A DNA stretch of 63,648 nucleotides from Planctomycetota bacterium (GTDB lineage Bacteria > Planctomycetota > Phycisphaerae > Phycisphaerales > SM1A02), in contig VGXR01000010.1 in assembly GCA_016873255.1 (NCBI GenBank), positions 1 to 63,648 of the forward strand, read 5' to 3'. The translations under genes and the position numbers were made by a program. Positions 1 to 63,648 of the stretch are shown one piece after another; position 1 is the first letter of the stretch; every line of letters begins with the position of its first letter. The notes beneath the pieces were generated by a model, which was not told the origin of the DNA, ran no database searches, and was given only the letters and a program-made list of their open reading frames with translations.

Positions 1-1
1 C

Positions 2-685
2 GGCGCGATGCCGGTTCTCTCCATCGACGGCGTCGACGCATTGTTCGCCAACCGTGCCGCGACCGGCATCTCGGTCGCGTTCCTCGCCTGGTCGCACGCT
101 GGAATCACCATGGACTGCCGCGTCGACGACTTCAAGGCCTGGGGCGACCTGTACGACGACTCCAACGATTCCCTCGCCGACGACGCTGACTCCGCCGACG
201 ACGACGATGACAAGGACGGCTACGACGACAGCCCGGACGGAGATGACGACGGCGACGACAACGCGGCGCGGTCGGTTTCCGTGGCTCAGTTCAATGCGTC
301 GCTGACCGCCGCGCTGGCTTCCTCGCCGCTGCCCATCCTCGAGGCCGAGGTCGAGCGCCAGGGCTCCGCCAGCCTGGTGTCGGTGCTCCAGTGGAACGCC
401 CCGGCCTCCCGCCTCGTCGAGGTGCGCGTCAATGCCGCGACCGGCGCCGTCGTCGGCTCGCGGACCTGGACCCCCTCGGCGATGCAGCTCTCCAACTACC
501 AGGACGAGATCCACGCGCTGGGTGCGGTCACCGTCCCGGCACGCAACGCGGTCACGAGTGCGGTCACGGGCGGTTCCACGGTCGCCGAGGTCGAGCTCGA
601 GTCCGAGGACGCCGGGCCGGTTTGGAAGGTCAAGTTCGTCACGCCTGCGGGGGCCGAGGACGAAGCCGAGGTCGACGCGTCCTGA
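2..685 (+). CDS. PepSY-like acidic protein, 5' end cut by window edge
   Basis: The reading frame is open to the left edge, so the true start probably lies outside the window; the first in-window ATG is at 8. Around residues 45-85 there is a strongly acidic low-complexity stretch rich in Asp. The C-terminal half resembles two PepSY-type units: one reads ...VEVRVNAATGAVVGS (the usual strand plus D/N-x-x-T-G turn), the second runs from about residue 175 and ends exactly at ...EVDAS. PepSY domains are typically extracytoplasmic and associated with peptidase inhibition or metal and redox systems, but no partner gene is visible here. The acidic linker may bind divalent cations (inference). Function is not assignable from this fragment. 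Confidence 0.6.
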   Translation, partial: GAMPVLSIDGVDALFANRAATGISVAFLAWSHAGITMDCRVDDFKAWGDLYDDSNDSLADDADSADDDDDKDGYDDSPDGDDDGDDNAARSVSVAQFNASLTAALASSPLPILEAEVERQGSASLVSVLQWNAPASRLVEVRVNAATGAVVGSRTWTPSAMQLSNYQDEIHALGAVTVPARNAVTSAVTGGSTVAEVELESEDAGPVWKVKFVTPAGAEDEAEVDAS

Positions 686-713
686 GCGCACTCGGCTACG
701 CGCCGGGTGTCCG

Positions 714-1475
714 TCACCGCTCCAGGAGCCACCACCGCTTCCGCGGCGCCGGTACGCCCTTGCGCAGGCCGAACCGCCGCTGCGCGGCCTCGGCGATGAA
801 GGCAGCCGCCTCGGCCGGGTCATCGGTGAACTTCACCAGTCCGCGGTCGCCGGGACTGATCGTGGCATCCGGGATCATGCGCTTGAGCACGAAGTCGTCG
901 AGCTCGTCCCAGTAGTCCTTGCCCATCATGACGATCGGGAAGTCGGTGATCTTGCCGGTCTGCACCAGGGTGAGCGTCTCGAACAGCTCGTCCATGGTGC
1001 CGTAGCCGCCCGGCAGCACCACGAATCCGTACGAGTACTTGAGGAGCATCACCTTCCGCACGAAGAAGTAGCGGAACTCCACGCAGCGGTCGCACCACGG
1101 ATTGGCCGACTGCTCGTGCGGCAGGATGATGTTGCAGCCGAGGCTGGGTGCGCCCGCGTCCTTCGCCCCGCGGTTGGCGGCCTCCATGACGCCAGGTCCG
1201 CCGCCCGTCATCACGGTGAAGCCGCGTGCGCCGAGCTCACGGCCCACCTCGCGCGCCATCCGGTACCACCGGTGGTCGTCCTTGAAGCGCGCGCTGCCGA
1301 AGACGGTGACGCACGGACCGACGAAGTGCAGCTTGCGGAAGCCTCGGATGAACTCCGCGGCGATGCGGATGACACGGAACAGCTCCTCGAGGCGGCCGCG
1401 CGGGCCGGCCAGCATGAGGCGCTCCGGGGGGCGGGATGCCGCGGACGCGTCGCGGCCGTCGGCGGGGGCGGGCAT
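714..1475 (-). CDS. LOG/TIGR00730-family Rossmann-fold protein
   Basis: 253 residues from the ATG at 1475. The core carries the family signatures: VFGSAR near the first beta strand, TGGGPGVMEAANRGA in the nucleotide loop, and LPGGYGTMDELFE, the PGGxGTxxE motif that supplies the catalytic Arg/Glu region of LONELY GUY nucleoside 5'-monophosphate phosphoribohydrolases. Bacterial members cleave AMP or related nucleotides to base plus ribose 5-phosphate and are cytosolic. An alternative start at 1415 (MLAGPRG) would remove a non-conserved 20-residue leader. It lies 104 bp downstream of clpC on the same strand, so it may be cotranscribed. The substrate cannot be told from sequence. Confidence 0.85.
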   Translation of the reverse strand: MPAPADGRDASAASRPPERLMLAGPRGRLEELFRVIRIAAEFIRGFRKLHFVGPCVTVFGSARFKDDHRWYRMAREVGRELGARGFTVMTGGGPGVMEAANRGAKDAGAPSLGCNIILPHEQSANPWCDRCVEFRYFFVRKVMLLKYSYGFVVLPGGYGTMDELFETLTLVQTGKITDFPIVMMGKDYWDELDDFVLKRMIPDATISPGDRGLVKFTDDPAEAAAFIAEAAQRRFGLRKGVPAPRKRWWLLER

Positions 1476-1579
1476 GGCCGGGATGCTAGGGCGTTCGGCC
1501 CGCCTGGCACCGAAAGCACGCCCGCCGGCGTGCTTCGCACGGCCGGCGGGCGGGGGGCTGGTGATGGGATGGCCTGCGG

Positions 1580-4114
<2,535 letters not shown>

Positions 4115-4427
4115 GCCAGCCTCCTTCGCGATTGCGGGTCCGGGAAATCGGGCCCTGCACAGACCAACCCTACGAATCCAACCGCCGCAATGCTAGGAAT
4201 GCCTGGGCGGGTTCGAGGGATAACGGGCAAACGGCTTGCCACGCCGCGGGCCCGGGAGGGGAATCGGCGCCGAAGGGCGCGACAATCACCGCGGGTCGCG
4301 TTTTTCGCGGGATTCGTGCCGCGCGGGCAGGCCCGCAGGCCGCCTCGACGCGCCGTATCCCGGCGTAACCCGTTCCTCAGCCGCCGGTTGCGTGCCATGA
4401 TTGCGGGGTTCGCTAGCCTGTCTCCCG
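4115..4427. other. Divergent intergenic region clpC / metallopeptidase
   Basis: About 313 bases between two divergent starts. It holds the clpC ribosome-binding site next to 4114 and presumably both promoters. I see no convincing -35/-10 pair, no CIRCE-type inverted repeat, no RNA gene and no credible small coding frame. Confidence 0.5.
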
Positions 4428-5768
4428 ATGACTGCCGCTCGATGCGTCTTCCGTCGCCTCGCTGCCATGCTGGCAGTGCTGGCGGCGCTCCTGGCGGCGC
4501 CCCGTCCCGGCTTCGCGCAGGGAACGCTCGAGCGCCCGGTGGAGGTGCGCGCGCGCACCGTCACCGGCGCGACGTTCGTCGGCAAGCTCACGGCGTGGAC
4601 CGAGGACGGGTTCACCGGGTCGTTCGGCGACCGCCGGTGGAGCGACCTCGTGGCGCCCGACCTTCGGCGCGTCTACGCGCAGGTGATGGACAAGGCGAGT
4701 GCCGCGCAGTGGCTGCGGCTCGGGGAACTCCTCGCCGCCGCGAAGGACGGCAGGAAGCTCGCCGACGATGCCTTCGGGCAGGCGAAGCGTGTCGGCGCGA
4801 CCGCCGAGCAGGTGGACGCAGCGCGCGTCCGTGCCTCGGGCGCGGCGAAGCTCCGCGAGGAGCGCGACCGCATGGACCGCGAGCGCCAGCTGCAGCAGGA
4901 CACGCTGCCCGACGATGCCACCGCCAGGCCGTGGCCGGTCCTCTCGGACGGCGACCGCACCGCAGCCGTCGACCGCATGCGCGGCGTGGCCAAGGAGGCG
5001 ATGGACGTGGCCGGCGTGCGTGCCGACACGGTGGAGACGGAGTTCTTCATCGTGACCGGCGACCTCCCGAAGGCCGACCTTCAGCGCTGGGGGCGCGAGC
5101 TCGACGCCATGTACGCGCGCGTCGCCGAGATGCTGCAGGTCCCCAAGGGGATCAACCTCTTCTGGGGCAAGGCCGTGGTGCTCCTCTACGAGCGGCAGGA
5201 GAGCTTCCGCCTCTCCGAGGCCGCCGTGTTCCGGCACAAGGCCCCCGCCACGCTCCGCGGCATCTGCCACATGACCGGCCCGCAGGTGGCCATCTCCGCG
5301 TACCGCGGCAACACCGAGGCGGAGTTCGCGTCGACCCTGGTGCACGAGACGCTCCACGGCATCGTGCACCGCTACGCCACGCCCGCGCGCCTGCCGGACT
5401 GGGCCAACGAGGGCTTCGCCGAGTGGATCGCGCGCGCCTGCGTGCCGAACGGCCGCGTCGACCAGAACCGCCGGCCGCAGGGGCTCGCCTTCTTCCGCCA
5501 GGGCGGCGATGCCGCCAAGGTGATGGCGCTGAGCGGTGCGGAGGGCACGTGGCCCGGCGACAACGCGATCGGCTACTCGGTCGGATTCCTGCTCGTCGAC
5601 CTGATGATCGCCGACCGGCCGCAGAAGTTCGGGGCGTGGGTCAAGGCCGTGAAGGGCGGGAAGCCCTGGCAGCAGGCGCTCGCCGAGGACTTCGGCGTCG
5701 ACGCGGGCCGTCTCGCCGCCAGCGCCTCGCAGTGGTACCGAACCAACGACGGCGCGCCGCGCAGGTGA
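4428..5768 (+). CDS. Secreted HExxH (gluzincin-type) metallopeptidase-like protein
   Basis: 446 residues from the ATG at 4428; an upstream in-frame ATG at 4401 would only add residues in front of a good signal peptide (RRLAAMLAVLAALLAAP, cleavage after FAQ or nearby). The central region contains HETLH (His306, Glu307, His310) and, 18 residues further, NEGFAEW, giving Glu328 as the likely third zinc ligand. This is the gluzincin arrangement seen in DUF1570-like planctomycete proteins. Residues about 105-150 are charged and helical. It probably acts in the periplasm or outside the cell. The fold and zinc site are well supported; the substrate is unknown. Confidence 0.8.
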   Translation: MTAARCVFRRLAAMLAVLAALLAAPRPGFAQGTLERPVEVRARTVTGATFVGKLTAWTEDGFTGSFGDRRWSDLVAPDLRRVYAQVMDKASAAQWLRLGELLAAAKDGRKLADDAFGQAKRVGATAEQVDAARVRASGAAKLREERDRMDRERQLQQDTLPDDATARPWPVLSDGDRTAAVDRMRGVAKEAMDVAGVRADTVETEFFIVTGDLPKADLQRWGRELDAMYARVAEMLQVPKGINLFWGKAVVLLYERQESFRLSEAAVFRHKAPATLRGICHMTGPQVAISAYRGNTEAEFASTLVHETLHGIVHRYATPARLPDWANEGFAEWIARACVPNGRVDQNRRPQGLAFFRQGGDAAKVMALSGAEGTWPGDNAIGYSVGFLLVDLMIADRPQKFGAWVKAVKGGKPWQQALAEDFGVDAGRLAASASQWYRTNDGAPRR

Positions 5769-5797
5769 CCGCGCGCCAGTAGCATTCCGCGCCCCAC

Positions 5798-6646
5798 ATG
5801 GCACGGAACACCGCAACGCGCACGAGGAAGCACGCACGCAAGGGATGGCGCACCGCCAAGGGCAGCGACCGGCACGAGCTCTACGAGCTGTCCGTGCAGG
5901 ATCCGTCCGCGGAGATCGCCTTCATCGACCGCCGCTACCGCGAGCTCCACGGCCGTGCGCCGAAGGTGCTGCGCGAGGACTTCTGCGGCACGGGGTTCCT
6001 GAGCTGCGAGTGGGTGAAGCACCGCTCCGGCAACGAGGCCTGGGGCATCGACCTCTGCACCGGGACGATGGCGTGGGGCAAGGCGCGCCACGGCGTGCGC
6101 CTCACCGCGGCGCAGCGCGCACGCATGCACTGGGTGAAGGGCGACGTGCGCGGCGGAGGGGCACCCGCCGCGGACGTGATCGCGGCGCTCAACTTCAGCT
6201 ACTTCATCTTCAAGTCGCGCACCGCGCTGGTGGAGTACTTCCGGGCGGCGTTCGCCAACATGAAGCCGGGCGGGCTGTTCGTGCTCGACTCCTACGGAGG
6301 GTTCCAGAGCTTCTCGGTGACCAAGGAGGAGCGCGACCTCGACGGGTTCACCTACGTCTGGCACACCGAGCGCTACAACCCGATCAACGGCGACGTGCTC
6401 AACCACATCCACTTCCGCTTCCCCGACGGCACCGAGCTGCGCAAGGCGTTCACCTACGACTGGCGCCTGTGGACGCTTGCCGAGATCCAGGAGGCGCTCG
6501 TCGACGCCGGGTTCGTGCGCCCCGCCGCCTACTGGGAGGGCACCACCGAGGACGGCGAGGGCGACGGCAAGTTCCGCCGCACCGCCGTCGGCGAGGCCTG
6601 CGAGGGCTGGATCGCCTACATCACGGCGCAGCGTCCGCGGCGCTGA
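5798..6646 (+). CDS. Class I SAM-dependent methyltransferase
   Basis: 282 residues beginning with a very basic N-terminal tail (many Arg/Lys/Thr in the first 20 residues). The SAM-binding segment is LREDFCGTGFLSCEWV, a variant motif I in which the usual E/DxGxGxG is rendered as EDFCGTG, followed by GIDLC where the acidic residue after strand 2 would contact the ribose. Later ADVIAALNFSYF and PGGLFVLDSYGG match motifs II and III. The final third is a substrate cap. The target (small molecule, protein or RNA) cannot be inferred; the basic tail could suggest a nucleic acid partner, but that is speculation. The next gene starts 34 bp downstream on the same strand. Confidence 0.8.
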   Translation: MARNTATRTRKHARKGWRTAKGSDRHELYELSVQDPSAEIAFIDRRYRELHGRAPKVLREDFCGTGFLSCEWVKHRSGNEAWGIDLCTGTMAWGKARHGVRLTAAQRARMHWVKGDVRGGGAPAADVIAALNFSYFIFKSRTALVEYFRAAFANMKPGGLFVLDSYGGFQSFSVTKEERDLDGFTYVWHTERYNPINGDVLNHIHFRFPDGTELRKAFTYDWRLWTLAEIQEALVDAGFVRPAAYWEGTTEDGEGDGKFRRTAVGEACEGWIAYITAQRPRR

Positions 6647-6680
6647 GGGCCGTCGCGCGCCCGCCGCCTACCATCCCGGA

Positions 6681-7652
6681 ATGCCGTTGACGCCCGAGCA
6701 CGCTCCCCCGCTCGCGAACCTCGCCTCCCTCCTCGACGAGGTCGGCCGCACGTTCGAGCGGCAGCTCGCGCGCGACCTGCCGCCCGTCAACACGCTCTGC
6801 CGGCACGTGGAGCGCTACCGCGGCAAGATGCTGCGACCCACGATGGTGTTTCTCTGCGGCAGCGCCTTCGGGTCCGTGGGCGAGCGCCATGTCTCCGTGG
6901 CCGCCACCTGCGAGATGATCCACATGGCCACGCTGGTGCACGATGACGTGCTCGACGAGGCCGACGTCCGCCGCAAGGGCCAGACCGTCAACCGCCTCCG
7001 CGGCAACGAGGTGGCCGTGATGCTCGGCGACTACCTCATCTCCAACGCATTCCACCTGTGCAGCCGCGTCGGCGACCCCGCGCTCAACCTGCGGCTTGGC
7101 GAGGTCACGAACACGCTCTGCGAGGGCGAGCTGCTGCAGCTGAGCCACCGAGACGACCTGTCGCTCGACGAGCCCACCTACTTCGAGATCGTGCGCCGCA
7201 AGACCGCCGTCCTGATCGGCGCCTGCTGCGAGCTCGGTGCGCGCCTGAGCGGCGCACCCGAGCCGGCCGTGGCGGCGCTGGGGCGGTTCGGCGAGGGCCT
7301 GGGCATCGCGTTCCAGGTGCAGGACGACCTGCTCGACCTCGAGGGCCGGGAGGACGTGGTGGGCAAGAGCCTCGGCCGCGACCTCGAGAAGGGAAAGCTC
7401 ACGCTCCCCGTCATCGTCCACCTCGCCGGCGGGGCGGGGGCGCGGCGCGAGCGGGCCATCGAGGTGATCCGCGCGCGCGACGGGGCGGGGCTGCTCGCCG
7501 AGCTCCACGAGTCCGGTGCGCTCGCGGAGGCGCGCTCGCGTGCGCTCGCGATCGTCGCCGATGCGCGGCGCGAGCTGGCGCACGTGCCGCAGGGACCGGC
7601 GCGCGATGCCCTTGACGCGGCCGCCGAGGCGATCGTTCAGCGCGACTTCTGA
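6681..7652 (+). CDS. Polyprenyl diphosphate synthase
   Basis: 323 residues from the ATG at 6681. Both aspartate-rich motifs of trans-isoprenyl diphosphate synthases are present: the first as HDDVLDEADVRRKG and the second as QVQDDLLDLEG, with the R-R-K region GKSLGRDLEKGKLTLP. The short first Asp motif (DDxxD without insertion) and the overall size fit long-chain enzymes of the heptaprenyl/octaprenyl class that make the side chain of menaquinone; the chain length is not determined by what I can see. The dxr gene at 21-22 kb belongs to the supplying MEP pathway. Its 3' end overlaps the convergent thioredoxin-like gene by 16 bp. Confidence 0.9.
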   Translation: MPLTPEHAPPLANLASLLDEVGRTFERQLARDLPPVNTLCRHVERYRGKMLRPTMVFLCGSAFGSVGERHVSVAATCEMIHMATLVHDDVLDEADVRRKGQTVNRLRGNEVAVMLGDYLISNAFHLCSRVGDPALNLRLGEVTNTLCEGELLQLSHRDDLSLDEPTYFEIVRRKTAVLIGACCELGARLSGAPEPAVAALGRFGEGLGIAFQVQDDLLDLEGREDVVGKSLGRDLEKGKLTLPVIVHLAGGAGARRERAIEVIRARDGAGLLAELHESGALAEARSRALAIVADARRELAHVPQGPARDALDAAAEAIVQRDF

Positions 7653-8839
7653 CCGGCGCCAGACGCCACCCAGCCGCGGCCGCCGCCCGTGCCCGGCGCG
7701 GACTTCGAGTTCGCCCGGTTGGCGGCGACGAGCTTCTGGATGTCCTCCTCCTGCAGCGACATCGGGTGGCCCTGCCACCGCACGATGCCGTCGGGCGAGA
7801 AGATCGCCATGTGCGGGATGCCGGAGATCTGGAAGAAGCCCTTCATCGTGCTCTTGGAGTCGAGCGCCAGCGAGTACCTGAAGTCCGCGGGCTTGAGCTT
7901 GTACTTCTTGAGGCCCTGGTTGTACGCAGGTTCCTTCTCGTCGCTGATGCCCACGAAGAGGATGTCATCGCCGAACTTCTGGTGCAGCTCGTTGAGGTGC
8001 GGGATGGAGGCGCGGCAGGGCGGACACCAGGTGGCCCAGAAGTCCATCGCCACCAGCCGCTTGCCGGGGTCCGGGCGGGCCGTGAGCCACTTCTCGACGT
8101 TGAACGCGGGCACCTTCTTGCCGCGCATGTCGCTGCCTCCGGAGACCGGCGCCAGGAACTCCGGCCACTTGACGTCCTCCGCGGGCTTGGCCTCGGGCGC
8201 GCCGGCGGGCGCGGGGCGTTCGCGGCCCTGCACGCTGTCGTCCACTTCCTCCGCCATGAGGAGCGGGACCTTGGCCTTGAGCCCGGCCTCGGTGAGGCCC
8301 GCGAAGCGGACGACGCCGGCCTTGTCGATCACGATGTTGACCGGCTTCTTCCAGACGCCAAGCGCGTCGCACCATGCGCCGTCCGCGTCGATCGCCACGA
8401 TGCACGGCGGGTTGCCCTTGAGCGAGTCCTCGCCGCGCCCGGCCTGGTCCGGCGTGTGCAGGCCCAGCAGCACGGCGCCCTCGGGGAACGACTTCTTGAC
8501 CTTCTCGAGGGCGGTGCGCGCGCTGGCCTTGCCTCCAACGGACTGGATCACGGTCACCTTGCCCCGGAATGCCTCGCGGTCCATGGCATCGCCGCCGAGC
8601 CACACGAGCGTGTCGGTGGGCTTGGCCACGAGGAACCCGACGCCGGCCTTCAGCGCCTCGCGGTCCTCCTTGTCGAGCTTCTCGTAGAACTTGGCCTCGC
8701 TCGTGGCATTGCCCTCGGGCTTCTTGGCCGCGGGGTTGGGGGCATCGTCGTCGCCGCGGGGGGCAGCCCAGGCGCCAAGGGCGCCGAGCGCCGCTGCCAA
8801 GGCGAGGATCCGGCACGATCGGCAGGCCAGGGGGTTCAT
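7637..8839 (-). CDS. Tandem thioredoxin-fold secreted protein, TlpA-like C-terminal domain
   Basis: 400 residues with an N-terminal signal sequence (LALAAALGALGAWAA). Two thioredoxin-like domains follow. The C-terminal one (about 235-375) has DFWATWCPPCRASIP, the active CxxC of TlpA/ResA reductases, and the cis-Pro loop as SGIPHMAIF. The N-terminal one (about 70-205) has the same layout but VIQSVGGKASARTALEKV stands where the CxxC should be, so both cysteines are missing. A Pro/Ala-rich linker joins them. Likely periplasmic thiol-disulfide exchange by the second domain, with the first one structural or a binding module (inference). The C-terminus is Gly/Ser rich. Confidence 0.85.
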   Translation of the reverse strand: MNPLACRSCRILALAAALGALGAWAAPRGDDDAPNPAAKKPEGNATSEAKFYEKLDKEDREALKAGVGFLVAKPTDTLVWLGGDAMDREAFRGKVTVIQSVGGKASARTALEKVKKSFPEGAVLLGLHTPDQAGRGEDSLKGNPPCIVAIDADGAWCDALGVWKKPVNIVIDKAGVVRFAGLTEAGLKAKVPLLMAEEVDDSVQGRERPAPAGAPEAKPAEDVKWPEFLAPVSGGSDMRGKKVPAFNVEKWLTARPDPGKRLVAMDFWATWCPPCRASIPHLNELHQKFGDDILFVGISDEKEPAYNQGLKKYKLKPADFRYSLALDSKSTMKGFFQISGIPHMAIFSPDGIVRWQGHPMSLQEEDIQKLVAANRANSKSAPGTGGGRGWVASGAGQKSR

Positions 8840-8855
8840 GCCTCCGATCGTACCC

Positions 8856-9698
8856 CTACCTGCAGATGGGAAGGGCCATGTTGTCGATCAGGCGCACGGT
8901 GTCGAGCCTGGCCGCGATGAGGCCGCGCGTGGGGCGCTCGAACCCCTGGACCGGCAGCAGGGTGCGCGCATCCCGCACAACGGCGTAGTCCACGGCCAGC
9001 CCGTGGGCCTCGAGCGTGGACCGCATGAGGGCCTCTGCGGTGGCGGGCCGCTGCGCGCTTGCGGCCATCTGCAGCGCGCGAACGAGCCCAAGCGCCTGCT
9101 CGCGCTGCTCCGGGCGGAGGTAGCCGTTGCGGCTGCTCATCGCAAGGCCGTCGGGGTCGCGCACGGTGGACGCAGGCTCGATCCGCAGCCCGGGCCATCG
9201 TCCGGCAAGCCCCTCCGCCATGGCCGTGATCACCCGCAGCTGCTGCCAGTCCTTCTCCCCGAACACCGCGACCGCCGGCCGGCAGAGGTCAAAGAGCCGC
9301 GCCACCACCTGACACACTCCCCCGAAGTGCCCGGGGCGGCACGCGTCCTCGAGCCCGGGTTCGCAGGCGACGGGAGGCAGCGGCCATGCCTCGGCCTCCT
9401 GACGCGAGGCTTCGGGGCCCGCGGGGTAGACGTCCTCGGCCGCAGGGGCGAACACCGCGTCCGCGCCGCACTGGGTGGCCAGCGCGACATCACGGTCGAG
9501 GGTCCGGGGGTACTTGCCGAAGTCCTCGTGCGGGGCGAACTGCGTCGGGTTGACGAAGACGGTGACCACCACGGGCAGGCCGTGGAGCCTGGCCCGGCGA
9601 ATCAGCGACCCGTGTCCGTCGTGCAGCGCGCCCATCGTCGGCACCAGGGCGCATCCATGGAAGGCGGCCATCGAACGCGGTTCATGGACGATCTGCAT
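8856..9698 (-). CDS. panC: Pantoate--beta-alanine ligase (pantothenate synthetase)
   Basis: 280 residues, the family's standard length, from the ATG at 9698. Diagnostic motifs are all present: VPTMGALHDGH (the HIGH-type ATP site), FVNPTQFAP, FGEKDWQQL and AMSSRN (KMSKS-equivalent loop). The enzyme condenses pantoate and beta-alanine with ATP in the cytosol in vitamin B5/CoA synthesis. No panB or panD is adjacent. It is only 16 bp downstream of the start of the thioredoxin-like gene on the same strand, so the two may be cotranscribed. Upstream extension of the frame beyond 9698 gives unconserved sequence and was not used. Confidence 0.95.
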   Translation of the reverse strand: MQIVHEPRSMAAFHGCALVPTMGALHDGHGSLIRRARLHGLPVVVTVFVNPTQFAPHEDFGKYPRTLDRDVALATQCGADAVFAPAAEDVYPAGPEASRQEAEAWPLPPVACEPGLEDACRPGHFGGVCQVVARLFDLCRPAVAVFGEKDWQQLRVITAMAEGLAGRWPGLRIEPASTVRDPDGLAMSSRNGYLRPEQREQALGLVRALQMAASAQRPATAEALMRSTLEAHGLAVDYAVVRDARTLLPVQGFERPTRGLIAARLDTVRLIDNMALPICR

Positions 9699-9777
9699 GC
9701 GCGCCGCAACATAGCCAACCGGCGAGGGTTGCGTCAGGGCTGCCAGCGTCCGAGAAATCGCGGAGAACATGTCTGAA

Positions 9778-9811
9778 TTGACCTTGTTCCACCGACCGGT
9801 GCTCCTACACT
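9778..9811 (+). promoter_or_regulatory. Possible promoter of the isc operon
   Basis: TTGACC begins at 9778 and TTGTTC at 9784; TACACT (4 of 6 matches to TATAAT) begins at 9806. The TTGTTC/TACACT pair has a 16-base spacer; the better -35 TTGACC is too far away at 22. A Shine-Dalgarno AAGGAG follows at 9822. No IscR-like operator was recognised. Weak evidence. Confidence 0.25.
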
Positions 9812-9838
9812 GCGGTGCTGCAAGGAGCAACTGACACC

Positions 9839-11077
9839 ATGGCCACAAAGCTCCCCATCTACTTCGACAACGCCGCCACCACCCGCTGCGACCCCCGCGT
9901 CGTGGAGGCGATGCTCCCGTACTTCTCCGAGAAGTTCGGCAACGCCTCCAGCCGCAACCACAAGTTCGGCTGGGAGGGCGAGGACGCCGTCGAGCTGGCC
10001 CGCGAGCAGGCCGCCGCGCTGGTCGGCGCCAACCCGAAGGAGATCATCTTCACCTCGGGCTCCACGGAGAGCAACAACCTGGCCATCAAGGGCGCCGCGC
10101 AGATGTATGCGAAGGCGCCCGCCGGCCAGCAGGGCCGCGGCCACGTCATCACCGCGGTGCACGAGCACAAGGCCGTGCTCGACCCCTGCAAGCGCCTGCA
10201 GCGCGAGGGCTTCGACGTCACGTTCCTCGAGCCGGGTGCCGACGGCATCATCACGGCCGAGATGGTGGCGGGCGCCATCCGCCCGGACACCATCCTCGTG
10301 ACCATCATGTGGGCCAACAACGAGATCGGCACCATCAACGAGGTGCCGCAGATCGGCCGGCTCTGCCACGAGAGGGACATCGTCCTCCACACCGACGCCA
10401 CGCAGTGGGTGGGCAAGATGCCCACCGACGTGGAGCGCGACTGCGTGGACCTGATGAGCTGGAGCGGCCACAAGATGTACGGGCCGAAGGGCGTCGGCGC
10501 GCTCTACGTGCGCCGCCGCAAGCCGCGCGTGCGCCTCGAGGCGCTCCTCGACGGCGGCGGGCACGAGCGCGGCATGCGCTCGGGAACCATGAACGTCACC
10601 GGCATCGTCGGCTTCGGCAAGGCGTGCGAGCTGTGCCGCGAGTCCATGGAGCAGGAGCGCGAGCGCCTCGTGCGCCTGCGGCGCAAGCTCGAGACCGAGC
10701 TGTCCCGCCGCATCGAGGTGACCCAGGTCAACGGGCACCCCGACAAGCGCCTGCCGCACATCGCCAACGTCTCCTTCGGCTTCGTCGAGGGCGAGAGCCT
10801 GATGATGGGCGTCAAGGACGTCGCGTGCAGCTCGGGCAGCGCCTGCACCAGCGCGAGCCTGGAGCCGAGCTACGTGCTGAAGAGCCTCGGCGTCGGCGAC
10901 GAGCTGGCGCACAGCTCGCTGCGCCTCTCGCTGGGGCGCTGGACGACGGAGGAGGAGGTCGACTTCGCGATCGAGCAGATCGTGAAGGCGGTGGAGCACC
11001 TGCGCACGATGAGCCCGCTCTACGACCTCCACAAGGAAGGCATCGACATCAGCAAGATCCAGTGGCAGGCCCACTGA
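9839..11077 (+). CDS. iscS: Cysteine desulfurase IscS
   Basis: 412 residues from the ATG at 9839, which is preceded by AAGGAG. A PLP-dependent fold-type I enzyme: YFDNAATTRCDP at the N-terminus, TSGSTESNNLAIKG, the PLP lysine in SGHKMYGPKG (Lys212), and the mobile catalytic loop CSSGSACTSAS, where Cys336 is the persulfide-forming residue; an extra Cys330 sits in the same loop. The long flexible loop and SSGSACTS motif place it in the IscS/NifS group I rather than SufS. It delivers sulfur from cysteine to the IscU scaffold encoded 19 bp downstream. Confidence 0.96.
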   Translation: MATKLPIYFDNAATTRCDPRVVEAMLPYFSEKFGNASSRNHKFGWEGEDAVELAREQAAALVGANPKEIIFTSGSTESNNLAIKGAAQMYAKAPAGQQGRGHVITAVHEHKAVLDPCKRLQREGFDVTFLEPGADGIITAEMVAGAIRPDTILVTIMWANNEIGTINEVPQIGRLCHERDIVLHTDATQWVGKMPTDVERDCVDLMSWSGHKMYGPKGVGALYVRRRKPRVRLEALLDGGGHERGMRSGTMNVTGIVGFGKACELCRESMEQERERLVRLRRKLETELSRRIEVTQVNGHPDKRLPHIANVSFGFVEGESLMMGVKDVACSSGSACTSASLEPSYVLKSLGVGDELAHSSLRLSLGRWTTEEEVDFAIEQIVKAVEHLRTMSPLYDLHKEGIDISKIQWQAH

Positions 11078-11096
11078 CATCCACGGACACACCACC

Positions 11097-11531
11097 ATGG
11101 CATATTCCGACAAGGTCGTCGATCACTACCAGCACCCCCGCAACGTGGGCAGCTTCGGCACGTCCACCGACGTGGCCGGGCGTCCCGACGTGGGCGTGGG
11201 CATCGTCGGCGCGCCCGAGTGCGGCGACGTGATGCAGCTGCAGATCAAGGTCAACGAGCAGGGCGTCATCGAGGACGCGAAGTTCAAGTGCTTCGGCTGC
11301 GGCAGCGCCATCGCCTCGAGCAGCCTCGCCACCGAGTGGATCAAGGGCAAGAGCCTCGACGAGGCGATGTCCATCAAGAACACGCAGATCGTCGAGGAGC
11401 TGAGCCTGCCGCCAGTGAAGATCCACTGCAGCGTGCTCGCCGAGGACTCGATCCGCGCGGCGATCGCCGACTACCGCAAGAAGAACGGCCTGGCCGCCGA
11501 GGCTCCTGCCGCGCCGGCCGCCGCCCACTGA
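11097..11531 (+). CDS. iscU: Iron-sulfur cluster scaffold IscU
   Basis: 144 residues. Starts MAYSDKVVDHYQHPRNVG, the classical IscU opening. The three cluster-ligand cysteines are in GAPECGD, FGCGSAIASSS and KIHCSVLAED, with the conserved Asp between G-x-P and C giving cluster lability in other IscU proteins. The Hsc70-recognition-like segment LPPVKIHC is present although no hscA or hscB lies nearby; dnaK is 17 kb away. The last 15 residues are an Ala/Pro-rich tail not found in most IscU. Second gene of the isc operon. Confidence 0.96.
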   Translation: MAYSDKVVDHYQHPRNVGSFGTSTDVAGRPDVGVGIVGAPECGDVMQLQIKVNEQGVIEDAKFKCFGCGSAIASSSLATEWIKGKSLDEAMSIKNTQIVEELSLPPVKIHCSVLAEDSIRAAIADYRKKNGLAAEAPAAPAAAH

Positions 11532-11557
11532 CGCCCCCGAAGGAGAGGATCCCAGCC

Positions 11558-11977
11558 ATGTCAGTCATCGTCACCGAGAGCGCCGCGCGCGAGATCAACG
11601 CCATCGTCCACCAGCAGGGCCTCGACCCCGAGAAGATCCGGCTCCGCGTGGGCGTGAAGGGCGGCGGCTGCAGCGGCTTCAGCTACATCCTCGACCTCAC
11701 CGAGGTCCAGAAGGACACCGACGAGCTGTGGGAGTTCACCTACCGCATGTCGGAGGACGGCAAGGTCATCACCCGCATCGAGGGCGCGGCCGCCGGCGGC
11801 GTCGCGACTGCCGAGAAGGGCACCTTCACCGTGCGCGTGGTGTGCGACCCGAAGAGCTACCTGTACCTCAACGGCACGACGATCGACTTCAAGGACGAGA
11901 TCATGGGCCGCGGCTTCGTGTTCAGCAACCCGAACGCCACCACCACCTGCGGCTGCGGCTCGAGCTTCAGCGCCTGA
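11558..11977 (+). CDS. iscA: A-type Fe-S carrier, IscA/HesB family, elongated
   Basis: 139 residues from the ATG at 11558, with AAGGAGAGG upstream. The A-type carrier cysteines are present: the first in GGGCSGFSY and the C-terminal pair in CGCGSSF. Typical members have about 107 residues; here the middle segment between YILDLTEV and VVCDPKSYLYLNG carries roughly 25 extra residues, and an additional Cys precedes DPKS. Role by family: accepts clusters from IscU and passes them to apo-proteins. Last gene of iscS-iscU-iscA. It could equally be named erpA or sufA; paralog identity is uncertain, family membership is not. Confidence 0.92.
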   Translation: MSVIVTESAAREINAIVHQQGLDPEKIRLRVGVKGGGCSGFSYILDLTEVQKDTDELWEFTYRMSEDGKVITRIEGAAAGGVATAEKGTFTVRVVCDPKSYLYLNGTTIDFKDEIMGRGFVFSNPNATTTCGCGSSFSA

Positions 11978-11997
11978 GCCGGAGGACGAACTCATCC

Positions 11998-12034
11998 GCG
12001 GCCCGTCCCCCGAGGGGCGGGCTGCTGTATTTTT
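11998..12034 (+). terminator. Intrinsic terminator of the isc operon
   Basis: Left arm 11998-12010 pairs with 12014-12025 (about 12 bp, one bulged T at 12006, one G-T pair, 3-base loop), followed by TATTTTT at 12028-12034. It lies directly in front of the start of the S9 peptidase gene, so it would separate that gene from isc, or act as an attenuator in its leader. Confidence 0.75.
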
Positions 12035-12039
12035 CGCGC

Positions 12040-14223
12040 ATGCGCACGCCCGCCACCGCAACCCGCCTGATCCTCGGGACCTCGCTCGCCGCCGCGATGG
12101 CCGCATGCTCCGGCGCCCCCCGCGCGCAGGCGCCCGGCGGGCCGGCGCCGGCACCGCCCGTCCCGCGGCAGGATCCGCACGTCGTCCGGAGCCCGCACGG
12201 CGACCGCGTCGACGAGTACTACTGGCTCCGCGACGACCATCCCTCGCGCAAGCGCGACGACGTGATGGAGCACCTGCGCGCGGAGCAGGCGTACACCGAG
12301 GCGATGCTGGCGCGCCTGCAGCCCCTTCAGGATCGCCTCCTCGCCGAGATCCGCGGCCGCATCAAGGAGGACGACTCCACGCCGCCGCAGCACGACCGCG
12401 GGTGGTGGTACTGGACCGCGTTCCGGCAGGGCCAGGAGTACCCGGTGCTCATGCGGCGCACGGGCGACGCGGCCGCCCCGGCGCCCGGTGCGCCCGAGCA
12501 GGTCATGCTCGACGGCAACGAGCTCGCGAAGGGCCACGACTACTTCCGGATCTCCTCGGCCGAGGTGAGCCCGGACGGCTGGATCGTGGCGTGGACGCAG
12601 GACACCGTCGGCCGGCGCGGGAATTCCCTGCGGCTGCGCGACCTGCGCACCGGCGCGGACCTGCCCGACCGCATCGAGGGGACGCTCGAGCCCATCGTGT
12701 GGTCGGCAGACGGCAAGAGCGTCTTCTACGTGCGACAGGACCCGGTGCTGCTGCAGAGCGGGCCCGTGTGCAGGCACGTGCTTGGCACGCCCCCGGAGTC
12801 GGACATGGTCGTGCACGACGAGGCCGACAAGACGCTGTTCACGGGCATCGAGGCCTCCTCGGATGACGAGTTCCTGCTGATCACGATGGAGGGGTTCGAC
12901 ACCAACGAGCTGCGGACCGTGCCGCTGGCGCGTCCCTCCGAGCGTCCGTCGGTGGTGCTGCCGCGGGAGCCAGGTGTCCGCAACTACGCGGACCGCCTCG
13001 ACGGCCGCTGGGTGATCCGCACCAACCGCGAGGCGCGCAACTTCCGCCTGCTGCAGGCGCCGGCCGGCGCCGAGGGCGATCGATCGCGCTGGCAGGAGCT
13101 TCTGCCGCATCGCACCGATGCCGCCATCGACGGATTCGCGCTGCTGCGCGGGGGCATCGCGGTGCAGGAACGGTCGGATGCGAACGCCCGGGTCCGCGTC
13201 CTGCCCTGGGGCGGCGGCACGGGTGCGGCCATCCCCTCGCCCGAGGAGGCCTCGAGCATGACGCTCGGCGGCAACCCCGATCCCGCCAACGCCTCCGTGC
13301 GCGTCTCGTACACGTCGATGGTGACGCCGCGGCGGACCATCGACGTCGACCTGCGGACCGGGGCGCAGCAGGTGCGCAAGGAGCAGCCCGTGGTCGGCTA
13401 CGACCGCTCGCTCTACGACAGTGCCCGCACGTGGGCCCCGAGCCGCGACGGCAAGCGGATCCCCGTGTCGATCGCCTGGCGGCGCGACGCGTGGGCGCGC
13501 GACGGTGCGCACCCGATCCTCCTCGAGGGCTACGGCGCGTACGGCTCCCCCTCGGACGCGCAGTTCGACCTCGCGGGCGTCTCGCTCATGGACCGCGGCT
13601 TCGCGCTTGCCACGCTGCACGTGCGCGGCGGCGCGGACCTCGGGCAGGACTGGTACGAGGACGGCAGGCTGCTGCGCAAGCGCAACTCGTTCAACGACTT
13701 CGTCGATGCCACCGACTTCCTGGTGCGTGAGCGCTGGGCCGACCCGCGGCGCGTGTTCGCCACCGGGGGATCCGCGGGCGGCCTGCTGATGGGCGCGGTG
13801 GCCAACATGGCCGGCGACCGCTACCGGGGCATGGGCGTGCACGTGCCGTTCGTGGACGCGCTCACCACCATGCTCGATGCCAGCATCCCGCTCACCACCA
13901 ACGAGTGGACCCAGTGGGGCAACCCCCTCGAGTCGCGCGAGGCGTACGAGTACATCCTGTCGTACTCGCCCTACGACAACATCCGCGCTCAGCCCTACCC
14001 GGCGATGCTGGTGACCACCGGGCTGTGGGACTCGCAGGTCATGTACTTCGAGCCCGCCAAGTACGTGGCGCGGCTGCGGCGCATGAAGACCGACCCCAAT
14101 CCGCTCCTGATGCACGTGAACATGGCGGCCGGCCACGGCGGCAAGAGCGGCCGGTTCGAGCGCCTCGCGCAGGTGGCGCAGGAGCAGGCGTTCTTCCTGG
14201 ACCTTGCGGGCATCGACCGCTGA
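12040..14223 (+). CDS. S9A-family oligopeptidase (oligopeptidase B/prolyl oligopeptidase type), lipoprotein
   Basis: 727 residues. The N-terminus has a lipobox-like LAAAMAAC, so it is probably exported and lipid-anchored, unlike cytosolic PtrB. An N-terminal seven-bladed propeller domain follows (from DPHVVRSPHGDRVDEYYWLRDD), then the alpha/beta hydrolase domain. The triad is visible: nucleophile in GGSAGGLLMG (Ser578), acid in TGLWDSQV (Asp664), base in AAGHGGKSG (His699); the 86- and 35-residue spacings match oligopeptidase B closely. It likely cleaves short peptides after basic or prolyl residues. The start at 12040 immediately follows the isc terminator. Confidence 0.93.
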   Translation: MRTPATATRLILGTSLAAAMAACSGAPRAQAPGGPAPAPPVPRQDPHVVRSPHGDRVDEYYWLRDDHPSRKRDDVMEHLRAEQAYTEAMLARLQPLQDRLLAEIRGRIKEDDSTPPQHDRGWWYWTAFRQGQEYPVLMRRTGDAAAPAPGAPEQVMLDGNELAKGHDYFRISSAEVSPDGWIVAWTQDTVGRRGNSLRLRDLRTGADLPDRIEGTLEPIVWSADGKSVFYVRQDPVLLQSGPVCRHVLGTPPESDMVVHDEADKTLFTGIEASSDDEFLLITMEGFDTNELRTVPLARPSERPSVVLPREPGVRNYADRLDGRWVIRTNREARNFRLLQAPAGAEGDRSRWQELLPHRTDAAIDGFALLRGGIAVQERSDANARVRVLPWGGGTGAAIPSPEEASSMTLGGNPDPANASVRVSYTSMVTPRRTIDVDLRTGAQQVRKEQPVVGYDRSLYDSARTWAPSRDGKRIPVSIAWRRDAWARDGAHPILLEGYGAYGSPSDAQFDLAGVSLMDRGFALATLHVRGGADLGQDWYEDGRLLRKRNSFNDFVDATDFLVRERWADPRRVFATGGSAGGLLMGAVANMAGDRYRGMGVHVPFVDALTTMLDASIPLTTNEWTQWGNPLESREAYEYILSYSPYDNIRAQPYPAMLVTTGLWDSQVMYFEPAKYVARLRRMKTDPNPLLMHVNMAAGHGGKSGRFERLAQVAQEQAFFLDLAGIDR

Positions 14224-14257
14224 GCGGCGCGCCGTGGGCCCCCGCGGCGCGCGCCGC
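14224..14257. terminator. Hairpin between convergent genes
   Basis: A 9-bp GC stem (14224-14232 with 14249-14257) with a nested inner stem directly follows the S9 peptidase stop and precedes the convergent EAL gene stop. No T-run; a bidirectional terminator is plausible but not certain. Confidence 0.4.
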
Positions 14258-14265
14258 GGCCGGGT

Positions 14266-15942
14266 TCACGCGCCCTGGGCGCTGGCGGCGGCCGCCCGCA
14301 CCGCAGGATCGCGCTGCACGAATCCCGGGATGTCGTTGCCGCCGAGCGGATGCGCCACCAGCCAGCCCTGCGCGGCATGCCAGCCGCGCTCGGCGAGGAA
14401 GGCCCACTGCGCGGGCTGCTCCACGCCCTCGGCGGTGCATGCGATGCCGCGTCCGCGCGCATGGCGGAGCGCCGACTCGAGCGTGGCGCGGTCCTCGGCC
14501 GACCCCGGCAGCCGCGCCACCACCGTCCGGTCGACCTTCAGCTCGTCCACCGGGTAGCGGTGCAGCAGCCCGACGCCGGCGATGCCCGTCCCGAAGTCGT
14601 CGATCGCGATGCGCGCCCCGGCCACGCGGATCCCCTCCAGCTGCGGAAGCATGGCTTCGCCGTCGCGCTCGAGGAGCCCCTCCTGCAGTTCGAGCGTGAG
14701 CAGCCTCCCCGGGATGGCGGCTTCGCTGAGCGCGAGGCGCACCTCGTCCTCGAGGTCGCCCCGGCGGAACTGGCTCGGTGCCACGTTCACGCTCACGGGC
14801 AGGTCCACGCCCGCGCGCGACCAGGCGGCGCACTGCCGGCATGCCTCGCGCAGCGCCCAGCTGCCGATCTCCGCCAGCAGGCCCGCGTCCTCGGCGATGG
14901 CCAGCAGCCGCGTGGCGGGGATCGATTCGCCGGTGGTCGGCAGGTTCCATCGGATGAGCGCCTCGGCGGCGATGGTCTCGCCCGAGGCGATGCTCACGAT
15001 CGGCTGGTAGACGAGGCGGAAGTCGCCGCGTTCCAGCGCGTGCTGGAGCAGCGTGGCGAGGTGCACCTCGCGGAGGGTGCGCTCGGCATCGCCCGCCGAG
15101 TGCACGTGGAGCCGCGGCTGCGGGCCCAGCCGCGCCACCGCCAGCGCGTGCCGGCTGCGCGCCAGCGCGATCTCGATCGGCGGGAGCCGCTCGCCGTCGC
15201 CGACCTGGAGCACGCCGATGCTGCTGCGCAGCCGGAGCTCGCGCCCGCCCACGCGGACCACGGGCTGGCCGGTGCCACCGAGCGCCGCCAGCAGCGCGCG
15301 CGGTTCCGGGGTGGACCCGGGCAGGAAGACCGTGGCCGTGGACCGGCCGGCCGGGAAGAACGCGGCCTGCTCCGGGATCAGCGCCCGGATGCGGCCGCGC
15401 CAGAGTTCGCTGAGTTCCCGCAGTGCCTCGAAGCCCTCGACGGATGCCACCGCGTCGGCGTCCTCGATCTCCAGCGAGACGATCCAGAGCGGGCGCGGCA
15501 TGGCCTGCGCCGCGGATTCCATGGCCGCGAAGCTGGGGACGTCCTCGGAGAGGGTCGGCCCCGCCGCGGGCGTCCGGCGCTCGCGCGCCCGGATGGCCTC
15601 GACGAGGTCCGCGGGATCGCAGTCGAAGGGCAGCGCATCGTCGGCACCGTCGAGGATCGCCTCCCGCACCGCGCGGGCGGTCTGCGCGGACTCGGGGAGC
15701 AGCGCGATCACCGACAGTGCACGGCCGCTGCCGGCGCTCCGCGCCGCGGCGCAGGCCTCGCGGAGGTCCATGCCCGTGGACATGGCGCCGACCACCAGCA
15801 CGTCGGGATGCGCCTCGGGGAGGAGGCGGAGGCCCCCTTCGGCATCGGCCGCGGAGCGCAGCTCGAAGCGCGCCTTCCTGAGCGCCAGCGCGAACCGGTC
15901 GCGCCGCGCCGGGTCGCCTTCGATCAGGAGCACGCGGGTCAT
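14266..15942 (-). CDS. Cyclic-di-GMP phosphodiesterase (EAL) with degenerate receiver and GGDEF-like regions
   Basis: 558 residues. Residues 1-120 fold like a response-regulator receiver (MTRVLLIEGDPARR supplies the acidic pair), but the phosphoacceptor position at the end of strand 3 reads DVLVVGAMS, with Gly instead of Asp. Residues about 150-300 look like a GGDEF remnant without the GGDEF signature. The EAL domain (about 305-545) is intact: AEALIRW, the Asn of SVNVAPSQF, Glu in LELQEGLLE, IDDFGTG, the Lys of DELKVDR and AEGVEQ. It is therefore expected to hydrolyse c-di-GMP, with non-phosphorylatable input domains. It starts 11 bp after the upstream TauE/SafE gene stop and may be cotranscribed with it. 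Confidence 0.88.
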   Translation of the reverse strand: MTRVLLIEGDPARRDRFALALRKARFELRSAADAEGGLRLLPEAHPDVLVVGAMSTGMDLREACAAARSAGSGRALSVIALLPESAQTARAVREAILDGADDALPFDCDPADLVEAIRARERRTPAAGPTLSEDVPSFAAMESAAQAMPRPLWIVSLEIEDADAVASVEGFEALRELSELWRGRIRALIPEQAAFFPAGRSTATVFLPGSTPEPRALLAALGGTGQPVVRVGGRELRLRSSIGVLQVGDGERLPPIEIALARSRHALAVARLGPQPRLHVHSAGDAERTLREVHLATLLQHALERGDFRLVYQPIVSIASGETIAAEALIRWNLPTTGESIPATRLLAIAEDAGLLAEIGSWALREACRQCAAWSRAGVDLPVSVNVAPSQFRRGDLEDEVRLALSEAAIPGRLLTLELQEGLLERDGEAMLPQLEGIRVAGARIAIDDFGTGIAGVGLLHRYPVDELKVDRTVVARLPGSAEDRATLESALRHARGRGIACTAEGVEQPAQWAFLAERGWHAAQGWLVAHPLGGNDIPGFVQRDPAVRAAAASAQGA

Positions 15943-15953
15943 CGTGGGAAATG

Positions 15954-16775
15954 CTACTTGGCTGCCTCGAGCCACGACGCGATCACGGGCCATGCCATCC
16001 ATGCCGCGGCGATCGGGAGGTACGAGGCAAGCACCCAGCGCACCGCGCGCCCGGTGACGCGGAGGTTGAGGCTCGCGCCGAGCCAGCTTCCCATGATGGC
16101 CGTGGGCACGAGGCATGCGGCGATCGCGAGCGTCGGCACGAGCGCCGATCCTCCGGAGGGAACCTCCGACCGCCACAGCGTGACGGCCTTGGTGGTTGCA
16201 CCGACCGCGGTCAGCGGGACCATGGTGCACACGCTGGAGACGATCGCGCGCTTCATCTCGAGGTGCGCCCACGTGCGCATGAGCGGGAGTCCCACCACGC
16301 CGCCGCCGATTCCGAGCAGGCCGCTCAGGAACCCCATCGCCGATCCGATGGTCAGCGCCTGGTGGCGAGGCAGGTCCCGCTCGGCGGGTCCGCCATCCGG
16401 CGAGCGGCGGGCCAGCAGCCGGAACTCGCGCACGGCCACCGCCAGGAGGAAGGCGCCGAAGGCAACGCGGAACCACTCCGCGCCCATGAACACGCTGGCC
16501 GCCACGCCGACCAGCACTGCCACGAGCGCGGCGGGGACGAGCCTGCGCGCAAGCGTCCAGTCCACGGTGCCCGCCTGCCGGTAGCGGCGAAACGCGGTGA
16601 GCGCGACGGCGAAGTTCGCGATCATCGCCGCACCCTGAAGCTGCTGCTTGTCCGGGGCGAGCACGATGGTCGCGAGCGGGATGAACCCGATCGAGCCGCC
16701 CACCCCGAGCAGGCCGCCGATGGCGCCGCCGAAGAGCCCGAAGGCGGCATAGGCGGCGACGGAGGAAGCGTCCAT
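15954..16775 (-). CDS. TauE/SafE-family permease (sulfite/sulfonate exporter type)
   Basis: 273 residues from the ATG at 16775; a longer frame upstream is antisense to yifB and was discarded. About eight membrane segments. The two family half-motifs appear as GAIGGLLGVGGSIGFIP near the N-terminus and GFLSGLLGIGGGVVGLPLM in the second half, the internal duplication expected for DUF81/TauE. Family members export sulfite, sulfoacetate or related organic anions across the inner membrane; the substrate is not readable here. Divergent from yifB and followed closely by the EAL gene. Confidence 0.9.
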   Translation of the reverse strand: MDASSVAAYAAFGLFGGAIGGLLGVGGSIGFIPLATIVLAPDKQQLQGAAMIANFAVALTAFRRYRQAGTVDWTLARRLVPAALVAVLVGVAASVFMGAEWFRVAFGAFLLAVAVREFRLLARRSPDGGPAERDLPRHQALTIGSAMGFLSGLLGIGGGVVGLPLMRTWAHLEMKRAIVSSVCTMVPLTAVGATTKAVTLWRSEVPSGGSALVPTLAIAACLVPTAIMGSWLGASLNLRVTGRAVRWVLASYLPIAAAWMAWPVIASWLEAAK

Positions 16776-16839
16776 CCGCGGAGGGTATTTGATTTCCCTT
16801 TGGCCGATTTGCCCGTGCGGAACCGCGGGCGTTGCCACC

Positions 16840-18378
16840 ATGGGCAGCATGCTCATCACCGTCCCAAGCTTCGCCCTCGTCGGCATCGATGCCGTCCGCT
16901 GCGATGTCGAGGTCTCCCTGCAGTCGCGCGGGCTTCCGCGCGTCGTGCTCGTCGGCCTTCCCGACCTTGCCATCCGCGAGAGCATCGAGCGCGTTCGCAG
17001 CGCGATGGAGGCGAGCGGCTTCGAGCCGCCCCGCCATCGCACCACCATCAGCCTCGCCCCGGCGGACCTCCGCAAGCAGGGGCCCGCCTTCGACCTGCCG
17101 ATCGCCGTGGGGCTGCTCCTGGCATCGCCTGCGGAAGGCGCTCCGCCGAGGCGGTCCGCACCCAGGGTCGGGCAGTGGATGGTCGCGGGCGAGCTTGCGC
17201 TCGATGGCGGGCTCCGTGCCATCAGGGGCGCGGTGGGAATGGCGCTCCTCGCACGGCGCCTCGGCCTGGAGGGCATCGTCCTTCCGCGCGACAACGCCGA
17301 CGAGGCCGCGGTGGTGGAAGGGGTGGACGTCCGCGCTGCCGCGGGGCTGTCGGAGGTGGTGGCGTTCTTCCGCGGCGCGCTGGCACTGGATCGGGCGGCG
17401 CCGGTCGACCTCCGGGCGGCCATCGCCGGGGCGCCCCGGGCGGTCGACTTCCGGGAGATCCGCGGACAGGGAGCGGCCAAGCGGGCGCTTGCCATCGCCG
17501 CGGCGGGGGGCCACAACGCGCTGCTGATCGGGCCCGCGGGCTGCGGCAAGACCATGATGGCGCGGGCGGTTCCGGGCATCCTGCCGCCGCTCGAGCCGGA
17601 CGAGGCGCTTGAGGTGACGCGCATCTTCAGCGCCGTGGGCGCCGGGCAGCCGAGGCTCGTGACCGAGCGACCGTTCCGCGCGCCGCACCACACCGCAAGC
17701 ACCGTCGCCCTCGTCGGCGGCGGCGCCGCGGGGCTGCCGCGGCCGGGCGAGGTGACGCTTGCGCACCACGGCGTGCTCTTCATGGACGAGCTTCCGGAGT
17801 TCGGCCGCAGCGCGCTCGAGGCCCTCCGCGAGCCGCTCGAGGACGGGTTCATCACCGTTGCGCGGGCGCATGGGGCCGCTCGCTTCCCGGCGCGGAGCAT
17901 CCTGGTCGCGGCCATGAACCCGACGGCGCGCGGCAACCGCCGCGACGGTGCCGGCGGAGCACGCGAGCAGGAGCGCTACATGGACCGGGTGAGCGGGCCC
18001 ATCGTGGACCGCATCGACCTGCACGTGGAGGTGACGGCCGTGCCCTTCGACCGCCTTGCCTCCGCGCCCGCGGGCGAGGGCAGCGACGAGGTCCGCACCC
18101 GCGTCGTGGCCGCCCGCGGGCGGCAGCGCAAGCGTCAGGGTGCCGTGCTCAACGCGCACCTGCGCGGCGCGGCGCTCGACCGCGCTGTCCCGGTGCAGGG
18201 CGCGCTGCGGTCGCTGCTTTCGGACGCCATGCAGGGCCTTGGCCTCAGCGCGCGTGCCTTCGACAAGGTGCGGCGCGCGGCTCGCACCATCGCGGACCTC
18301 GAGGGTGCCGACTGCGTGGACGCGGTGCACCTTGCCGAGGCCATCAACTACCGCGTGCTCGACCGCCACGCGGCGTGA
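16840..18378 (+). CDS. yifB: YifB/ComM-family Mg-chelatase-like AAA+ ATPase
   Basis: 512 residues from ATG 16840 (16849 is an alternative). The N-terminal ChlI-type subdomain includes VVGLPDLAIRESIERVRSA as in ComM. Walker A is GPAGCGKTMMARA; Walker B LFMDELPEFGR; the C-terminal Mg_chelatase_C region has the typical SARAFDKVRRAARTIADL. In naturally competent Gram-negatives ComM is a hexameric helicase promoting branch migration of integrating DNA; a similar recombination role is likely here but untested. The GTG/ATG context has no strong ribosome-binding site. Confidence 0.93.
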   Translation: MGSMLITVPSFALVGIDAVRCDVEVSLQSRGLPRVVLVGLPDLAIRESIERVRSAMEASGFEPPRHRTTISLAPADLRKQGPAFDLPIAVGLLLASPAEGAPPRRSAPRVGQWMVAGELALDGGLRAIRGAVGMALLARRLGLEGIVLPRDNADEAAVVEGVDVRAAAGLSEVVAFFRGALALDRAAPVDLRAAIAGAPRAVDFREIRGQGAAKRALAIAAAGGHNALLIGPAGCGKTMMARAVPGILPPLEPDEALEVTRIFSAVGAGQPRLVTERPFRAPHHTASTVALVGGGAAGLPRPGEVTLAHHGVLFMDELPEFGRSALEALREPLEDGFITVARAHGAARFPARSILVAAMNPTARGNRRDGAGGAREQERYMDRVSGPIVDRIDLHVEVTAVPFDRLASAPAGEGSDEVRTRVVAARGRQRKRQGAVLNAHLRGAALDRAVPVQGALRSLLSDAMQGLGLSARAFDKVRRAARTIADLEGADCVDAVHLAEAINYRVLDRHAA

Positions 18379-18387
18379 GGCGCGCGG

Positions 18388-19092
18388 TCACTTGACGACG
18401 ATGACCTTGCCGCGCTCGGCGTCGCGCCGGCCCTCGATGCAGTCGAGGATGACCGTGGCCACGGCCTCGGGCGGGAGCGCGGCGTGCCTCGGCACCACGC
18501 TCTCCGGGAAGATGGTGCGCAGCAGCGGGGTCTCGATGGCGCCGGGCGCGATGGAGAAGGCGCGCATCCCGAACGAGCGGCCCTCGCGGTGCATGCTGCG
18601 GACGTAGCTGTCCACCGCCGCCTTGGATGCACCGTAGGCGAGGAACCCGTCGAAGGGGTCGATGCTCGCGAGCGAACCGACCAGCACCGCGCACCCGGAC
18701 TTCCGCTGACGGAAGTGCGGCCATGCGCGCACGATCATGAATGCGGGCGCGAAGGCGTTGTGGAAGAAGGCGTCCTCGAGCACCTGCTCGCCCGTGTCCG
18801 CGATCGGCACCTTCGGCGCGACGCCGGCGCAGCACACCAGGTTGTCGAGCGCACCGTGGTCGGCCACGGCACGGTCGACCGCAGCGTGCGCGATGCCGCT
18901 GTCGGCGAGGTCGCCGTGCGCGACGATGGGCTCGGGGCCGCCAACCTCGAGGCACAGCCGGTGCGTGTCCTGCAGCTTGTGCAGCGATCTCCCGCACAGC
19001 GTCAGCCGGTGGCCGGCGCGTGCGAGCAGGACGGCCGTGGCGCGACCGATGCCGCTGCCTGCGCCGGTGACGATGGTGGAGGGTGCGTTCAT
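18388..19092 (-). CDS. Short-chain dehydrogenase/reductase
   Basis: 234 residues, normal classical SDR size. Nucleotide site TGAGSGIGRA, structural NLVCCAGVAP in place of NNAG, catalytic Ser in VGSLAS and YGASK for the Tyr/Lys pair. NADP-versus-NAD preference is suggested only weakly by GRS at the end of strand 2. Its ATG overlaps the stop of rseP by 4 bases (ATGA), so it is translationally coupled to that membrane protease. Substrate unknown. Confidence 0.9.
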   Translation of the reverse strand: MNAPSTIVTGAGSGIGRATAVLLARAGHRLTLCGRSLHKLQDTHRLCLEVGGPEPIVAHGDLADSGIAHAAVDRAVADHGALDNLVCCAGVAPKVPIADTGEQVLEDAFFHNAFAPAFMIVRAWPHFRQRKSGCAVLVGSLASIDPFDGFLAYGASKAAVDSYVRSMHREGRSFGMRAFSIAPGAIETPLLRTIFPESVVPRHAALPPEAVATVILDCIEGRRDAERGKVIVVK

Positions 19093-21185
19093 CCGCCGGT
19101 GACGATACGCGTCACGTCGTTGTAGAAGGTGAAGACGAAGAGCGCGCCGAGGAACAACAGGCCGACGACCGTCGCCGCGCTCTGGAAGCGCAGCGACGGG
19201 GGCCTGCCCGTGAGGCGCTCCCAGAGCAGGTAGAGGAACAGCCCGCCGTCCACGATCGGGAGCGGCAGGAAGTTCAGGACCGCCAGGTTGACGCTGATCA
19301 TCGCCAGGAAGAACACCAGGTACATGGCGCCGCGGTCCACCACGCGGGCGCCGAGGTGCACGATGCCCACCGGGCCGCGCAGCTGGTCGACCCCCACCGA
19401 TCCGCGCACGATCCGGTCGATGGTGAGGTAGGTCATGGTGACGAGCGTGCGGGTCTGGTGGAAGCCCATGGACACGGCCGTCAGCGGGTTGCCGTGCGCA
19501 GTCAGCGTGGTCATCAGCGGGTCGAAGACCGCGCCCGGCACCGGCGACCGCCACCCCAGCGCATGGATCGCGCGGACATCGTCGGCCGGCAGCGCCAGGG
19601 TTCCCTCCAGCGGCTCGCGCCCGGCGGTCGGCGCCTCCATGCGCACATCCACCGACGTGCCCTCGTTGCGCGCCGCGGCTTCCGCGGTGGCCGTGGCCAG
19701 CGCGGTGCGGAGGCCCGTCCAGTCGTGCACCGGGATGCCGTCGACCGACACGATGCGGGTGCGGGGGAGGGGGTCGAGGCCGGCAGCCGCGGTGGCACGG
19801 GGCGTGCCGTCGGAGCCAAGCACCTCGCGAAGGGGCGTCGCGGTGAGCGGCAGCGCGAGCGCACGGCCGATCTGCACGCCGAGCAGTCCCTTGCCGCTGA
19901 CCTCCGCGGTGACGGACAGCGGCGCGCCGTCGCGGAGCACGGTGAGTTCCACGGTGCGGCCGGCGTGCCGCGCGAGTTCCGCCCGCAACTGCTCGAAGCG
20001 CGGGCCATCCACCTGGCCGATGCGGAGGATCACGTCGCCGGGGCGGAAGCGCGCGGCATTCGGCGACTCCGCCGGGACGGCCGGGATCTCGAGGAGCGGC
20101 ACCAGGCCCGCGATGCCTGGCTCGGCCTCCGCGGGCAGGCCGTCGTGCGGGGCGGTCCGCTGGACGGACAGCTCGGGCACGGGTTGCAGGGTGCGCTCGA
20201 CGGTGCGCCCCGAGGCAGTGGTCCACTGCGTGCGCAGTGGGCGTCCGCCGGACTCGCGCGCCGCGGCATCGAGAGAGGTCCCGACGAGGGCCTTGAGCGG
20301 GTCGGGGCCGTCCGGCCCCGGCTCCGGGCCGAGCCCGGTGCGCGCAAGCGCCTGGTCGAAGAGCACGCGCTCGGCGGGCCGCACCTCGCCGATGTCGCCT
20401 GACAGCGCAGGCTCGATGCCGATCTGCTGCAGCCCGCTGGCCGGGTCGCGCCGCGGCACCACGCTGAAGGCGAGGTACTCCGGTGCCTGGCCGGGGCGGG
20501 TGCGCTCGACCTCGATGGAAATGGGCTGGCCGGGGCGCGCCATGGCGCCCGCGATCTGGATGTCCGCGAAGGTCTGCACCGATGCGCCGTCGATCGCGCG
20601 GACCACGTCGCCCGGCTGAAGGCCGGTCGCCCCCGACTCCCCGGAACGCGCTTCGGCGGCCGGTGACCCGGGGACAACGGCCCCCACCACCGGCGCCTCG
20701 AAGCGGACGCCCACCATGAACGCCACCACGAAGAGCGAGACCGCCAGCGCCAGGTTCGCCAGCACGCCGGCCGACACCACCACCATGCGGCGCCCCACGG
20801 GCGCGCGCTGGTAGCTCCGCACCGCCGAGGAGACCTTGCCGGGGTCGAGGTCGTCCTGCCCGAGCATGCGGACGTATCCGCCGAGGGGGAAGAGCCGCAG
20901 CGACCACTCGGTCTCGCCGATGCCGTTGCGCGCCAGTTCCTCGTCGGACATCTCCAGCGCGGGCTTGCCGTGGCGGGCGATGGTGGATGGATCCGTGGAT
21001 CCCGCACGGATGCCGATGCCGCGCCTCCATGCCACGAGCGGCGGGCCCATGCCGATGGCGAAGCTCTCGCAGCGGATGCCTGCCCATCGCGCGGCGAGGT
21101 AGTGGCCGAGCTCGTGGACGAAGATCAGGAGCCCGAAGCCCGCGAGGATCAGGAGGACATTGCGGCCGTCGGAGAGGAGTTCCAT
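19089..21185 (-). CDS. rseP: Site-2 intramembrane metalloprotease RseP, enlarged
   Basis: 698 residues, clearly longer than the usual 350-450. The first membrane helix carries the zinc site IFVHELGHYLAARW (His24, Glu25, His28); the third conserved motif is the C-terminal NFLPLPIVDGG. Between them lies a large extracytoplasmic insert in which I can trace about three PDZ-like units (roughly 165-260, 355-445 and 455-540), each with a GD-V-I carboxylate-binding-like segment (LQPGDVVRAIDG, FRPGDVILRIGQ). By family it cleaves anti-sigma factors or remnant signal peptides in the membrane, with PDZ domains gating access. It is between dxr and the SDR, an order common for dxr-rseP. An ECF anti-sigma candidate exists at 34.6 kb, but a link is only speculation. 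Confidence 0.93.
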   Translation of the reverse strand: MELLSDGRNVLLILAGFGLLIFVHELGHYLAARWAGIRCESFAIGMGPPLVAWRRGIGIRAGSTDPSTIARHGKPALEMSDEELARNGIGETEWSLRLFPLGGYVRMLGQDDLDPGKVSSAVRSYQRAPVGRRMVVVSAGVLANLALAVSLFVVAFMVGVRFEAPVVGAVVPGSPAAEARSGESGATGLQPGDVVRAIDGASVQTFADIQIAGAMARPGQPISIEVERTRPGQAPEYLAFSVVPRRDPASGLQQIGIEPALSGDIGEVRPAERVLFDQALARTGLGPEPGPDGPDPLKALVGTSLDAAARESGGRPLRTQWTTASGRTVERTLQPVPELSVQRTAPHDGLPAEAEPGIAGLVPLLEIPAVPAESPNAARFRPGDVILRIGQVDGPRFEQLRAELARHAGRTVELTVLRDGAPLSVTAEVSGKGLLGVQIGRALALPLTATPLREVLGSDGTPRATAAAGLDPLPRTRIVSVDGIPVHDWTGLRTALATATAEAAARNEGTSVDVRMEAPTAGREPLEGTLALPADDVRAIHALGWRSPVPGAVFDPLMTTLTAHGNPLTAVSMGFHQTRTLVTMTYLTIDRIVRGSVGVDQLRGPVGIVHLGARVVDRGAMYLVFFLAMISVNLAVLNFLPLPIVDGGLFLYLLWERLTGRPPSLRFQSAATVVGLLFLGALFVFTFYNDVTRIVTGG

Positions 21186-21222
21186 GGTGCAGGCGCGGGG
21201 CGCCCGCCCGAAGGATATGCGC

Positions 21223-22404
21223 TCACCGGGCGGCCGACGCGCGCTCGGCCGCGCGCTCGCGGGCCCACTCGCGCGCCTCGCGATCGGCGGCCATCACCTC
21301 CGCGAGCGAGCTGACGGGACGCGCCGGCAGCTCGTCCATGGCATTGGACACCAGCTGGCTGATGTCGCCGAACCGTATGGAGCCGGCCAGGAAGGCCTCG
21401 ACGGCCACCTCATTCGCTGCGTTGAGCACCGCACCGGCGCTGCCGCCCGACTCGATGGTGCGCCAGGCGAGCCGGATGGCGGGGAAGCGTTCGTGGTCCA
21501 CCGGCTCGAAGTCCAGCGAGCGCATCGCATCCCAGGCGATGGTGGGGCTGCATCCGTCGGTGCGCTCGGGCCAGGTGAGCGCGTACTGGATGGGCAGCTT
21601 CATGGACGGCGGGCTGAGCTGCGCGATGGTGCTGCCGTCGCGGAACTCGACGAACGAGTGCACGATGCTCTGCGGGTGCACGATGGCCTGGATGCGGGAC
21701 GCGGGAAGGTCGAAGAGCCAGTGCGCCTCGACCACCTCGAGCGCCTTGTTCATCAGGCTGGCGCTGTCGATCGTCACCTTGCGGCCCATCTGCCACGTGG
21801 GGTGGCGCAGGGCCTCGGCCACGGTGGCCGCGGCCGTGCGCTCGGCGCTCCAGGTGCGGAAGGGGCCGCCGCTCGCCGTGAGGACGATGCGCTCCACCTC
21901 GCGCGGCGTGCCGGCACGGATGCACTGGAACACGGCGCTGTGCTCGCTGTCCACGGGAAGCAGCTCGACGCCCTTGCGCTCCACGGCCTCGCGGACGACG
22001 GCGCCGGCGGCCACGAGCGTCTCCTTGTTCGCAAGCGCGATGTGGCAGCCGCGCTCGATGGCGGCAAGCGTGGGGGCAAGGCCGGCGGCGCCGACGATGG
22101 CGCCCATCACCAGGTCGCCGGGCTGCGCCAGGCGCTCGATGAGCTCCAGTGCGGCGTCCGGGCCCGCGAGGCACTCCACGCCCGTCGGCATGGATGCGGC
22201 CGCATTGGGGTCGGACATGGCCACGTGGCGGATGCCGTGGGCGGCAGCCTGCGCCGCGGCAAGCGCGCCGTTTGCGCCCGCGGCGATGCCGGCCACCTCG
22301 TAGCGTGGCCCGCCGGTCTCGGCCAGGTGCCGCACCACCTCCAGCGTGGCGGTGCCGATCGAGCCGGTCGAGCCGAGCACGAAGATGCGTCGCGTGAAGC
22401 CCAT
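21223..22404 (-). CDS. dxr: 1-deoxy-D-xylulose 5-phosphate reductoisomerase
   Basis: 393 residues from ATG 22404; a GTG at 22428 in the same frame would overlap rne but adds eight unconserved residues. NADPH site VLGSTGSIGTATL; ALANKETLVAAG; substrate motifs LPVDSEHSA and the SGGPFRTW loop; metal site residues in LPVDSEHSAVFQ (Asp, Glu) and the later Glu of LNAANEVAVEAF. It catalyses the committed MEP-pathway step toward IPP/DMAPP, cytosolic. Located 10 bp after rne and 37 bp before rseP on the minus strand, so likely in one operon. Confidence 0.96.
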   Translation of the reverse strand: MGFTRRIFVLGSTGSIGTATLEVVRHLAETGGPRYEVAGIAAGANGALAAAQAAAHGIRHVAMSDPNAAASMPTGVECLAGPDAALELIERLAQPGDLVMGAIVGAAGLAPTLAAIERGCHIALANKETLVAAGAVVREAVERKGVELLPVDSEHSAVFQCIRAGTPREVERIVLTASGGPFRTWSAERTAAATVAEALRHPTWQMGRKVTIDSASLMNKALEVVEAHWLFDLPASRIQAIVHPQSIVHSFVEFRDGSTIAQLSPPSMKLPIQYALTWPERTDGCSPTIAWDAMRSLDFEPVDHERFPAIRLAWRTIESGGSAGAVLNAANEVAVEAFLAGSIRFGDISQLVSNAMDELPARPVSSLAEVMAADREAREWARERAAERASAAR

Positions 22405-22414
22405 GGCGCTTGGG

Positions 22415-25400
22415 TCAGCGGTCGTCACGGCTGCCCGAGGGCGACTTCAGGCGCCGCATCCAGCCGGTCACGCTGCGGATCGTCTTCTTGGCAGCGGACA
22501 TGCCGTCGCGGGCACCCGCATCAGGCGCCGATGGCGCCGGTTGCTCGGTCGCCGCCGGTGCGGGCCGCTCGCGCGGCTCGCGGTTGCCTTGCTCGCGCGG
22601 TTCGCGGTTGCCTTGCTCGCGCGGCTCGCGGTTGCCTTGCTCACGCGGTTCGCGGTTGCCTTGCTCGCGCGGCTCGCGGTTGCCCTGTTCACGCGGTTCG
22701 CGGTTGCCTTGTTCGCGCGGCTGGCCGCCGTCGTTCGCCGCGCTGCCAGACTCGCGGTTTCCGTCACCGTCGCGATTGCGCCCGCCGCGCCGGCGACGTC
22801 GCCGACGCTTGCGTCGGCCGCCCTCGCCGTCTCCGCCGGACTGCTCGCCGTCGTCACCGCCTCCGGCAGGCTCGCCGTCGTCATCGCCCTCGGAAGCTGC
22901 GGTCTCGGAGCCTTCGCCGGCCGGCTCGCCGTCCTCGGCGGCGCCGTCGTCCGAGGCGCCTTCGCCGCCGGACTGGTCGCCGTCGCGGTTGCCCTTGCGT
23001 CGGCCCCGGCCGCCGCGGCGCCGGCGCCGGCGCTTGCGACGTCCGTCCTCACCGCCTTCGTCGCCCTCGTCGTCCGACGAGTGCCCCGCGAAGAACTCGC
23101 GGTCGGCGGCATCGAGCGCGTCGTCGGCAGCGTCGAGCGCATCGAGGTCCGACATGTCCTGCCCGGCCTCGACCCGCGCGGCCCGCTCGGCCGCCCGCGC
23201 CTCGCGCGCCGCCGCACGGGCCGCGAAGGCCTCGTTGCGCTGGCGCGCCTCTTCCTCACGGGCTCGTGCCGCCTCCTCGCGGGCGCGGGCCTCCTCTTCC
23301 TTGCGACGGGCATCTTCCTCGCGCCGACGTGCGTCCTCTTCCTTGCGTCGCGCGTCGTCCTCGCGGCGCTTGGCGTCGCGCTCGGCATCGGCACGGCGGA
23401 TCAGCTCCGAGACGCTTGGCTCGTCGGCGCTGGGCGTCGGAAGGTCGTCGAACCCGCCTGCCAGCGCGATGGCCGTGGCATCGGCGGGCGCGGGGCGGCG
23501 GCGGCGGCGACGGCCGCGGCGACCGCCGGAATCCGGCGCATCCGTGCCATCATCCTCGTCCGACTCGGGCAGTTCCTCCAGGAGCTCCGCGAGGCGGGGC
23601 ACCGGGATCCGGGGGAGGCGGTCCACCTCGACGTCCGCGCCGCGGTCGTCGTAGGCGTAGATGTCCACGCGGTCCATCGCGAACGCCTCGGAGATGCGGA
23701 TGTCCACCCGCTTGCCCGCGCGCTCCTCGAGCTCATGCAGCGCGTTGCGCCGCGTGCTCAGGAAGACGCCCGCCACCCGCGAGCTGCACACCACCTCGGC
23801 GCGCATCACGCGGTCGTGGCAGAAGAGCAGGCCGATGCGGCGCAGGATGTCCGCCGCCACCGCGTCCGGCACGCGCACCTCGCCGCTGCCGTGGCAGTGC
23901 GGGCAGTCCATGAACTGCGTCTTGTGCAGGCCGGGGCGCATGCGCTGGCGCGTCATCTCCACGATGCCGAAGTCGGAGATCTCGAGCGTCGTCGTCTTGG
24001 CCCGGTCGCGGCGGAGGTTCTGGTCGAAGCGCGACTCGATCTCCCGGCGGTGCTTCAGCGACCGCATGTCGATCAGGTCGTTGACGATGATGCCGCCGAG
24101 GTCGCGCAGCCGCAGCTGGCGCGCGATCTCGTCGACCGCCTCCTTGTTGGTGTTGAAGGCGTTGGTCTCGCTGTCGCGTGCGCTGCGGCTCTTGCCGCTG
24201 TTCACGTCGATCGCCACCATCGCCTCGGTCTGGTCGATGACCAGCGCGCCGCCCGAGGGCAGGGGCACCTCGCGCGCGTGGATCTGCTCGACCTGGCGCT
24301 CCACACCGAAGGCCTCGAAGAGCGGCGCGGCGCGGTCGTAGAACAGGAGCTTGGGCGCGTTGATCGGCGCCACCACCTGCAGGAAGGTGCGGGCGCGCAG
24401 GAACGCGCTCTCGCTGTCGACCACGATCGCCTCGACGCTGTCATCGGCGATGTCGCGGATGGTGCGCACCAGCAGGTCGCTCTCGGTGTAGAGCGTGCAG
24501 GGCGCACCGGTCGAGTTCATGCGGCGCTCCATCGCCTCCCAGAGCCGCTGCAGGTAGAGCGCGTCGCGCTGCAGCTCGGTCTTGGTGCGGTCGAAGCCGG
24601 CCGTGCGCAGGATGAAGCCGAAGCCCTCGGGGAGCTCGAGGCTGTCGAGGATGCGGCGCATCTCGCGGCGCTGGTCCTCGTCGTCGACCTTGCGGCTGAC
24701 GCCGACCTTGTCCATCTGCGGCATCATCACGAGCAGCCGGCCGGGGATGGAGACGTAGCTGGTGAGCGTGGGGCCCTTGGTGCCGATGCCCTCCTTGAGC
24801 ACCTGCACGATGACCTCCTGGCCGCGCTTCAGCGCCTCCTGGATCGGCGGGCGGTCGCGGCGCGCGATCTTCTTGCCGACGCGCTCGGTCTTGTCGCCGC
24901 CCGGGAAGTACTTCGGGTGCAGGTCGCTGATGTGGAGGAAGCCGTTCTGGCCCTCGCCGAAGTCGACGAACGCCGCCTGGATGGCGGGCTCGACGTTCAT
25001 CACGCGTCCCTTGTAGATGTTGCCGACGTTGGTCGCGGTGCTCTCGCGCTCGGCGAAGATCTGCTCGAGGCGGCCTTCCTCGAGGATCGCGATGCGGCAC
25101 TCCTCGCCGGGGACGTCGTTCACCACCATCAGCTGCCGGCGCTTCGCGCCCGCGGGGGCCGCCGACTGCTGCGTCTCCTTCTTGCGGCCGCGCCCGCCCC
25201 GCCGGCGGCGGCGCTTGCGCAGTCCGCCGCCCTCGGCGGGGTCCTCATCGCCCTCGGCGGCAGGCTCGTCCTCCGCGGCGTCCGCGGGCTCCGCATCCTG
25301 CTCGTCGCCGGCGTTCTCGGCCTCCGCCGCTGCGCCCTCGGCGGGCTCGTCGGCATCCTCGTCGTCCTCGTCCTCGGCGTCATCCACCGCCCGAACGGGC

Positions 25401-25654
25401 AGGATGGGCGCGTCCTCGTCGCGCTCGATGGCCTCGAGCGAGGCGAAGGCCGCGGGGTCGTAGCCGGCGCCCTCCTCCTCGTGCTGGTCAGTCCCGCGAT
25501 GGTCGGGGTCGCGATGGTCGGGGTCGTGATGGTCGGAGTGGTGGTGGTCCGGGGCGTGCCCGTGCGCCTCGTCATGGGCATCGGCCGCCGGCTGATGGGC
25601 CTGCGGTTCGTCGCGCCGGGTCTCGTCCTGGTTGTGCTCGCTGTCGTTCGCCAC
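22415..25654 (-). CDS. rne: Ribonuclease E/G with long low-complexity arms
   Basis: About 1079 residues. I favour the GTG at 25654 because AGAGGA ends 7 bases upstream; an in-frame TTG at 25660 is too close to it. The first ~150 residues are acidic with a His/Asp-rich segment (15-bp DNA repeats at 25498-25542). An RKRRRRRGG basic block precedes the S1 domain (TNVGNIYKGRV). The catalytic DNase I-like region holds IDVNSGKS and GGIIVNDLIDM with the two metal Asp, and the zinc-link is DCPHCHGSGE. After a long K/R/E/A-rich coiled stretch the C-terminus has six EQGNREPR repeats. By family it initiates mRNA decay and rRNA processing; the disordered arms may scaffold partners or RNA (inference). Confidence 0.93.
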   Translation of the reverse strand: MANDSEHNQDETRRDEPQAHQPAADAHDEAHGHAPDHHHSDHHDPDHRDPDHRGTDQHEEEGAGYDPAAFASLEAIERDEDAPILPVRAVDDAEDEDDEDADEPAEGAAAEAENAGDEQDAEPADAAEDEPAAEGDEDPAEGGGLRKRRRRRGGRGRKKETQQSAAPAGAKRRQLMVVNDVPGEECRIAILEEGRLEQIFAERESTATNVGNIYKGRVMNVEPAIQAAFVDFGEGQNGFLHISDLHPKYFPGGDKTERVGKKIARRDRPPIQEALKRGQEVIVQVLKEGIGTKGPTLTSYVSIPGRLLVMMPQMDKVGVSRKVDDEDQRREMRRILDSLELPEGFGFILRTAGFDRTKTELQRDALYLQRLWEAMERRMNSTGAPCTLYTESDLLVRTIRDIADDSVEAIVVDSESAFLRARTFLQVVAPINAPKLLFYDRAAPLFEAFGVERQVEQIHAREVPLPSGGALVIDQTEAMVAIDVNSGKSRSARDSETNAFNTNKEAVDEIARQLRLRDLGGIIVNDLIDMRSLKHRREIESRFDQNLRRDRAKTTTLEISDFGIVEMTRQRMRPGLHKTQFMDCPHCHGSGEVRVPDAVAADILRRIGLLFCHDRVMRAEVVCSSRVAGVFLSTRRNALHELEERAGKRVDIRISEAFAMDRVDIYAYDDRGADVEVDRLPRIPVPRLAELLEELPESDEDDGTDAPDSGGRRGRRRRRRPAPADATAIALAGGFDDLPTPSADEPSVSELIRRADAERDAKRREDDARRKEEDARRREEDARRKEEEARAREEAARAREEEARQRNEAFAARAAAREARAAERAARVEAGQDMSDLDALDAADDALDAADREFFAGHSSDDEGDEGGEDGRRKRRRRRRGGRGRRKGNRDGDQSGGEGASDDGAAEDGEPAGEGSETAASEGDDDGEPAGGGDDGEQSGGDGEGGRRKRRRRRRRGGRNRDGDGNRESGSAANDGGQPREQGNREPREQGNREPREQGNREPREQGNREPREQGNREPREQGNREPRERPAPAATEQPAPSAPDAGARDGMSAAKKTIRSVTGWMRRLKSPSGSRDDR
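22571..22714 (-). repeat. 24-bp coding tandem repeat in rne (6 copies)
   Basis: Six contiguous 24-bp units (22571, 22595, 22619, 22643, 22667, 22691), differing mainly at C/T third-position-like sites, encode EQGNREPR repeatedly near the RNase E C-terminus. Confidence 0.95.
25498..25542 (-). repeat. 15-bp coding tandem repeat in rne N-terminus (3 copies)
   Basis: Three units of GATGGTCGGGGTCGC type at 25498, 25513 and 25528, the last diverged, encode the D-H-R/H-D-P rich stretch of RNase E. Confidence 0.85.
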
Positions 25655-26013
25655 GATCAATCCTCTGCCGCATCAAGCGGCGGTTCGTGGCGGAACCTTC
25701 GTGCGCCGGGCGCGTCAGTGCGACGGCGGCGACAGCTCGGCCGGAGGTCCGGAGCGAGCTCCGGGTCCGGGCGACGGTCGCCCCATCGCAGTCAACTGGC
25801 ACGCTCCGTTGGTGTGCACCGAGAGTTCCGCCTGGGTGCCGCCGTCTCGCGCGCTCCGCACTGGAGCGCTCCCGGGGCCCGCCTCGCCACTGCGCGGGGG
25901 AGGGCGCATGATGCGCCGACCCGCTTCGCGCTGTGGGGCGGACCGCGCTCATCGAGCGACGGGCAACCCGTTGTCCTGTCAACGCGCCTGGCACGCGCCA
26001 GACGCTTGATCCG
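25655..26013 (-). promoter_or_regulatory. rne leader / ptsI-rne intergenic region with hairpins
   Basis: About 355 bases without a credible gene. It holds two clean inverted repeats: CCGGAG(CGAG)CTCCGG at 25749-25764, extendable by wobble pairs, and GCGCTCC(GCACT)GGAGCGC at 25851-25869, plus the rne ribosome-binding site AGAGGA at 25662-25667. In other bacteria rne has a long structured 5' leader through which RNase E represses its own mRNA; this region is a candidate for the same. The 25869 hairpin could instead terminate ptsI. Confidence 0.45.
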
Positions 26014-27771
26014 TTACTCCGACATCCATTGGCCGAAGACTTCCGGATCGAGTTTCCTGAGTTCGTCGCGCAAGGCCGTCTCGACCTGGCGCTCCGAGTC
26101 GAACGACCCGACCCTGCGGGCGAGGCGTTCGCACTGTTCCATCGTCACCGACCGGACCACGCGCTTGATCACGGGGATCTGGTCGGGAACCATGGAGAGT
26201 GTACGCAATCCCAGGCCCAGCAGCAACATGCAAAACAGCGGCTCTCCGGCCATTTCCCCGCACACGCTGCAGTCGATGCCGCCGCTGCGGGCCGCCCGGA
26301 CCACGTTCTTGACCAGGTACACCACCGCCGGGTGGGCCGCCTGGTAGAGGTAGGCCACGCGTTCGTTGCCGCGGTCCACGGCCAGCGTGTACTGCACCAG
26401 GTCGTTGGTTCCGATCGAGAAGAAGCTGCTCTCCGACGCCAGCACCCGGCCCATCAGCGCGGCCGACGGCACCTCGATCATCACGCCGATCGGCATCTGG
26501 CGGTCGAAGGGGATGCCCTCGTCCTCGAGCTCCTCCGACAGGTCCGCGAGCATGAGCTTGCCCTGCCGCAGCTCCATCGGGTTGGACACCAGCGGGAACA
26601 TCGTCTTCACCGGCCCATGAGCGCTGGCGCGCAGGATGGCGCGCAGTTGCCGCTTGAACTCCGCGGGGTTGGCCAGCGAATGGCGGATCGACCGCAGCCC
26701 CAGGAACGGGTTGCGCTCGGGCTCCTCCATCTGCTCCTGCGTGTACTTGTCCGCGCCGAGGTCGCACGTTCGGATGGTGAGCGGCTTGCCCTTGAGCAGG
26801 CGGATGGCGCGCAGGTAGGCCTCGAGGTGGTCCTCCTCGGTGGGCGGCTCCTTGCGCGTGAGCCAGAGGAACTCGGTCCGGTAGAGGCCGATCCCGTCGC
26901 CGCCGTTGGCGAGCACGGCCTCGACCTCCTCGGGGAACTCGATGTTGCCCATCAGCGCGACGCGCACGCCGTCGCGCGTCACCGCCTCGGCGCCCGACAG
27001 CTCGCGCAGCGCCGCGCGCGAGCGCACGGAGCGCTCCTGCTTGCGCCGGTATTCCTCGAGCGTCCGCGCGTCGGGGCGGAGGATCACCACGCCCTCGTTC
27101 CCGTCGACGATCAGCTCGTCGCCTTCCTCCACTTCCACCGACAGGCGCTGGCACCCGACCACCGATGGCAGCCCCAGGGCGCGCGCGACGATCGACGTGT
27201 GCCCGGTGCGCCCGCCGAGGTCGGTGGCGATGGCGATCACCTTGGCCCGGTCCATCGCCGCGGCCTGGCTCGGGGTGAGCTCGTGCGCCACCACGATCGC
27301 GGGCGCGTCGAGCTGCGCGAGGCGGCTCTCCTGCGCGCCCATCAGGTGCCCCAGCACCCGTCGCTCGAGGTCCAGGACGTCGTTGGCCTTCTGCTCGAAG
27401 ACCTCGTTGCCCATGCGCTTGAACTGGTCCACCAGCACCCGGAACTGGTCGGCGACCGCCTGCTCGGCGGTGACGAAGCTGCCGGCGATCCTGCGCTCGA
27501 TGGACGTCACCAGCGCACGGTCGCGGAGGAGGCCCGCGTGGAACTCGAAGATCTTGGCAGGCTCGGTGCCCAGCTCGCGGCGCGTGCGCTCGCTGAGCGC
27601 GCCGATCTCGTCGCCGGCTGCGGCCAGCGCGACGCGCAGGCGCTCGTTCTGCCCCGTGACCTCGGATTCGGCGATGGTGCGGTGCGGGACCACCTGCTCG
27701 GCGGAACCCACCAGGAATGCGCGCCCGACGATGATGCCGGGGCTGACGGCGATGCCCTTGATGCGCTGCAT
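26014..27771 (-). CDS. ptsI: PEP-protein phosphotransferase (PTS enzyme I)
   Basis: 585 residues from ATG 27771. N-terminal HPr-binding and phospho-His domains start KGIAVSPGIIVGRAF; the phosphohistidine motif is GGRTGHTSIVAR. The C-terminal PEP-binding barrel contains NGGDGIGLYRTEFL, LRSIRHS, the catalytic Cys region DCSVCGEMAG, and FSIGTNDLVQYT. There is no N-terminal GAF domain, so it is the carbohydrate-type EI rather than PtsP. No HPr or EII gene is nearby; in many planctomycetes EI/HPr are regulatory. Monocistronic or leading the rne operon. Confidence 0.95.
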   Translation of the reverse strand: MQRIKGIAVSPGIIVGRAFLVGSAEQVVPHRTIAESEVTGQNERLRVALAAAGDEIGALSERTRRELGTEPAKIFEFHAGLLRDRALVTSIERRIAGSFVTAEQAVADQFRVLVDQFKRMGNEVFEQKANDVLDLERRVLGHLMGAQESRLAQLDAPAIVVAHELTPSQAAAMDRAKVIAIATDLGGRTGHTSIVARALGLPSVVGCQRLSVEVEEGDELIVDGNEGVVILRPDARTLEEYRRKQERSVRSRAALRELSGAEAVTRDGVRVALMGNIEFPEEVEAVLANGGDGIGLYRTEFLWLTRKEPPTEEDHLEAYLRAIRLLKGKPLTIRTCDLGADKYTQEQMEEPERNPFLGLRSIRHSLANPAEFKRQLRAILRASAHGPVKTMFPLVSNPMELRQGKLMLADLSEELEDEGIPFDRQMPIGVMIEVPSAALMGRVLASESSFFSIGTNDLVQYTLAVDRGNERVAYLYQAAHPAVVYLVKNVVRAARSGGIDCSVCGEMAGEPLFCMLLLGLGLRTLSMVPDQIPVIKRVVRSVTMEQCERLARRVGSFDSERQVETALRDELRKLDPEVFGQWMSE

Positions 27772-27917
27772 GGCGTGACCGACGTTGCGCCCGGGTCGGC
27801 GTGCCGAGCGACGTGCGCGGCGGGCCGTGCGGAGCGGTGTCGAAGCAGGAAATGTATGGCAATTCCGGGCCGGCGCAAGCAACGGATAAGAACGTGCCTT
27901 GGGTTACCCTCTGGGCG

Positions 27918-28697
27918 ATGATAGACCCGGCCTACTCGATCGCCGGCGCATGCACCGGCTTCGTCGTGGGCCTCACTGGCGTGGGTGGCGGTGCATTGAT
28001 GACGCCGCTCCTCCTCTTGTTCTTCGGGGTGGCCCCGCAGACCGCGATCGCCACGGACCTGTGGTTCGCGGCCATTACCAAGCTCGTCGCGGTACCGATG
28101 CACCACAGGAAGGGCCAGGTCGACTGGCAGGTTGTGCGGCGTCTCTGGCTCGGGAGCCTGCCGATGGCACTGGCAACGGTGGTGTTCGTGGCGCGACACG
28201 GTGCGATCGGCCGGATCGACTGGTTGACGCAGGCCGTCGGCGCCGTGGTGCTGGTGGCCGCGGTGGGGATCGTCTCGGGGCCGGCGCTCCAATCATGGAT
28301 GCGGGACCGCCGCATCGACGCGCCCGCGCGGTTCAGGCGCCAGCAGCCGCTGCTGTCGGTGGTGTCGGGTGGATTGCTGGGCCTCCTCGTGGCCCTGACT
28401 TCCGTTGGCGCGGGAGCCCTCGGGTCGGTGATGATGGTGGCGATCTACCCGCTGCGCATGACTCCGCAGCGCCTCGTGGCGACCGACATCGCGCACGCGA
28501 TCCCGCTGGCGCTGATCGCCGGCTCGGGCTACCTCGCCGCGGGCATGGTGGACGGTTGGATGCTGGCCAGCATGCTGGCGGGGTCCGTACCGGCCGTGCT
28601 TGCCGGCAGCGCGCTTGCGCTCCGCCTGCGGGCCCGTTGGCTGCGGGTGGCGCTTGCGGCGGTACTGGTACTGGTTGCCGTGAAGACATTCATCTGA
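27918..28697 (+). CDS. TauE/SafE-family permease (second paralogue)
   Basis: 259 residues from ATG 27918. The N-terminal family motif is TGFVVGLTGVGGGALMTPLL and the second half has GLLVALTSVGAGALGSVMM, the duplicated G-x-G-x-G module, with about eight hydrophobic segments. It differs clearly from the paralogue at 16 kb, so this is not a recent duplication. Divergent from ptsI (146 bp shared upstream region) and convergent with dnaK across a strong hairpin. Predicted organic-anion or sulfite transport; substrate unknown. Confidence 0.9.
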   Translation: MIDPAYSIAGACTGFVVGLTGVGGGALMTPLLLLFFGVAPQTAIATDLWFAAITKLVAVPMHHRKGQVDWQVVRRLWLGSLPMALATVVFVARHGAIGRIDWLTQAVGAVVLVAAVGIVSGPALQSWMRDRRIDAPARFRRQQPLLSVVSGGLLGLLVALTSVGAGALGSVMMVAIYPLRMTPQRLVATDIAHAIPLALIAGSGYLAAGMVDGWMLASMLAGSVPAVLAGSALALRLRARWLRVALAAVLVLVAVKTFI

Positions 28698-28718
28698 GAT
28701 TCGCCGTTCTGAAGCGCA

Positions 28719-28760
28719 CCGCGGCGGCCGCCCCTCGTGAGCGAAGGGCGACCGCCGCGG
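28719..28760. terminator. Long hairpin between convergent tauE-like gene and dnaK
   Basis: About 17 paired bases with two mismatches (28719-28737 with 28742-28760, TGAG loop). No T-run, but the position between two convergent stops and the very stable stem suggest a bidirectional terminator. Confidence 0.6.
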
Positions 28761-28783
28761 GAATCTCGCACGGGTCCGTGCCG

Positions 28784-30688
<1,905 letters not shown>

Positions 30689-30845
30689 GCCCACGGAGGT
30701 GCAAGCGGCGTGCCACGTCCCGCGAGCCCCCGGCGGGCCCCGCGGCGCAGGCTGGGGCTGTCCGTTCGGCGCGGCCGCGTGCCGGGTCTGCCGTTCTGGC
30801 AGCGAACGGATCCGCACGTGCCGGACCTACCATCCCGCGCTTCCC

Positions 30846-31874
30846 GTGAGCCAGCCTTCCCCCACGACCGAGTCGTTGCGCCGCGCCGTCGATGCCGTGC
30901 GCCCGGCGCTTCCCCTTGCGCGGCTCCTCGGCGACACGCTGGCTTCGGTGCCGCCCATCGAGAAGGGCGACGGGTCCCCCGTGACCGCCGCCGACTATGC
31001 GCTGCAGGCGGTGGTGGTGGCGGGCTTGCGAGCGGGCGCGCCGGACGGTCGCGTGGCGCTCATCGGCGAGGAGCATGCCGACGCGCTGGCGTCCGCGCGT
31101 CGACCCGACGTGGAGCGGGTGGTGGTCGACGCGGTGCGCGCCGCGCTCGGATGGCGGTCGCGCGCCGATGCGCTGCGGGCGATCGACGGCGATGAGCCGC
31201 GCGACGGCGAGCCGCGATGGACGATCGACCCGATCGACGGCACGAAGGGGTTCCTGCTGGGGGCGCAGTGCTCGGTGTGCCTGGCGCTCCTCCGCGGGCC
31301 GCATGTCGAGGTCGGCGTGCTCGGTTGCCCGCGGATGGGGCCGGCCGGCGACCTGTCGGTCCACGTCGGCGGTCCGGGCGTGCTGTACGCGGCCGCGCGC
31401 GGCGCGGGCGCGTTCGAGCTCGATGCCGCCGGCGAGGTGCGGCGCCGAATGCGGCTGTCCCCGCGGGGCGCGGGCGCCGTGCGATGGGCGAGGTCCATGA
31501 ACCGGAGCGCAAGCCCCGTGCCCTCGCGGCTGGAGCCGCGGCTTGCGGCGGTCGCGGCGCTCGAGGAATCGCGCATGGACAGCCAGTGCAAGTATGCGCT
31601 CGTCGCGCGCGGCGATGCCGACCTGGTGGTTCGGCTGCCGCGGTCACGGGGTCACCGAGAGAGTGTCTGGGACCATGCCTCCGGCGTGCTGATCGCGGCC
31701 GAGGCGGGTGCGGTCGTCACCGATGCGGCAGGAGCGCCGCTCGACTTCTCGCACGGGCCTTCGCTTGCCGTGAATGCGGGCGTGGTGTGCGCGGCGCCGG
31801 GCCTCGATGGGCGCGTGCTCTCCGCGATCGCCGAACTCGCGCGGGGCGAGGCCGTGCCGGGTGCCGCAGGATGA
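30846..31874 (+). CDS. Inositol monophosphatase / 3'(2'),5'-bisphosphate nucleotidase family phosphatase
   Basis: 342 residues from GTG 30846; no close in-frame ATG exists. Metal-site motifs of the Li+-sensitive family: GSPVTAADYALQ, the Glu pair in LIGEEHA, DPIDGTKGFLLG and VWDHASGVLIA. The DPIDGTKGF form is characteristic of the HAL2/CysQ branch that dephosphorylates PAP from sulfate assimilation, so that is the favoured activity. It overlaps the next gene by 4 bases (ATGA). Confidence 0.88.
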   Translation: MSQPSPTTESLRRAVDAVRPALPLARLLGDTLASVPPIEKGDGSPVTAADYALQAVVVAGLRAGAPDGRVALIGEEHADALASARRPDVERVVVDAVRAALGWRSRADALRAIDGDEPRDGEPRWTIDPIDGTKGFLLGAQCSVCLALLRGPHVEVGVLGCPRMGPAGDLSVHVGGPGVLYAAARGAGAFELDAAGEVRRRMRLSPRGAGAVRWARSMNRSASPVPSRLEPRLAAVAALEESRMDSQCKYALVARGDADLVVRLPRSRGHRESVWDHASGVLIAAEAGAVVTDAAGAPLDFSHGPSLAVNAGVVCAAPGLDGRVLSAIAELARGEAVPGAAG

Positions 31875-32884
31875 GCGTGCGCGCAACCGGCCGCGGTGCC
31901 GAGCGGGCGGCGCAGCCCGTTGCCTTGGCTGCGCTCGGCGTTGCCGTCGCCCTCCCCGCGGCGCTGGCATCGGCGGCGTGGATCGTGGGACAGCTGGTGG
32001 TCGACCGCTGGGCGTGGGCGCAGTGGCTCTTCTGGACGCCGCCGTGGGCCATGGCGGTCGGCGCGTTGGCAGGTGCACTGGCCGCGCGCGCCTGGCTGCC
32101 GCGCGGCGCCTTCGCGCGCATCGCGTTCTGGTCGTGCGCGATGGCATTCGCGTGGTCGAGCGGGCGCTTCGCGCTGACCGACGTCGGGTGGGCGGGGCAG
32201 GCGAAGCCCGGGCCCGGCGACATCACGGTGACCCACTGGAACCCGCAGTGGCCCGGGGAGGACGCGCTCGGCTGCGGCCGGGCGCTGGCCTCGGTGCTCG
32301 GTGACGTGGCTGTCGTGAGCGGGCCGGGGTCGATGCTGCGTTTCGACGCGCGTTCGGCGTGGCTCCCGCCCGGATACGTCGCGCATGACCACGGGATGTT
32401 CGGCGTGATCTCGCGCCTGCCGGTCGTGGACCACCGGATCCTCGCGTCGGTGTCGATGCCGGACGTCGGCACGATCTGGCTTGCGTGGGTCGTCGTGCGC
32501 ACCGAAGGCGGCGAGGACCTGCACGTCCTGGCCGTGGACCTTCCCTCGTCGCCTCGCCGCGCACGCGGGACGATCGCCGACGGGCTTCGGTCGGTGCTTG
32601 CCCAAGTGCGACTCCCGGCGGCCCCGGACCTCGTGCTCGGCGACCTCAACTGCACGCCCGGCAGCGTGATCCTCCCGGTGGCGGCACGGTTCATGTCGCC
32701 CGCGCCGCCGTGGCGCTCGTCGGGGTGGCTGTGCACGTACCGGCGTCCGTGGCCGGTCCTGCGCATCGACCACATGCTTGCGGGCTCGCGGGTTCAGTGG
32801 GTCGGGTATCGAACCGCGGACCTCGGCTACAGCGACCATCGCGCCCAGGTGGGCACGATTCGCATGGCCCCTCACAATCCCTGA
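31871..32884 (+). CDS. Membrane-anchored endonuclease/exonuclease/phosphatase-fold protein
   Basis: 337 residues. Three hydrophobic helices occupy about residues 20-105, placing the remainder outside the cytoplasm. The C-terminal domain has the EEP fingerprints: HWNPQWPG near its start, VLGDLNCTPGS (metal/catalytic Asp-x-Asn), IDHML and YSDHRA at the end. EEP proteins cleave nucleic acids, phosphoinositides or other phosphodiesters. Translation is coupled to the HAL2-like phosphatase by an ATGA overlap. Actual substrate unknown. Confidence 0.82.
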   Translation: MSVRATGRGAERAAQPVALAALGVAVALPAALASAAWIVGQLVVDRWAWAQWLFWTPPWAMAVGALAGALAARAWLPRGAFARIAFWSCAMAFAWSSGRFALTDVGWAGQAKPGPGDITVTHWNPQWPGEDALGCGRALASVLGDVAVVSGPGSMLRFDARSAWLPPGYVAHDHGMFGVISRLPVVDHRILASVSMPDVGTIWLAWVVVRTEGGEDLHVLAVDLPSSPRRARGTIADGLRSVLAQVRLPAAPDLVLGDLNCTPGSVILPVAARFMSPAPPWRSSGWLCTYRRPWPVLRIDHMLAGSRVQWVGYRTADLGYSDHRAQVGTIRMAPHNP

Positions 32885-32901
32885 CTTCTCTGCGCGCCCG
32901 G

Positions 32902-33034
32902 CGCGTCAGCGCTTCTCGCCTTCAGACCCGCGTCAGCGCTTCTCGCCTTCAGACCCGCGTCAGCGCTTCTCGCCTTCAGACCCGCGTCAGCGCTTCTCGC
33001 CTTCAGACCCGCGTCAGCGCTTCTCGCCTTCAGA
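32902..33034. repeat. 27-bp minisatellite that includes the 3' end and stop of the pseudopilin gene
   Basis: Four perfect 27-bp units at 32902, 32929, 32956 and 32983, and a 25-base fifth copy at 33010-33034. The fifth copy is the authentic C-terminal coding end (…EGEKR and TGA) of the minus-strand pseudopilin gene; the others lie beyond its stop, toward the convergent EEP gene. Unit length is divisible by three, so each copy repeats the stop in the same frame. Confidence 0.95.
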
Positions 33035-33784
33035 GATATCGCCCCACAACGAACTGATTTCCTGCGAGACGTCGCTCGACACCGTGGTGATGGGGTCCTG
33101 CGGAAGTCGGTTGCGGACGGCGTTGCGCTCGTCCGACCACCAGTCGGTGCTCAGGTCGCCGAACAGCCGGTTGAGGCCCGTGCCGTGGTTGAAGTCGAGT
33201 TGGCTGCGGAGGCCATCCGTCAGCAGCATGAGCCGGCTGCCATGGTCGAGCCTTACCAGTTCGCCGCGCTCGGGCGTGTTGGCGTGGTACTTGTGGCCGC
33301 TGTAGTGGAAGTTGGTGGCCAGTTCGTCCGTGGACCCGTCTCGGTAGCGGCTGGCGCACGCGTCGGACGGGTTCATGCCGTGATGGCTTGGGCAGTAGAG
33401 GCACTCGCACGAGTCGAGGTACGCGTTGGCAAGTCGGCCGAGGCCATCCCAGGCCTGGCCGCCGCTCGAGGGCGCCGCAAGTCGCGCGAGCATGAGCGCG
33501 CCGACGTCGGGCGGGGAGTTGTCGAGCACGCGGCTGTACGGAAGCCGGTCGCCGTTGCTCTGCGCATAGGCCGACAGGGCGATGCCGACATTGCGCATGT
33601 TGCTTGCGCAGACGAGGCGCCGCGACTGCTCCCGGGTGGCGCGCAGCGACGGCAGCAGCACCCCGCACAGCACGGCAATGACCCCGAGGCAGACGATGAC
33701 CTCGACGAGCGTGTAGCCCGACAGCCGGCGACCGGCTGCGCCGGCGGCTGGCAACGACGGGTATTGGAAGCCGAGGACCTTCAT
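33014..33784 (-). CDS. Prepilin-type (type II secretion pseudopilin-like) protein
   Basis: 256 residues from ATG 33784; ATG 33811 would give 265. A basic leader of about 22 residues ends RRLSG, then YTLVEVIVCLGVIAVLCG follows: the prepilin peptidase site G^Y with Glu at +5 and the hydrophobic helix. Downstream cysteines (CECLYCPSHHG) and DHGSRLMLLTDG resemble the H...DG processing-associated signature seen in planctomycete families of this kind. It is exported and probably assembled in a pseudopilus or left on the surface. Divergent from the ECF sigma gene with a 9-bp hairpin between them; its last codons belong to a minisatellite. Confidence 0.85.
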   Translation of the reverse strand: MKVLGFQYPSLPAAGAAGRRLSGYTLVEVIVCLGVIAVLCGVLLPSLRATREQSRRLVCASNMRNVGIALSAYAQSNGDRLPYSRVLDNSPPDVGALMLARLAAPSSGGQAWDGLGRLANAYLDSCECLYCPSHHGMNPSDACASRYRDGSTDELATNFHYSGHKYHANTPERGELVRLDHGSRLMLLTDGLRSQLDFNHGTGLNRLFGDLSTDWWSDERNAVRNRLPQDPITTVSSDVSQEISSLWGDISEGEKR

Positions 33785-33819
33785 TGGGCCTTGTCTGAGC
33801 GACCGTCCCATACGGCGTC

Positions 33820-33844
33820 CCGGACCCCGGGGGAGGGGGTCCGG
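33820..33844. promoter_or_regulatory. Perfect 9-bp inverted repeat in sigma/pseudopilin divergent region
   Basis: CCGGACCCC (33820-33828) pairs with GGGGTCCGG (33836-33844) around a 7-base G-rich loop. It lies 36 bp upstream of the pseudopilin ATG at 33784 and about 150 bp before the sigma gene. It could be an operator or a 5'-leader hairpin. Confidence 0.4.
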
Positions 33845-33990
33845 TCACGCCAAGGGGTAGTTTGCCACCCTCGTGGGGCGTCTCAAGCGAAATCTGAACG
33901 AAATCGTCCGGAATGGCGATGCCAAGGGTGGGACGCATCGCAGAGTGTTCTTGGACCCCGCGCCCCGCCCCGCAACGAGGAACCCCGCCG

Positions 33991-34572
33991 TTGGACCCCA
34001 TCGAGCGCCAGGACCGGATGCTCATGCAGCGCGTCGCCCACGGCGACGAAGCGGCCATGGAGGAGCTCTACGACCGGTTCGTTGGCCTGGTTTTCAAGGC
34101 TTCCCGGCAGGTCCTGACGCGCGCCGAGGCGGAGGACGCGGTGCAGGAGACCTTCGTCCGGCTGTGGCAGACGGCCGATCGATTCGACCCTGAACGCGCC
34201 AAGCTGGTGACCTGGGTCATGCTCATCACCCGCCGGCACCTGATCGACCGGCTGCGTCGTAAGGGCGCTCGCCCGGAGCAGTTGGGGTTCGATTCGTCCA
34301 ACGACGCCTTGGGGCCGGTCGGCATGCCGCCCGTGGAGCCGGGGGGTCAGCACGATGTCGAGGTCCTTCGCCGTCGGGTGGCCGAGCTTCCTGAGCTGCA
34401 GCGCGTCGTGATCGAGCGGACCTACATGCAGGGCTTTACGCTGCGGGAGGTGAGCGAGCAGCTCGGTGCGCCCCTCGGAACCGTCAAGAGTGCGCTCAGC
34501 CGGGGATTGGCGAAGTTGCGCGACCGACTAGGGCCTGATAATCAAATCGGCAACTCGGATTCCCCGGCGTAG
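33991..34572 (+). CDS. ECF-family RNA polymerase sigma factor
   Basis: 193 residues from TTG 33991, chosen because GAGGAA (33977-33982) sits 8 bases upstream; ATG 33913 gives 219 residues with an unconserved leader and ATG 34018 is also possible. Region 2 contains AEDAVQETFVRLW and TWVMLITRRHLIDRLRRK; region 4 contains LPELQRVVIERTYMQGFTL with the helix-turn-helix SEQLGAPLGTVKSALSRG. It directs RNA polymerase to a specific regulon and is likely held by the anti-sigma factor encoded 51 bp downstream. Confidence 0.93.
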   Translation: MDPIERQDRMLMQRVAHGDEAAMEELYDRFVGLVFKASRQVLTRAEAEDAVQETFVRLWQTADRFDPERAKLVTWVMLITRRHLIDRLRRKGARPEQLGFDSSNDALGPVGMPPVEPGGQHDVEVLRRRVAELPELQRVVIERTYMQGFTLREVSEQLGAPLGTVKSALSRGLAKLRDRLGPDNQIGNSDSPA

Positions 34573-34623
34573 GGGAGCCGTTTGCATTCCGGCTGCGAAC
34601 AGGGCGAGTGAAGTGAGGACGTG

Positions 34624-35553
34624 ATGAACCAGTACGGCGGGAACAACTCCGGTGATCGTTCCGCAGGCGACCGGGCGCGCGGCGCGGACCTGCGCGCCGA
34701 GGCCATGCTCGATGCCATGGGCATGCTCGACGAGGTGGATGCGGCGGCATTCGAGCGGTCGTTCCGCGATGCCACTCCCGCCGTGCAGGCAGAGCTTCGA
34801 GAGCTGCAGGCCGCGGTGTCGGCGGACCCGGCGTTCCTCTCCAACAACGAGGATGAGCCCCCGGCTGGCCTCAAGGCGCGCACGATGGCGCGCGTGATGA
34901 CGGCCATCGACCGCCAGGACGATGACTTCGCGCCGATCGCGCACATCGGACGCACCGCCACCCTCGCGCAGCGGCGGCGGATGCGCGCAGCCGGCGCGGC
35001 CGGCATCGGCGAGGCCGTCGAGTTGGCCGGGCTGCGCTCGGACCTCGACGCGTTCGTGCGAAGTTCGTACCGCTGGCGTGCCGCGGCGATCGCGCTGTCG
35101 GCGGCGCTCGTGGTGGCGCTGGTCTTCCAGGTGTCGAGCAATGCCTTCGTGGGCCGCGTCACCGAGGTGGTGTTCGGCGGCGCAACGCCGCTCCAGATGC
35201 TCGCCGCCATCGGCAGCGAGGATGCGGGCCTTCGCATCGAGCGGGCCACTTACCGCCGCGGCGTGGCAGGCATCCCGGGCAAGGGCCCGGCCGCCGGCCT
35301 CGGGTCGATGACGCTTGCGGTCTCGGAGCCGGACCGCGTCCTGACCTGCGTCGGCCTCGGCCTCGAGGTGCGCGGGAGGTACACCGTTCGGCATGTCGCG
35401 GACGACGACACCGTCACCGAGCTCGGCAGTTTCGTCGCCAACGGCGCGAACTGGGCCTACGAAGGTCAGCTGCCCGATGGCGCCGCGGGCAGGTTCCGCT
35501 CCGGACGGATCGAGGTGGTGGATGCGGCGGGCGACGTGGTGATGCGCGGCTGA
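34624..35553 (+). CDS. Anti-sigma factor, RskA-like, single membrane span
   Basis: 309 residues from ATG 34624 (GTG at 34621 also in frame). The cytoplasmic N-terminus (about 28-65: LDAMGMLDEVDAAAFERSF) resembles the anti-sigma domain of RskA-type regulators and lacks the H-x3-C-x2-C zinc signature. One transmembrane helix spans about 151-171. The C-terminal ~135 residues are extracytoplasmic, with a beta-rich GLGLEVRGRYTVRH. Placed right behind the ECF sigma gene, it presumably sequesters that sigma at the membrane and could be released by regulated proteolysis, for which rseP in this window is a candidate (inference). Confidence 0.78.
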   Translation: MNQYGGNNSGDRSAGDRARGADLRAEAMLDAMGMLDEVDAAAFERSFRDATPAVQAELRELQAAVSADPAFLSNNEDEPPAGLKARTMARVMTAIDRQDDDFAPIAHIGRTATLAQRRRMRAAGAAGIGEAVELAGLRSDLDAFVRSSYRWRAAAIALSAALVVALVFQVSSNAFVGRVTEVVFGGATPLQMLAAIGSEDAGLRIERATYRRGVAGIPGKGPAAGLGSMTLAVSEPDRVLTCVGLGLEVRGRYTVRHVADDDTVTELGSFVANGANWAYEGQLPDGAAGRFRSGRIEVVDAAGDVVMRG

Positions 35554-35559
35554 CCGTGG

Positions 35560-37605
35560 TCACTCGGCGCGGCGCGCCCATTCGAACTCAAGCGGCTCCA
35601 GCTCCTGCTGGAGCCGTTCTCGCTCCTGCGTGAGCTGACGCGACTTCTGCGGGTCGGCGTAGACCTTGGGGTCGAGCATCGACTCGTCGATGGCGCGCAC
35701 GCGCGTCTCGATCTCGGTGATGCGACGCTCGATGCGGTCGGTCTCCATGCGCGCGAGCTTGGGGTCGCCGGTGGGGGCGGCCTTGGGCTTCGCCGCGGGC
35801 GTGGCGGCCGGCTTGCCGGCGGCGGGCTTGGCGGGCTCCGCAATCGGCTTGGCGCGCTCGGCGGCGGCCTTGGCGCGCTCGGCGGCGGCCTTGGCGCGCT
35901 CGGCGGCGGCCTTGGCGCGCTCGGCGGCGGCCTTGGCGGTGGCGTCCTGCTGGGCCTTCTCCTCGGCCTCCTTCTCCTCCCACTCGTCCCAGCCGCCGTC
36001 GAAGAGCCGCGCGCCGCCGTTGCCGTCCAGGATCACCAGGCGGTCGCAGCAGGAGGCGAGCAGCGCGCGGTCGTGGCTGATCAGGATCAGCGCGCCGTCG
36101 TAGCCGCCCTCCTCCGGCGGGGTGGAGATCGCGGTCTCCAGGCGCTCGGCGCTCGGGATGTCGAGGTGGTTGGTCGGCTCGTCGAGCACGATCAGGTTGT
36201 TGGCCGCGCTCACGAGGCCGGCGATCACCATGCGGCCGCGCTCGCCGCCGGAGAGGTTTCCGACGCACTTCTCCTGCTCCTCGCCGGAGAAGAGGAACGC
36301 GCCCGCGAGGTTGCGCGCCTGCTGCTCGCTCGCGCGCAGTCCGCCCTCGTTGGAGGCGATCACGCGCTGCAGGTACTGCCAGACGGTGAGCATCGGGTCG
36401 ATGTGCTCCTGCGTCTGGCGGAAGTAGCCCACCTTGATCTGCGGGCTCACCTTGAGCTCGCCGGCGTCCGGCGCGAGGTCCCCGAGCAGCGCGCGCACGA
36501 GCGTCGTCTTGCCGGCGCCGTTGGGGCCGACGATGCCGATGCGGTCGAGCGGCTTGATGGCGAGATCGAGCTTGTCGAACAGCACCTTCTCGCCGTAGCG
36601 CTTGGAGAGGTGCTCGCAGCGCAGCACGTGGTCGCCGACGCGCGGCGCCTTCGGGAGCTCGAGCTGCATGACCTCGAGCTCCATCGGGCGCTCGACCAGC
36701 TCGTCCTGCTTGAAGCGCTCGAGCCGGGTGGCGCGGCCGCGGGCCTGCTTGGCGCGCTGGCCGGCCTTGTAGCGCATGATGTACTGCTCCTCCGCGCGGA
36801 TCTTGTCGAGCTGCTTCTCGTGGTTGCGCTGGCTGGTGAGCATGCGCTCGCGGCGGAGGTCGATGAAGTCGCGGTAGTTGCCCGGGTACTCGCGGATGCG
36901 GCCCATGTCGACCTCGATGATGCGGTGCACCACGTTGTCGAGCAGGCGGCGGTCGTGGCTCACGAGGAGCACCGCGCCCGGGTACTCCTCGCCGAGGAAC
37001 CGCTCGAGCCAGCGGCGGCCATCGATGTCGAGGTGGTTCGTGGGCTCGTCGAGGAGCAGCACGTCGGGCTGCTCGAGGAGCAGGCGGGCCAGGCCCACGC
37101 GCGCGCGCTGGCCTCCGGACAGCTTGCTGACGAGGGTGCCGAACTGCTCGTCGGTGAAGCCGAGGCCGTGCAGGGTCTCGTCGATCCGGTGGTCGATCGC
37201 GTAGCCGCCCGAGCGCTCCATCTCCTCCTCGATCCGCACCTGGCGCTTCATGAGCGCGTCGATGTCGGCGTCGGGCTTGGCCATGTCGTCGTAGATCTGC
37301 TCCATCTCGCGGTGGAGCTGGTCGAGGCGCTCGAATGCGCGCGCCGCCGCGTGGCGGAGGGTGTCCGTGGGCTCGAGGCGCGGGTCCTGCGAGAGGTAGC
37401 CCACGCGCGTGCCGCGGGCGAGCGACACCGAGCCGAAGTCTGGCTGCCAGATGCCCGCGATCAGCTTCATGAGCGTGCTCTTGCCGCCGCCGTTGCGGCC
37501 GACGAGGCCCACCTTCTCGCCGGGCTCGATGGAGACGGTGGCGCCCTCGAGCACGATGTTCGTGCCGAAGCCGTGGCGGACGTTTGCGACGCTGACGACG
37601 GGCAT
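35560..37605 (-). CDS. ABC-F family ATPase (Uup/EttA-like translation factor)
   Basis: 681 residues from ATG 37605 (37629 possible). Two ABC domains without membrane segments: Walker A GRNGGGKST and GPNGAGKTT, signatures LSGGQRARVGLARLL and LSGGERGRMVIAGL, DEPTNHLD twice. The inter-domain linker (YIMRYKAGQRAKQARGRATR) is the P-site tRNA interaction motif type. The C-terminal extension has AERAKAA repeats from a 21-bp DNA array, then an Ala/Pro/Lys stretch and a terminal coiled coil, as in Uup. By family it acts on ribosomes or on replication intermediates. Confidence 0.92.
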   Translation of the reverse strand: MPVVSVANVRHGFGTNIVLEGATVSIEPGEKVGLVGRNGGGKSTLMKLIAGIWQPDFGSVSLARGTRVGYLSQDPRLEPTDTLRHAAARAFERLDQLHREMEQIYDDMAKPDADIDALMKRQVRIEEEMERSGGYAIDHRIDETLHGLGFTDEQFGTLVSKLSGGQRARVGLARLLLEQPDVLLLDEPTNHLDIDGRRWLERFLGEEYPGAVLLVSHDRRLLDNVVHRIIEVDMGRIREYPGNYRDFIDLRRERMLTSQRNHEKQLDKIRAEEQYIMRYKAGQRAKQARGRATRLERFKQDELVERPMELEVMQLELPKAPRVGDHVLRCEHLSKRYGEKVLFDKLDLAIKPLDRIGIVGPNGAGKTTLVRALLGDLAPDAGELKVSPQIKVGYFRQTQEHIDPMLTVWQYLQRVIASNEGGLRASEQQARNLAGAFLFSGEEQEKCVGNLSGGERGRMVIAGLVSAANNLIVLDEPTNHLDIPSAERLETAISTPPEEGGYDGALILISHDRALLASCCDRLVILDGNGGARLFDGGWDEWEEKEAEEKAQQDATAKAAAERAKAAAERAKAAAERAKAAAERAKPIAEPAKPAAGKPAATPAAKPKAAPTGDPKLARMETDRIERRITEIETRVRAIDESMLDPKVYADPQKSRQLTQERERLQQELEPLEFEWARRAE
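35854..35937 (-). repeat. 21-bp coding tandem repeat in ABC-F gene (4 copies)
   Basis: Four identical 21-bp units at 35854, 35875, 35896 and 35917 encode AERAKAA heptads, a probable coiled-coil linker. Confidence 0.95.
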
Positions 37606-37679
37606 GTCGAGCCGTGCAGCGTAGGGCAAAGCCGCGCCTGCGCGCCGCGGGCGGTTCCGGGGCCGTCTACCCTTCGGGG

Positions 37680-38156
37680 ATGCCGAACTTCATGCGCCGC
37701 TGGCTCCGACCGCGCGGGCTGATCCTCACGGTGATGATCGTGGCGGTGGGCGCGGTGATCTGGCGCAGCCAGCGGGTCCAGCGCGAGGCGGACGCGGCGC
37801 GTGCCGCGGACTGGGTGCGGTCGACCGTCGTCGCGGCGCAGGCCGACCGCGGCAACGCGTTCGAGGTGGCCGGCACCGAGCCCGTGGTGGCCGGGGTGGT
37901 TGCCTCCTGGGTGCGTGCGGTCGTGCCCGAGGGCAGGGCGGTCGAGCCGCGGGTGGATGCGGTGCCCGTCGGGGCTGGGCCGTTCGGGGCCGGCGACGGC
38001 GAGGCGACGCACCGGGCGACCATCGAACTGCTCGGCGCGCGCGGCGAGGCGGACGTGCACTGGGCGGAGGGCCGGCGCGCGATCGTGGGGTGGCGGGTGC
38101 TGGTTCGGGCTCCCGAGGGAGCCTCAGGGGCAGGTGCCCCACGCCCCGAGCAGTAG
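37680..38156 (+). CDS. Small membrane-anchored hypothetical protein
   Basis: 158 residues from ATG 37680. A basic RRWLRPRG N-terminus precedes one hydrophobic helix (GLILTVMIVAVGAVIW), then about 120 residues predicted outside the cytoplasm, rich in Ala, Val and Gly, with no cysteine and no motif I recognise. It starts 74 bp from the divergent ABC-F gene. The last 33 bases overlap the 3' end of the convergent dockerin-like gene. Confidence 0.6.
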   Translation: MPNFMRRWLRPRGLILTVMIVAVGAVIWRSQRVQREADAARAADWVRSTVVAAQADRGNAFEVAGTEPVVAGVVASWVRAVVPEGRAVEPRVDAVPVGAGPFGAGDGEATHRATIELLGARGEADVHWAEGRRAIVGWRVLVRAPEGASGAGAPRPEQ

Positions 38157-38906
38157 CCCGAGGTCTGCGCCGTTGACGACGCCGTCGCCGTTCAGGTCGG
38201 CCGCGTTGCCGGCTGCCGGGCCCCACGCCCCGAGCAGGAGTCCGAGGTCAGCGCCATCGACGCTGCCGTTGCCGTCGAGGTCCGCGCGGCACGCCGCGCG
38301 CTCGATCATCACCGAGTACTGCGCGATGTTGAGGCAGGTGTCCGGCCCGAACGCGAACAGGCTCCAGCTCGAGCCGTTGAAGAACGAGGCGTTGTTGGTG
38401 TAGTAGCCGGTGGTCTGCGCGGTGCAGGTGCCCACCTGGAAGCCGAACGAGCCGCCGTAGGAATAGTTGCGGCACTTCACCGACCAGCCCACGTTGTTGT
38501 AGCCGCCGGTCGTGTAGACGGTCGGCAGCGGGATGACGAGGTCGAAGAACGTCGCCTCGGTGCCGAAGGCGGCGGGAAGTTCGACCCCGGTGACGACCGT
38601 CGAGTAGAGGACTGCACCGTTGCCGAAGACCAACCCGCTCGGGTCGCCGTTGTTGAGCGTGAACTCGATGTCCGTCGTACCGGGGGTGGCGCTGCCGAAC
38701 GTGGCGAGCCGAAGCGTGATCTGGCCGAGCGGGACGGGTGGCGAGGCCGGGCCGCCCAGCCAGCCTGAGTCGCCGTACTTGACGGCAGCGGCGTTGGCGG
38801 CGTTGAATGGCGCGAAGAACCCATTGTCGTTGCCGGTCTCGAAGACCACCTGGGCGGAGGCGGAGGCGGAGGCGCAGATGGCGAGGGTGGCGAGGAAGCT
38901 CTTCAT
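38124..38906 (-). CDS. Secreted protein with C-terminal dockerin-like repeat pair
   Basis: 260 residues from ATG 38906; signal peptide MKSFLATLAICASASASA followed by QVVFETGND. The middle ~170 residues form an Asn/Gly/Thr/Tyr-rich beta-type region with a Cys pair (KCRNYS and GTCTAQTT). At the C-terminus two repeats, DLDGNGSVDGADLGLLLGAW and DLNGDGVVNGADLGLLLGAW, each have the Ca-binding D-x-D/N-x-D/N-G loop of dockerin/EF-hand type I modules. This GA-D-L-G-LLLGAWG form is common at the ends of many Phycisphaerae secreted proteins and is a likely surface anchoring or sorting tag (known pattern, unknown receptor). Confidence 0.82.
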   Translation of the reverse strand: MKSFLATLAICASASASAQVVFETGNDNGFFAPFNAANAAAVKYGDSGWLGGPASPPVPLGQITLRLATFGSATPGTTDIEFTLNNGDPSGLVFGNGAVLYSTVVTGVELPAAFGTEATFFDLVIPLPTVYTTGGYNNVGWSVKCRNYSYGGSFGFQVGTCTAQTTGYYTNNASFFNGSSWSLFAFGPDTCLNIAQYSVMIERAACRADLDGNGSVDGADLGLLLGAWGPAAGNAADLNGDGVVNGADLGLLLGAWGTCP

Positions 38907-39125
38907 GGATCGGGGGGATCTTAGGGTCAAGGGCCCGCCCAAAGTGATTACTGGCACTTGGTGCGGCGTTCCGATGAAACAATATGCACGGGAATCCGCG
39001 ACAGTCACGCTTGACCGTGCCCGGGATTCGGTCATTCTTGAGCCGCTCTCCCGCGGCCTCCCTTGCCGCGCCTGAACCCTTTCCCTGAACCCTTTCCCTG
39101 AACCCTTTCCCGGAGCCGTCACGCC
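38907..39125. other. Divergent intergenic region with 13-bp triplet repeat
   Basis: 219 bases between two divergent surface-protein genes. It presumably holds both promoters. Three tandem copies of CCTGAACCCTTTC (39071, 39084, 39097) end 16 bp before the PEP-CTERM start. Confidence 0.6.
39071..39109. repeat. 13-bp tandem repeat, 3 copies
   Basis: Perfect copies of CCTGAACCCTTTC at 39071-39083, 39084-39096 and 39097-39109. Non-coding in the chosen gene models; immediately upstream of the PEP-CTERM gene. Confidence 0.95.
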
Positions 39126-39770
39126 ATGTCCGAGACCCGCGCCCCCGCGTCGAATGACGCCGTCCGTTCCCTCCGCGCCTCGTACGCCCTCGCCGCGGGT
39201 GCCGCGGCCGCGACGGCCGCCTCGGCCGATGCGGCGATCGTGTATTCAGGAGTCCAGGACATCTCGATCGCCCAGGGCTTCTCGCTGAGCCTGAACCTCG
39301 ACAACGATGCCAACGCCGACTTGAAGCTCAAGAACTACATTTTAGGGCTTAACTACATGGGCGCGCAGGTCATCTTCGCGCCCGGCAAGTTGGTGTCGTT
39401 CATTAACAGCGCGAATAACTACGCGTACGTGAGTGCGTTGTCTGCGGGCGCGGCGATCGACGCCTCTACCGTCGGCCCGAGCTTCCTCGGCTCGATGGCC
39501 TACGGGTATCTCAACCCGAACGCGCAGTTCAACAACGCGAGCAACGCCTACCTCGGCCTCTCGTTCGCCAGCGGCGCAGGCCTGTACTACGGCTGGGTGC
39601 GCGTCAGCGTGGACCAGGCCGCGGGCTCATTCATCGTGCACGACTGGGCGTACGATGACTCCGGCTCGGGCATCGTGGCCGGTGCCGTCCCGGCGCCCGG
39701 TGCGCTCGGCCTGTTCGCCGCCGGCGCCTCGGGCCTCGGGTTCCTCCGCGGCCGCAAGCGCTCCGCCTGA
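39126..39770 (+). CDS. PEP-CTERM surface protein
   Basis: 214 residues. An N-terminal hydrophobic Ala-rich segment (ALAAGAAAATAASADA) is the signal peptide. The mature part is Asn/Ser/Tyr/Ala-rich. The C-terminus has the tripartite sorting signal: VPAPGALG motif (planctomycete variant of VPEP), hydrophobic helix LFAAGASGLGFL, and basic tail RGRKRSA. Such proteins are processed by an exosortase (EpsH/XrtA type) and linked to exopolysaccharide; no exosortase is in the window. Strong hairpin follows at 39805. Confidence 0.88.
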   Translation: MSETRAPASNDAVRSLRASYALAAGAAAATAASADAAIVYSGVQDISIAQGFSLSLNLDNDANADLKLKNYILGLNYMGAQVIFAPGKLVSFINSANNYAYVSALSAGAAIDASTVGPSFLGSMAYGYLNPNAQFNNASNAYLGLSFASGAGLYYGWVRVSVDQAAGSFIVHDWAYDDSGSGIVAGAVPAPGALGLFAAGASGLGFLRGRKRSA

Positions 39771-39804
39771 CCGCCGGGCCGGTTGGCCCGTGCTTCTGAA
39801 CTTC

Positions 39805-39842
39805 CCGCCGCGCGGCGCCACGTTCCCGGCGCCGCGCGGCGG
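39805..39842 (+). terminator. 15-bp perfect stem hairpin after PEP-CTERM gene
   Basis: 39805-39819 pairs perfectly with 39828-39842 around loop ACGTTCCC. There is no T-run, but stem strength and its place 35 bp after the stop favour transcription termination or mRNA 3'-end protection. Confidence 0.65.
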
Positions 39843-39890
39843 TCGTTCACGGGCCGCCCGAGGCGCCGCAACGCCCCGTAGCCTAACGCC

Positions 39891-41846
39891 ATGCGCATCG
39901 AGCGCCGCAACGACTCCGGCCGCCCGAAGCGCGTCCTCCTCGTCGGGTGGGACGCCGCCGACTGGCAGATGATCCGTCCGCTCCTGGACGCGGGGCACAT
40001 GCCGACCCTGGCAAGGCTGCTCTCGCGCGGGGCGTCGGGCAACCTCGCGACCACGCGGCCCATCCTGTCGCCGATCCTGTGGAACACCATCGCCACCGGA
40101 CGACGCGCCGACGCGCACGGCGTGCTCGGGTTCACCGAGCCCGTGCCCGACGGCCCCGGCATCCGCCCGACCGCGAGCACCAGCCGGCGATGCAAGGCGC
40201 TCTGGAACATCCTCACGCAGTGCGGGCTGCGCTCGAACGTGGTGGGGTGGTACGCATCGCACCCGGCCGAGCCGATCGCGGGCGCGATGGTCTCGAACCA
40301 GTTCGAGTTCCGCGCCGAGGATGACGCGCCGGGCGCGCCGCTGCCCGCGGGCGCGGTGCATCCGGCGGAGCTCGCGGCGACGATGGCCGAGTGCCGCGTC
40401 CACCCGTCGGAGGTCGACGCGTCCGCGGTCCTTCCCTTCGTGCCGGACGCGGCGCTTGAGCTCGCGCGAGAGGGCAACCGCGTCGGCAAGCTCATGCAAC
40501 TCATCGCGCAGACCGCGTCGATCCACGCGATGGCCACGCGGCTCATGGAGCGCGGCGACTGGGACTTCACCGCCGTCTACTACGAGGGGATCGACCGCTT
40601 CGGGCACGAGTTCATGGAGTTCCACCCGCCGCGCATGGCCGAGGTCGACGAGCGCGACTTCGCGGCGTATCGCCACTGCATGAACGGGATCTACCGCTTC
40701 CACGACATGATGCTCGAGACGCTGCTCGGGCTCGCGGGCCCCGATACGGCCGTGCTCGTGATCAGCGACCACGGCTACTGGAACGACCACCGCCGTCCCG
40801 ACCCGAGGCCGGGGAAGGCCGGGCCCGTGGATTGGCATCGCCCGTACGGCATCTTCGCGGGCGGCGGGCCCGGCATCCGCGCCGGGGCGCGCGTGCATGG
40901 CGCGAGCATCCTCGACGTCGCGCCGACGGTGCTGGCGCTCATGGGCCTGCCCGCCGCCGACGACATGCCCGGCCGCGTGCTCTCCGAGGCGCTCGAGGGC
41001 GTCGAGGCGCCGCAGCGCATCGCGACCTGGGAGTCGGTGCCGGGTGAGTGCGGCATGCACGCCGCCGAGCTGCGCGTCGACCCGGAGGAGGCGCGCGCGG
41101 CGCTCGCGCAGCTCGTCGACCTCGGCTACATCGACCCGCTCGGGGCCGACGACGAGGCGACGCGGCGCGACACCGTGGCGTCGAACCGGCTGCAGCTGGC
41201 GCAGTCGCACGTGGACTCGGGCCAGCACGCGCGCGCGCTCGAGGCGCTCGCCGGCATCGAGGGTCCGCTCGCGGCGACTGACGGGGTTCGCATGCTGCGC
41301 GCGACGGCGCATGCGGGTCTCGGCGACGCGGCGTCGGCCGAGGCCGAGCTCGCGGCGCTTCACGGGGACGCGCGCGAAGGTGCGGGGGCCGCGGTGCTGC
41401 GCGCGCGCCTGCGGCTCGTCACGGGCGACGCGGCGGGCGCGGTGGAGCTGCTGCGCGCGCTCGCGGCACGCCCGGAACCCGTGGAGGGGATCGACGCGAT
41501 GCTCGGCCGCGTGCTCGCGGCCGCGGGGCGCGACGCCGAGGCCGAGGGTGCGCTTCGGCGTGCGCTCGACGCGGAACCCGAGGATGCCGGGACGCTCGGC
41601 GCGCTTGCGGCGCTGCGGCTGCGAGCGGGCGATGCGGAGGAGGCGCTCGAACTCGGGCTGCGCGCCGCGGCGCTCGATATGCGCCAGCCCAGGGTCCACA
41701 TGACCGTCGGTTGCGCGCTGATGGCGGTCGGCGAGCACGGCGAGGCGGTGAACGCCTTCGCGGCATGCGTGGCGCACGCGCCCGGCTGGGCCGAGGCGCG
41801 CCAGGCGCTGGCGGCCGCGCGCGCCGCCGCGGGGCAGGGGGCCTGA
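39891..41846 (+). CDS. Alkaline-phosphatase-superfamily (phosphodiesterase/nucleotide pyrophosphatase type) protein with TPR tail
   Basis: 651 residues. The N-terminal ~400 residues are an alkaline-phosphatase-fold domain: first metal Asp in VLLVGWDAADW (Asp21), the nucleophile region LSPILWNTIATGR, the Asp/His pair in GIDRFGHEFM, SDHGYWND for the second site and WHRPYGIFAG for the last His. The remainder (about 430-650) consists of TPR-like helical pairs rich in Ala/Arg (LGALAALRLRAGDAEEALEL). No signal peptide is visible, so a cytosolic role is likely. The TPR tail suggests a protein partner. It is followed by a divergent paralogue 2 bp downstream. Confidence 0.88.
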   Translation: MRIERRNDSGRPKRVLLVGWDAADWQMIRPLLDAGHMPTLARLLSRGASGNLATTRPILSPILWNTIATGRRADAHGVLGFTEPVPDGPGIRPTASTSRRCKALWNILTQCGLRSNVVGWYASHPAEPIAGAMVSNQFEFRAEDDAPGAPLPAGAVHPAELAATMAECRVHPSEVDASAVLPFVPDAALELAREGNRVGKLMQLIAQTASIHAMATRLMERGDWDFTAVYYEGIDRFGHEFMEFHPPRMAEVDERDFAAYRHCMNGIYRFHDMMLETLLGLAGPDTAVLVISDHGYWNDHRRPDPRPGKAGPVDWHRPYGIFAGGGPGIRAGARVHGASILDVAPTVLALMGLPAADDMPGRVLSEALEGVEAPQRIATWESVPGECGMHAAELRVDPEEARAALAQLVDLGYIDPLGADDEATRRDTVASNRLQLAQSHVDSGQHARALEALAGIEGPLAATDGVRMLRATAHAGLGDAASAEAELAALHGDAREGAGAAVLRARLRLVTGDAAGAVELLRALAARPEPVEGIDAMLGRVLAAAGRDAEAEGALRRALDAEPEDAGTLGALAALRLRAGDAEEALELGLRAAALDMRQPRVHMTVGCALMAVGEHGEAVNAFAACVAHAPGWAEARQALAAARAAAGQGA

Positions 41847-41848
41847 CG

Positions 41849-43600
41849 TTGGAAGGCGCGCCGCGCACGCTCCTGGTGTGCGTCGAGGGCGCGGACTGGC
41901 GCGTGCTGTCGCCCCGCGTCGACGCGGGAAGCATGCCCGCGCTCGCGGCGCTCGTCGAGCGCGGAGTGAGCGGCCGCGTCGCGCCGGTCGATCCCGCGGG
42001 CGGCGTGCCTGCGTGGGCCTCGGTGCTCACGGGCGCGTCCGCGATGCGGCACGGGGTCCTCTCGGCGCGCGTGCCGGGTGCGGACGGGCGCACGGTGCGC
42101 GCCGCCGCCTGCGGCGACCGCGCGTTGCCCACGATCTGGGAACGCGCGTCCACAGCCGGTCACCGCACCGCGATCGCGGGATGGGGCGAGCCGTTCGCGC
42201 CCGCCGACGGCGCAGCCGAGGCGATCGAGCTCGCGGTGCCGGCGTGGGCCGAGGCAATCGCCGAACCCGCGACCGCGTCGCATCCCCGGCTGGCGGCGCT
42301 GCTCCGGGCGCTCGCCGCGGCGTTCGAGCGCGAACTGCGCGCCACCATGATGGCGTGCGGCGCGCGGCCGTGGGACCTCGCATGCGTGCACGTGGCCGGC
42401 TGGGCCGCGCTCGTGCGCGAGTTCGTCCGGTTCGCGCCGCCTGCAGAGCCCGGCGTGCCGGATGCGCGTGCGACCGCGTTCGGCGGCGTGGTCGACGGTG
42501 CGTGCTCGGCGCTCGACGGTTGGCTCGGGGGCCTGGTGCGCACGGCAGGCGCGGGCGCGGCGGTCGTCATGACGGGCGAGCGCGGCCTCGACCTCGAGCG
42601 CTGGCGCGCGCCCGCATCGACCGCGGGCCCCGGGGCCGTGCACGTCGCCGCACCCGCACCCGCGGCGTTCGTCGCGGTGGGGCCCGGCATGCGGCCGGAC
42701 TCGCTGCGCCACGGCATGGTCGCGGTCGACGTGGCGCGGATCACGCTTGCGTTCCGGGGGATCGATGGCTTCACGCCTCCGGCGAACCGAGGAGACGTTC
42801 CGTTGCCTGCGGTCCCCGAAGGCGAGCTGCCCGCGGACGTGCGCGCGCTGCTCCGGGAGCGCGACGCGGCATTCGCGCACGCGGCGGCGGTCGCGGGAGC
42901 GATCGATGCGGCGATCGCGGCGCGTTCCCGGATGGCGGCGCGGGTTCCCGTCGACGCGGCCAACGCAGCCGCGTTCGCGGACCTCCTGGTCGCGCGCGGC
43001 GAGGCGGCCGCGGCGCTTGCCGCGGTGGAATCGTGCCGGGCGGCGTTGCACGCCTCGTGCGGCGGGCAATCCGGCGACGCCCGCGCGATGCCGTGGCCGC
43101 TCGCGCTGGCCGAGGCTCGCGCGCTGCTCGCGTCGGACCGGAGCCGCGACGCCGCGGCCGCGATCGACCGTGCCGCGTCCGACGGTGCGCCCGAGGTCGA
43201 GGTGCTGCTCGCACGCGCGTCGGCGGCTTCGTCCGACGAGGACCACGCGGCATCCGAGCGACATGCCCGTGCGGCGATCGCTGCCGCGCCTTCCTCGCGC
43301 GAGGCGCGGATGGCGCTCGCGCGGGCGCTGTTCGCGCAGGAGCGGTTCGCCGACGCCGCGGACGCGGCCCGTGACGCGATCGGCATGGCATGGGCCGACC
43401 CGCTCGCGCACCTGCTGCTCGGGACGGCGCTGGCCGCCGACGGACGTGCGCGCGAGGCGATCGCCGCGCTCGAGGATTGCCTGCGCGTGCGGCCGGAGTT
43501 CCCTCCCGCGCTGCGCCGGCTCGCGGCGGTGCACATGAACCAGCTCGGCGACGTCGTGTCCGCGCGCGCCCTCATGGCGCGCGCGGTCGCGGCGGGGTGA
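41849..43600 (+). CDS. Degenerate paralogue of the upstream phosphatase/TPR protein (probable pseudoenzyme)
   Basis: 583 residues from TTG 41849, 2 bp after the preceding stop; no suitable ATG. The N-terminus aligns well with the neighbour (VCVEGADWRVLSPRVDAGSMPALAALVERG versus GWDAADW...DAGHMPTLARLLSRG), but metal ligands are gone: GWD is CVE, GID..GH is absent (VHVAGWAALVREF), SDHG is GERG. A TPR-rich half follows (about 345-583). It therefore looks folded but catalytically dead, perhaps a regulatory or dimer partner of the intact protein. The frame is intact and codon use resembles the neighbour, so it is not an ordinary pseudogene. Confidence 0.8.
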   Translation: MEGAPRTLLVCVEGADWRVLSPRVDAGSMPALAALVERGVSGRVAPVDPAGGVPAWASVLTGASAMRHGVLSARVPGADGRTVRAAACGDRALPTIWERASTAGHRTAIAGWGEPFAPADGAAEAIELAVPAWAEAIAEPATASHPRLAALLRALAAAFERELRATMMACGARPWDLACVHVAGWAALVREFVRFAPPAEPGVPDARATAFGGVVDGACSALDGWLGGLVRTAGAGAAVVMTGERGLDLERWRAPASTAGPGAVHVAAPAPAAFVAVGPGMRPDSLRHGMVAVDVARITLAFRGIDGFTPPANRGDVPLPAVPEGELPADVRALLRERDAAFAHAAAVAGAIDAAIAARSRMAARVPVDAANAAAFADLLVARGEAAAALAAVESCRAALHASCGGQSGDARAMPWPLALAEARALLASDRSRDAAAAIDRAASDGAPEVEVLLARASAASSDEDHAASERHARAAIAAAPSSREARMALARALFAQERFADAADAARDAIGMAWADPLAHLLLGTALAADGRAREAIAALEDCLRVRPEFPPALRRLAAVHMNQLGDVVSARALMARAVAAG

Positions 43601-43637
43601 TCGGGACCGAGCCCCCGCCGCCCGCTACCCTGACGCC

Positions 43638-44543
43638 ATGCTCAAGGCTTGGCTCGACGGCCGCTTCCTCCCGATGCCCGAGGCGCAGGTGTCGGCCTTC
43701 GACGCGGGCTTCCAGCACGGCGTGGGCCTCTTCGAGACCGCGCTCGCGAGGCACGGACGCGTGTTCCGCGGGCTCGAGCACATGGAGCGCATGCGCACCA
43801 GCGCGAAGGAGCTCGGCCTGGCCGACACGCTTCGGCCCGAGGCGCTTGTCGACGTGATGGAGGCGACGCTCGCGGAGAACGCGCTGCCGCACGCGCGCGT
43901 GCGGGTGACGCTGACCGCGGGCAACATGAACATGCTCGCGCGCGGGCAGCAGGAGGCACGCCACGACCCGACCATCCTCGTGCAGGTGCAGCTGCCGACC
44001 CAGTACCCGGCCGAGCTCTTCGAGAAGGGCGTGGCGGTCCGGATCGCCGACGACCAGCTCAACGTGGCCGATCGGTTCGCGTCGCACAAGTCGCTCTGGT
44101 ACTGGCCGCGGCTCCACGCGCTGCAGCGCGCTGCGGCGGCAGGATTGCAGGAGGCGCTCTGGTTCGACGTCACCCGCGCGCTCGCGTGCGGATGCGTGTC
44201 GAACGCGTTCATCGTGCGCCACGGCGCGCTGGTGACGCCGCCGGCACGCGGGGACGAGGCCAAGGGGTCGCCCGTCCGCAGCCCCGTGCTGCCGGGGATC
44301 ACCCGGGCGGCGGTCATCTCGCTTGCGGAGGAGTCCGGCATCGAGGTCCGGCGCGAGCGGATCGAGGTGGGCGCGATCCTCGACTCGGACGAGTTGTTCC
44401 TGACCAACTCCAGCTGGCACGTGCTCCCCGTGACCGCGGTCGAGCAGCGCACGATCGGTGCGGGCGAGCCCGGCGAGGTGACGCGCACGCTGCGCGCGGC
44501 GCTCCTGGAGCGCATCGACCGAGAGACGCAGCGCAGCCGCTAA
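43638..44543 (+). CDS. Class IV aminotransferase (BCAT / D-amino acid / aminodeoxychorismate lyase family)
   Basis: 301 residues. WLDGRFLP...VSAFDAGFQHGVGLFET is the start of PLP fold-type IV enzymes; the PLP lysine is Lys151 in SHKSLWYWP, and the phosphate-binding part SNAFIVRHG..LPGITR and ELFLTNSSWHVLPVT match. Activity among branched-chain transaminase, D-amino acid transaminase and ADC lyase cannot be resolved from the visible residues. It is the last gene of the cluster with the two phosphatase-like genes and is followed by a strong terminator. Confidence 0.9.
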   Translation: MLKAWLDGRFLPMPEAQVSAFDAGFQHGVGLFETALARHGRVFRGLEHMERMRTSAKELGLADTLRPEALVDVMEATLAENALPHARVRVTLTAGNMNMLARGQQEARHDPTILVQVQLPTQYPAELFEKGVAVRIADDQLNVADRFASHKSLWYWPRLHALQRAAAAGLQEALWFDVTRALACGCVSNAFIVRHGALVTPPARGDEAKGSPVRSPVLPGITRAAVISLAEESGIEVRRERIEVGAILDSDELFLTNSSWHVLPVTAVEQRTIGAGEPGEVTRTLRAALLERIDRETQRSR

Positions 44544-44583
44544 ATCCGTTCCTGGTTCGCTTGAACGAACCGGGAGCGGATTT
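44542..44583. terminator. Bidirectional terminator, 18-bp stem
   Basis: AAATCCG...TTCG (44542-44559) pairs with CGAA...GGATTT (44566-44583) over 18 positions with two G-T pairs and a 6-base loop. A-run on the left and T-run on the right give intrinsic terminator character in both directions. It lies between convergent stops at 44543 and 44585. Confidence 0.85.
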
Positions 44584-44584
44584 C

Positions 44585-44827
44585 TCACTTCCCCGCGATG
44601 CGCCTGATCGCCACGCGCAGGATGGCGAAGACGATGAGCGCCACGATGCACGCCCCGCCGAGGACGACCGCCGGCACGAGGAGCGCCACGGTGAGGACCA
44701 CGAGCAGCATCCGCACCATCGCGCGGCCGAGCGGGGAGCGCGGGCCGGCGCCGGTGGCACCGCCCGGTGCGGGCTGCGGCCCGGAGCCGATCTCGATGCG
44801 CTTGACGACGATTTCCCGGCTTTCCAT
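44585..44827 (-). CDS. Small membrane protein
   Basis: 80 residues from ATG 44827 (an upstream in-frame start at 44854 is possible). Polar N-terminus of about 35 residues with Pro/Gly/Ala, then a long hydrophobic region (LLVVLTVALLVPAVVLGGACIVALIVFAILRVAIRR, here shown in part) sufficient for two short membrane helices, and a basic end RRIAGK. No known family recognised. Shares a very short divergent promoter region with dnaE. Confidence 0.6.
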   Translation of the reverse strand: MESREIVVKRIEIGSGPQPAPGGATGAGPRSPLGRAMVRMLLVVLTVALLVPAVVLGGACIVALIVFAILRVAIRRIAGK

Positions 44828-44882
44828 GGCGGTTGGATCGTATCCCCGGCTCACCTACGATGCGCCGCGCGACAGGAAGTCC

Positions 44883-47800
44883 ATGGCAAGCAACGGCACC
44901 ACCACAGGCACGGAGGCCGCGGGAACGGGGGACGCGGGCCCGCGCTTCGTCCACCTGCACCTGCACAGCGAGTACTCGCTCCTTGACGGCGGCAACCGCA
45001 TCAGGAAGCTGGTGAGCCGGGTCAAGGAGCTGGGCATGGACGCCGTGGCCGTCACCGACCACGGCAACCTGTTCGGCGCGCTCGAGTTCTACATGACCGC
45101 GCGGGAGGCGGGCGTGAAGCCGATCCTCGGCATCGAGGCGTACGTCGCGCCCGGCGACCGGCGCGACCGCACGCACACGGGCATCATGGACGGCGGCTTC
45201 CACCTGGTGCTCCTGGCGCAGGACATGCAGGGCTGGCGCAACCTCCTCAAGCTCTCGAGCGACTCGTTCCTCAACGGCTTCTACTACAAGCCGCGCATGG
45301 ACAAGTCCACGCTCCGAGAGCTGAACGCGGGGCTGATCGCGATCAACGGGCACCTGGGGTCGTCGATCGCGCACCACCTCGACCAGTTCGTCCGCACCAA
45401 CCAGCAGCGGCACTGGGAGGCCGCGCTCGAGGAGGCTCGGTGGCACGCCGAGACCTTCGGGCCCGACGCCGCGGGCGAGCCGCGCTTCTACATCGAGCTG
45501 CAGCGCCACGTGGACGACCAGGAGCGCATCAACCCGCTCCTCAAGAAGATCGCGCGCAAGCTGGGGCTGCCGCTCGTCTGCGACAACGACGCGCACTTCA
45601 TGCGGCGCGAGGACCACGATGCGCACGACACGCTGTGCTGCATCTCCATGGGGAAGACCAAGGACGCCCCCGACCGCCTGAAGTACTCCGAGGAGCTCTA
45701 CGTGAAGAGCCCGCAGGAGATGCACGCGCTCTTCTCGCAGGACGAGCAGGAGCGCGAGGCGCTCGAGAACACGGTGCGCATCGCCGCCCGCTGCGACGTG
45801 ACGCTCCCGAAGGACCAGCGGCACGCGCCCGTGGTGCGCATCCGGCACGGCGGCCGCACGCCGAGGTACGATCCCGCCAGGGACGGCGACCTCACCGAGT
45901 GGTTCAAGGCCTACTGCCGCACCATCGAGCTGCTTCCCTTCGATGCCACGAAGGACGCCGACGTCTCCGAGGCCGAGCTCCGCGCCGACTGCGACCGCGC
46001 GCTCCGCGACCTCGCCGAGGCGGGCCTGGTGTGGCGCTACGGGCATGACGGCATCACGCCGGAGGTGCGCGCGCGCGCCGAGCGCGAGCTCAAGGTCCTG
46101 AGCGACAAGGCGATCAGCGCGTACTTCCTGATCGTCTGGGACTTCGTCAACTGGGCGCGCCAGCACGGCATCCCCGCCACGGCCCGCGGCTCGGGCGTCG
46201 GCACCATGGTCGGCTACGTGCTCGGCCTCTCCAACGCCTGTCCGGTGCGGTACGGCCTGCTCTTCGAGCGATTCACGGATCCCGACCGCAGCGAGTACCC
46301 CGACATCGACATCGACCTCTGCCAGGACGGCCGCGGTGCGGTCATCCAGCACGTGCGCCAGAAGTACGGCCACGTGGCGCAGATCGCCACGTTCGGGCGC
46401 CTGAAGGCGAAGAACGCCATCAAGGACGTGGCGCGCGTGATGGGCCTGCCGCCCGCCGACGCGCAGCGCATCTCGAACCTGGTGCCCGAGGCGCCGGACA
46501 TGACCTTCGAGAAGGCATTCGCCGGCGGCCCGCAGCTGGCCGAGGCCTACGCCGCCGACGACACGGTGCGTCGCGTGGTCGATGCCGCCAGGGCTCTCGA
46601 GAACCACGCGCGCACGCAGGGCATCCACGCCGCGGGCGTGGTGATCGCCACGCAGCCGCTCGACAACATCGTGCCGCTCTGCCGGCCCACCGGCGGCGGC
46701 GACGAGGTGGTGACGCAGTGGGAAGGCCCGCTCTGCGAGAAGGCCGGCCTCCTGAAGATGGACTTCCTCGGGCTGCGCACGCTCTCGACCATCGAGCTCG
46801 CGAAGAGGCTCGTGCGCGAGTCGATGTCCGAGGAGGCGATCGTGCGCGCGGTGGGCCGCGAGCCCGGCGACGGCGGCCCGAACCCGCTCGACCTCGACCG
46901 CATCCGGCTCGACGACCAGAAGGTGCTCGCGCTGTTCCGGCGCGCGGACACGGGCGGCGTGTTCCAGTTCGAGTCGGGCGGCATGCGCCGCCTGCTCGCG
47001 GACATGCAGCCCGACCGGCTCGAGGACCTGATCGCCGCGAACGCGCTCTTCCGGCCGGGGCCGATGAGCCTGATCCCCGACTACAACGCGCGCAAGCATG
47101 GCCGGCATTCCGTGCCGAGGGTGCACGAGGCGGTGGACCCGCTGCTCGCCGAGACCTACGGCATCATGGTCTACCAGGAGCAGGTGATGCAGGTGCTCCA
47201 CCTCCTCGGCGGCATCCCGCTTCGGGAGGCGTACTCGGTCATCAAGGCCATCAGCAAGAAGAGCGAGAAGGTCATCAACGGCGCGCGCGAGGAGTTCGTG
47301 AAGGGCGCCGCCGGACGCGGCGTCGACGCCGCGCGCGCCAACGAGCTCTTCGACCTCATCGTGAAGTTCGCGGGGTACGGCTTCAACAAGAGCCACTCCA
47401 CGGGGTACGCCATCGTCGCCTACCAGACCGCGTACCTGAAGACCTGGTTCCCGAACCACTTCATGGCCGCGGTGCTCACCTACGAGAGCCAGGCGCAGAA
47501 GGTCGAGGACTGGGCCGTCTACCTCGAGGAGTGCCGCCGAACGGCGTTCCCCGACTCGAGCGAGCGCCGGCCGCACGTCGGGGTTGAGGTCCGCCCGCCG
47601 GAGGTCAACCTCTCCGACTCGGACTTCGCGGTGGTGTACGGCGACGGCGAGCCGCACGACGCGGTGCACGGCCACGTCCGCTTCGGCCTCAAGGCGATCA
47701 AGGGCGCAGGCGAGAACGCGATCGCCGCCATCGTCGCGGAGCGCAGGGCGCACGGCCGCTTCCGCGACTTCTTCGACTTCTGCGACCGCGTCGACCTGCG

Positions 47801-48788
47801 CTCCGTGAACCGCGCCACCATCGAGGCGCTGGTGAAGGGCGGGGCATTCGACGCGCTGCACGGGGTGGACGCGCGCGCGGCGCTCGTGGCCACGGTTGAG
47901 GACGCGATCCGCAGCGGCCAGGCCAAGAACGAGGACCGCCGCGTCGGGCAGATGACCTTCTTCGGGGACTTCGAGACCGGCGCTCCCGCGGGCGGATCGG
48001 GTTCCGCGCCGGCGGTGCTGCGGAAGGTGCCCGCGTGGGAGCGCATGCAGGCGCTCGCACACGAGAAGGAGGCGCTCGGCTTCCACGTGAGCGGGCACCC
48101 GCTCGACGGCTACCGCGACGAGCTCGGGACCTTCTGCGTGGGAAGCGTCGAGCAGGTGGCGCAGATGCCGCAGGACGCATCCGTCGTGGTCGGCGGCATC
48201 CTCACGCGGGTGCGGGCCGTGGTGGCCAAGACCGGCCGCAGCGCGGGCCAGCGCATGGCCATGTTCACGCTGGCGGACCAGTCGACGGCGATCGAGGGCG
48301 TGCTGTTCGCGAGCACCTTCGCAGCCTGCGCCGAGCTGATGCAGCAGGACCGCGTGGTGCTGATGGTGGCGCGTCTCGACCACTCGCGCGGCTCGCCGCA
48401 GCTCGTGGTGGACCGCGTGATCCCGGTCGAGGACGCCGCGCAGCACCTGGCCACGCGGCTCGAGATCGAGGTGGACGGCGACGGCCGCGAGGAGCGCCTG
48501 CGCACCGCGGCGCTGCAGATGGCCGCCGGCATCCTGCGCCAGGCGTCGGGAAGCGTGGCCGCGCTCCACGGTCGCCCCGTCGACGTGAACGTCCGCGTCC
48601 GCATCGACGGCCGCAGCGTGCTCATGCACTCGAGCTCGCTGCGCGTGGTGCCCGAGCGCGCGCTCCTCGCGAAGCTCGCCTCGGCGCTCGAGGGGTCGGG
48701 TCGCGTGCGCGTGCTCGGCGGTTTCGTGCCGCAGCGCGAGAAGCCGCGGTGGCAGTCGCGGCGCCCGGCCGCCGCCGAGGCCAACTGA
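44883..48788 (+). CDS. dnaE: DNA polymerase III alpha subunit
   Basis: 1301 residues from ATG 44883. N-terminal PHP domain with FVHLHLHSEYSLLDGG and VTDHGNLFGA, metal residues largely preserved, so residual phosphatase or exonuclease activity is possible. The polymerase palm shows SGVGTMVGYVLGLSN and YPDIDIDLCQDGR with the catalytic Asp pair, then FQFESGGMR and FRPGPMSLIP. The C-terminal part contains the tandem HhH and OB fold (VVVGGILTRVRAV) and ends RRPAAAEAN. The protein is replicative DnaE1-type. It lies divergent from the small membrane protein. Confidence 0.97.
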   Translation: MASNGTTTGTEAAGTGDAGPRFVHLHLHSEYSLLDGGNRIRKLVSRVKELGMDAVAVTDHGNLFGALEFYMTAREAGVKPILGIEAYVAPGDRRDRTHTGIMDGGFHLVLLAQDMQGWRNLLKLSSDSFLNGFYYKPRMDKSTLRELNAGLIAINGHLGSSIAHHLDQFVRTNQQRHWEAALEEARWHAETFGPDAAGEPRFYIELQRHVDDQERINPLLKKIARKLGLPLVCDNDAHFMRREDHDAHDTLCCISMGKTKDAPDRLKYSEELYVKSPQEMHALFSQDEQEREALENTVRIAARCDVTLPKDQRHAPVVRIRHGGRTPRYDPARDGDLTEWFKAYCRTIELLPFDATKDADVSEAELRADCDRALRDLAEAGLVWRYGHDGITPEVRARAERELKVLSDKAISAYFLIVWDFVNWARQHGIPATARGSGVGTMVGYVLGLSNACPVRYGLLFERFTDPDRSEYPDIDIDLCQDGRGAVIQHVRQKYGHVAQIATFGRLKAKNAIKDVARVMGLPPADAQRISNLVPEAPDMTFEKAFAGGPQLAEAYAADDTVRRVVDAARALENHARTQGIHAAGVVIATQPLDNIVPLCRPTGGGDEVVTQWEGPLCEKAGLLKMDFLGLRTLSTIELAKRLVRESMSEEAIVRAVGREPGDGGPNPLDLDRIRLDDQKVLALFRRADTGGVFQFESGGMRRLLADMQPDRLEDLIAANALFRPGPMSLIPDYNARKHGRHSVPRVHEAVDPLLAETYGIMVYQEQVMQVLHLLGGIPLREAYSVIKAISKKSEKVINGAREEFVKGAAGRGVDAARANELFDLIVKFAGYGFNKSHSTGYAIVAYQTAYLKTWFPNHFMAAVLTYESQAQKVEDWAVYLEECRRTAFPDSSERRPHVGVEVRPPEVNLSDSDFAVVYGDGEPHDAVHGHVRFGLKAIKGAGENAIAAIVAERRAHGRFRDFFDFCDRVDLRSVNRATIEALVKGGAFDALHGVDARAALVATVEDAIRSGQAKNEDRRVGQMTFFGDFETGAPAGGSGSAPAVLRKVPAWERMQALAHEKEALGFHVSGHPLDGYRDELGTFCVGSVEQVAQMPQDASVVVGGILTRVRAVVAKTGRSAGQRMAMFTLADQSTAIEGVLFASTFAACAELMQQDRVVLMVARLDHSRGSPQLVVDRVIPVEDAAQHLATRLEIEVDGDGREERLRTAALQMAAGILRQASGSVAALHGRPVDVNVRVRIDGRSVLMHSSSLRVVPERALLAKLASALEGSGRVRVLGGFVPQREKPRWQSRRPAAAEAN

Positions 48789-48888
48789 ACGCGCGGCCTG
48801 TTCCGCCTGCGCAGCCAGGGGTGCGGTTTTCTCGGACGCCGCCATTGCGCTTCATGTGGCATTCCGCCCGAGCCGATGTCACGTTTGC

Positions 48889-50058
48889 ATGGTGGCAGGT
48901 TTCACCCGACTCGAACGCGTGCTGTGGGCGTCGGCGCTGCTCCTTGCGGGTTCCGCGGCCGTCGTCCTCGCATGGCGCGTCCGGCAGGGCGACGGTGCGT
49001 GGCTGGTGTCGTGCGCGATCCCGGGCGATCCGCCCGAGTCGGGACCGGTGCCGCTGCCGGCCTGCCGTTCCTCGACGCGCGAGCGCGATCCGTGGCTTGC
49101 GCCCGGTGCGCATGGGACGGGCCTCGAGGCGCTCGCCGGGCTCAGCCCCGACCGCGAGCAGCATCGCTGGTCGTGGACCGACGTCAACACCGTGCCCATC
49201 GTCCGGTGGGACGGCGACGTCCGCGTCGTGCAGCCGGGTGCCCAGCCCCGCGCCCTGACCGTCGCCGCGGGCATCGACCTCGCCCGCGCCACCGCCATGG
49301 AGCGTGCCTTCGGCTACCGAATCGATCGCGCGGTGATCCGGTACCGGGACGACGCCGAGCTCGTCGCCAAGCGGTCATCGCTCGACCGCGTGCTCGCCGA
49401 CCATGGCGTCCTGCGGCGCAGGACCGGCGACGGCGACGTGCTCTCGCCCGACTACCAGTGGATGATCTCCGCAAGCATCGAAGACGTGCGGCCGCTCGCG
49501 AAGGCGATCCTCGCCGAGGCGCGCGCGCGCGGCGCACGCGGGCTTCGCGACGAGTTCGGCGCGTTCACCAGCTTCGTGCAGGGGCTCCGCTACGGCGAGT
49601 CCCCCGAGGTGGGCGACGGCAAGCACCGGTTCGGCCTGTCCATGCCCCTCTGGGCGCTCGCCACCGGCACCGGCGACTGCGACACGCGCGCGGTGCTGCT
49701 TGCGGCCCTGACCCGCAGCATCCGGCTGTGCGAGGTGCACCTCGTCCGCGATGCGGACCACCAGCACATGCTCGCGGCCGCCGAGATACCCGTGCTCGCG
49801 GGCGATCGCTTCGTCCGCAGCCAGGGCCGCACCCTCGTCCTGGTGGAGACCACCGACGAGTGGCCGATCGGCTGCGTCGCCTCGCGCACGCGCGGCGAGC
49901 GGCTGCAGACGCTCTTCCTCGCCGACGCCGGCGCGCGCCCGGCGCTCAGCGCAGGAGCAGCATCGACAGGACGGCAATCGCCGCAGCCCATTGCCAGGAA
50001 CGCGCCGCGGCCGGCACCCGCACCACGAACGTCGGCACGATCCATGCCAGGGCGATGA
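48889..50058 (+). CDS. Membrane-anchored transglutaminase-like protein
   Basis: 389 residues from ATG 48889 (48856 is upstream in frame). One N-terminal hydrophobic helix (VLWASALLLAGSAAVVLAW) places the rest outside. Residues about 220-330 show a transglutaminase-like (TGc) core: a Cys in GTGDCDTRAVLLAALTRS (Cys264) and DADHQHMLAAAEI with His291/His293. The last ~38 residues (Ala/Pro/Ser/Arg-rich) run antisense through the convergent membrane gene and look like spill-over after loss of an original stop, since 113 bases overlap. Substrate unknown; peptidase or cross-linking are both possible. Confidence 0.72.
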   Translation: MVAGFTRLERVLWASALLLAGSAAVVLAWRVRQGDGAWLVSCAIPGDPPESGPVPLPACRSSTRERDPWLAPGAHGTGLEALAGLSPDREQHRWSWTDVNTVPIVRWDGDVRVVQPGAQPRALTVAAGIDLARATAMERAFGYRIDRAVIRYRDDAELVAKRSSLDRVLADHGVLRRRTGDGDVLSPDYQWMISASIEDVRPLAKAILAEARARGARGLRDEFGAFTSFVQGLRYGESPEVGDGKHRFGLSMPLWALATGTGDCDTRAVLLAALTRSIRLCEVHLVRDADHQHMLAAAEIPVLAGDRFVRSQGRTLVLVETTDEWPIGCVASRTRGERLQTLFLADAGARPALSAGAASTGRQSPQPIARNAPRPAPAPRTSARSMPGR

Positions 50059-50212
50059 CCCCGGTGGCCGCCATGCGCAGGTGGTCCCAGTGCGGGGCCG
50101 GGTCCTTCCAGATGAGCCACATCAGCACCCCGGACACGGCCATGAGCCAGCCGAGCGGGCGCCCGCCGGTCTCCAGCCCCTCGCGGAAGGTGACGGTCCG
50201 TCCCTGTTCCAT
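49946..50212 (-). CDS. Small three-helix membrane protein
   Basis: 88 residues from ATG 50212. Polar start MEQGRTVTFREGLETGG followed by three hydrophobic helices (WLMAVSGVLMWLIW, MAATGVIALAWIVPTFVV, WQWAAAIAVLSMLLL). No family recognised. It starts 23 bp after pdxH stops, so it is the third gene of the NYN-pdxH operon. Its 3' end overlaps the transglutaminase-like gene by 113 bp; hydrophobic profile and operon position support this frame as real. Confidence 0.65.
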   Translation of the reverse strand: MEQGRTVTFREGLETGGRPLGWLMAVSGVLMWLIWKDPAPHWDHLRMAATGVIALAWIVPTFVVRVPAAARSWQWAAAIAVLSMLLLR

Positions 50213-50235
50213 GGAGTGCTCCTCGGGAAGGCGCG

Positions 50236-50874
50236 TCACGGGCACAGCCTGACGCACTCGTAGGTGCCGTCGTCCCTGCGGAGGTAGGCCATCCGGTCGT
50301 GCAGCCGATGCTTGTGACCCTGCCAGAGCTCGACCCGCTCGGGCGCGATGCGGAAGCCGCCCCAATGCGGCGGGCGCGGGATGTCCTTGCCGGCGTACCG
50401 CTCCTCGACCTCGCGCACCGCGGCCTCGAGCGCCTCGCGCGAGCCGATCGGGCGGCTCTGCTGGCTTGCGCATGCATTCACGCGGTTCTCGCGCGGCCGG
50501 CTGTTCCAGTACGCGTCGCTCTCGGCCTCGCTCGTGTGCGTCACCGAGCCCTCGATCCGCACCTGCCGGTCGAGCGGATCCCAGTGGAAGTTGGCGCAGG
50601 CGCGCGGGTGCGCGCGCAGGGCCTCGCCCTTGCGGCTCTGGCGGTTCGTGTAGAAGACGATGCCGCGCTCGTCGAATCCGCGGCAGAGCACCACGCGCAC
50701 GCTCGGGCGCCCGTCGGGGTCGATGGTGGCAACGCTCATCGCGTTCGGGTTCGGGAGCGCGGTCACCTCGTGCGCGGCGTCGAACCAGCGCCGGAACGCC
50801 TCCATCGGCGACGCAGGCGGATGGCTGAAGTCGAGTGCGCTGGCGGCGTGCTCCATCGGCGGGTGCTTCATCAT
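50236..50874 (-). CDS. pdxH: Pyridoxamine 5'-phosphate oxidase
   Basis: 212 residues, family length. SVRVVLCRGFDERGIVFYTN and NRQSRKGEALRAHPRACANFHW (parts) are the FMN-binding segment; SRPRENRVNACASQQSRPI and the C-terminal HDRMAYLRRDDGTYECVRLCP match PNPOx. The FMN enzyme oxidises PNP/PMP to PLP, needed by iscS and the class IV aminotransferase encoded in this window. Overlaps the NYN gene by 4 bases (ATGA). Confidence 0.95.
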   Translation of the reverse strand: MMKHPPMEHAASALDFSHPPASPMEAFRRWFDAAHEVTALPNPNAMSVATIDPDGRPSVRVVLCRGFDERGIVFYTNRQSRKGEALRAHPRACANFHWDPLDRQVRIEGSVTHTSEAESDAYWNSRPRENRVNACASQQSRPIGSREALEAAVREVEERYAGKDIPRPPHWGGFRIAPERVELWQGHKHRLHDRMAYLRRDDGTYECVRLCP

Positions 50875-51362
50875 GGCGTGTGCTCCGTGGGTTCGATCCC
50901 GAAGTATCGCAGCCATGCGTCCACCTGGCGCGCGGAAAGTGGCCCGGGGTCGCGGCGCGGTGCGGCGCGGCGCCCGCGCGGCGCCCGCGCCGCATCGGTC
51001 GCCAGCTGGCGCAGGAAGTCGTCGGACCGCAGGACCTTCGCGCCTCGCCGCCGGGCCGCGCGCTGCACCTGTCGATCGTTGGAGACGACCGTGATGCGCC
51101 GCGGATGGCTGCACTCCTCGAGCAGGCGCTCGATCTCCGCGTCGGCACTGGCTCCGCCGCCGGCGTAGGTGACGCGCACGCCGCCGCGCGGCACGGGGCG
51201 GGCGTCCTTCGGGCGCGTGCCGTCGCACACCAGCTGCACCTGGTGGCGGCCCCAGCGGCTGGCCGACACGAGTTCCGCGAGGTCGGCAGCCTCAAGACCA
51301 GCCAGTTCCGGCGGGAGCACGCCGGTGACATGCAGCACGTTGTAGGCGTCGACAAGGAGCAT
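50871..51362 (-). CDS. NYN-domain RNA-binding/nuclease-like protein (YacP/DUF901 type)
   Basis: 163 residues from ATG 51362. MLLVDAYNVLHVTGVLP has the PIN/NYN first acidic residue (Asp5) and the YNV signature; VCDGTRP and SADAEIERLLEE and VVSNDRQVQRAA give the remaining acidic positions of a PIN-like metal site. YacP/Rae1-type proteins cleave mRNA on the ribosome in Bacillus. It leads the NYN-pdxH-membrane protein operon and is divergent from rpsU, another ribosomal gene. Confidence 0.85.
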   Translation of the reverse strand: MLLVDAYNVLHVTGVLPPELAGLEAADLAELVSASRWGRHQVQLVCDGTRPKDARPVPRGGVRVTYAGGGASADAEIERLLEECSHPRRITVVSNDRQVQRAARRRGAKVLRSDDFLRQLATDAARAPRGRRAAPRRDPGPLSARQVDAWLRYFGIEPTEHTP

Positions 51363-51525
51363 CGGGTCCCGGGCGCTTGCCCTTATCGGACATGCTAGGC
51401 TTCCGGGTCCGAAGCCGTTTGAGTTTCCCGCCGGGTTTGGGTCTAATGCGATGCTCCCCCGTGCGGCCTCGTGCCGCCGGCGGGCACAGACGAACGATCC
51501 GAGTCGAACGAAAGGCACTCTCGAA

Positions 51526-51783
51526 ATGGCGATCAAGGTCAAGGCGCGTGGAGGCGAAACCGTCGAGCAGATGGTCCGCCGCTTCAAGAAGCTCTGCGAG
51601 AAGGACGGGCTGACGAAGGAAGTGAAGCGCCGCCAGTACTACGACAAGCCCTCCGAGATCAAGCGCCGTGCCGCCATCCGCCGCGCAGGTCCGCGCCCGA
51701 TGCTCGGCCGCCCCGGCGCCCGTCCCGGCTCTGCTGCCGCCCGCCCCGCTCCCCGCTCGGGCGGCCGCCCCAGCCGCGGCTGA
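51526..51783 (+). CDS. rpsU: Ribosomal protein bS21 with C-terminal extension
   Basis: 85 residues from ATG 51526. GGETVEQMVRRFKKLCEKDGLTKEVKRRQYYDKPSEIKRR (parts) is a typical bS21 core, with KRRQYYDKPSEIKR as the most diagnostic stretch. After about residue 52 there is a basic Pro/Gly/Arg/Ala tail (LGRPGARPGSAAARP) beyond the usual end. bS21 aids 30S initiation near the anti-SD. Precedes rsfS by 20 bp. Confidence 0.94.
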   Translation: MAIKVKARGGETVEQMVRRFKKLCEKDGLTKEVKRRQYYDKPSEIKRRAAIRRAGPRPMLGRPGARPGSAAARPAPRSGGRPSRG

Positions 51784-51803
51784 CCCGCGCGGCACGCACA
51801 CGG

Positions 51804-52193
51804 ATGATCCGAACCCGTTCCAAGGGCGATCCCGCGGCCTCGAAGGCCTTTGCGGTCGATCTTGCCCGTGAGTGCGTCCTGGACAAGTGCCAGGACGTGA
51901 CCGTCACCGACGTCCGCGGCCTGAGCCAGGTCTGCGACTACATCGTCATCGCGAGCGGCACGTCCGACCGGCAGATGAAGAGCGTGGCGCAGTCGCTCGA
52001 GGACCTCGGCAAGGCCCGGGGGCAGCCCCCGTTCCGGTCCGACCGCGACACGGGCACCACCTGGATCGTCGTGGACTTCGTGGACGTCGTCGTGCACCTC
52101 TTCGAGCCCGACCAGCGCGCGTACTACGACCTTGAGTCGCTCTGGGCCGATGGCACGCCCGTCGAGGTGCCGGCGCCCGCGGCTCGGACCTGA
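51804..52193 (+). CDS. rsfS: Ribosomal silencing factor RsfS
   Basis: 129 residues. Core: DKCQDVTVTDVRGLSQ, YIVIASGTSDRQMKS, DTGTTWIVVDFVDVVVHLF and the end YYDLESLWAD are diagnostic for the Iojap/RsfS family. It binds uL14 on the 50S subunit and blocks subunit joining when nutrients are scarce. Coupled with rpsU in one transcript. Confidence 0.95.
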   Translation: MIRTRSKGDPAASKAFAVDLARECVLDKCQDVTVTDVRGLSQVCDYIVIASGTSDRQMKSVAQSLEDLGKARGQPPFRSDRDTGTTWIVVDFVDVVVHLFEPDQRAYYDLESLWADGTPVEVPAPAART

Positions 52194-52225
52194 GGCCGGC
52201 CGCTCCGGCCATGCGAGGAGAGACC

Positions 52226-54049
52226 ATGTGCCGACCGAGACACCCCGCCTTCACGCTGCTCCTGCGCGCGATGCTCCTCGTCGCAGCCACGCTCCCGCTG
52301 ATGGCGTGCGGCGATGCCTCCGCGGGCGCAGAGGGCTGGTGGATTGGCCCCGCCAAGGGGCAGCGCACGTTCGACGTGGTGCTCGTGCTCGAGCGCACCG
52401 ACGGCGTGCTGAAGGGCCAGGCGGCGATCCCCGCGCTCGGCTCTCTCGGCAACGACATCGTCGACCTCCGTGCCGAGGGCGATCGCGTCACCGGCACGCT
52501 CTCGGTGATGGCCGGCACGGTCTCGATCGACGTGAGCCTCGCAGGCGATGTGCTCGAGGGTCGCCTGCTTGCCACGCCGCCGGGTGCGGCCGCACCCGTG
52601 GAGATGCCGGTCCGGCTCGAGCGCACGGCAGATGCGCGCAAGGTCGCGGGCGCACGCAGGTACTCCGGGCAGATCGACGCCGGGGTCCGGCAGATCATGG
52701 TCGGGCTCTGGCTTGCGAAGGATGAGGCCGGTCGCCGGTGCGCCGCGCTCGACATCCCCGAGCAGGGTCTCGAGGGGTTGCCGTCGTACGTGTCGTGGGC
52801 GGAGGACGGCACCATCACCGTTCGAATGCCGGTGCCCGGCGACGCGACGTTCGTGCTCACGGAAGCCGGCGACGACCTGCGCGGCACGTTCTCGCAGGGT
52901 GCGCTGAAGTGCGACATCGCCTTCGCGCCGCTCGACCCTGCCGCGCCGCTCCCCGCCGCCAGGGCGAAGGCCCGCCCGCAGGACCCGAAGGAGCCCTTTC
53001 CCTACACGAGCCGCACCTTCCAGATCATGATGCCCGCCGGGCACGTCATCGAGGGGACGTTCATCGCGCCCGAGGGTGCATCGAAGGACCGGCCCGTGCC
53101 TGCGGTGCTCCTCGTCACGGGCAGCGGCCCGCAGGACCGCGACGAGTCGATCGCGGGTCACCGGCCGTTCGCCGTGCTCGCCGATTCGCTCGCGCGGCGC
53201 GGCATCGCGGTGCTGCGCTGCGACGACCGCGGCGTCGGCAAGTCCACCGGCGACCATGCCTCGGCGGTCACCGACGACTTCGCCTCTGACGCGAAGTTCG
53301 CGCTCATGACGCTCGCGGGCGCGGAGGAGGTGGATCGCGCGCGCGTGGGGTTCGTCGGCCACAGCGAGGGCGCGCTCGCCGCGGCGCTCGCCATCGGGAT
53401 GCTTGACGAGGACCCGAAGGCCGATGCCAAGGCCGCCTTCTGCGTCATGCTTGCGGGCCCGGGCGTGCCCGGCGATGCCGTGCTCCGCGAGCAGAACGCC
53501 GCCCTCATGCGCGCGGCAGGCAAGTCCGATGCCGAGACCGCCGCGGAGCGGGCAGCGCACGCGGCGCTCCTCGATGCCGTGGCGCAGGGTGCTCCGGCGG
53601 AAGTGACGAAGGCGCGGGCACGGGAACTGGTGCTCGAGCAGCTGAAGCTCGGGGGGATGGAGCCGGACCGGTTGCCGCCGGGCGCCGTCGACGAGCAGGC
53701 CGACGCCGCGGTGGCGCAGCTCTCCGCGCCGTGGATGAAGCGGTTCCTCGCGCTCGATCCCGCGGTTGCGCTGCGAAAGGTGACCTGCCCGGTGCTGGCG
53801 CTCAACGGTTCGCTCGATGCGCAGGTGACGCCGCAGCAGAACCTGCCTGCCATCGAGAAGGCGCTCGCCGAGGCCAAGGTGCCGGTGACCGTGCGCGTGA
53901 TGCCTGGTCTCAACCACCTCTTCCAGCCCGCGAAGACGGGCGGCCTCGATGAGTACGCGTCGATCGACACCACCATCGACCCGGCCGTCCTGCAGGCGGT
54001 CGCCGACTGGGTGCTTGCTCAGCCGCCCCGGCCGCCGGCCTCCAGGTAG
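52226..54049 (+). CDS. Secreted lipoprotein alpha/beta hydrolase
   Basis: 607 residues from ATG 52226, chosen because AGGAG (52216-52220) is 5 bases upstream; ATG 52211 is also in frame. Signal peptide with lipobox LPLMACG. Residues about 30-250 are a beta-rich domain of unknown type. The hydrolase domain (about 285-600) has TGSGPQDRDE for the oxyanion region, nucleophile GHSEGA (Ser380), acid in NGSLDAQV (Asp531) and base in GLNHLF (His564). Architecture resembles the serine aminopeptidase/esterase-type secreted hydrolases. The substrate is unknown. Its 3' end overlaps the convergent DUF1080 gene by 31 bp. Confidence 0.85.
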   Translation: MCRPRHPAFTLLLRAMLLVAATLPLMACGDASAGAEGWWIGPAKGQRTFDVVLVLERTDGVLKGQAAIPALGSLGNDIVDLRAEGDRVTGTLSVMAGTVSIDVSLAGDVLEGRLLATPPGAAAPVEMPVRLERTADARKVAGARRYSGQIDAGVRQIMVGLWLAKDEAGRRCAALDIPEQGLEGLPSYVSWAEDGTITVRMPVPGDATFVLTEAGDDLRGTFSQGALKCDIAFAPLDPAAPLPAARAKARPQDPKEPFPYTSRTFQIMMPAGHVIEGTFIAPEGASKDRPVPAVLLVTGSGPQDRDESIAGHRPFAVLADSLARRGIAVLRCDDRGVGKSTGDHASAVTDDFASDAKFALMTLAGAEEVDRARVGFVGHSEGALAAALAIGMLDEDPKADAKAAFCVMLAGPGVPGDAVLREQNAALMRAAGKSDAETAAERAAHAALLDAVAQGAPAEVTKARARELVLEQLKLGGMEPDRLPPGAVDEQADAAVAQLSAPWMKRFLALDPAVALRKVTCPVLALNGSLDAQVTPQQNLPAIEKALAEAKVPVTVRVMPGLNHLFQPAKTGGLDEYASIDTTIDPAVLQAVADWVLAQPPRPPASR

Positions 54050-57000
54050 GCCAGCAGGTCGAGCACCTCGTCGCGGGTGCGCGAGTCGAGGAGCCCGCCC
54101 GGCATGCTGGAGGTCGGCACGCCGTCGATCCGCTCGATGTCCGCGCGCTGCACGGTCTCGCGCTCGGGGCCGAGCGGGTTGATCGAGACGGTCAGCGTCG
54201 AGGCGTCCTGGCCGACGATGCGTCCGACGACGAGCGAACCGTCCTTGAGCACGATGGCGCTGTCGCGGTACTGGTCGCTGACGTCGGCGCTCGGCACGAG
54301 GATGGCCTTCAGCAGGTCGCGGCGCGCAAACCGGCCGCCGACGCCCGTCAGGTCGGGGCCATTGCCGCCGCCCGTCCCGCCCACGCGGTGGCACTGGATG
54401 CACAGGGACTCGGCAAAGACGCGCGCGCCGCGCGCGAGGTCACGCGCCGATCCGTCGCCTGGCCGGGAATCGGCGAGTTCCTCGACCGTCCAGGCATGCA
54501 GCGCGGCTCCCGTGGAACGCGCTGCCGCGGCGGGTGACGCCTTCGCGGCGGCGACGGCCGCGCCGGCAGGGCGATGCACGTGGGTGCCTGCATCCTCGCG
54601 GATGCGGTCGAGGAACCCGCGCAGGCTGAAGCCGCCGGCCGAGTCGTCGGCGGAATCGAGCCACGCGAAGAACTCGGCGCGCAGCTCGTCGGTCCAGCCG
54701 ACCTTCACGTTGCGCAGCATGGTGGCCCAGCGCATCGCATCGGCGCGGTCGGTGGCGCCCCGAAGCCGCTGCATGGCCGGCGCCACCGCCTCGGGCCGCT
54801 GCATGGAGCAGGCCAGCGCGAGCGACGCCTCCGCCGCCCGGGCGTCCGGGGAACCGAAGCCGCGCGCAAGCCACGAGCCGATGCGCGTGCCGTCGTCACC
54901 CTGCGCAAGCGCCGGATGGCGCGCCACCGCCACCTGCAGCCCGCGGATGGCGACCAGCCGGGTCCACGGATCGAGCGAGTCCGGCATGGCAAGGAGCGCT
55001 CCGACCGCCGCCCGGGCATCGGCCTCGGTGCCGATGCGGACGAGGGCGAGCGCTGCCATCGCCCGTGCGCGCGGCGTTGCCGCGCCCAGTTGCGCCCGAA
55101 CCGCCGCGACGCCGCCGCGCTCGAGTGCGCGCCCCGCCGCGAATGCGAGGAAGCGATCGTCGTCTGCGAGTGCGGACTCCCTGGCCGGCGGGAGCGCATC
55201 CGACTCCTCGAGCGCCTTGCGGGCGCTGCGGGCGGCGGCGCCCGCGGTCGGCGCCCGGTGGTCCGTCGTGACCGCTGCCGCGGCGATCGGGGCGATGCGG
55301 TAGAGGCCGCTCTGCGTCCCGCGGCCGCCGGTCACCACGTACATCGCGCCGTCCGGCCCCCATGCCATGTCGGCGACCGGCATCGGGCGCCCGGTGGCGA
55401 AGGGCTGCCACGACCCCTCGTAGCTTGCGGCGCGCTCCGCGAGTCGCACCGCAAGGATCCGTCCGTAGGTCCAGTCGGCGGCGAAGAGCATGTCGTTCCA
55501 GGGCGGCGGGAAACCGCCGCCTGCCCCGTGCAGCATTCCCGTTGGGCTCGAGGCGTCCGTGTCGCAGGCCGGGGGCAGCGTGTCGGGCGACCACGCCGGC
55601 AGCTTGCCGCTGCCTGACCGCCACCCGTAGTCGCCGCCGTGCACCACGTGCACGATGCGCGGCGCCCGGTACCACGGGGCGCCGATGTCCCACTCCATGT
55701 CGCTGTCGTAGGTGAAGAGCTCGCCGTCGCGATTGAAGGCGAGGTCGTAGTGGTTGCGGAAGCCGTACGCGAACATCTCCGCCGCCCCGGACGCCGGGTG
55801 CACGCGCAGCACCGTTCCGCCGGGTGCGAGGATGCCGACGGCGTGGCCGCGGGGATCCCACATGCGGTCGCCGACGAGGTCCTCGGCCCACGGGCCGCAG
55901 CTCCCGCGCGTGACCGACGGCGGCACCGCGGTGTGGTTGCCGACCGCCACGTAGATCATGCCGTCGGGCCCGGCCACCACGCCGTGCGGTCCATGCTCGC
56001 CGCCGTCTCCGGTCCACTCGAGGATGCGCGCCTGCTTCTCGTAGGTCCCGTCGCCATCGGCATCGCGCAGGCGCCACAGGCCGTTCTGCGGGCCCGGTGC
56101 GGAGGAGTCGACCCAGAAGTCCTCGCCGACGAAGCAGAGCCCCTGCGCGCCGCCGGGAACCTCGGGAAGCGGCGCGACCCTCGGCTCGTCGCCCGCGGCC
56201 CCCGGCGTGACGCCCGGCAGCTCGATGCGCAGCGCGCGGCCGGCCTGCGGGCTGACGATGGCACGCCCCTTCGGGTCGAATGCGAGCGCGACCCAGCTTC
56301 CCTGGCCAGGCTGCGCGCTTGCGAGGAGCCGCACCTCGAAGCCCTCCGGCACCGCGATCGACGATGCGGGCGGTGCCTCGACGATCGGGGTCACCGTGAG
56401 GTCGCGGAACCGCACCTCCATCGGCGGCCCCGCGTGCAGCTGGAACGCGAGCTGGCCGTCGCGACGGAAGCGGCTGGCGTCGCCGTCGTTCACGTCCGTC
56501 ATGAGCGTGCCATTGATCCAGTGGCGCACCCGGGTGCCGCGGGCCTCGATGCGGTAGTCGTTCCACCCGCCGGTGCGCATCACGCCCTTCAGGCGCTCGT
56601 CGGGCGCGAACCGGGCGACCACGCGCTTGCCCGCGGGCGACCATTCCACCTGCTCGCCCCGGCCGCTCATGACCTCGCGGCCGAGCCCCTCGTAGAGGAT
56701 GCCGGTGTACGAGTTTGCGGCGTCGAGGTCGGCCTGGAAGCCTGCCATGTCGGCCTTGCCGTCGACGCGATGGCTGCGGTACTGGATGCCGCTGTTGCCC
56801 GCGGTGATCAGCACCTTGCAGCGCAGGTCGAAGTCCTGCGGCATGTCGCCGCCCCATGCGAGGTAGGTGCTCGCGGGCAGCGGGTGCGACTCGGTCGATC
56901 GGCCGACGATGGTGCCGCCCTCGACGGCCCAGTACGAGCGGTCGCCGTCCCATCCGTCGAGGGTCCGCCCGTCGAAGGGGCGGATCGAACCCTCGTCGGC

Positions 57001-57111
57001 GATTGCGGCGCGCGCGAGGACGAGGGATGCGAGGGCCACGAGGGATGCGAGGGCCACGAGGGAGCGCGCGCGCAGCGCAGCGGGCATCGGGCGGAGGCGG
57101 TTCGGCGTCAT
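54019..57111 (-). CDS. DUF1080 - beta-propeller - HEAT - cytochrome c hybrid protein
   Basis: 1030 residues. Signal peptide contains a duplicated ALASLV (18-bp DNA repeat at 57021-57056). About 40-235: DUF1080/3-keto-disaccharide hydrolase-like lectin fold (FDGRTLDGWDG, FDLRCKVLITAGNSGIQYRS, GWNDYRIEARG). About 240-600: glucose/sorbosone dehydrogenase-like propeller (VPEGFEVRLLA, GDYGWRSGSG). About 620-850: Ala-rich HEAT-like repeats. About 905-1025: c-type heme domain with ESLCIQCHRVGG and the PVC-type tail HRV..GPDLTGVGGRF. This layout is known in planctomycete secreted PVC cytochromes. Probably extracytoplasmic sugar oxidation; the exact reaction is unknown. Confidence 0.9.
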   Translation of the reverse strand: MTPNRLRPMPAALRARSLVALASLVALASLVLARAAIADEGSIRPFDGRTLDGWDGDRSYWAVEGGTIVGRSTESHPLPASTYLAWGGDMPQDFDLRCKVLITAGNSGIQYRSHRVDGKADMAGFQADLDAANSYTGILYEGLGREVMSGRGEQVEWSPAGKRVVARFAPDERLKGVMRTGGWNDYRIEARGTRVRHWINGTLMTDVNDGDASRFRRDGQLAFQLHAGPPMEVRFRDLTVTPIVEAPPASSIAVPEGFEVRLLASAQPGQGSWVALAFDPKGRAIVSPQAGRALRIELPGVTPGAAGDEPRVAPLPEVPGGAQGLCFVGEDFWVDSSAPGPQNGLWRLRDADGDGTYEKQARILEWTGDGGEHGPHGVVAGPDGMIYVAVGNHTAVPPSVTRGSCGPWAEDLVGDRMWDPRGHAVGILAPGGTVLRVHPASGAAEMFAYGFRNHYDLAFNRDGELFTYDSDMEWDIGAPWYRAPRIVHVVHGGDYGWRSGSGKLPAWSPDTLPPACDTDASSPTGMLHGAGGGFPPPWNDMLFAADWTYGRILAVRLAERAASYEGSWQPFATGRPMPVADMAWGPDGAMYVVTGGRGTQSGLYRIAPIAAAAVTTDHRAPTAGAAARSARKALEESDALPPARESALADDDRFLAFAAGRALERGGVAAVRAQLGAATPRARAMAALALVRIGTEADARAAVGALLAMPDSLDPWTRLVAIRGLQVAVARHPALAQGDDGTRIGSWLARGFGSPDARAAEASLALACSMQRPEAVAPAMQRLRGATDRADAMRWATMLRNVKVGWTDELRAEFFAWLDSADDSAGGFSLRGFLDRIREDAGTHVHRPAGAAVAAAKASPAAAARSTGAALHAWTVEELADSRPGDGSARDLARGARVFAESLCIQCHRVGGTGGGNGPDLTGVGGRFARRDLLKAILVPSADVSDQYRDSAIVLKDGSLVVGRIVGQDASTLTVSINPLGPERETVQRADIERIDGVPTSSMPGGLLDSRTRDEVLDLLAYLEAGGRGG
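57021..57056 (-). repeat. 18-bp tandem duplication in a signal peptide
   Basis: Two copies of CGAGGGATGCGAGGGCCA at 57021 and 57039 duplicate the ALASLV segment of the signal peptide hydrophobic core. Confidence 0.9.
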
Positions 57112-57166
57112 GTTCCACTTCTACCCGTGGCGCTGCGATCCGCTGCGCTGCGGCTATCCTCGGGCG

Positions 57167-57829
57167 ATGTCGTTCGGACTTGGTCATGGCCGCGAGCTGG
57201 TGGTCGCCGGCATCGGGCGCTCGCAGCGGGAGCTGCCGCCCGCGGAGTCGGGGCGGCTCGGGCCGTCCTACTTCTTCCCGGGGCGCCCGGATTCGCCGTT
57301 CGAGCTCGAGATCGGGTCGGGGAAGGGCACGTTCCTCCTGCAGGAGGCGCCGAAGCACCCCGACGTCAACTTCCTCGGCATCGAGTACGCGGGCGAGTTC
57401 TACCGCTACGCGGCCGACCGCCTGCGGCGTGCCGCCATGCCGAACGTGCAGATGCTCTACGCGGATGCGGTGGAGTTCGTCACGCACTGGCTGCAGGACG
57501 GCTGCTGCTCGGTGGTTCACCTCTACTTCAGCGATCCCTGGCCCAAGGCGCGCCACCACAAGCGACGGGTGGTCCAGGACGCCACGCTCGCCCAGTTCCA
57601 CCGCGTGCTGCGCCCGGGCGGCGAGCTGCGGCTCGTGACCGACCACGATGCGCTGTGGGCCTGGTACGAGGATCACATCTCGCGGAACGCGCACCTCTTC
57701 GACCGCGTCGAGTTCGAGCGCCCGGCCAGCGCATCCGAGGGCGAGGTGGTGGGCACCAACTTCGAGCGCAAGTACCGCCGCGAGGGACGGCCGTTCCACG
57801 CCGCCACGCTGCGCCGCCGAGGCATGTGA
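57167..57829 (+). CDS. trmB: tRNA (guanine(46)-N(7))-methyltransferase
   Basis: 220 residues from ATG 57167. FELEIGSGKGTFLLQ is the SAM motif, FLGIEYAGEFYRYAADR the second strand, LYFSDPWPKARHHKRR the catalytic/guanine-binding signature, and EVVGTNFERKY the C-terminal motif; all typical for TrmB. Modifies position 46 of tRNAs. Its last codons (RRGM and TGA) are the first copy of a 16-bp minisatellite. Confidence 0.96.
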   Translation: MSFGLGHGRELVVAGIGRSQRELPPAESGRLGPSYFFPGRPDSPFELEIGSGKGTFLLQEAPKHPDVNFLGIEYAGEFYRYAADRLRRAAMPNVQMLYADAVEFVTHWLQDGCCSVVHLYFSDPWPKARHHKRRVVQDATLAQFHRVLRPGGELRLVTDHDALWAWYEDHISRNAHLFDRVEFERPASASEGEVVGTNFERKYRREGRPFHAATLRRRGM

Positions 57830-57910
57830 TCGCCGGGGCATGTGATCGCCGAGGCATGTGATCGCCGAGGCATGTGATCGCCGAGGCATGTGATCGCCGA
57901 GGCATGTGAT
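57815..57910. repeat. 16-bp minisatellite containing the trmB stop (6 copies)
   Basis: Units CGCCGAGGCATGTGAT at 57815, 57831 (one G variant), 57847, 57863, 57879 and 57895. The first contains the real trmB end (last codons and TGA at 57827-57829). The remaining five lie in the gap to the convergent STAS gene. Each unit holds ATGTGA. Since 16 is not divisible by three, frames rotate. Confidence 0.95.
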
Positions 57911-57932
57911 TTCAGTGCGCGGCCCGGGCGCG

Positions 57933-58277
57933 TCACCCGGCCCGGAACGACAGCCGCGCCTGCGCCACGTCGGGGTAGAGCTCGAACATCTTGTCGAGCC
58001 GCGCCAGGCGCAGGACCTGCACGGACATCCCCTGCAGGCCCGCGATCTTCACCGTGCCGCCGTGCTGGTCCATGCGCTTGTGCAGCATCAGGAGCTTGGC
58101 AAGCCCTGCGCTCGACAGGATGTCGAGCTTGGCGCAGTCCACGATGATCCCCTTCATCCCGCAGTCGATGGCGTGCTGCACGACGTCCGTGATCTGCTCG
58201 GCGGTGCCCTTGTTCAGGCCGCCGTCGGCGACGATCACGATGACCTTGTCGTCGGCCTCTGCGAGGTAGGTCTCCAT
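57933..58277 (-). CDS. STAS-domain anti-sigma factor antagonist-like protein
   Basis: 114 residues from ATG 58277. KVIVIVADGGLNKGT...GIIVDCAKLDILSSAGLAKL is a SpoIIAA/RsbV-type STAS domain; Ser56 in LSSAGL aligns with the phosphorylatable serine. Ends with a C-terminal LYPDVAQARLSF. It is 7 bp downstream of the zinc-finger gene and convergent with trmB. Partner-switching kinases or an anti-sigma factor would be expected elsewhere; the histidine kinase 0.4 kb away is divergent and of another type. Confidence 0.88.
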   Translation of the reverse strand: METYLAEADDKVIVIVADGGLNKGTAEQITDVVQHAIDCGMKGIIVDCAKLDILSSAGLAKLLMLHKRMDQHGGTVKIAGLQGMSVQVLRLARLDKMFELYPDVAQARLSFRAG

Positions 58278-58284
58278 GGACGGG

Positions 58285-58650
58285 TCAGGGTACCGCAGGT
58301 CGGATGTCGCCGGAATCAGGCTTGCGCCACCCGAAATCCGGGTCCTTGGCGAGCACCGCTGCTGACTGCCGCACGCATCGACGGCATGCGCAGGCATGGC
58401 CCGCGGCCGCGTGCCACATCGGATCGTCACGGTTCTCGAGGCAGAGCGTGCAGCGCACGCCGGCCTGGGCGGGCTCCTGCGGCGCGGACAGCACGACCGT
58501 GCGGTACGCGGCCGAGAGGCACTCGCCGCAGATGCAGCTTCCCTGGTGCCCCTCCACCATCGGGAGCGAATCGCTCCACTCGCGCCCGCAGAAGTCGCAC
58601 AGCACGTCGGACATCCGCACGTTCATCGGGTCGCAGCCTTCGCGTCGCAT
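58285..58650 (-). CDS. Stand-alone ClpX-type C4 zinc-finger protein with second CxxC pair
   Basis: 121 residues from ATG 58650, or 113 from ATG 58626. First finger: LCDFCGREWSD...CICGECLSAAY, spacing C-x2-C-x19-C-x2-C as in the N-terminal zinc-binding domain of ClpX. Second: RCTLCLENRDD...ACACRRCV. The end is GWRKPDSGD. There is no AAA+ domain. ClpX ZBDs dimerise and dock substrates/adaptors such as SspB, so an adaptor-like or competitor function is possible (inference). Operonic with the STAS gene. Confidence 0.75.
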   Translation of the reverse strand: MRREGCDPMNVRMSDVLCDFCGREWSDSLPMVEGHQGSCICGECLSAAYRTVVLSAPQEPAQAGVRCTLCLENRDDPMWHAAAGHACACRRCVRQSAAVLAKDPDFGWRKPDSGDIRPAVP

Positions 58651-58677
58651 GGCGGTGCCGAGCCTATCATCCGCGCC

Positions 58678-59856
58678 ATGCCCCGCCCGAAAGGCCCGCT
58701 CGCCGTGCACGCGCTCGTCGTGACGGCCTCGGCGGCCGCCGCGGGTGCCGGCGCGGGAGCGGCGCTTGCCTGGTGGTCGCTCGCCGCGCCCGAGGAGCGC
58801 GGCCCCGTGCTGCCGTGGGCGCTGGCCGGTGCCGTGGCGGCCGCGGCCGCGGCTGCGGGGCTTGCCGCCTGGGGCTGGCTCCGGCGCGGCGTCCTGAAGC
58901 CGCTTCGCCAGCTGCAGGACGTGACCGAGCGCGTCGGGCGCGGGGATGCGGCGGCACGCGCCTCCGTCCGAGCGGGTACCGAGGTCGCGGCGTTCGCGGA
59001 CAGCCTCAACAGGATGCTCGACTCCAGCGATCGCGTGCAGCGCCAGCTTGCGGCGGTCAACGAGGCCCTCGACCTGAAGGTGGGCGAGCTGTCCGAGGCG
59101 AACGTCGGCCTCGGCGAGTCCAACCGCCTGAAGAGCGAGTTCCTGGCCAACGTGAGCCATGAGCTGCGCACGCCGCTGAACTCGATCATCGGGTTCGCCG
59201 ACCTGCTCGAGGAGATCGCCCGGGGCGAGGCCAATGCCGACCCGAAGCGCCTCCGCTACATCGGCAACATCCAGCGGAGCGGCCGGGCGCTCCTGGACAT
59301 GATCAACGAGCTGCTCGACATGGCCAAGATCGAGGCCGGGCGCATGGAGGTCACCGTGGCTCCCTCGTCGGTCAAGGACCTGCTCGAGGGGCTGCAGGCG
59401 ATCATGCGTCCCGTGGCGCAGCAGAAGCGGATCGAGCTTGAGGTGCGGGTGCCCGACGGCCTCCCGAGGGTCGAGACCGATGCGGGGAAGCTCCAGCAGA
59501 TCCTCTACAACTTCCTCTCCAATGCCATCAAGTTCTCCCCCGAGGACGGCGTGGTCATCGTCACCGCCGAGGCGGTTGCCCGCGACGGCGGTGCCGTCCG
59601 CATCAGCGTCACCGACCACGGACCCGGCATTCCCGCCGACATGCAGGACACCATCTTCGAGAAGTTCCGCCAGGTGGACGCATCGCACACGCGCCGCGCG
59701 GGCGGCACCGGCCTGGGGCTTGCCATCTGCCGCGAACTCGCCGACCTGCTCGGCGCCTCGGTCGGCGTGGTGAGCGCATCGGGCCGCGGCAGCACGTTCA
59801 GCGTGGAACTGCCGTTCGTGCATCGCCCCAAGCAGCTGCGGCCGCTGATGGCGTGA
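58678..59856 (+). CDS. Membrane sensor histidine kinase
   Basis: 392 residues from ATG 58678. Two membrane helices (about 10-33 and 43-66) with only ~10 residues between, so no real periplasmic sensor. HAMP (LKPLRQLQDVTERVGRGD), coiled coil, HisKA with ANVSHELRTPLNSIIG, N box NFLSNAIKFSPE, G1 DHGPGIP, F box FEKFRQVD, G2 GGTGLGLAI. No response regulator lies nearby, making it an orphan. Signal could be intramembrane or cytosolic. Confidence 0.93.
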   Translation: MPRPKGPLAVHALVVTASAAAAGAGAGAALAWWSLAAPEERGPVLPWALAGAVAAAAAAAGLAAWGWLRRGVLKPLRQLQDVTERVGRGDAAARASVRAGTEVAAFADSLNRMLDSSDRVQRQLAAVNEALDLKVGELSEANVGLGESNRLKSEFLANVSHELRTPLNSIIGFADLLEEIARGEANADPKRLRYIGNIQRSGRALLDMINELLDMAKIEAGRMEVTVAPSSVKDLLEGLQAIMRPVAQQKRIELEVRVPDGLPRVETDAGKLQQILYNFLSNAIKFSPEDGVVIVTAEAVARDGGAVRISVTDHGPGIPADMQDTIFEKFRQVDASHTRRAGGTGLGLAICRELADLLGASVGVVSASGRGSTFSVELPFVHRPKQLRPLMA

Positions 59857-59895
59857 CGGCCGCGGCCGTGCCCGTGCGCGGGCCGTGGCGCGAAC

Positions 59896-60201
59896 TCAGA
59901 GGGCGCGCATGTCGACGCGCTCGCAGATGCGGCGGTCGGCGCCGGGATCGCGCTTGCGCGGGAAGCTTGCGTCGAAGCGCGGGGGGACGCCCTCGGGCCA
60001 GAGGCCCGCCGCCACGTCCATCACCGCTCGGGCCACGCCCTCGGGCGGCACCGCGCCGTCGGGGCAGAAGAGGTCGTAGTCGGCCCACGACAGCGTCAGC
60101 CGGATGCCGGCGAGCGAGCCGTCCCCGCGGATCTCCTGGATGTCGAAGCTCCAGCCCGTGGGCTCCTCGCGCTCGTTGATGATCTCGAAGGGACCTGCCA
60201 C
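59896..60201 (-). CDS. Small conserved-looking hypothetical protein
   Basis: 101 residues from GTG 60201 (VAGPFEIINEREEPTGW). A mixed alpha/beta sequence with no membrane segment or Cys motif; LSWADYDLFCPDGAVPPEGV is the most distinctive stretch. No family recognised. It begins 10 bp after the GT39-like gene stops, as the last gene of the four-gene minus-strand cluster. Confidence 0.6.
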   Translation of the reverse strand: MAGPFEIINEREEPTGWSFDIQEIRGDGSLAGIRLTLSWADYDLFCPDGAVPPEGVARAVMDVAAGLWPEGVPPRFDASFPRKRDPGADRRICERVDMRAL

Positions 60202-60211
60202 GATCGCGATG

Positions 60212-61615
60212 CTATCGGCGCCGTAGCACGAGGACCGCGCCGTCGCCGTGGTCGATCCAGCCGCCGTACGACCGCTCGACGGCGAATCCCGCGCCCTCGA
60301 GCTGCGCGCGACGCTCGGCGAGCGCACGGGGGTAGAGGAGGACGCACCAGTGCATCGACGGGTCGGACATCGCCGCGGCGACGTCTCGGCCGTACGGTCC
60401 GCTTCCCGGCATGTCGACGCCCTTGAGCGCGGCGTACCACCGGTGCACGTCGTCCGGCAGGCCCACCGCGAACGCACGCTCGCCGGCCACGGCATGCTCT
60501 GCGACGAAGGCCACCGCCTCGCGCAGCTGCTGCCGGGGCCCGAGCGCCGCGAGCGCTGCGCACCATGCGATGCCGGCAACCGCCGCCGCGGCGATGCCGG
60601 CCGTGCGACTCCTCTGCCACCACCAGCAGGCTCCCGCCCCCAGGAGGAGCGCAACGCCGGGCACCGTGAACGCCAGGAACCTCGCATAGAGCCAGCTCCC
60701 GAGGACGAGCGGGAACAGCATCGCCACGAGCGCGCCGCCGAGCGAGAGCGCCAGCGCGCGCCGGAGGCCCGGATCGCGTGCCGCAGCGGCCGCGCCGCCG
60801 GCCGCAAGGGGCAGGGCGGCCAGCGATGCCCACCACGTCCACGAGCCGCCGGCCGAGAGCAGCATCCACAGTCCCTCGGGCCCGACCAGCGTCGGCTCGT
60901 TGCCGTCGAGCGCGCGGAACTCGTTGCGCAGCGCAAGGATCTGCCCGAGGATCGGCGCGTAGAGCACCCCGGCCGCGCCCGCCGCCGCGGCCACCGCCGC
61001 CAGCGCCCGGATGCACCGCGCACGGTCCTCGCCGGGGGCGCTGCGCATCGTGCGCCACGCAAGCCATGCCGCGTGCCAGGCGGGTACGCACGCGAACACC
61101 AGGTGCGCCCAGGTGCCCAGCGCGCAGGCAGCCACGTAGGCCCACCACGCAGCGCGCGCGCCGCGACGCAGCCACGCGAGCATCGCGGCCGACGCGAGCG
61201 CCGCAAAGAGCACCACCATCGCGTAGCCGCGCGCTTCCGTCGACGGCAGCACCGCCGTCGGCATCAGTGCCGCGCATGCCGCCGACGCGATGCCCACCGA
61301 GCGTCCGGCGGCTTCCCGCCCGAGCCACGCAACGGCCGGAACGGCCGCGACTCCGGCAAGCAGGCTCGGCAGCCGCACGGAGACCTCGTCCACGCCGAAC
61401 GCCTCTGCGGACATCCATGCCAGGAGCGACGCGAGCGCGTGGTTGGCCTGCGAGAAGTACCTGCCGACGGCTCCCCACGGGCCATCCATCGAATAGCCGA
61501 CGAAGGCGGCGATCTCGTCGTACCAGAGGCTGTCGCCGAGGAACGGCGCACGCACGAGGAGCGCGGCGATCGTGGCCAGCGCCACCGCCGCGGCCTGGGT
61601 CCTGCGCGCGCTCAA
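60212..61615 (-). CDS. GT39-like (ArnT/PMT-type) membrane glycosyltransferase
   Basis: 467 residues from TTG 61615, which overlaps the MFS stop as TTGA; no better ATG is in reach. About ten hydrophobic helices. The first loop has SLWYDEIAAFVGYS, with the acidic Asp-Glu of GT39/ArnT-type lipid-linked sugar transferases, and STEARGYA later matches the conserved E-R/Y region. The C-terminal ~100 residues are soluble (FAVGLPDDVHRWY). Uses polyprenyl-phosphate sugars at the outer face; the acceptor is unknown. Confidence 0.82.
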   Translation of the reverse strand: MSARRTQAAAVALATIAALLVRAPFLGDSLWYDEIAAFVGYSMDGPWGAVGRYFSQANHALASLLAWMSAEAFGVDEVSVRLPSLLAGVAAVPAVAWLGREAAGRSVGIASAACAALMPTAVLPSTEARGYAMVVLFAALASAAMLAWLRRGARAAWWAYVAACALGTWAHLVFACVPAWHAAWLAWRTMRSAPGEDRARCIRALAAVAAAAGAAGVLYAPILGQILALRNEFRALDGNEPTLVGPEGLWMLLSAGGSWTWWASLAALPLAAGGAAAAARDPGLRRALALSLGGALVAMLFPLVLGSWLYARFLAFTVPGVALLLGAGACWWWQRSRTAGIAAAAVAGIAWCAALAALGPRQQLREAVAFVAEHAVAGERAFAVGLPDDVHRWYAALKGVDMPGSGPYGRDVAAAMSDPSMHWCVLLYPRALAERRAQLEGAGFAVERSYGGWIDHGDGAVLVLRRR

Positions 61616-63006
61616 CGGTGGCCTCCGATGGCCTCGCGCTCCTCGATCGACGCCGGCTCCGGCAGGTCGATGCTGCCGGCCGACGGCCGCAGGGCCATCG
61701 GTTGCGTGGCCAGCGGCACGGCGTGCGCCACCTCCTCGCGCACGCTGGCGCACACCGTGAATGCCACCAGCCGCGCGCCGGCGCTGGCGGCGAAGATCGC
61801 CATGTACGCACCCATGCCGGCACCCATGCCGCCGAGGGCCATCGACCCGATCATGCTCCCGGCGGCGGCCGCGAAGCTGTTGAACAGCATGAAGAGCGCC
61901 ATCATGCTGGTGCGCTCCTCCTCGCGGATCGCCTCGAGCGCCAGCAGGAAGAACCCGAGCTCGTACGCGCCGAACGCCGCGCCCGTCAGGGCCTGCAGGG
62001 CGAGGAGGTAGCCGTACGACGGGCTTGCCATCCACAGCGCGCTCAGCGGCACCACCGCGAGCGAGCCCCACACGAAGAGCCTCCGTGCGCCGTGCCGCTG
62101 GGCCAATCGCCCCCAGAACGGGGCGGCGAGGCTCTTGGCCGCGAAGCTCGCCGCGATCGTGCCGAGCACCTCTGCATCGCCGAAGCCGAGCTGGCGGCTC
62201 ATGTAGGGCGTGAAGTAGGGCTGCGCCACCTGTACCGCGACGTTCATCGTGACCACCGCCCCGAGCAGCCTGCCGTCGTGGCGGGCGCGCACGCGGCGCG
62301 AGAACTCGAGGAGCCCCATGCGCCGGTGGCTGTTCACGTCGAGTCCCGGGGCCTCGCCCTGGTGCTTCAGGAACCACACGCTCCAGAGCCGGCTCAGGCC
62401 CGCGAGCGCGAACACCGCCGCGAACGCGGACATCAGCCCGAGGTCGACGCCGAGGTCCGCACCGAACATGCGCTGCGCGCGGCCCGGGTCACCGAGCATC
62501 AGCACCGCCCCGCCGAGGAGGAGCGAGCCCATGATGGACACCTGGTAGATCCGGGAGCGCCAGCCGAAGTAGCGGACCCGGATGCGCCGCGGGAAGAGCG
62601 CGCCGACCCACGTGTTCCAGGCCGGCGCGGCACCGAGGTTGACCGCCCAGTACAGGCTTGCCACCGCGAAGAGCGTCCACGTGGGCATCCGCCCCGCGAC
62701 GGCCGCCGCGACCATGGGCACGAACCCAAGGCACTGGATGGTGGCGCACAGCATGATCCACCTTCGCGGCGAGCCGACCCTCGCGATGCCCCATGGCGCG
62801 CACAGCTGCAGCACGGCACCGACCAGCTGTGGCACCGTCGCCACCAGCCCGGCCACCGCATCGCCCTTGCCGAGCGCCAGCGCAAAGAGCGGGAAGTTGG
62901 TCTCTCCCAGCCCCACCATGAACGCATGGGTGACGCCATCGCCCGTGCAGTTGCGCAGGTCCGAGCGAAGCGTTCGATGGTCGTGGACGCGTGCCGCGGA
63001 CGTCAC
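61612..63006 (-). CDS. Major facilitator superfamily transporter
   Basis: 464 residues from GTG 63006, overlapping the upstream gene stop as GTGA. About 10-12 hydrophobic helices, a central cytoplasmic loop (about 215-245), and a loop-like GRLAQRHGARRLFV resembling the MFS motif A in the second half; YFGWRSRIYQ is the first-half counterpart. The specificity is not apparent; similar proteins often are annotated only as MFS. Polar C-terminal tail ends EEREAIGGHR. Confidence 0.85.
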   Translation of the reverse strand: MTSAARVHDHRTLRSDLRNCTGDGVTHAFMVGLGETNFPLFALALGKGDAVAGLVATVPQLVGAVLQLCAPWGIARVGSPRRWIMLCATIQCLGFVPMVAAAVAGRMPTWTLFAVASLYWAVNLGAAPAWNTWVGALFPRRIRVRYFGWRSRIYQVSIMGSLLLGGAVLMLGDPGRAQRMFGADLGVDLGLMSAFAAVFALAGLSRLWSVWFLKHQGEAPGLDVNSHRRMGLLEFSRRVRARHDGRLLGAVVTMNVAVQVAQPYFTPYMSRQLGFGDAEVLGTIAASFAAKSLAAPFWGRLAQRHGARRLFVWGSLAVVPLSALWMASPSYGYLLALQALTGAAFGAYELGFFLLALEAIREEERTSMMALFMLFNSFAAAAGSMIGSMALGGMGAGMGAYMAIFAASAGARLVAFTVCASVREEVAHAVPLATQPMALRPSAGSIDLPEPASIEEREAIGGHR

Positions 63007-63648
63007 GGGGTGGGCGCGGCACTCGAGCCGCCGGAGCCGGAGCCGCCCTTGGTGCCGGAGCCGCTTGCGCCGCCGGCACCGCTGCTGCCCGACGAGCCCG
63101 TGCTGCCCGACGAGCCCGTGCTGCCCGAGCCCGTGCTGCCCGAGCCCTTTCGGCCCGAGCCGGACGAACCGCCCTTCGGCGCTGCTCCCGAACCGGTTCC
63201 GACGGTCGTGGTGCTGGGCAGGCCGACGGTGCCCGATGGGCTGTTGCCGCCGCCACCGCCGCCGAAACCGCCTCCGCCGCCGGCCGCGCCCGTCACGGTC
63301 GAGGTGCCGAAGCCGGTCACCTTGCTGAAGCCGAGCGAGCCGTTGATGTCCACGTAGCGGCCGCCGGTGCGCGCGGGAGGCGGCGCCAGCATCGTGCCGT
63401 ATCCGGCGATCTGGCGCTGCACGTAGTCGGGGGCGCGCACGATGATGTTGCCGTCGTAGTAGCGGATCGATGCCACGGTGTCATCGAGCCAGATGTCGGG
63501 CTCGACGAGTGACTTGATGAGGTCGATGAGCTCCTCGGCCTTCTCGGCCGCGGGTCGTCGGTCGGGTGCCTCGCCGGGCTGGCCGAACGGGGCGCCGCCG
63601 CCACCACCACCACCACCACCGCCACCGCCGCCACCGCCGCCACCGAAT
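63003..63648 (-). CDS. Gly/Ser-rich protein with secretin/TonB-short-N-like module, 5' end beyond window
   Basis: The frame is open to the right edge (214 residues seen). The first visible part is a poly-Gly tract, then AEKAEELIDLIKSLVEPDIW...IRYYDGNIIVRAPDYVQRQI, the pattern of planctomycete secretin/bactofilin-adjacent repeats in which a helix is followed by N-IIV-A. About residues 95-214 are Gly/Ser/Thr low complexity (GGGGGFGGGGGG, then GSTGSSGSTGSS). Probably a large exported protein whose C-terminal tail is in this window. Upstream part unknown. Confidence 0.7.
   Translation of the reverse strand, partial: FGGGGGGGGGGGGGGGGGAPFGQPGEAPDRRPAAEKAEELIDLIKSLVEPDIWLDDTVASIRYYDGNIIVRAPDYVQRQIAGYGTMLAPPPARTGGRYVDINGSLGFSKVTGFGTSTVTGAAGGGGGFGGGGGGNSPSGTVGLPSTTTVGTGSGAAPKGGSSGSGRKGSGSTGSGSTGSSGSTGSSGSSGAGGASGSGTKGGSGSGGSSAAPTP
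63593..63645 (-). repeat. Trinucleotide (polyglycine) tract
   Basis: Run of CCN/CCA-CCG triplets encoding consecutive Gly on the minus strand. Confidence 0.9.

Follow-up and report, generated by a model that had tools for sequence, protein, structure and literature searches.

A catalytically degenerate alkaline phosphatase superfamily gene kept beside its active-type relative in a Phycisphaerales bacterium

Why should a gene be kept when the protein it encodes has lost every residue by which its relatives bind metal and attack their substrate? This question is raised by two adjacent genes of a Planctomycetota bacterium (Phycisphaerales; contig VGXR01000010.1 of GCA_016873255.1), lying in a stretch of 63,648 nt which was analysed as a whole and is called the window here. 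Both proteins join a domain of the PF01663 family (type I phosphodiesterase/nucleotide pyrophosphatase), which belongs to the alkaline phosphatase (AP) superfamily, to a tail of TPR repeats, and are hereafter called AP-TPR proteins. A preliminary description of this DNA had proposed that the second gene is a dead paralogue of the first, and that the two form a regulatory pair. The features discussed are collected in Table 1.

Table 1. Location of the AP-TPR genes and associated features; positions without a locus name are those of the window.
Feature	Location	Strand	Description
PEP-CTERM-like exported protein	39126..39770	+	214 aa; tail PAPGALGLFAAGASGLGFLRGRKRSA; assigned from tail pattern and homology
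Gene 1	39891..41846	+	active-type PF01663 AP-superfamily domain and TPR; 651 aa; full ligand set
Gene 2	41849..43600	+	degenerate PF01663 domain (0/7 catalytic positions) and TPR; 583 aa
PF01663-like part of gene 2	41867..42403	+	residues 7-185; profile match
TPR part of gene 2	43085..43591	+	residues about 413-581
Stand-alone degenerate AP-TPR	L083:3501-5903	-	3 of 7 kept
Stand-alone degenerate AP-TPR	L139:1016-3097	-	2 of 7 kept
Stand-alone degenerate AP-TPR	L199:3653-5683	+	2 of 7 kept
Clade-B loci			G019, G319, G154, G086, G064, G145, G123, G295, G083, G092, G401, G136, G385, G301, G317

Gene 2 opens with a TTG codon 2 nt after the stop of gene 1 and reads to its own stop without interruption, at coordinates which we could confirm, and its GC content by codon position (0.82/0.63/0.90) follows the pattern of a coding gene. 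Both proteins pass the curated PF01663 cut-off of 23 bits, gene 1 with 80.9 and gene 2 with 48.7 bits, and BLASTP finds 95 of 355 positions identical between them (27%, E 5e-23). That gene 2 belongs to the AP superfamily is also indicated by a comparison of profiles, A1 aligning with A3 over 552 columns (E 2e-37). The TPR tails claimed for both proteins were recovered by Pfam in the second half of each; in gene 2 the Pfam stretches lie within residues 454-581, and helical repeats or structural matches begin at about residue 411. On inspection by eye neither protein shows a signal peptide, and a scan for promoters and terminators gave no signal exceeding shuffled controls. On the 3' side of the pair lie two genes which by eye resemble those of an aminotransferase-type enzyme (43638-44543) and of DNA polymerase III alpha (44598-48788), and the gene order after the pair is the same in a second genome of the genus, G005 (L067:3325-8293).

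Seven ligand and nucleophile positions, D21, S60, D235, H239, D293, H294 and H316, were taken from gene 1 by alignment, and gene 1 thus carries all of them; H294, the histidine beside the last Asp, is counted as a ligand as in the superfamily generally. The corresponding residues of gene 2 are E, G, A, R, E, R and A, and none of the seven is kept. The three motif changes noticed earlier (GWDAAD to CVEGAD, GIDRFGH lost, SDHG to GERG) are correct, and beyond them both the S60 nucleophile and H316 are replaced. Since the full set is present in 52 of the 58 aligned AP-TPR rows, the loss in gene 2 is not an accident of alignment; the six rows without it belong to gene 2 and its two orthologues, and to three further degenerate paralogues. 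Gene 1 accordingly possesses the two-metal ligands and Ser nucleophile of a PF01663 enzyme and is predicted to be active, and gene 2 lacks them; the gene 2 substitutions, the TPR tail on both proteins and the absence of a visible signal peptide are what set the pair apart from that family. The residue pattern was checked against PorX, a phosphodiesterase of known structure and a response regulator of the type IX secretion system with an AP-superfamily effector domain, whose zinc sites are formed by Asp360, His364 and His499 (Zn1) and Thr271, Asp237 and Asp414 (Zn2) (PMC11320123).

The AP part is of low confidence in the AlphaFold models of both proteins, each built on six alignment rows, and the gene 2 model as a whole has a pLDDT of 68.5. 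The matches listed by Foldseek for the gene 2 model, and by VIA-align for both models, are TPR or similar repeat proteins. When sequences were compared with the PDB, no more than weak similarity was seen for the gene 1 AP part, phosphoglycerate mutase and phosphonoacetate hydrolase being the proteins matched (best E 0.058), and the best 60 rows obtained with the profile of the whole family all match in the TPR part.

Orthologues of gene 2 were found in two other genomes among the 14 of the genus, G005 (89% identity) and G007 (52%), and neither retains the ligand set: the G005 copy keeps 0/7 and has the same replacements as the window gene, and the G007 copy keeps 1/7, the first Asp, and differs from it at four of the seven positions. 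The dead residue set is therefore maintained among the relatives examined. Each orthologue adjoins that of gene 1, starting 1-2 nt downstream of it (gene 1 of G005 is split across two contigs), and the frames are complete in all three species, with lengths of 583, 583 and 581 aa. A search for the pair in the 14 genomes showed that all three which carry gene 1 also carry gene 2; neither orthologue was found in the other 11, each 64-90% complete.

The selection acting on gene 2 was estimated as dN/dS by the Nei-Gojobori method, with codon bootstrap intervals. Values of 0.31 (0.22-0.43) against G005 and 0.48 (0.40-0.59) against G007 were obtained for gene 2, compared with 0.19 (0.12-0.29; residues 123-651 only) and 0.21 (0.16-0.26) for gene 1, and the intervals of the two genes do not overlap in the G007 comparison. 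Because the gene 2 values exceed those of gene 1 but their intervals lie below 1, purifying selection on gene 2 is weaker than on gene 1, yet present. In 500 simulated runs of neutral evolution, gene 2 stayed free of stops in 27% at 0.105, 2.6% at 0.43, and 0.2% at 0.86 substitutions per site, so that the open frame in G007 is strong evidence of constraint, while that in G005, at a short distance, is weak evidence. Gene 2 is thus a pseudoenzyme, which has lost its catalytic residues while its protein has been kept under selection, and the earlier proposal that a dead paralogue adjoins an intact one, which frameshifts or relaxed selection might have undone, holds.

Less of that proposal survives where it makes gene 1 the parent of gene 2. 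A tree of 58 AP domains places the three gene 2 sequences with the stand-alone degenerate paralogues G007 C11, G145 C133 and G064 C197 (99% SH-aLRT) and not with gene 1; however, the AU test does not reject a position next to the gene 1 clade, either for gene 2 (p 0.277) or for the G007 copy alone (p 0.148). The end branch of the G007 copy is 4.5-6.5 long, a real long-branch risk, and long branches may pull the degenerate rows together; whether or not the fast-evolving rows were included, the trees gave no decision on an origin from gene 1. Pairwise scores give no guidance either: apart from its orthologues, assorted active genes are the best matches of the G007 copy (114 bits with G049a), and it reaches 104-105 bits against the gene 1 relatives G061 and G086 C18. 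No dead partner adjoins the closest relatives of gene 1, G061 (65%), G086 C18 (60%), G053, G112 C155 and G049, in the neighbourhoods fetched.

A search of the order with gene 1 gave matches in 125 of 400 genomes, and neighbourhoods were fetched around part of them. Among these are 15 loci, here called clade B, in which a far more degenerate AP-TPR gene of 518-623 aa lies behind an active-type one of about 1000 aa and shares its strand; a further locus, in G363, is cut by the end of its contig. In G136 and G385 the upstream gene is itself cut, and its TPR end alone is seen beside the dead gene. The two genes overlap by 4 nt in 11 of the 15 pairs (in G086 and G064 the overlap depends on a GTG start chosen by us), and the other gaps are 24, 41, 72 and 1385 nt. 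All 12 active genes that were scored carry the full ligand set, and the 20 rows of B-type dead genes, stand-alone ones included, carry it in no case; the D235/H239 stretch is absent from 19 of the 20, in a region where the alignment is rough. Only one of seven second genes tested matches PF01663, and their profile (9 rows) nevertheless aligns with the active profile over 479 columns (E 2e-21); with gene 2 it aligns over the TPR only. These second genes have dN/dS values of 0.30-0.38 in three species pairs, and their profile finds matches at E <1e-50 in 17 of 400 genomes of the order.

Clade-B pairs resemble the pair of the window in the order of an active-type and a dead gene, and in the plan of AP followed by TPR, and differ from it in the missing D235/H239 region and in a Sulfotransfer_3 tail, found with PF01663 and TPR in one chain of the active gene tested from G295 (L143:5290-8400, minus strand). 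The paired clade-B actives (the 12, with G363) form one tree group (97%) apart from gene 1, and no such partner was seen in the neighbourhoods fetched for G354 and G021, actives of an adjacent group. Given these separate positions and the unpaired relatives, there have been either two or more gains of a dead partner or many losses. The preliminary description had called such a pair unusual for the superfamily, and this needs qualification: the pairing itself stands, but a degenerate AP-TPR gene behind an active-type one recurs in the better populated clade B, and stand-alone copies occur in addition. At one locus of G154 (L190:9199-10755 and 14815-16509, plus strand), two B-type dead genes lie behind one active gene, and the second of them is followed by three PEP-CTERM-like genes. 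Elsewhere, a separate SGLPRTGTS-type gene, sulfotransferase-like by eye, overlaps an AP-TPR gene (L126:254-859, minus strand).

Degenerate genes also occur alone. The three stand-alone paralogues grouping with gene 2, which keep 3, 2 and 2 of the seven residues, have no active copy in their loci (L083, L139 and L199), and the same is true of the B-type dead AP-TPR genes in L189, L191 and L192 (genus g8). In G020 and G139 a B-type dead gene is present with no gene 1 match among the matches listed, which suggests that a dead protein may function in the absence of an active gene beside it. More distant matches to the B-dead profile (L193-L195, L197 and L198; 88-101 bits) were set aside, as they were found mainly through the TPR half and their kinship in the AP part is unsure. 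The tandem AP genes of G036 and G038 (L081 and L082), at 69-94 bits to the gene 1 profile, were likewise put aside as members of another AP subfamily.

The window offers a lead on the function of the AP-TPR family in a gene for a PEP-CTERM-like exported protein, which ends 120 nt before gene 1 and is probably the first gene of the cluster. Its tail scores 13.9 bits with PF07589, against a cut-off of 20.7, and the exosortase PF09721 was found in all eight genomes searched, that of the window (G000) included (E 7e-44). With a strict tail pattern of our own, applied to the same strand within 1500 nt upstream, such a gene precedes 36 of 62 AP-TPR genes, compared with 0.023 expected per gene from the density away from AP genes, the 62 including the three stand-alone degenerate genes and five with less than 300 nt of upstream sequence. 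The loci with a PEP-CTERM-like gene directly upstream include the window, L068, L069, L070, L072, L075, L077-L080, L084, L114, L116-L121 and others; none was counted upstream of any of the 13 clade-B actives in this set, two of which have almost no upstream sequence. A looser pattern, applied to a choice of 25 loci and judged by eye since false frames also match it, adds upstream genes in L115, L083, L139 and L199, and downstream genes in L073, L190, L130 and L145. The proteins encoded upstream of the stand-alone genes of L083, L139 and L199 are homologous to that of the window (E 2e-11, 4e-10 and 2e-21).

The same linkage is seen from the other side. The window PEP-CTERM-like protein has 61 matches in 43 of 400 genomes of the order, and at least 35 of them, by comparison of the tables by hand, have a same-strand AP-TPR gene no more than 1.5 kb away; the best 15 of the 61 are all among these 35, one of which adjoins a degenerate gene, G064 C197. 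The other 26 have no AP-TPR neighbour among the matches listed, where at most three AP candidates were scored per genome. The occurrence of dead and live AP-TPR copies near surface-protein genes is thus a wider, recurring pattern.

What gene 2 does is best explained, in our reading, by regulation or scaffolding of its active partner, in view of the catalytic loss, the selected open frame, the co-occurrence and adjacency with gene 1, and the repeated PEP-CTERM-like linkage. We give a probability of roughly 40% to gene 2 being a selected pseudoenzyme which is made together with the gene 1 product and forms a complex with it, and which tunes the enzyme or holds its client. The two proteins would be made together, possibly by co-translation, and would associate by way of their AP folds, their TPR arms, or the two combined; gene 1 would perform the chemistry, and gene 2 would either tune the active phosphodiesterase or hold a shared client. 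Co-occurrence and layout, and the recurrence of that layout elsewhere, point to a joint action with gene 1, and the gene linkage to a service for the PEP-CTERM-like protein; this upstream protein, or a precursor of its modification, would be the likely client, presumably handled in the cytosol before export. Nearly as likely, gene 2 encodes an adaptor or chaperone that acts alone and whose dead AP domain and TPR bind a client, probably the PEP-CTERM-like protein, its adjacency to gene 1 reflecting shared regulation only. The stand-alone degenerate copies, which keep a PEP-CTERM-like gene directly upstream, argue that an active gene nearby is not strictly required, as do the dead genes of G020 and G139. 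The preferred reading also has against it that the closest gene 1 relatives show no dead partner in the fetched neighbourhoods, and that none of the 13 clade-B actives counted has the PEP-CTERM-like gene upstream. Yet in the 14 genomes of the genus gene 2 was found only alongside gene 1, and the 4-nt overlap common in clade B is the layout usual for subunits of one complex.

It is unlikely that gene 2 has turned the AP fold to a different activity which needs no metal, or to the sensing of a ligand where the active site used to be. Such re-use would agree with the identical replacements in the window and G005 copies and with a stretch of the former metal loop, LVREFVRFAPPA (residues 188-199), that is invariant in the three orthologues; however, we estimate that an identical run of 12 residues at 52% identity is within chance for such a length, the G007 copy departs from the other two at most of the catalytic positions, and the AP part of the model is too uncertain for its pocket to be used. 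Slightly less probable still is a duplicate whose constraint has relaxed and which is decaying towards a pseudogene; this would explain why dN/dS is raised over that of gene 1, but hardly why both intervals stay below 1 and why three species retain complete frames of nearly constant length. An artefact of assembly or reading frame in a GC-rich metagenome bin might be suspected, as both other gene 2 carriers, recovered also as L112 and L113, are MAGs and overlapping ORFs abound on both strands; the recurrence of the pair in three genomes and the codon-position bias of a real gene refute it in practice.

If regulation or scaffolding of gene 1 is the role of gene 2, some parallels can be drawn. 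PorX is likewise an AP-superfamily regulator which affects the secretion of surface proteins, with a metal-ligand pattern as in gene 1; in contrast, it is active and has a receiver domain, the accessible text mentions neither TPR nor a dead partner, and the likeness is one of described role and ligand pattern (PMC11320123). Trypanosomatid prozymes (the AdoMetDC prozyme and the dead DHS paralogue) are also dead paralogues retained with an active relative, and complex formation and activation are reported for them (PMC5201418, PMC3663545); unlike the present pair, for which both would be predictions, they concern other enzymes, in eukaryotes. The enzyme/pseudoenzyme pairs in the consulted part of one review are mostly eukaryotic (PMC10211241). 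Among titles and the beginnings of abstracts, a scope outside which most subscription journals fall, we found no natural pseudoenzyme of the AP superfamily and no linkage of AP-TPR to PEP-CTERM.

Tentatively, these genes may represent an undescribed enzyme/pseudoenzyme system of the Phycisphaerales, built on AP-TPR proteins many of which are tied to PEP-CTERM-like genes, in which dead copies of at least two origins would serve as regulatory or client-holding subunits. They provide a bacterial set on the alkaline phosphatase fold in which catalysis has been lost more than once and in graded steps, with 0, 1, 2 or 3 of the seven residues left. As active relatives without a neighbouring partner also exist, the contribution of a dead copy to a live one becomes open to comparison. 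Across the phylum, gene 1 has matches in 143 of 392 genomes, and in two more distant ones a pair of matches lies close together on one strand (G478:C60:39669-44777 and G546:C33:990-3619, both on the minus strand).
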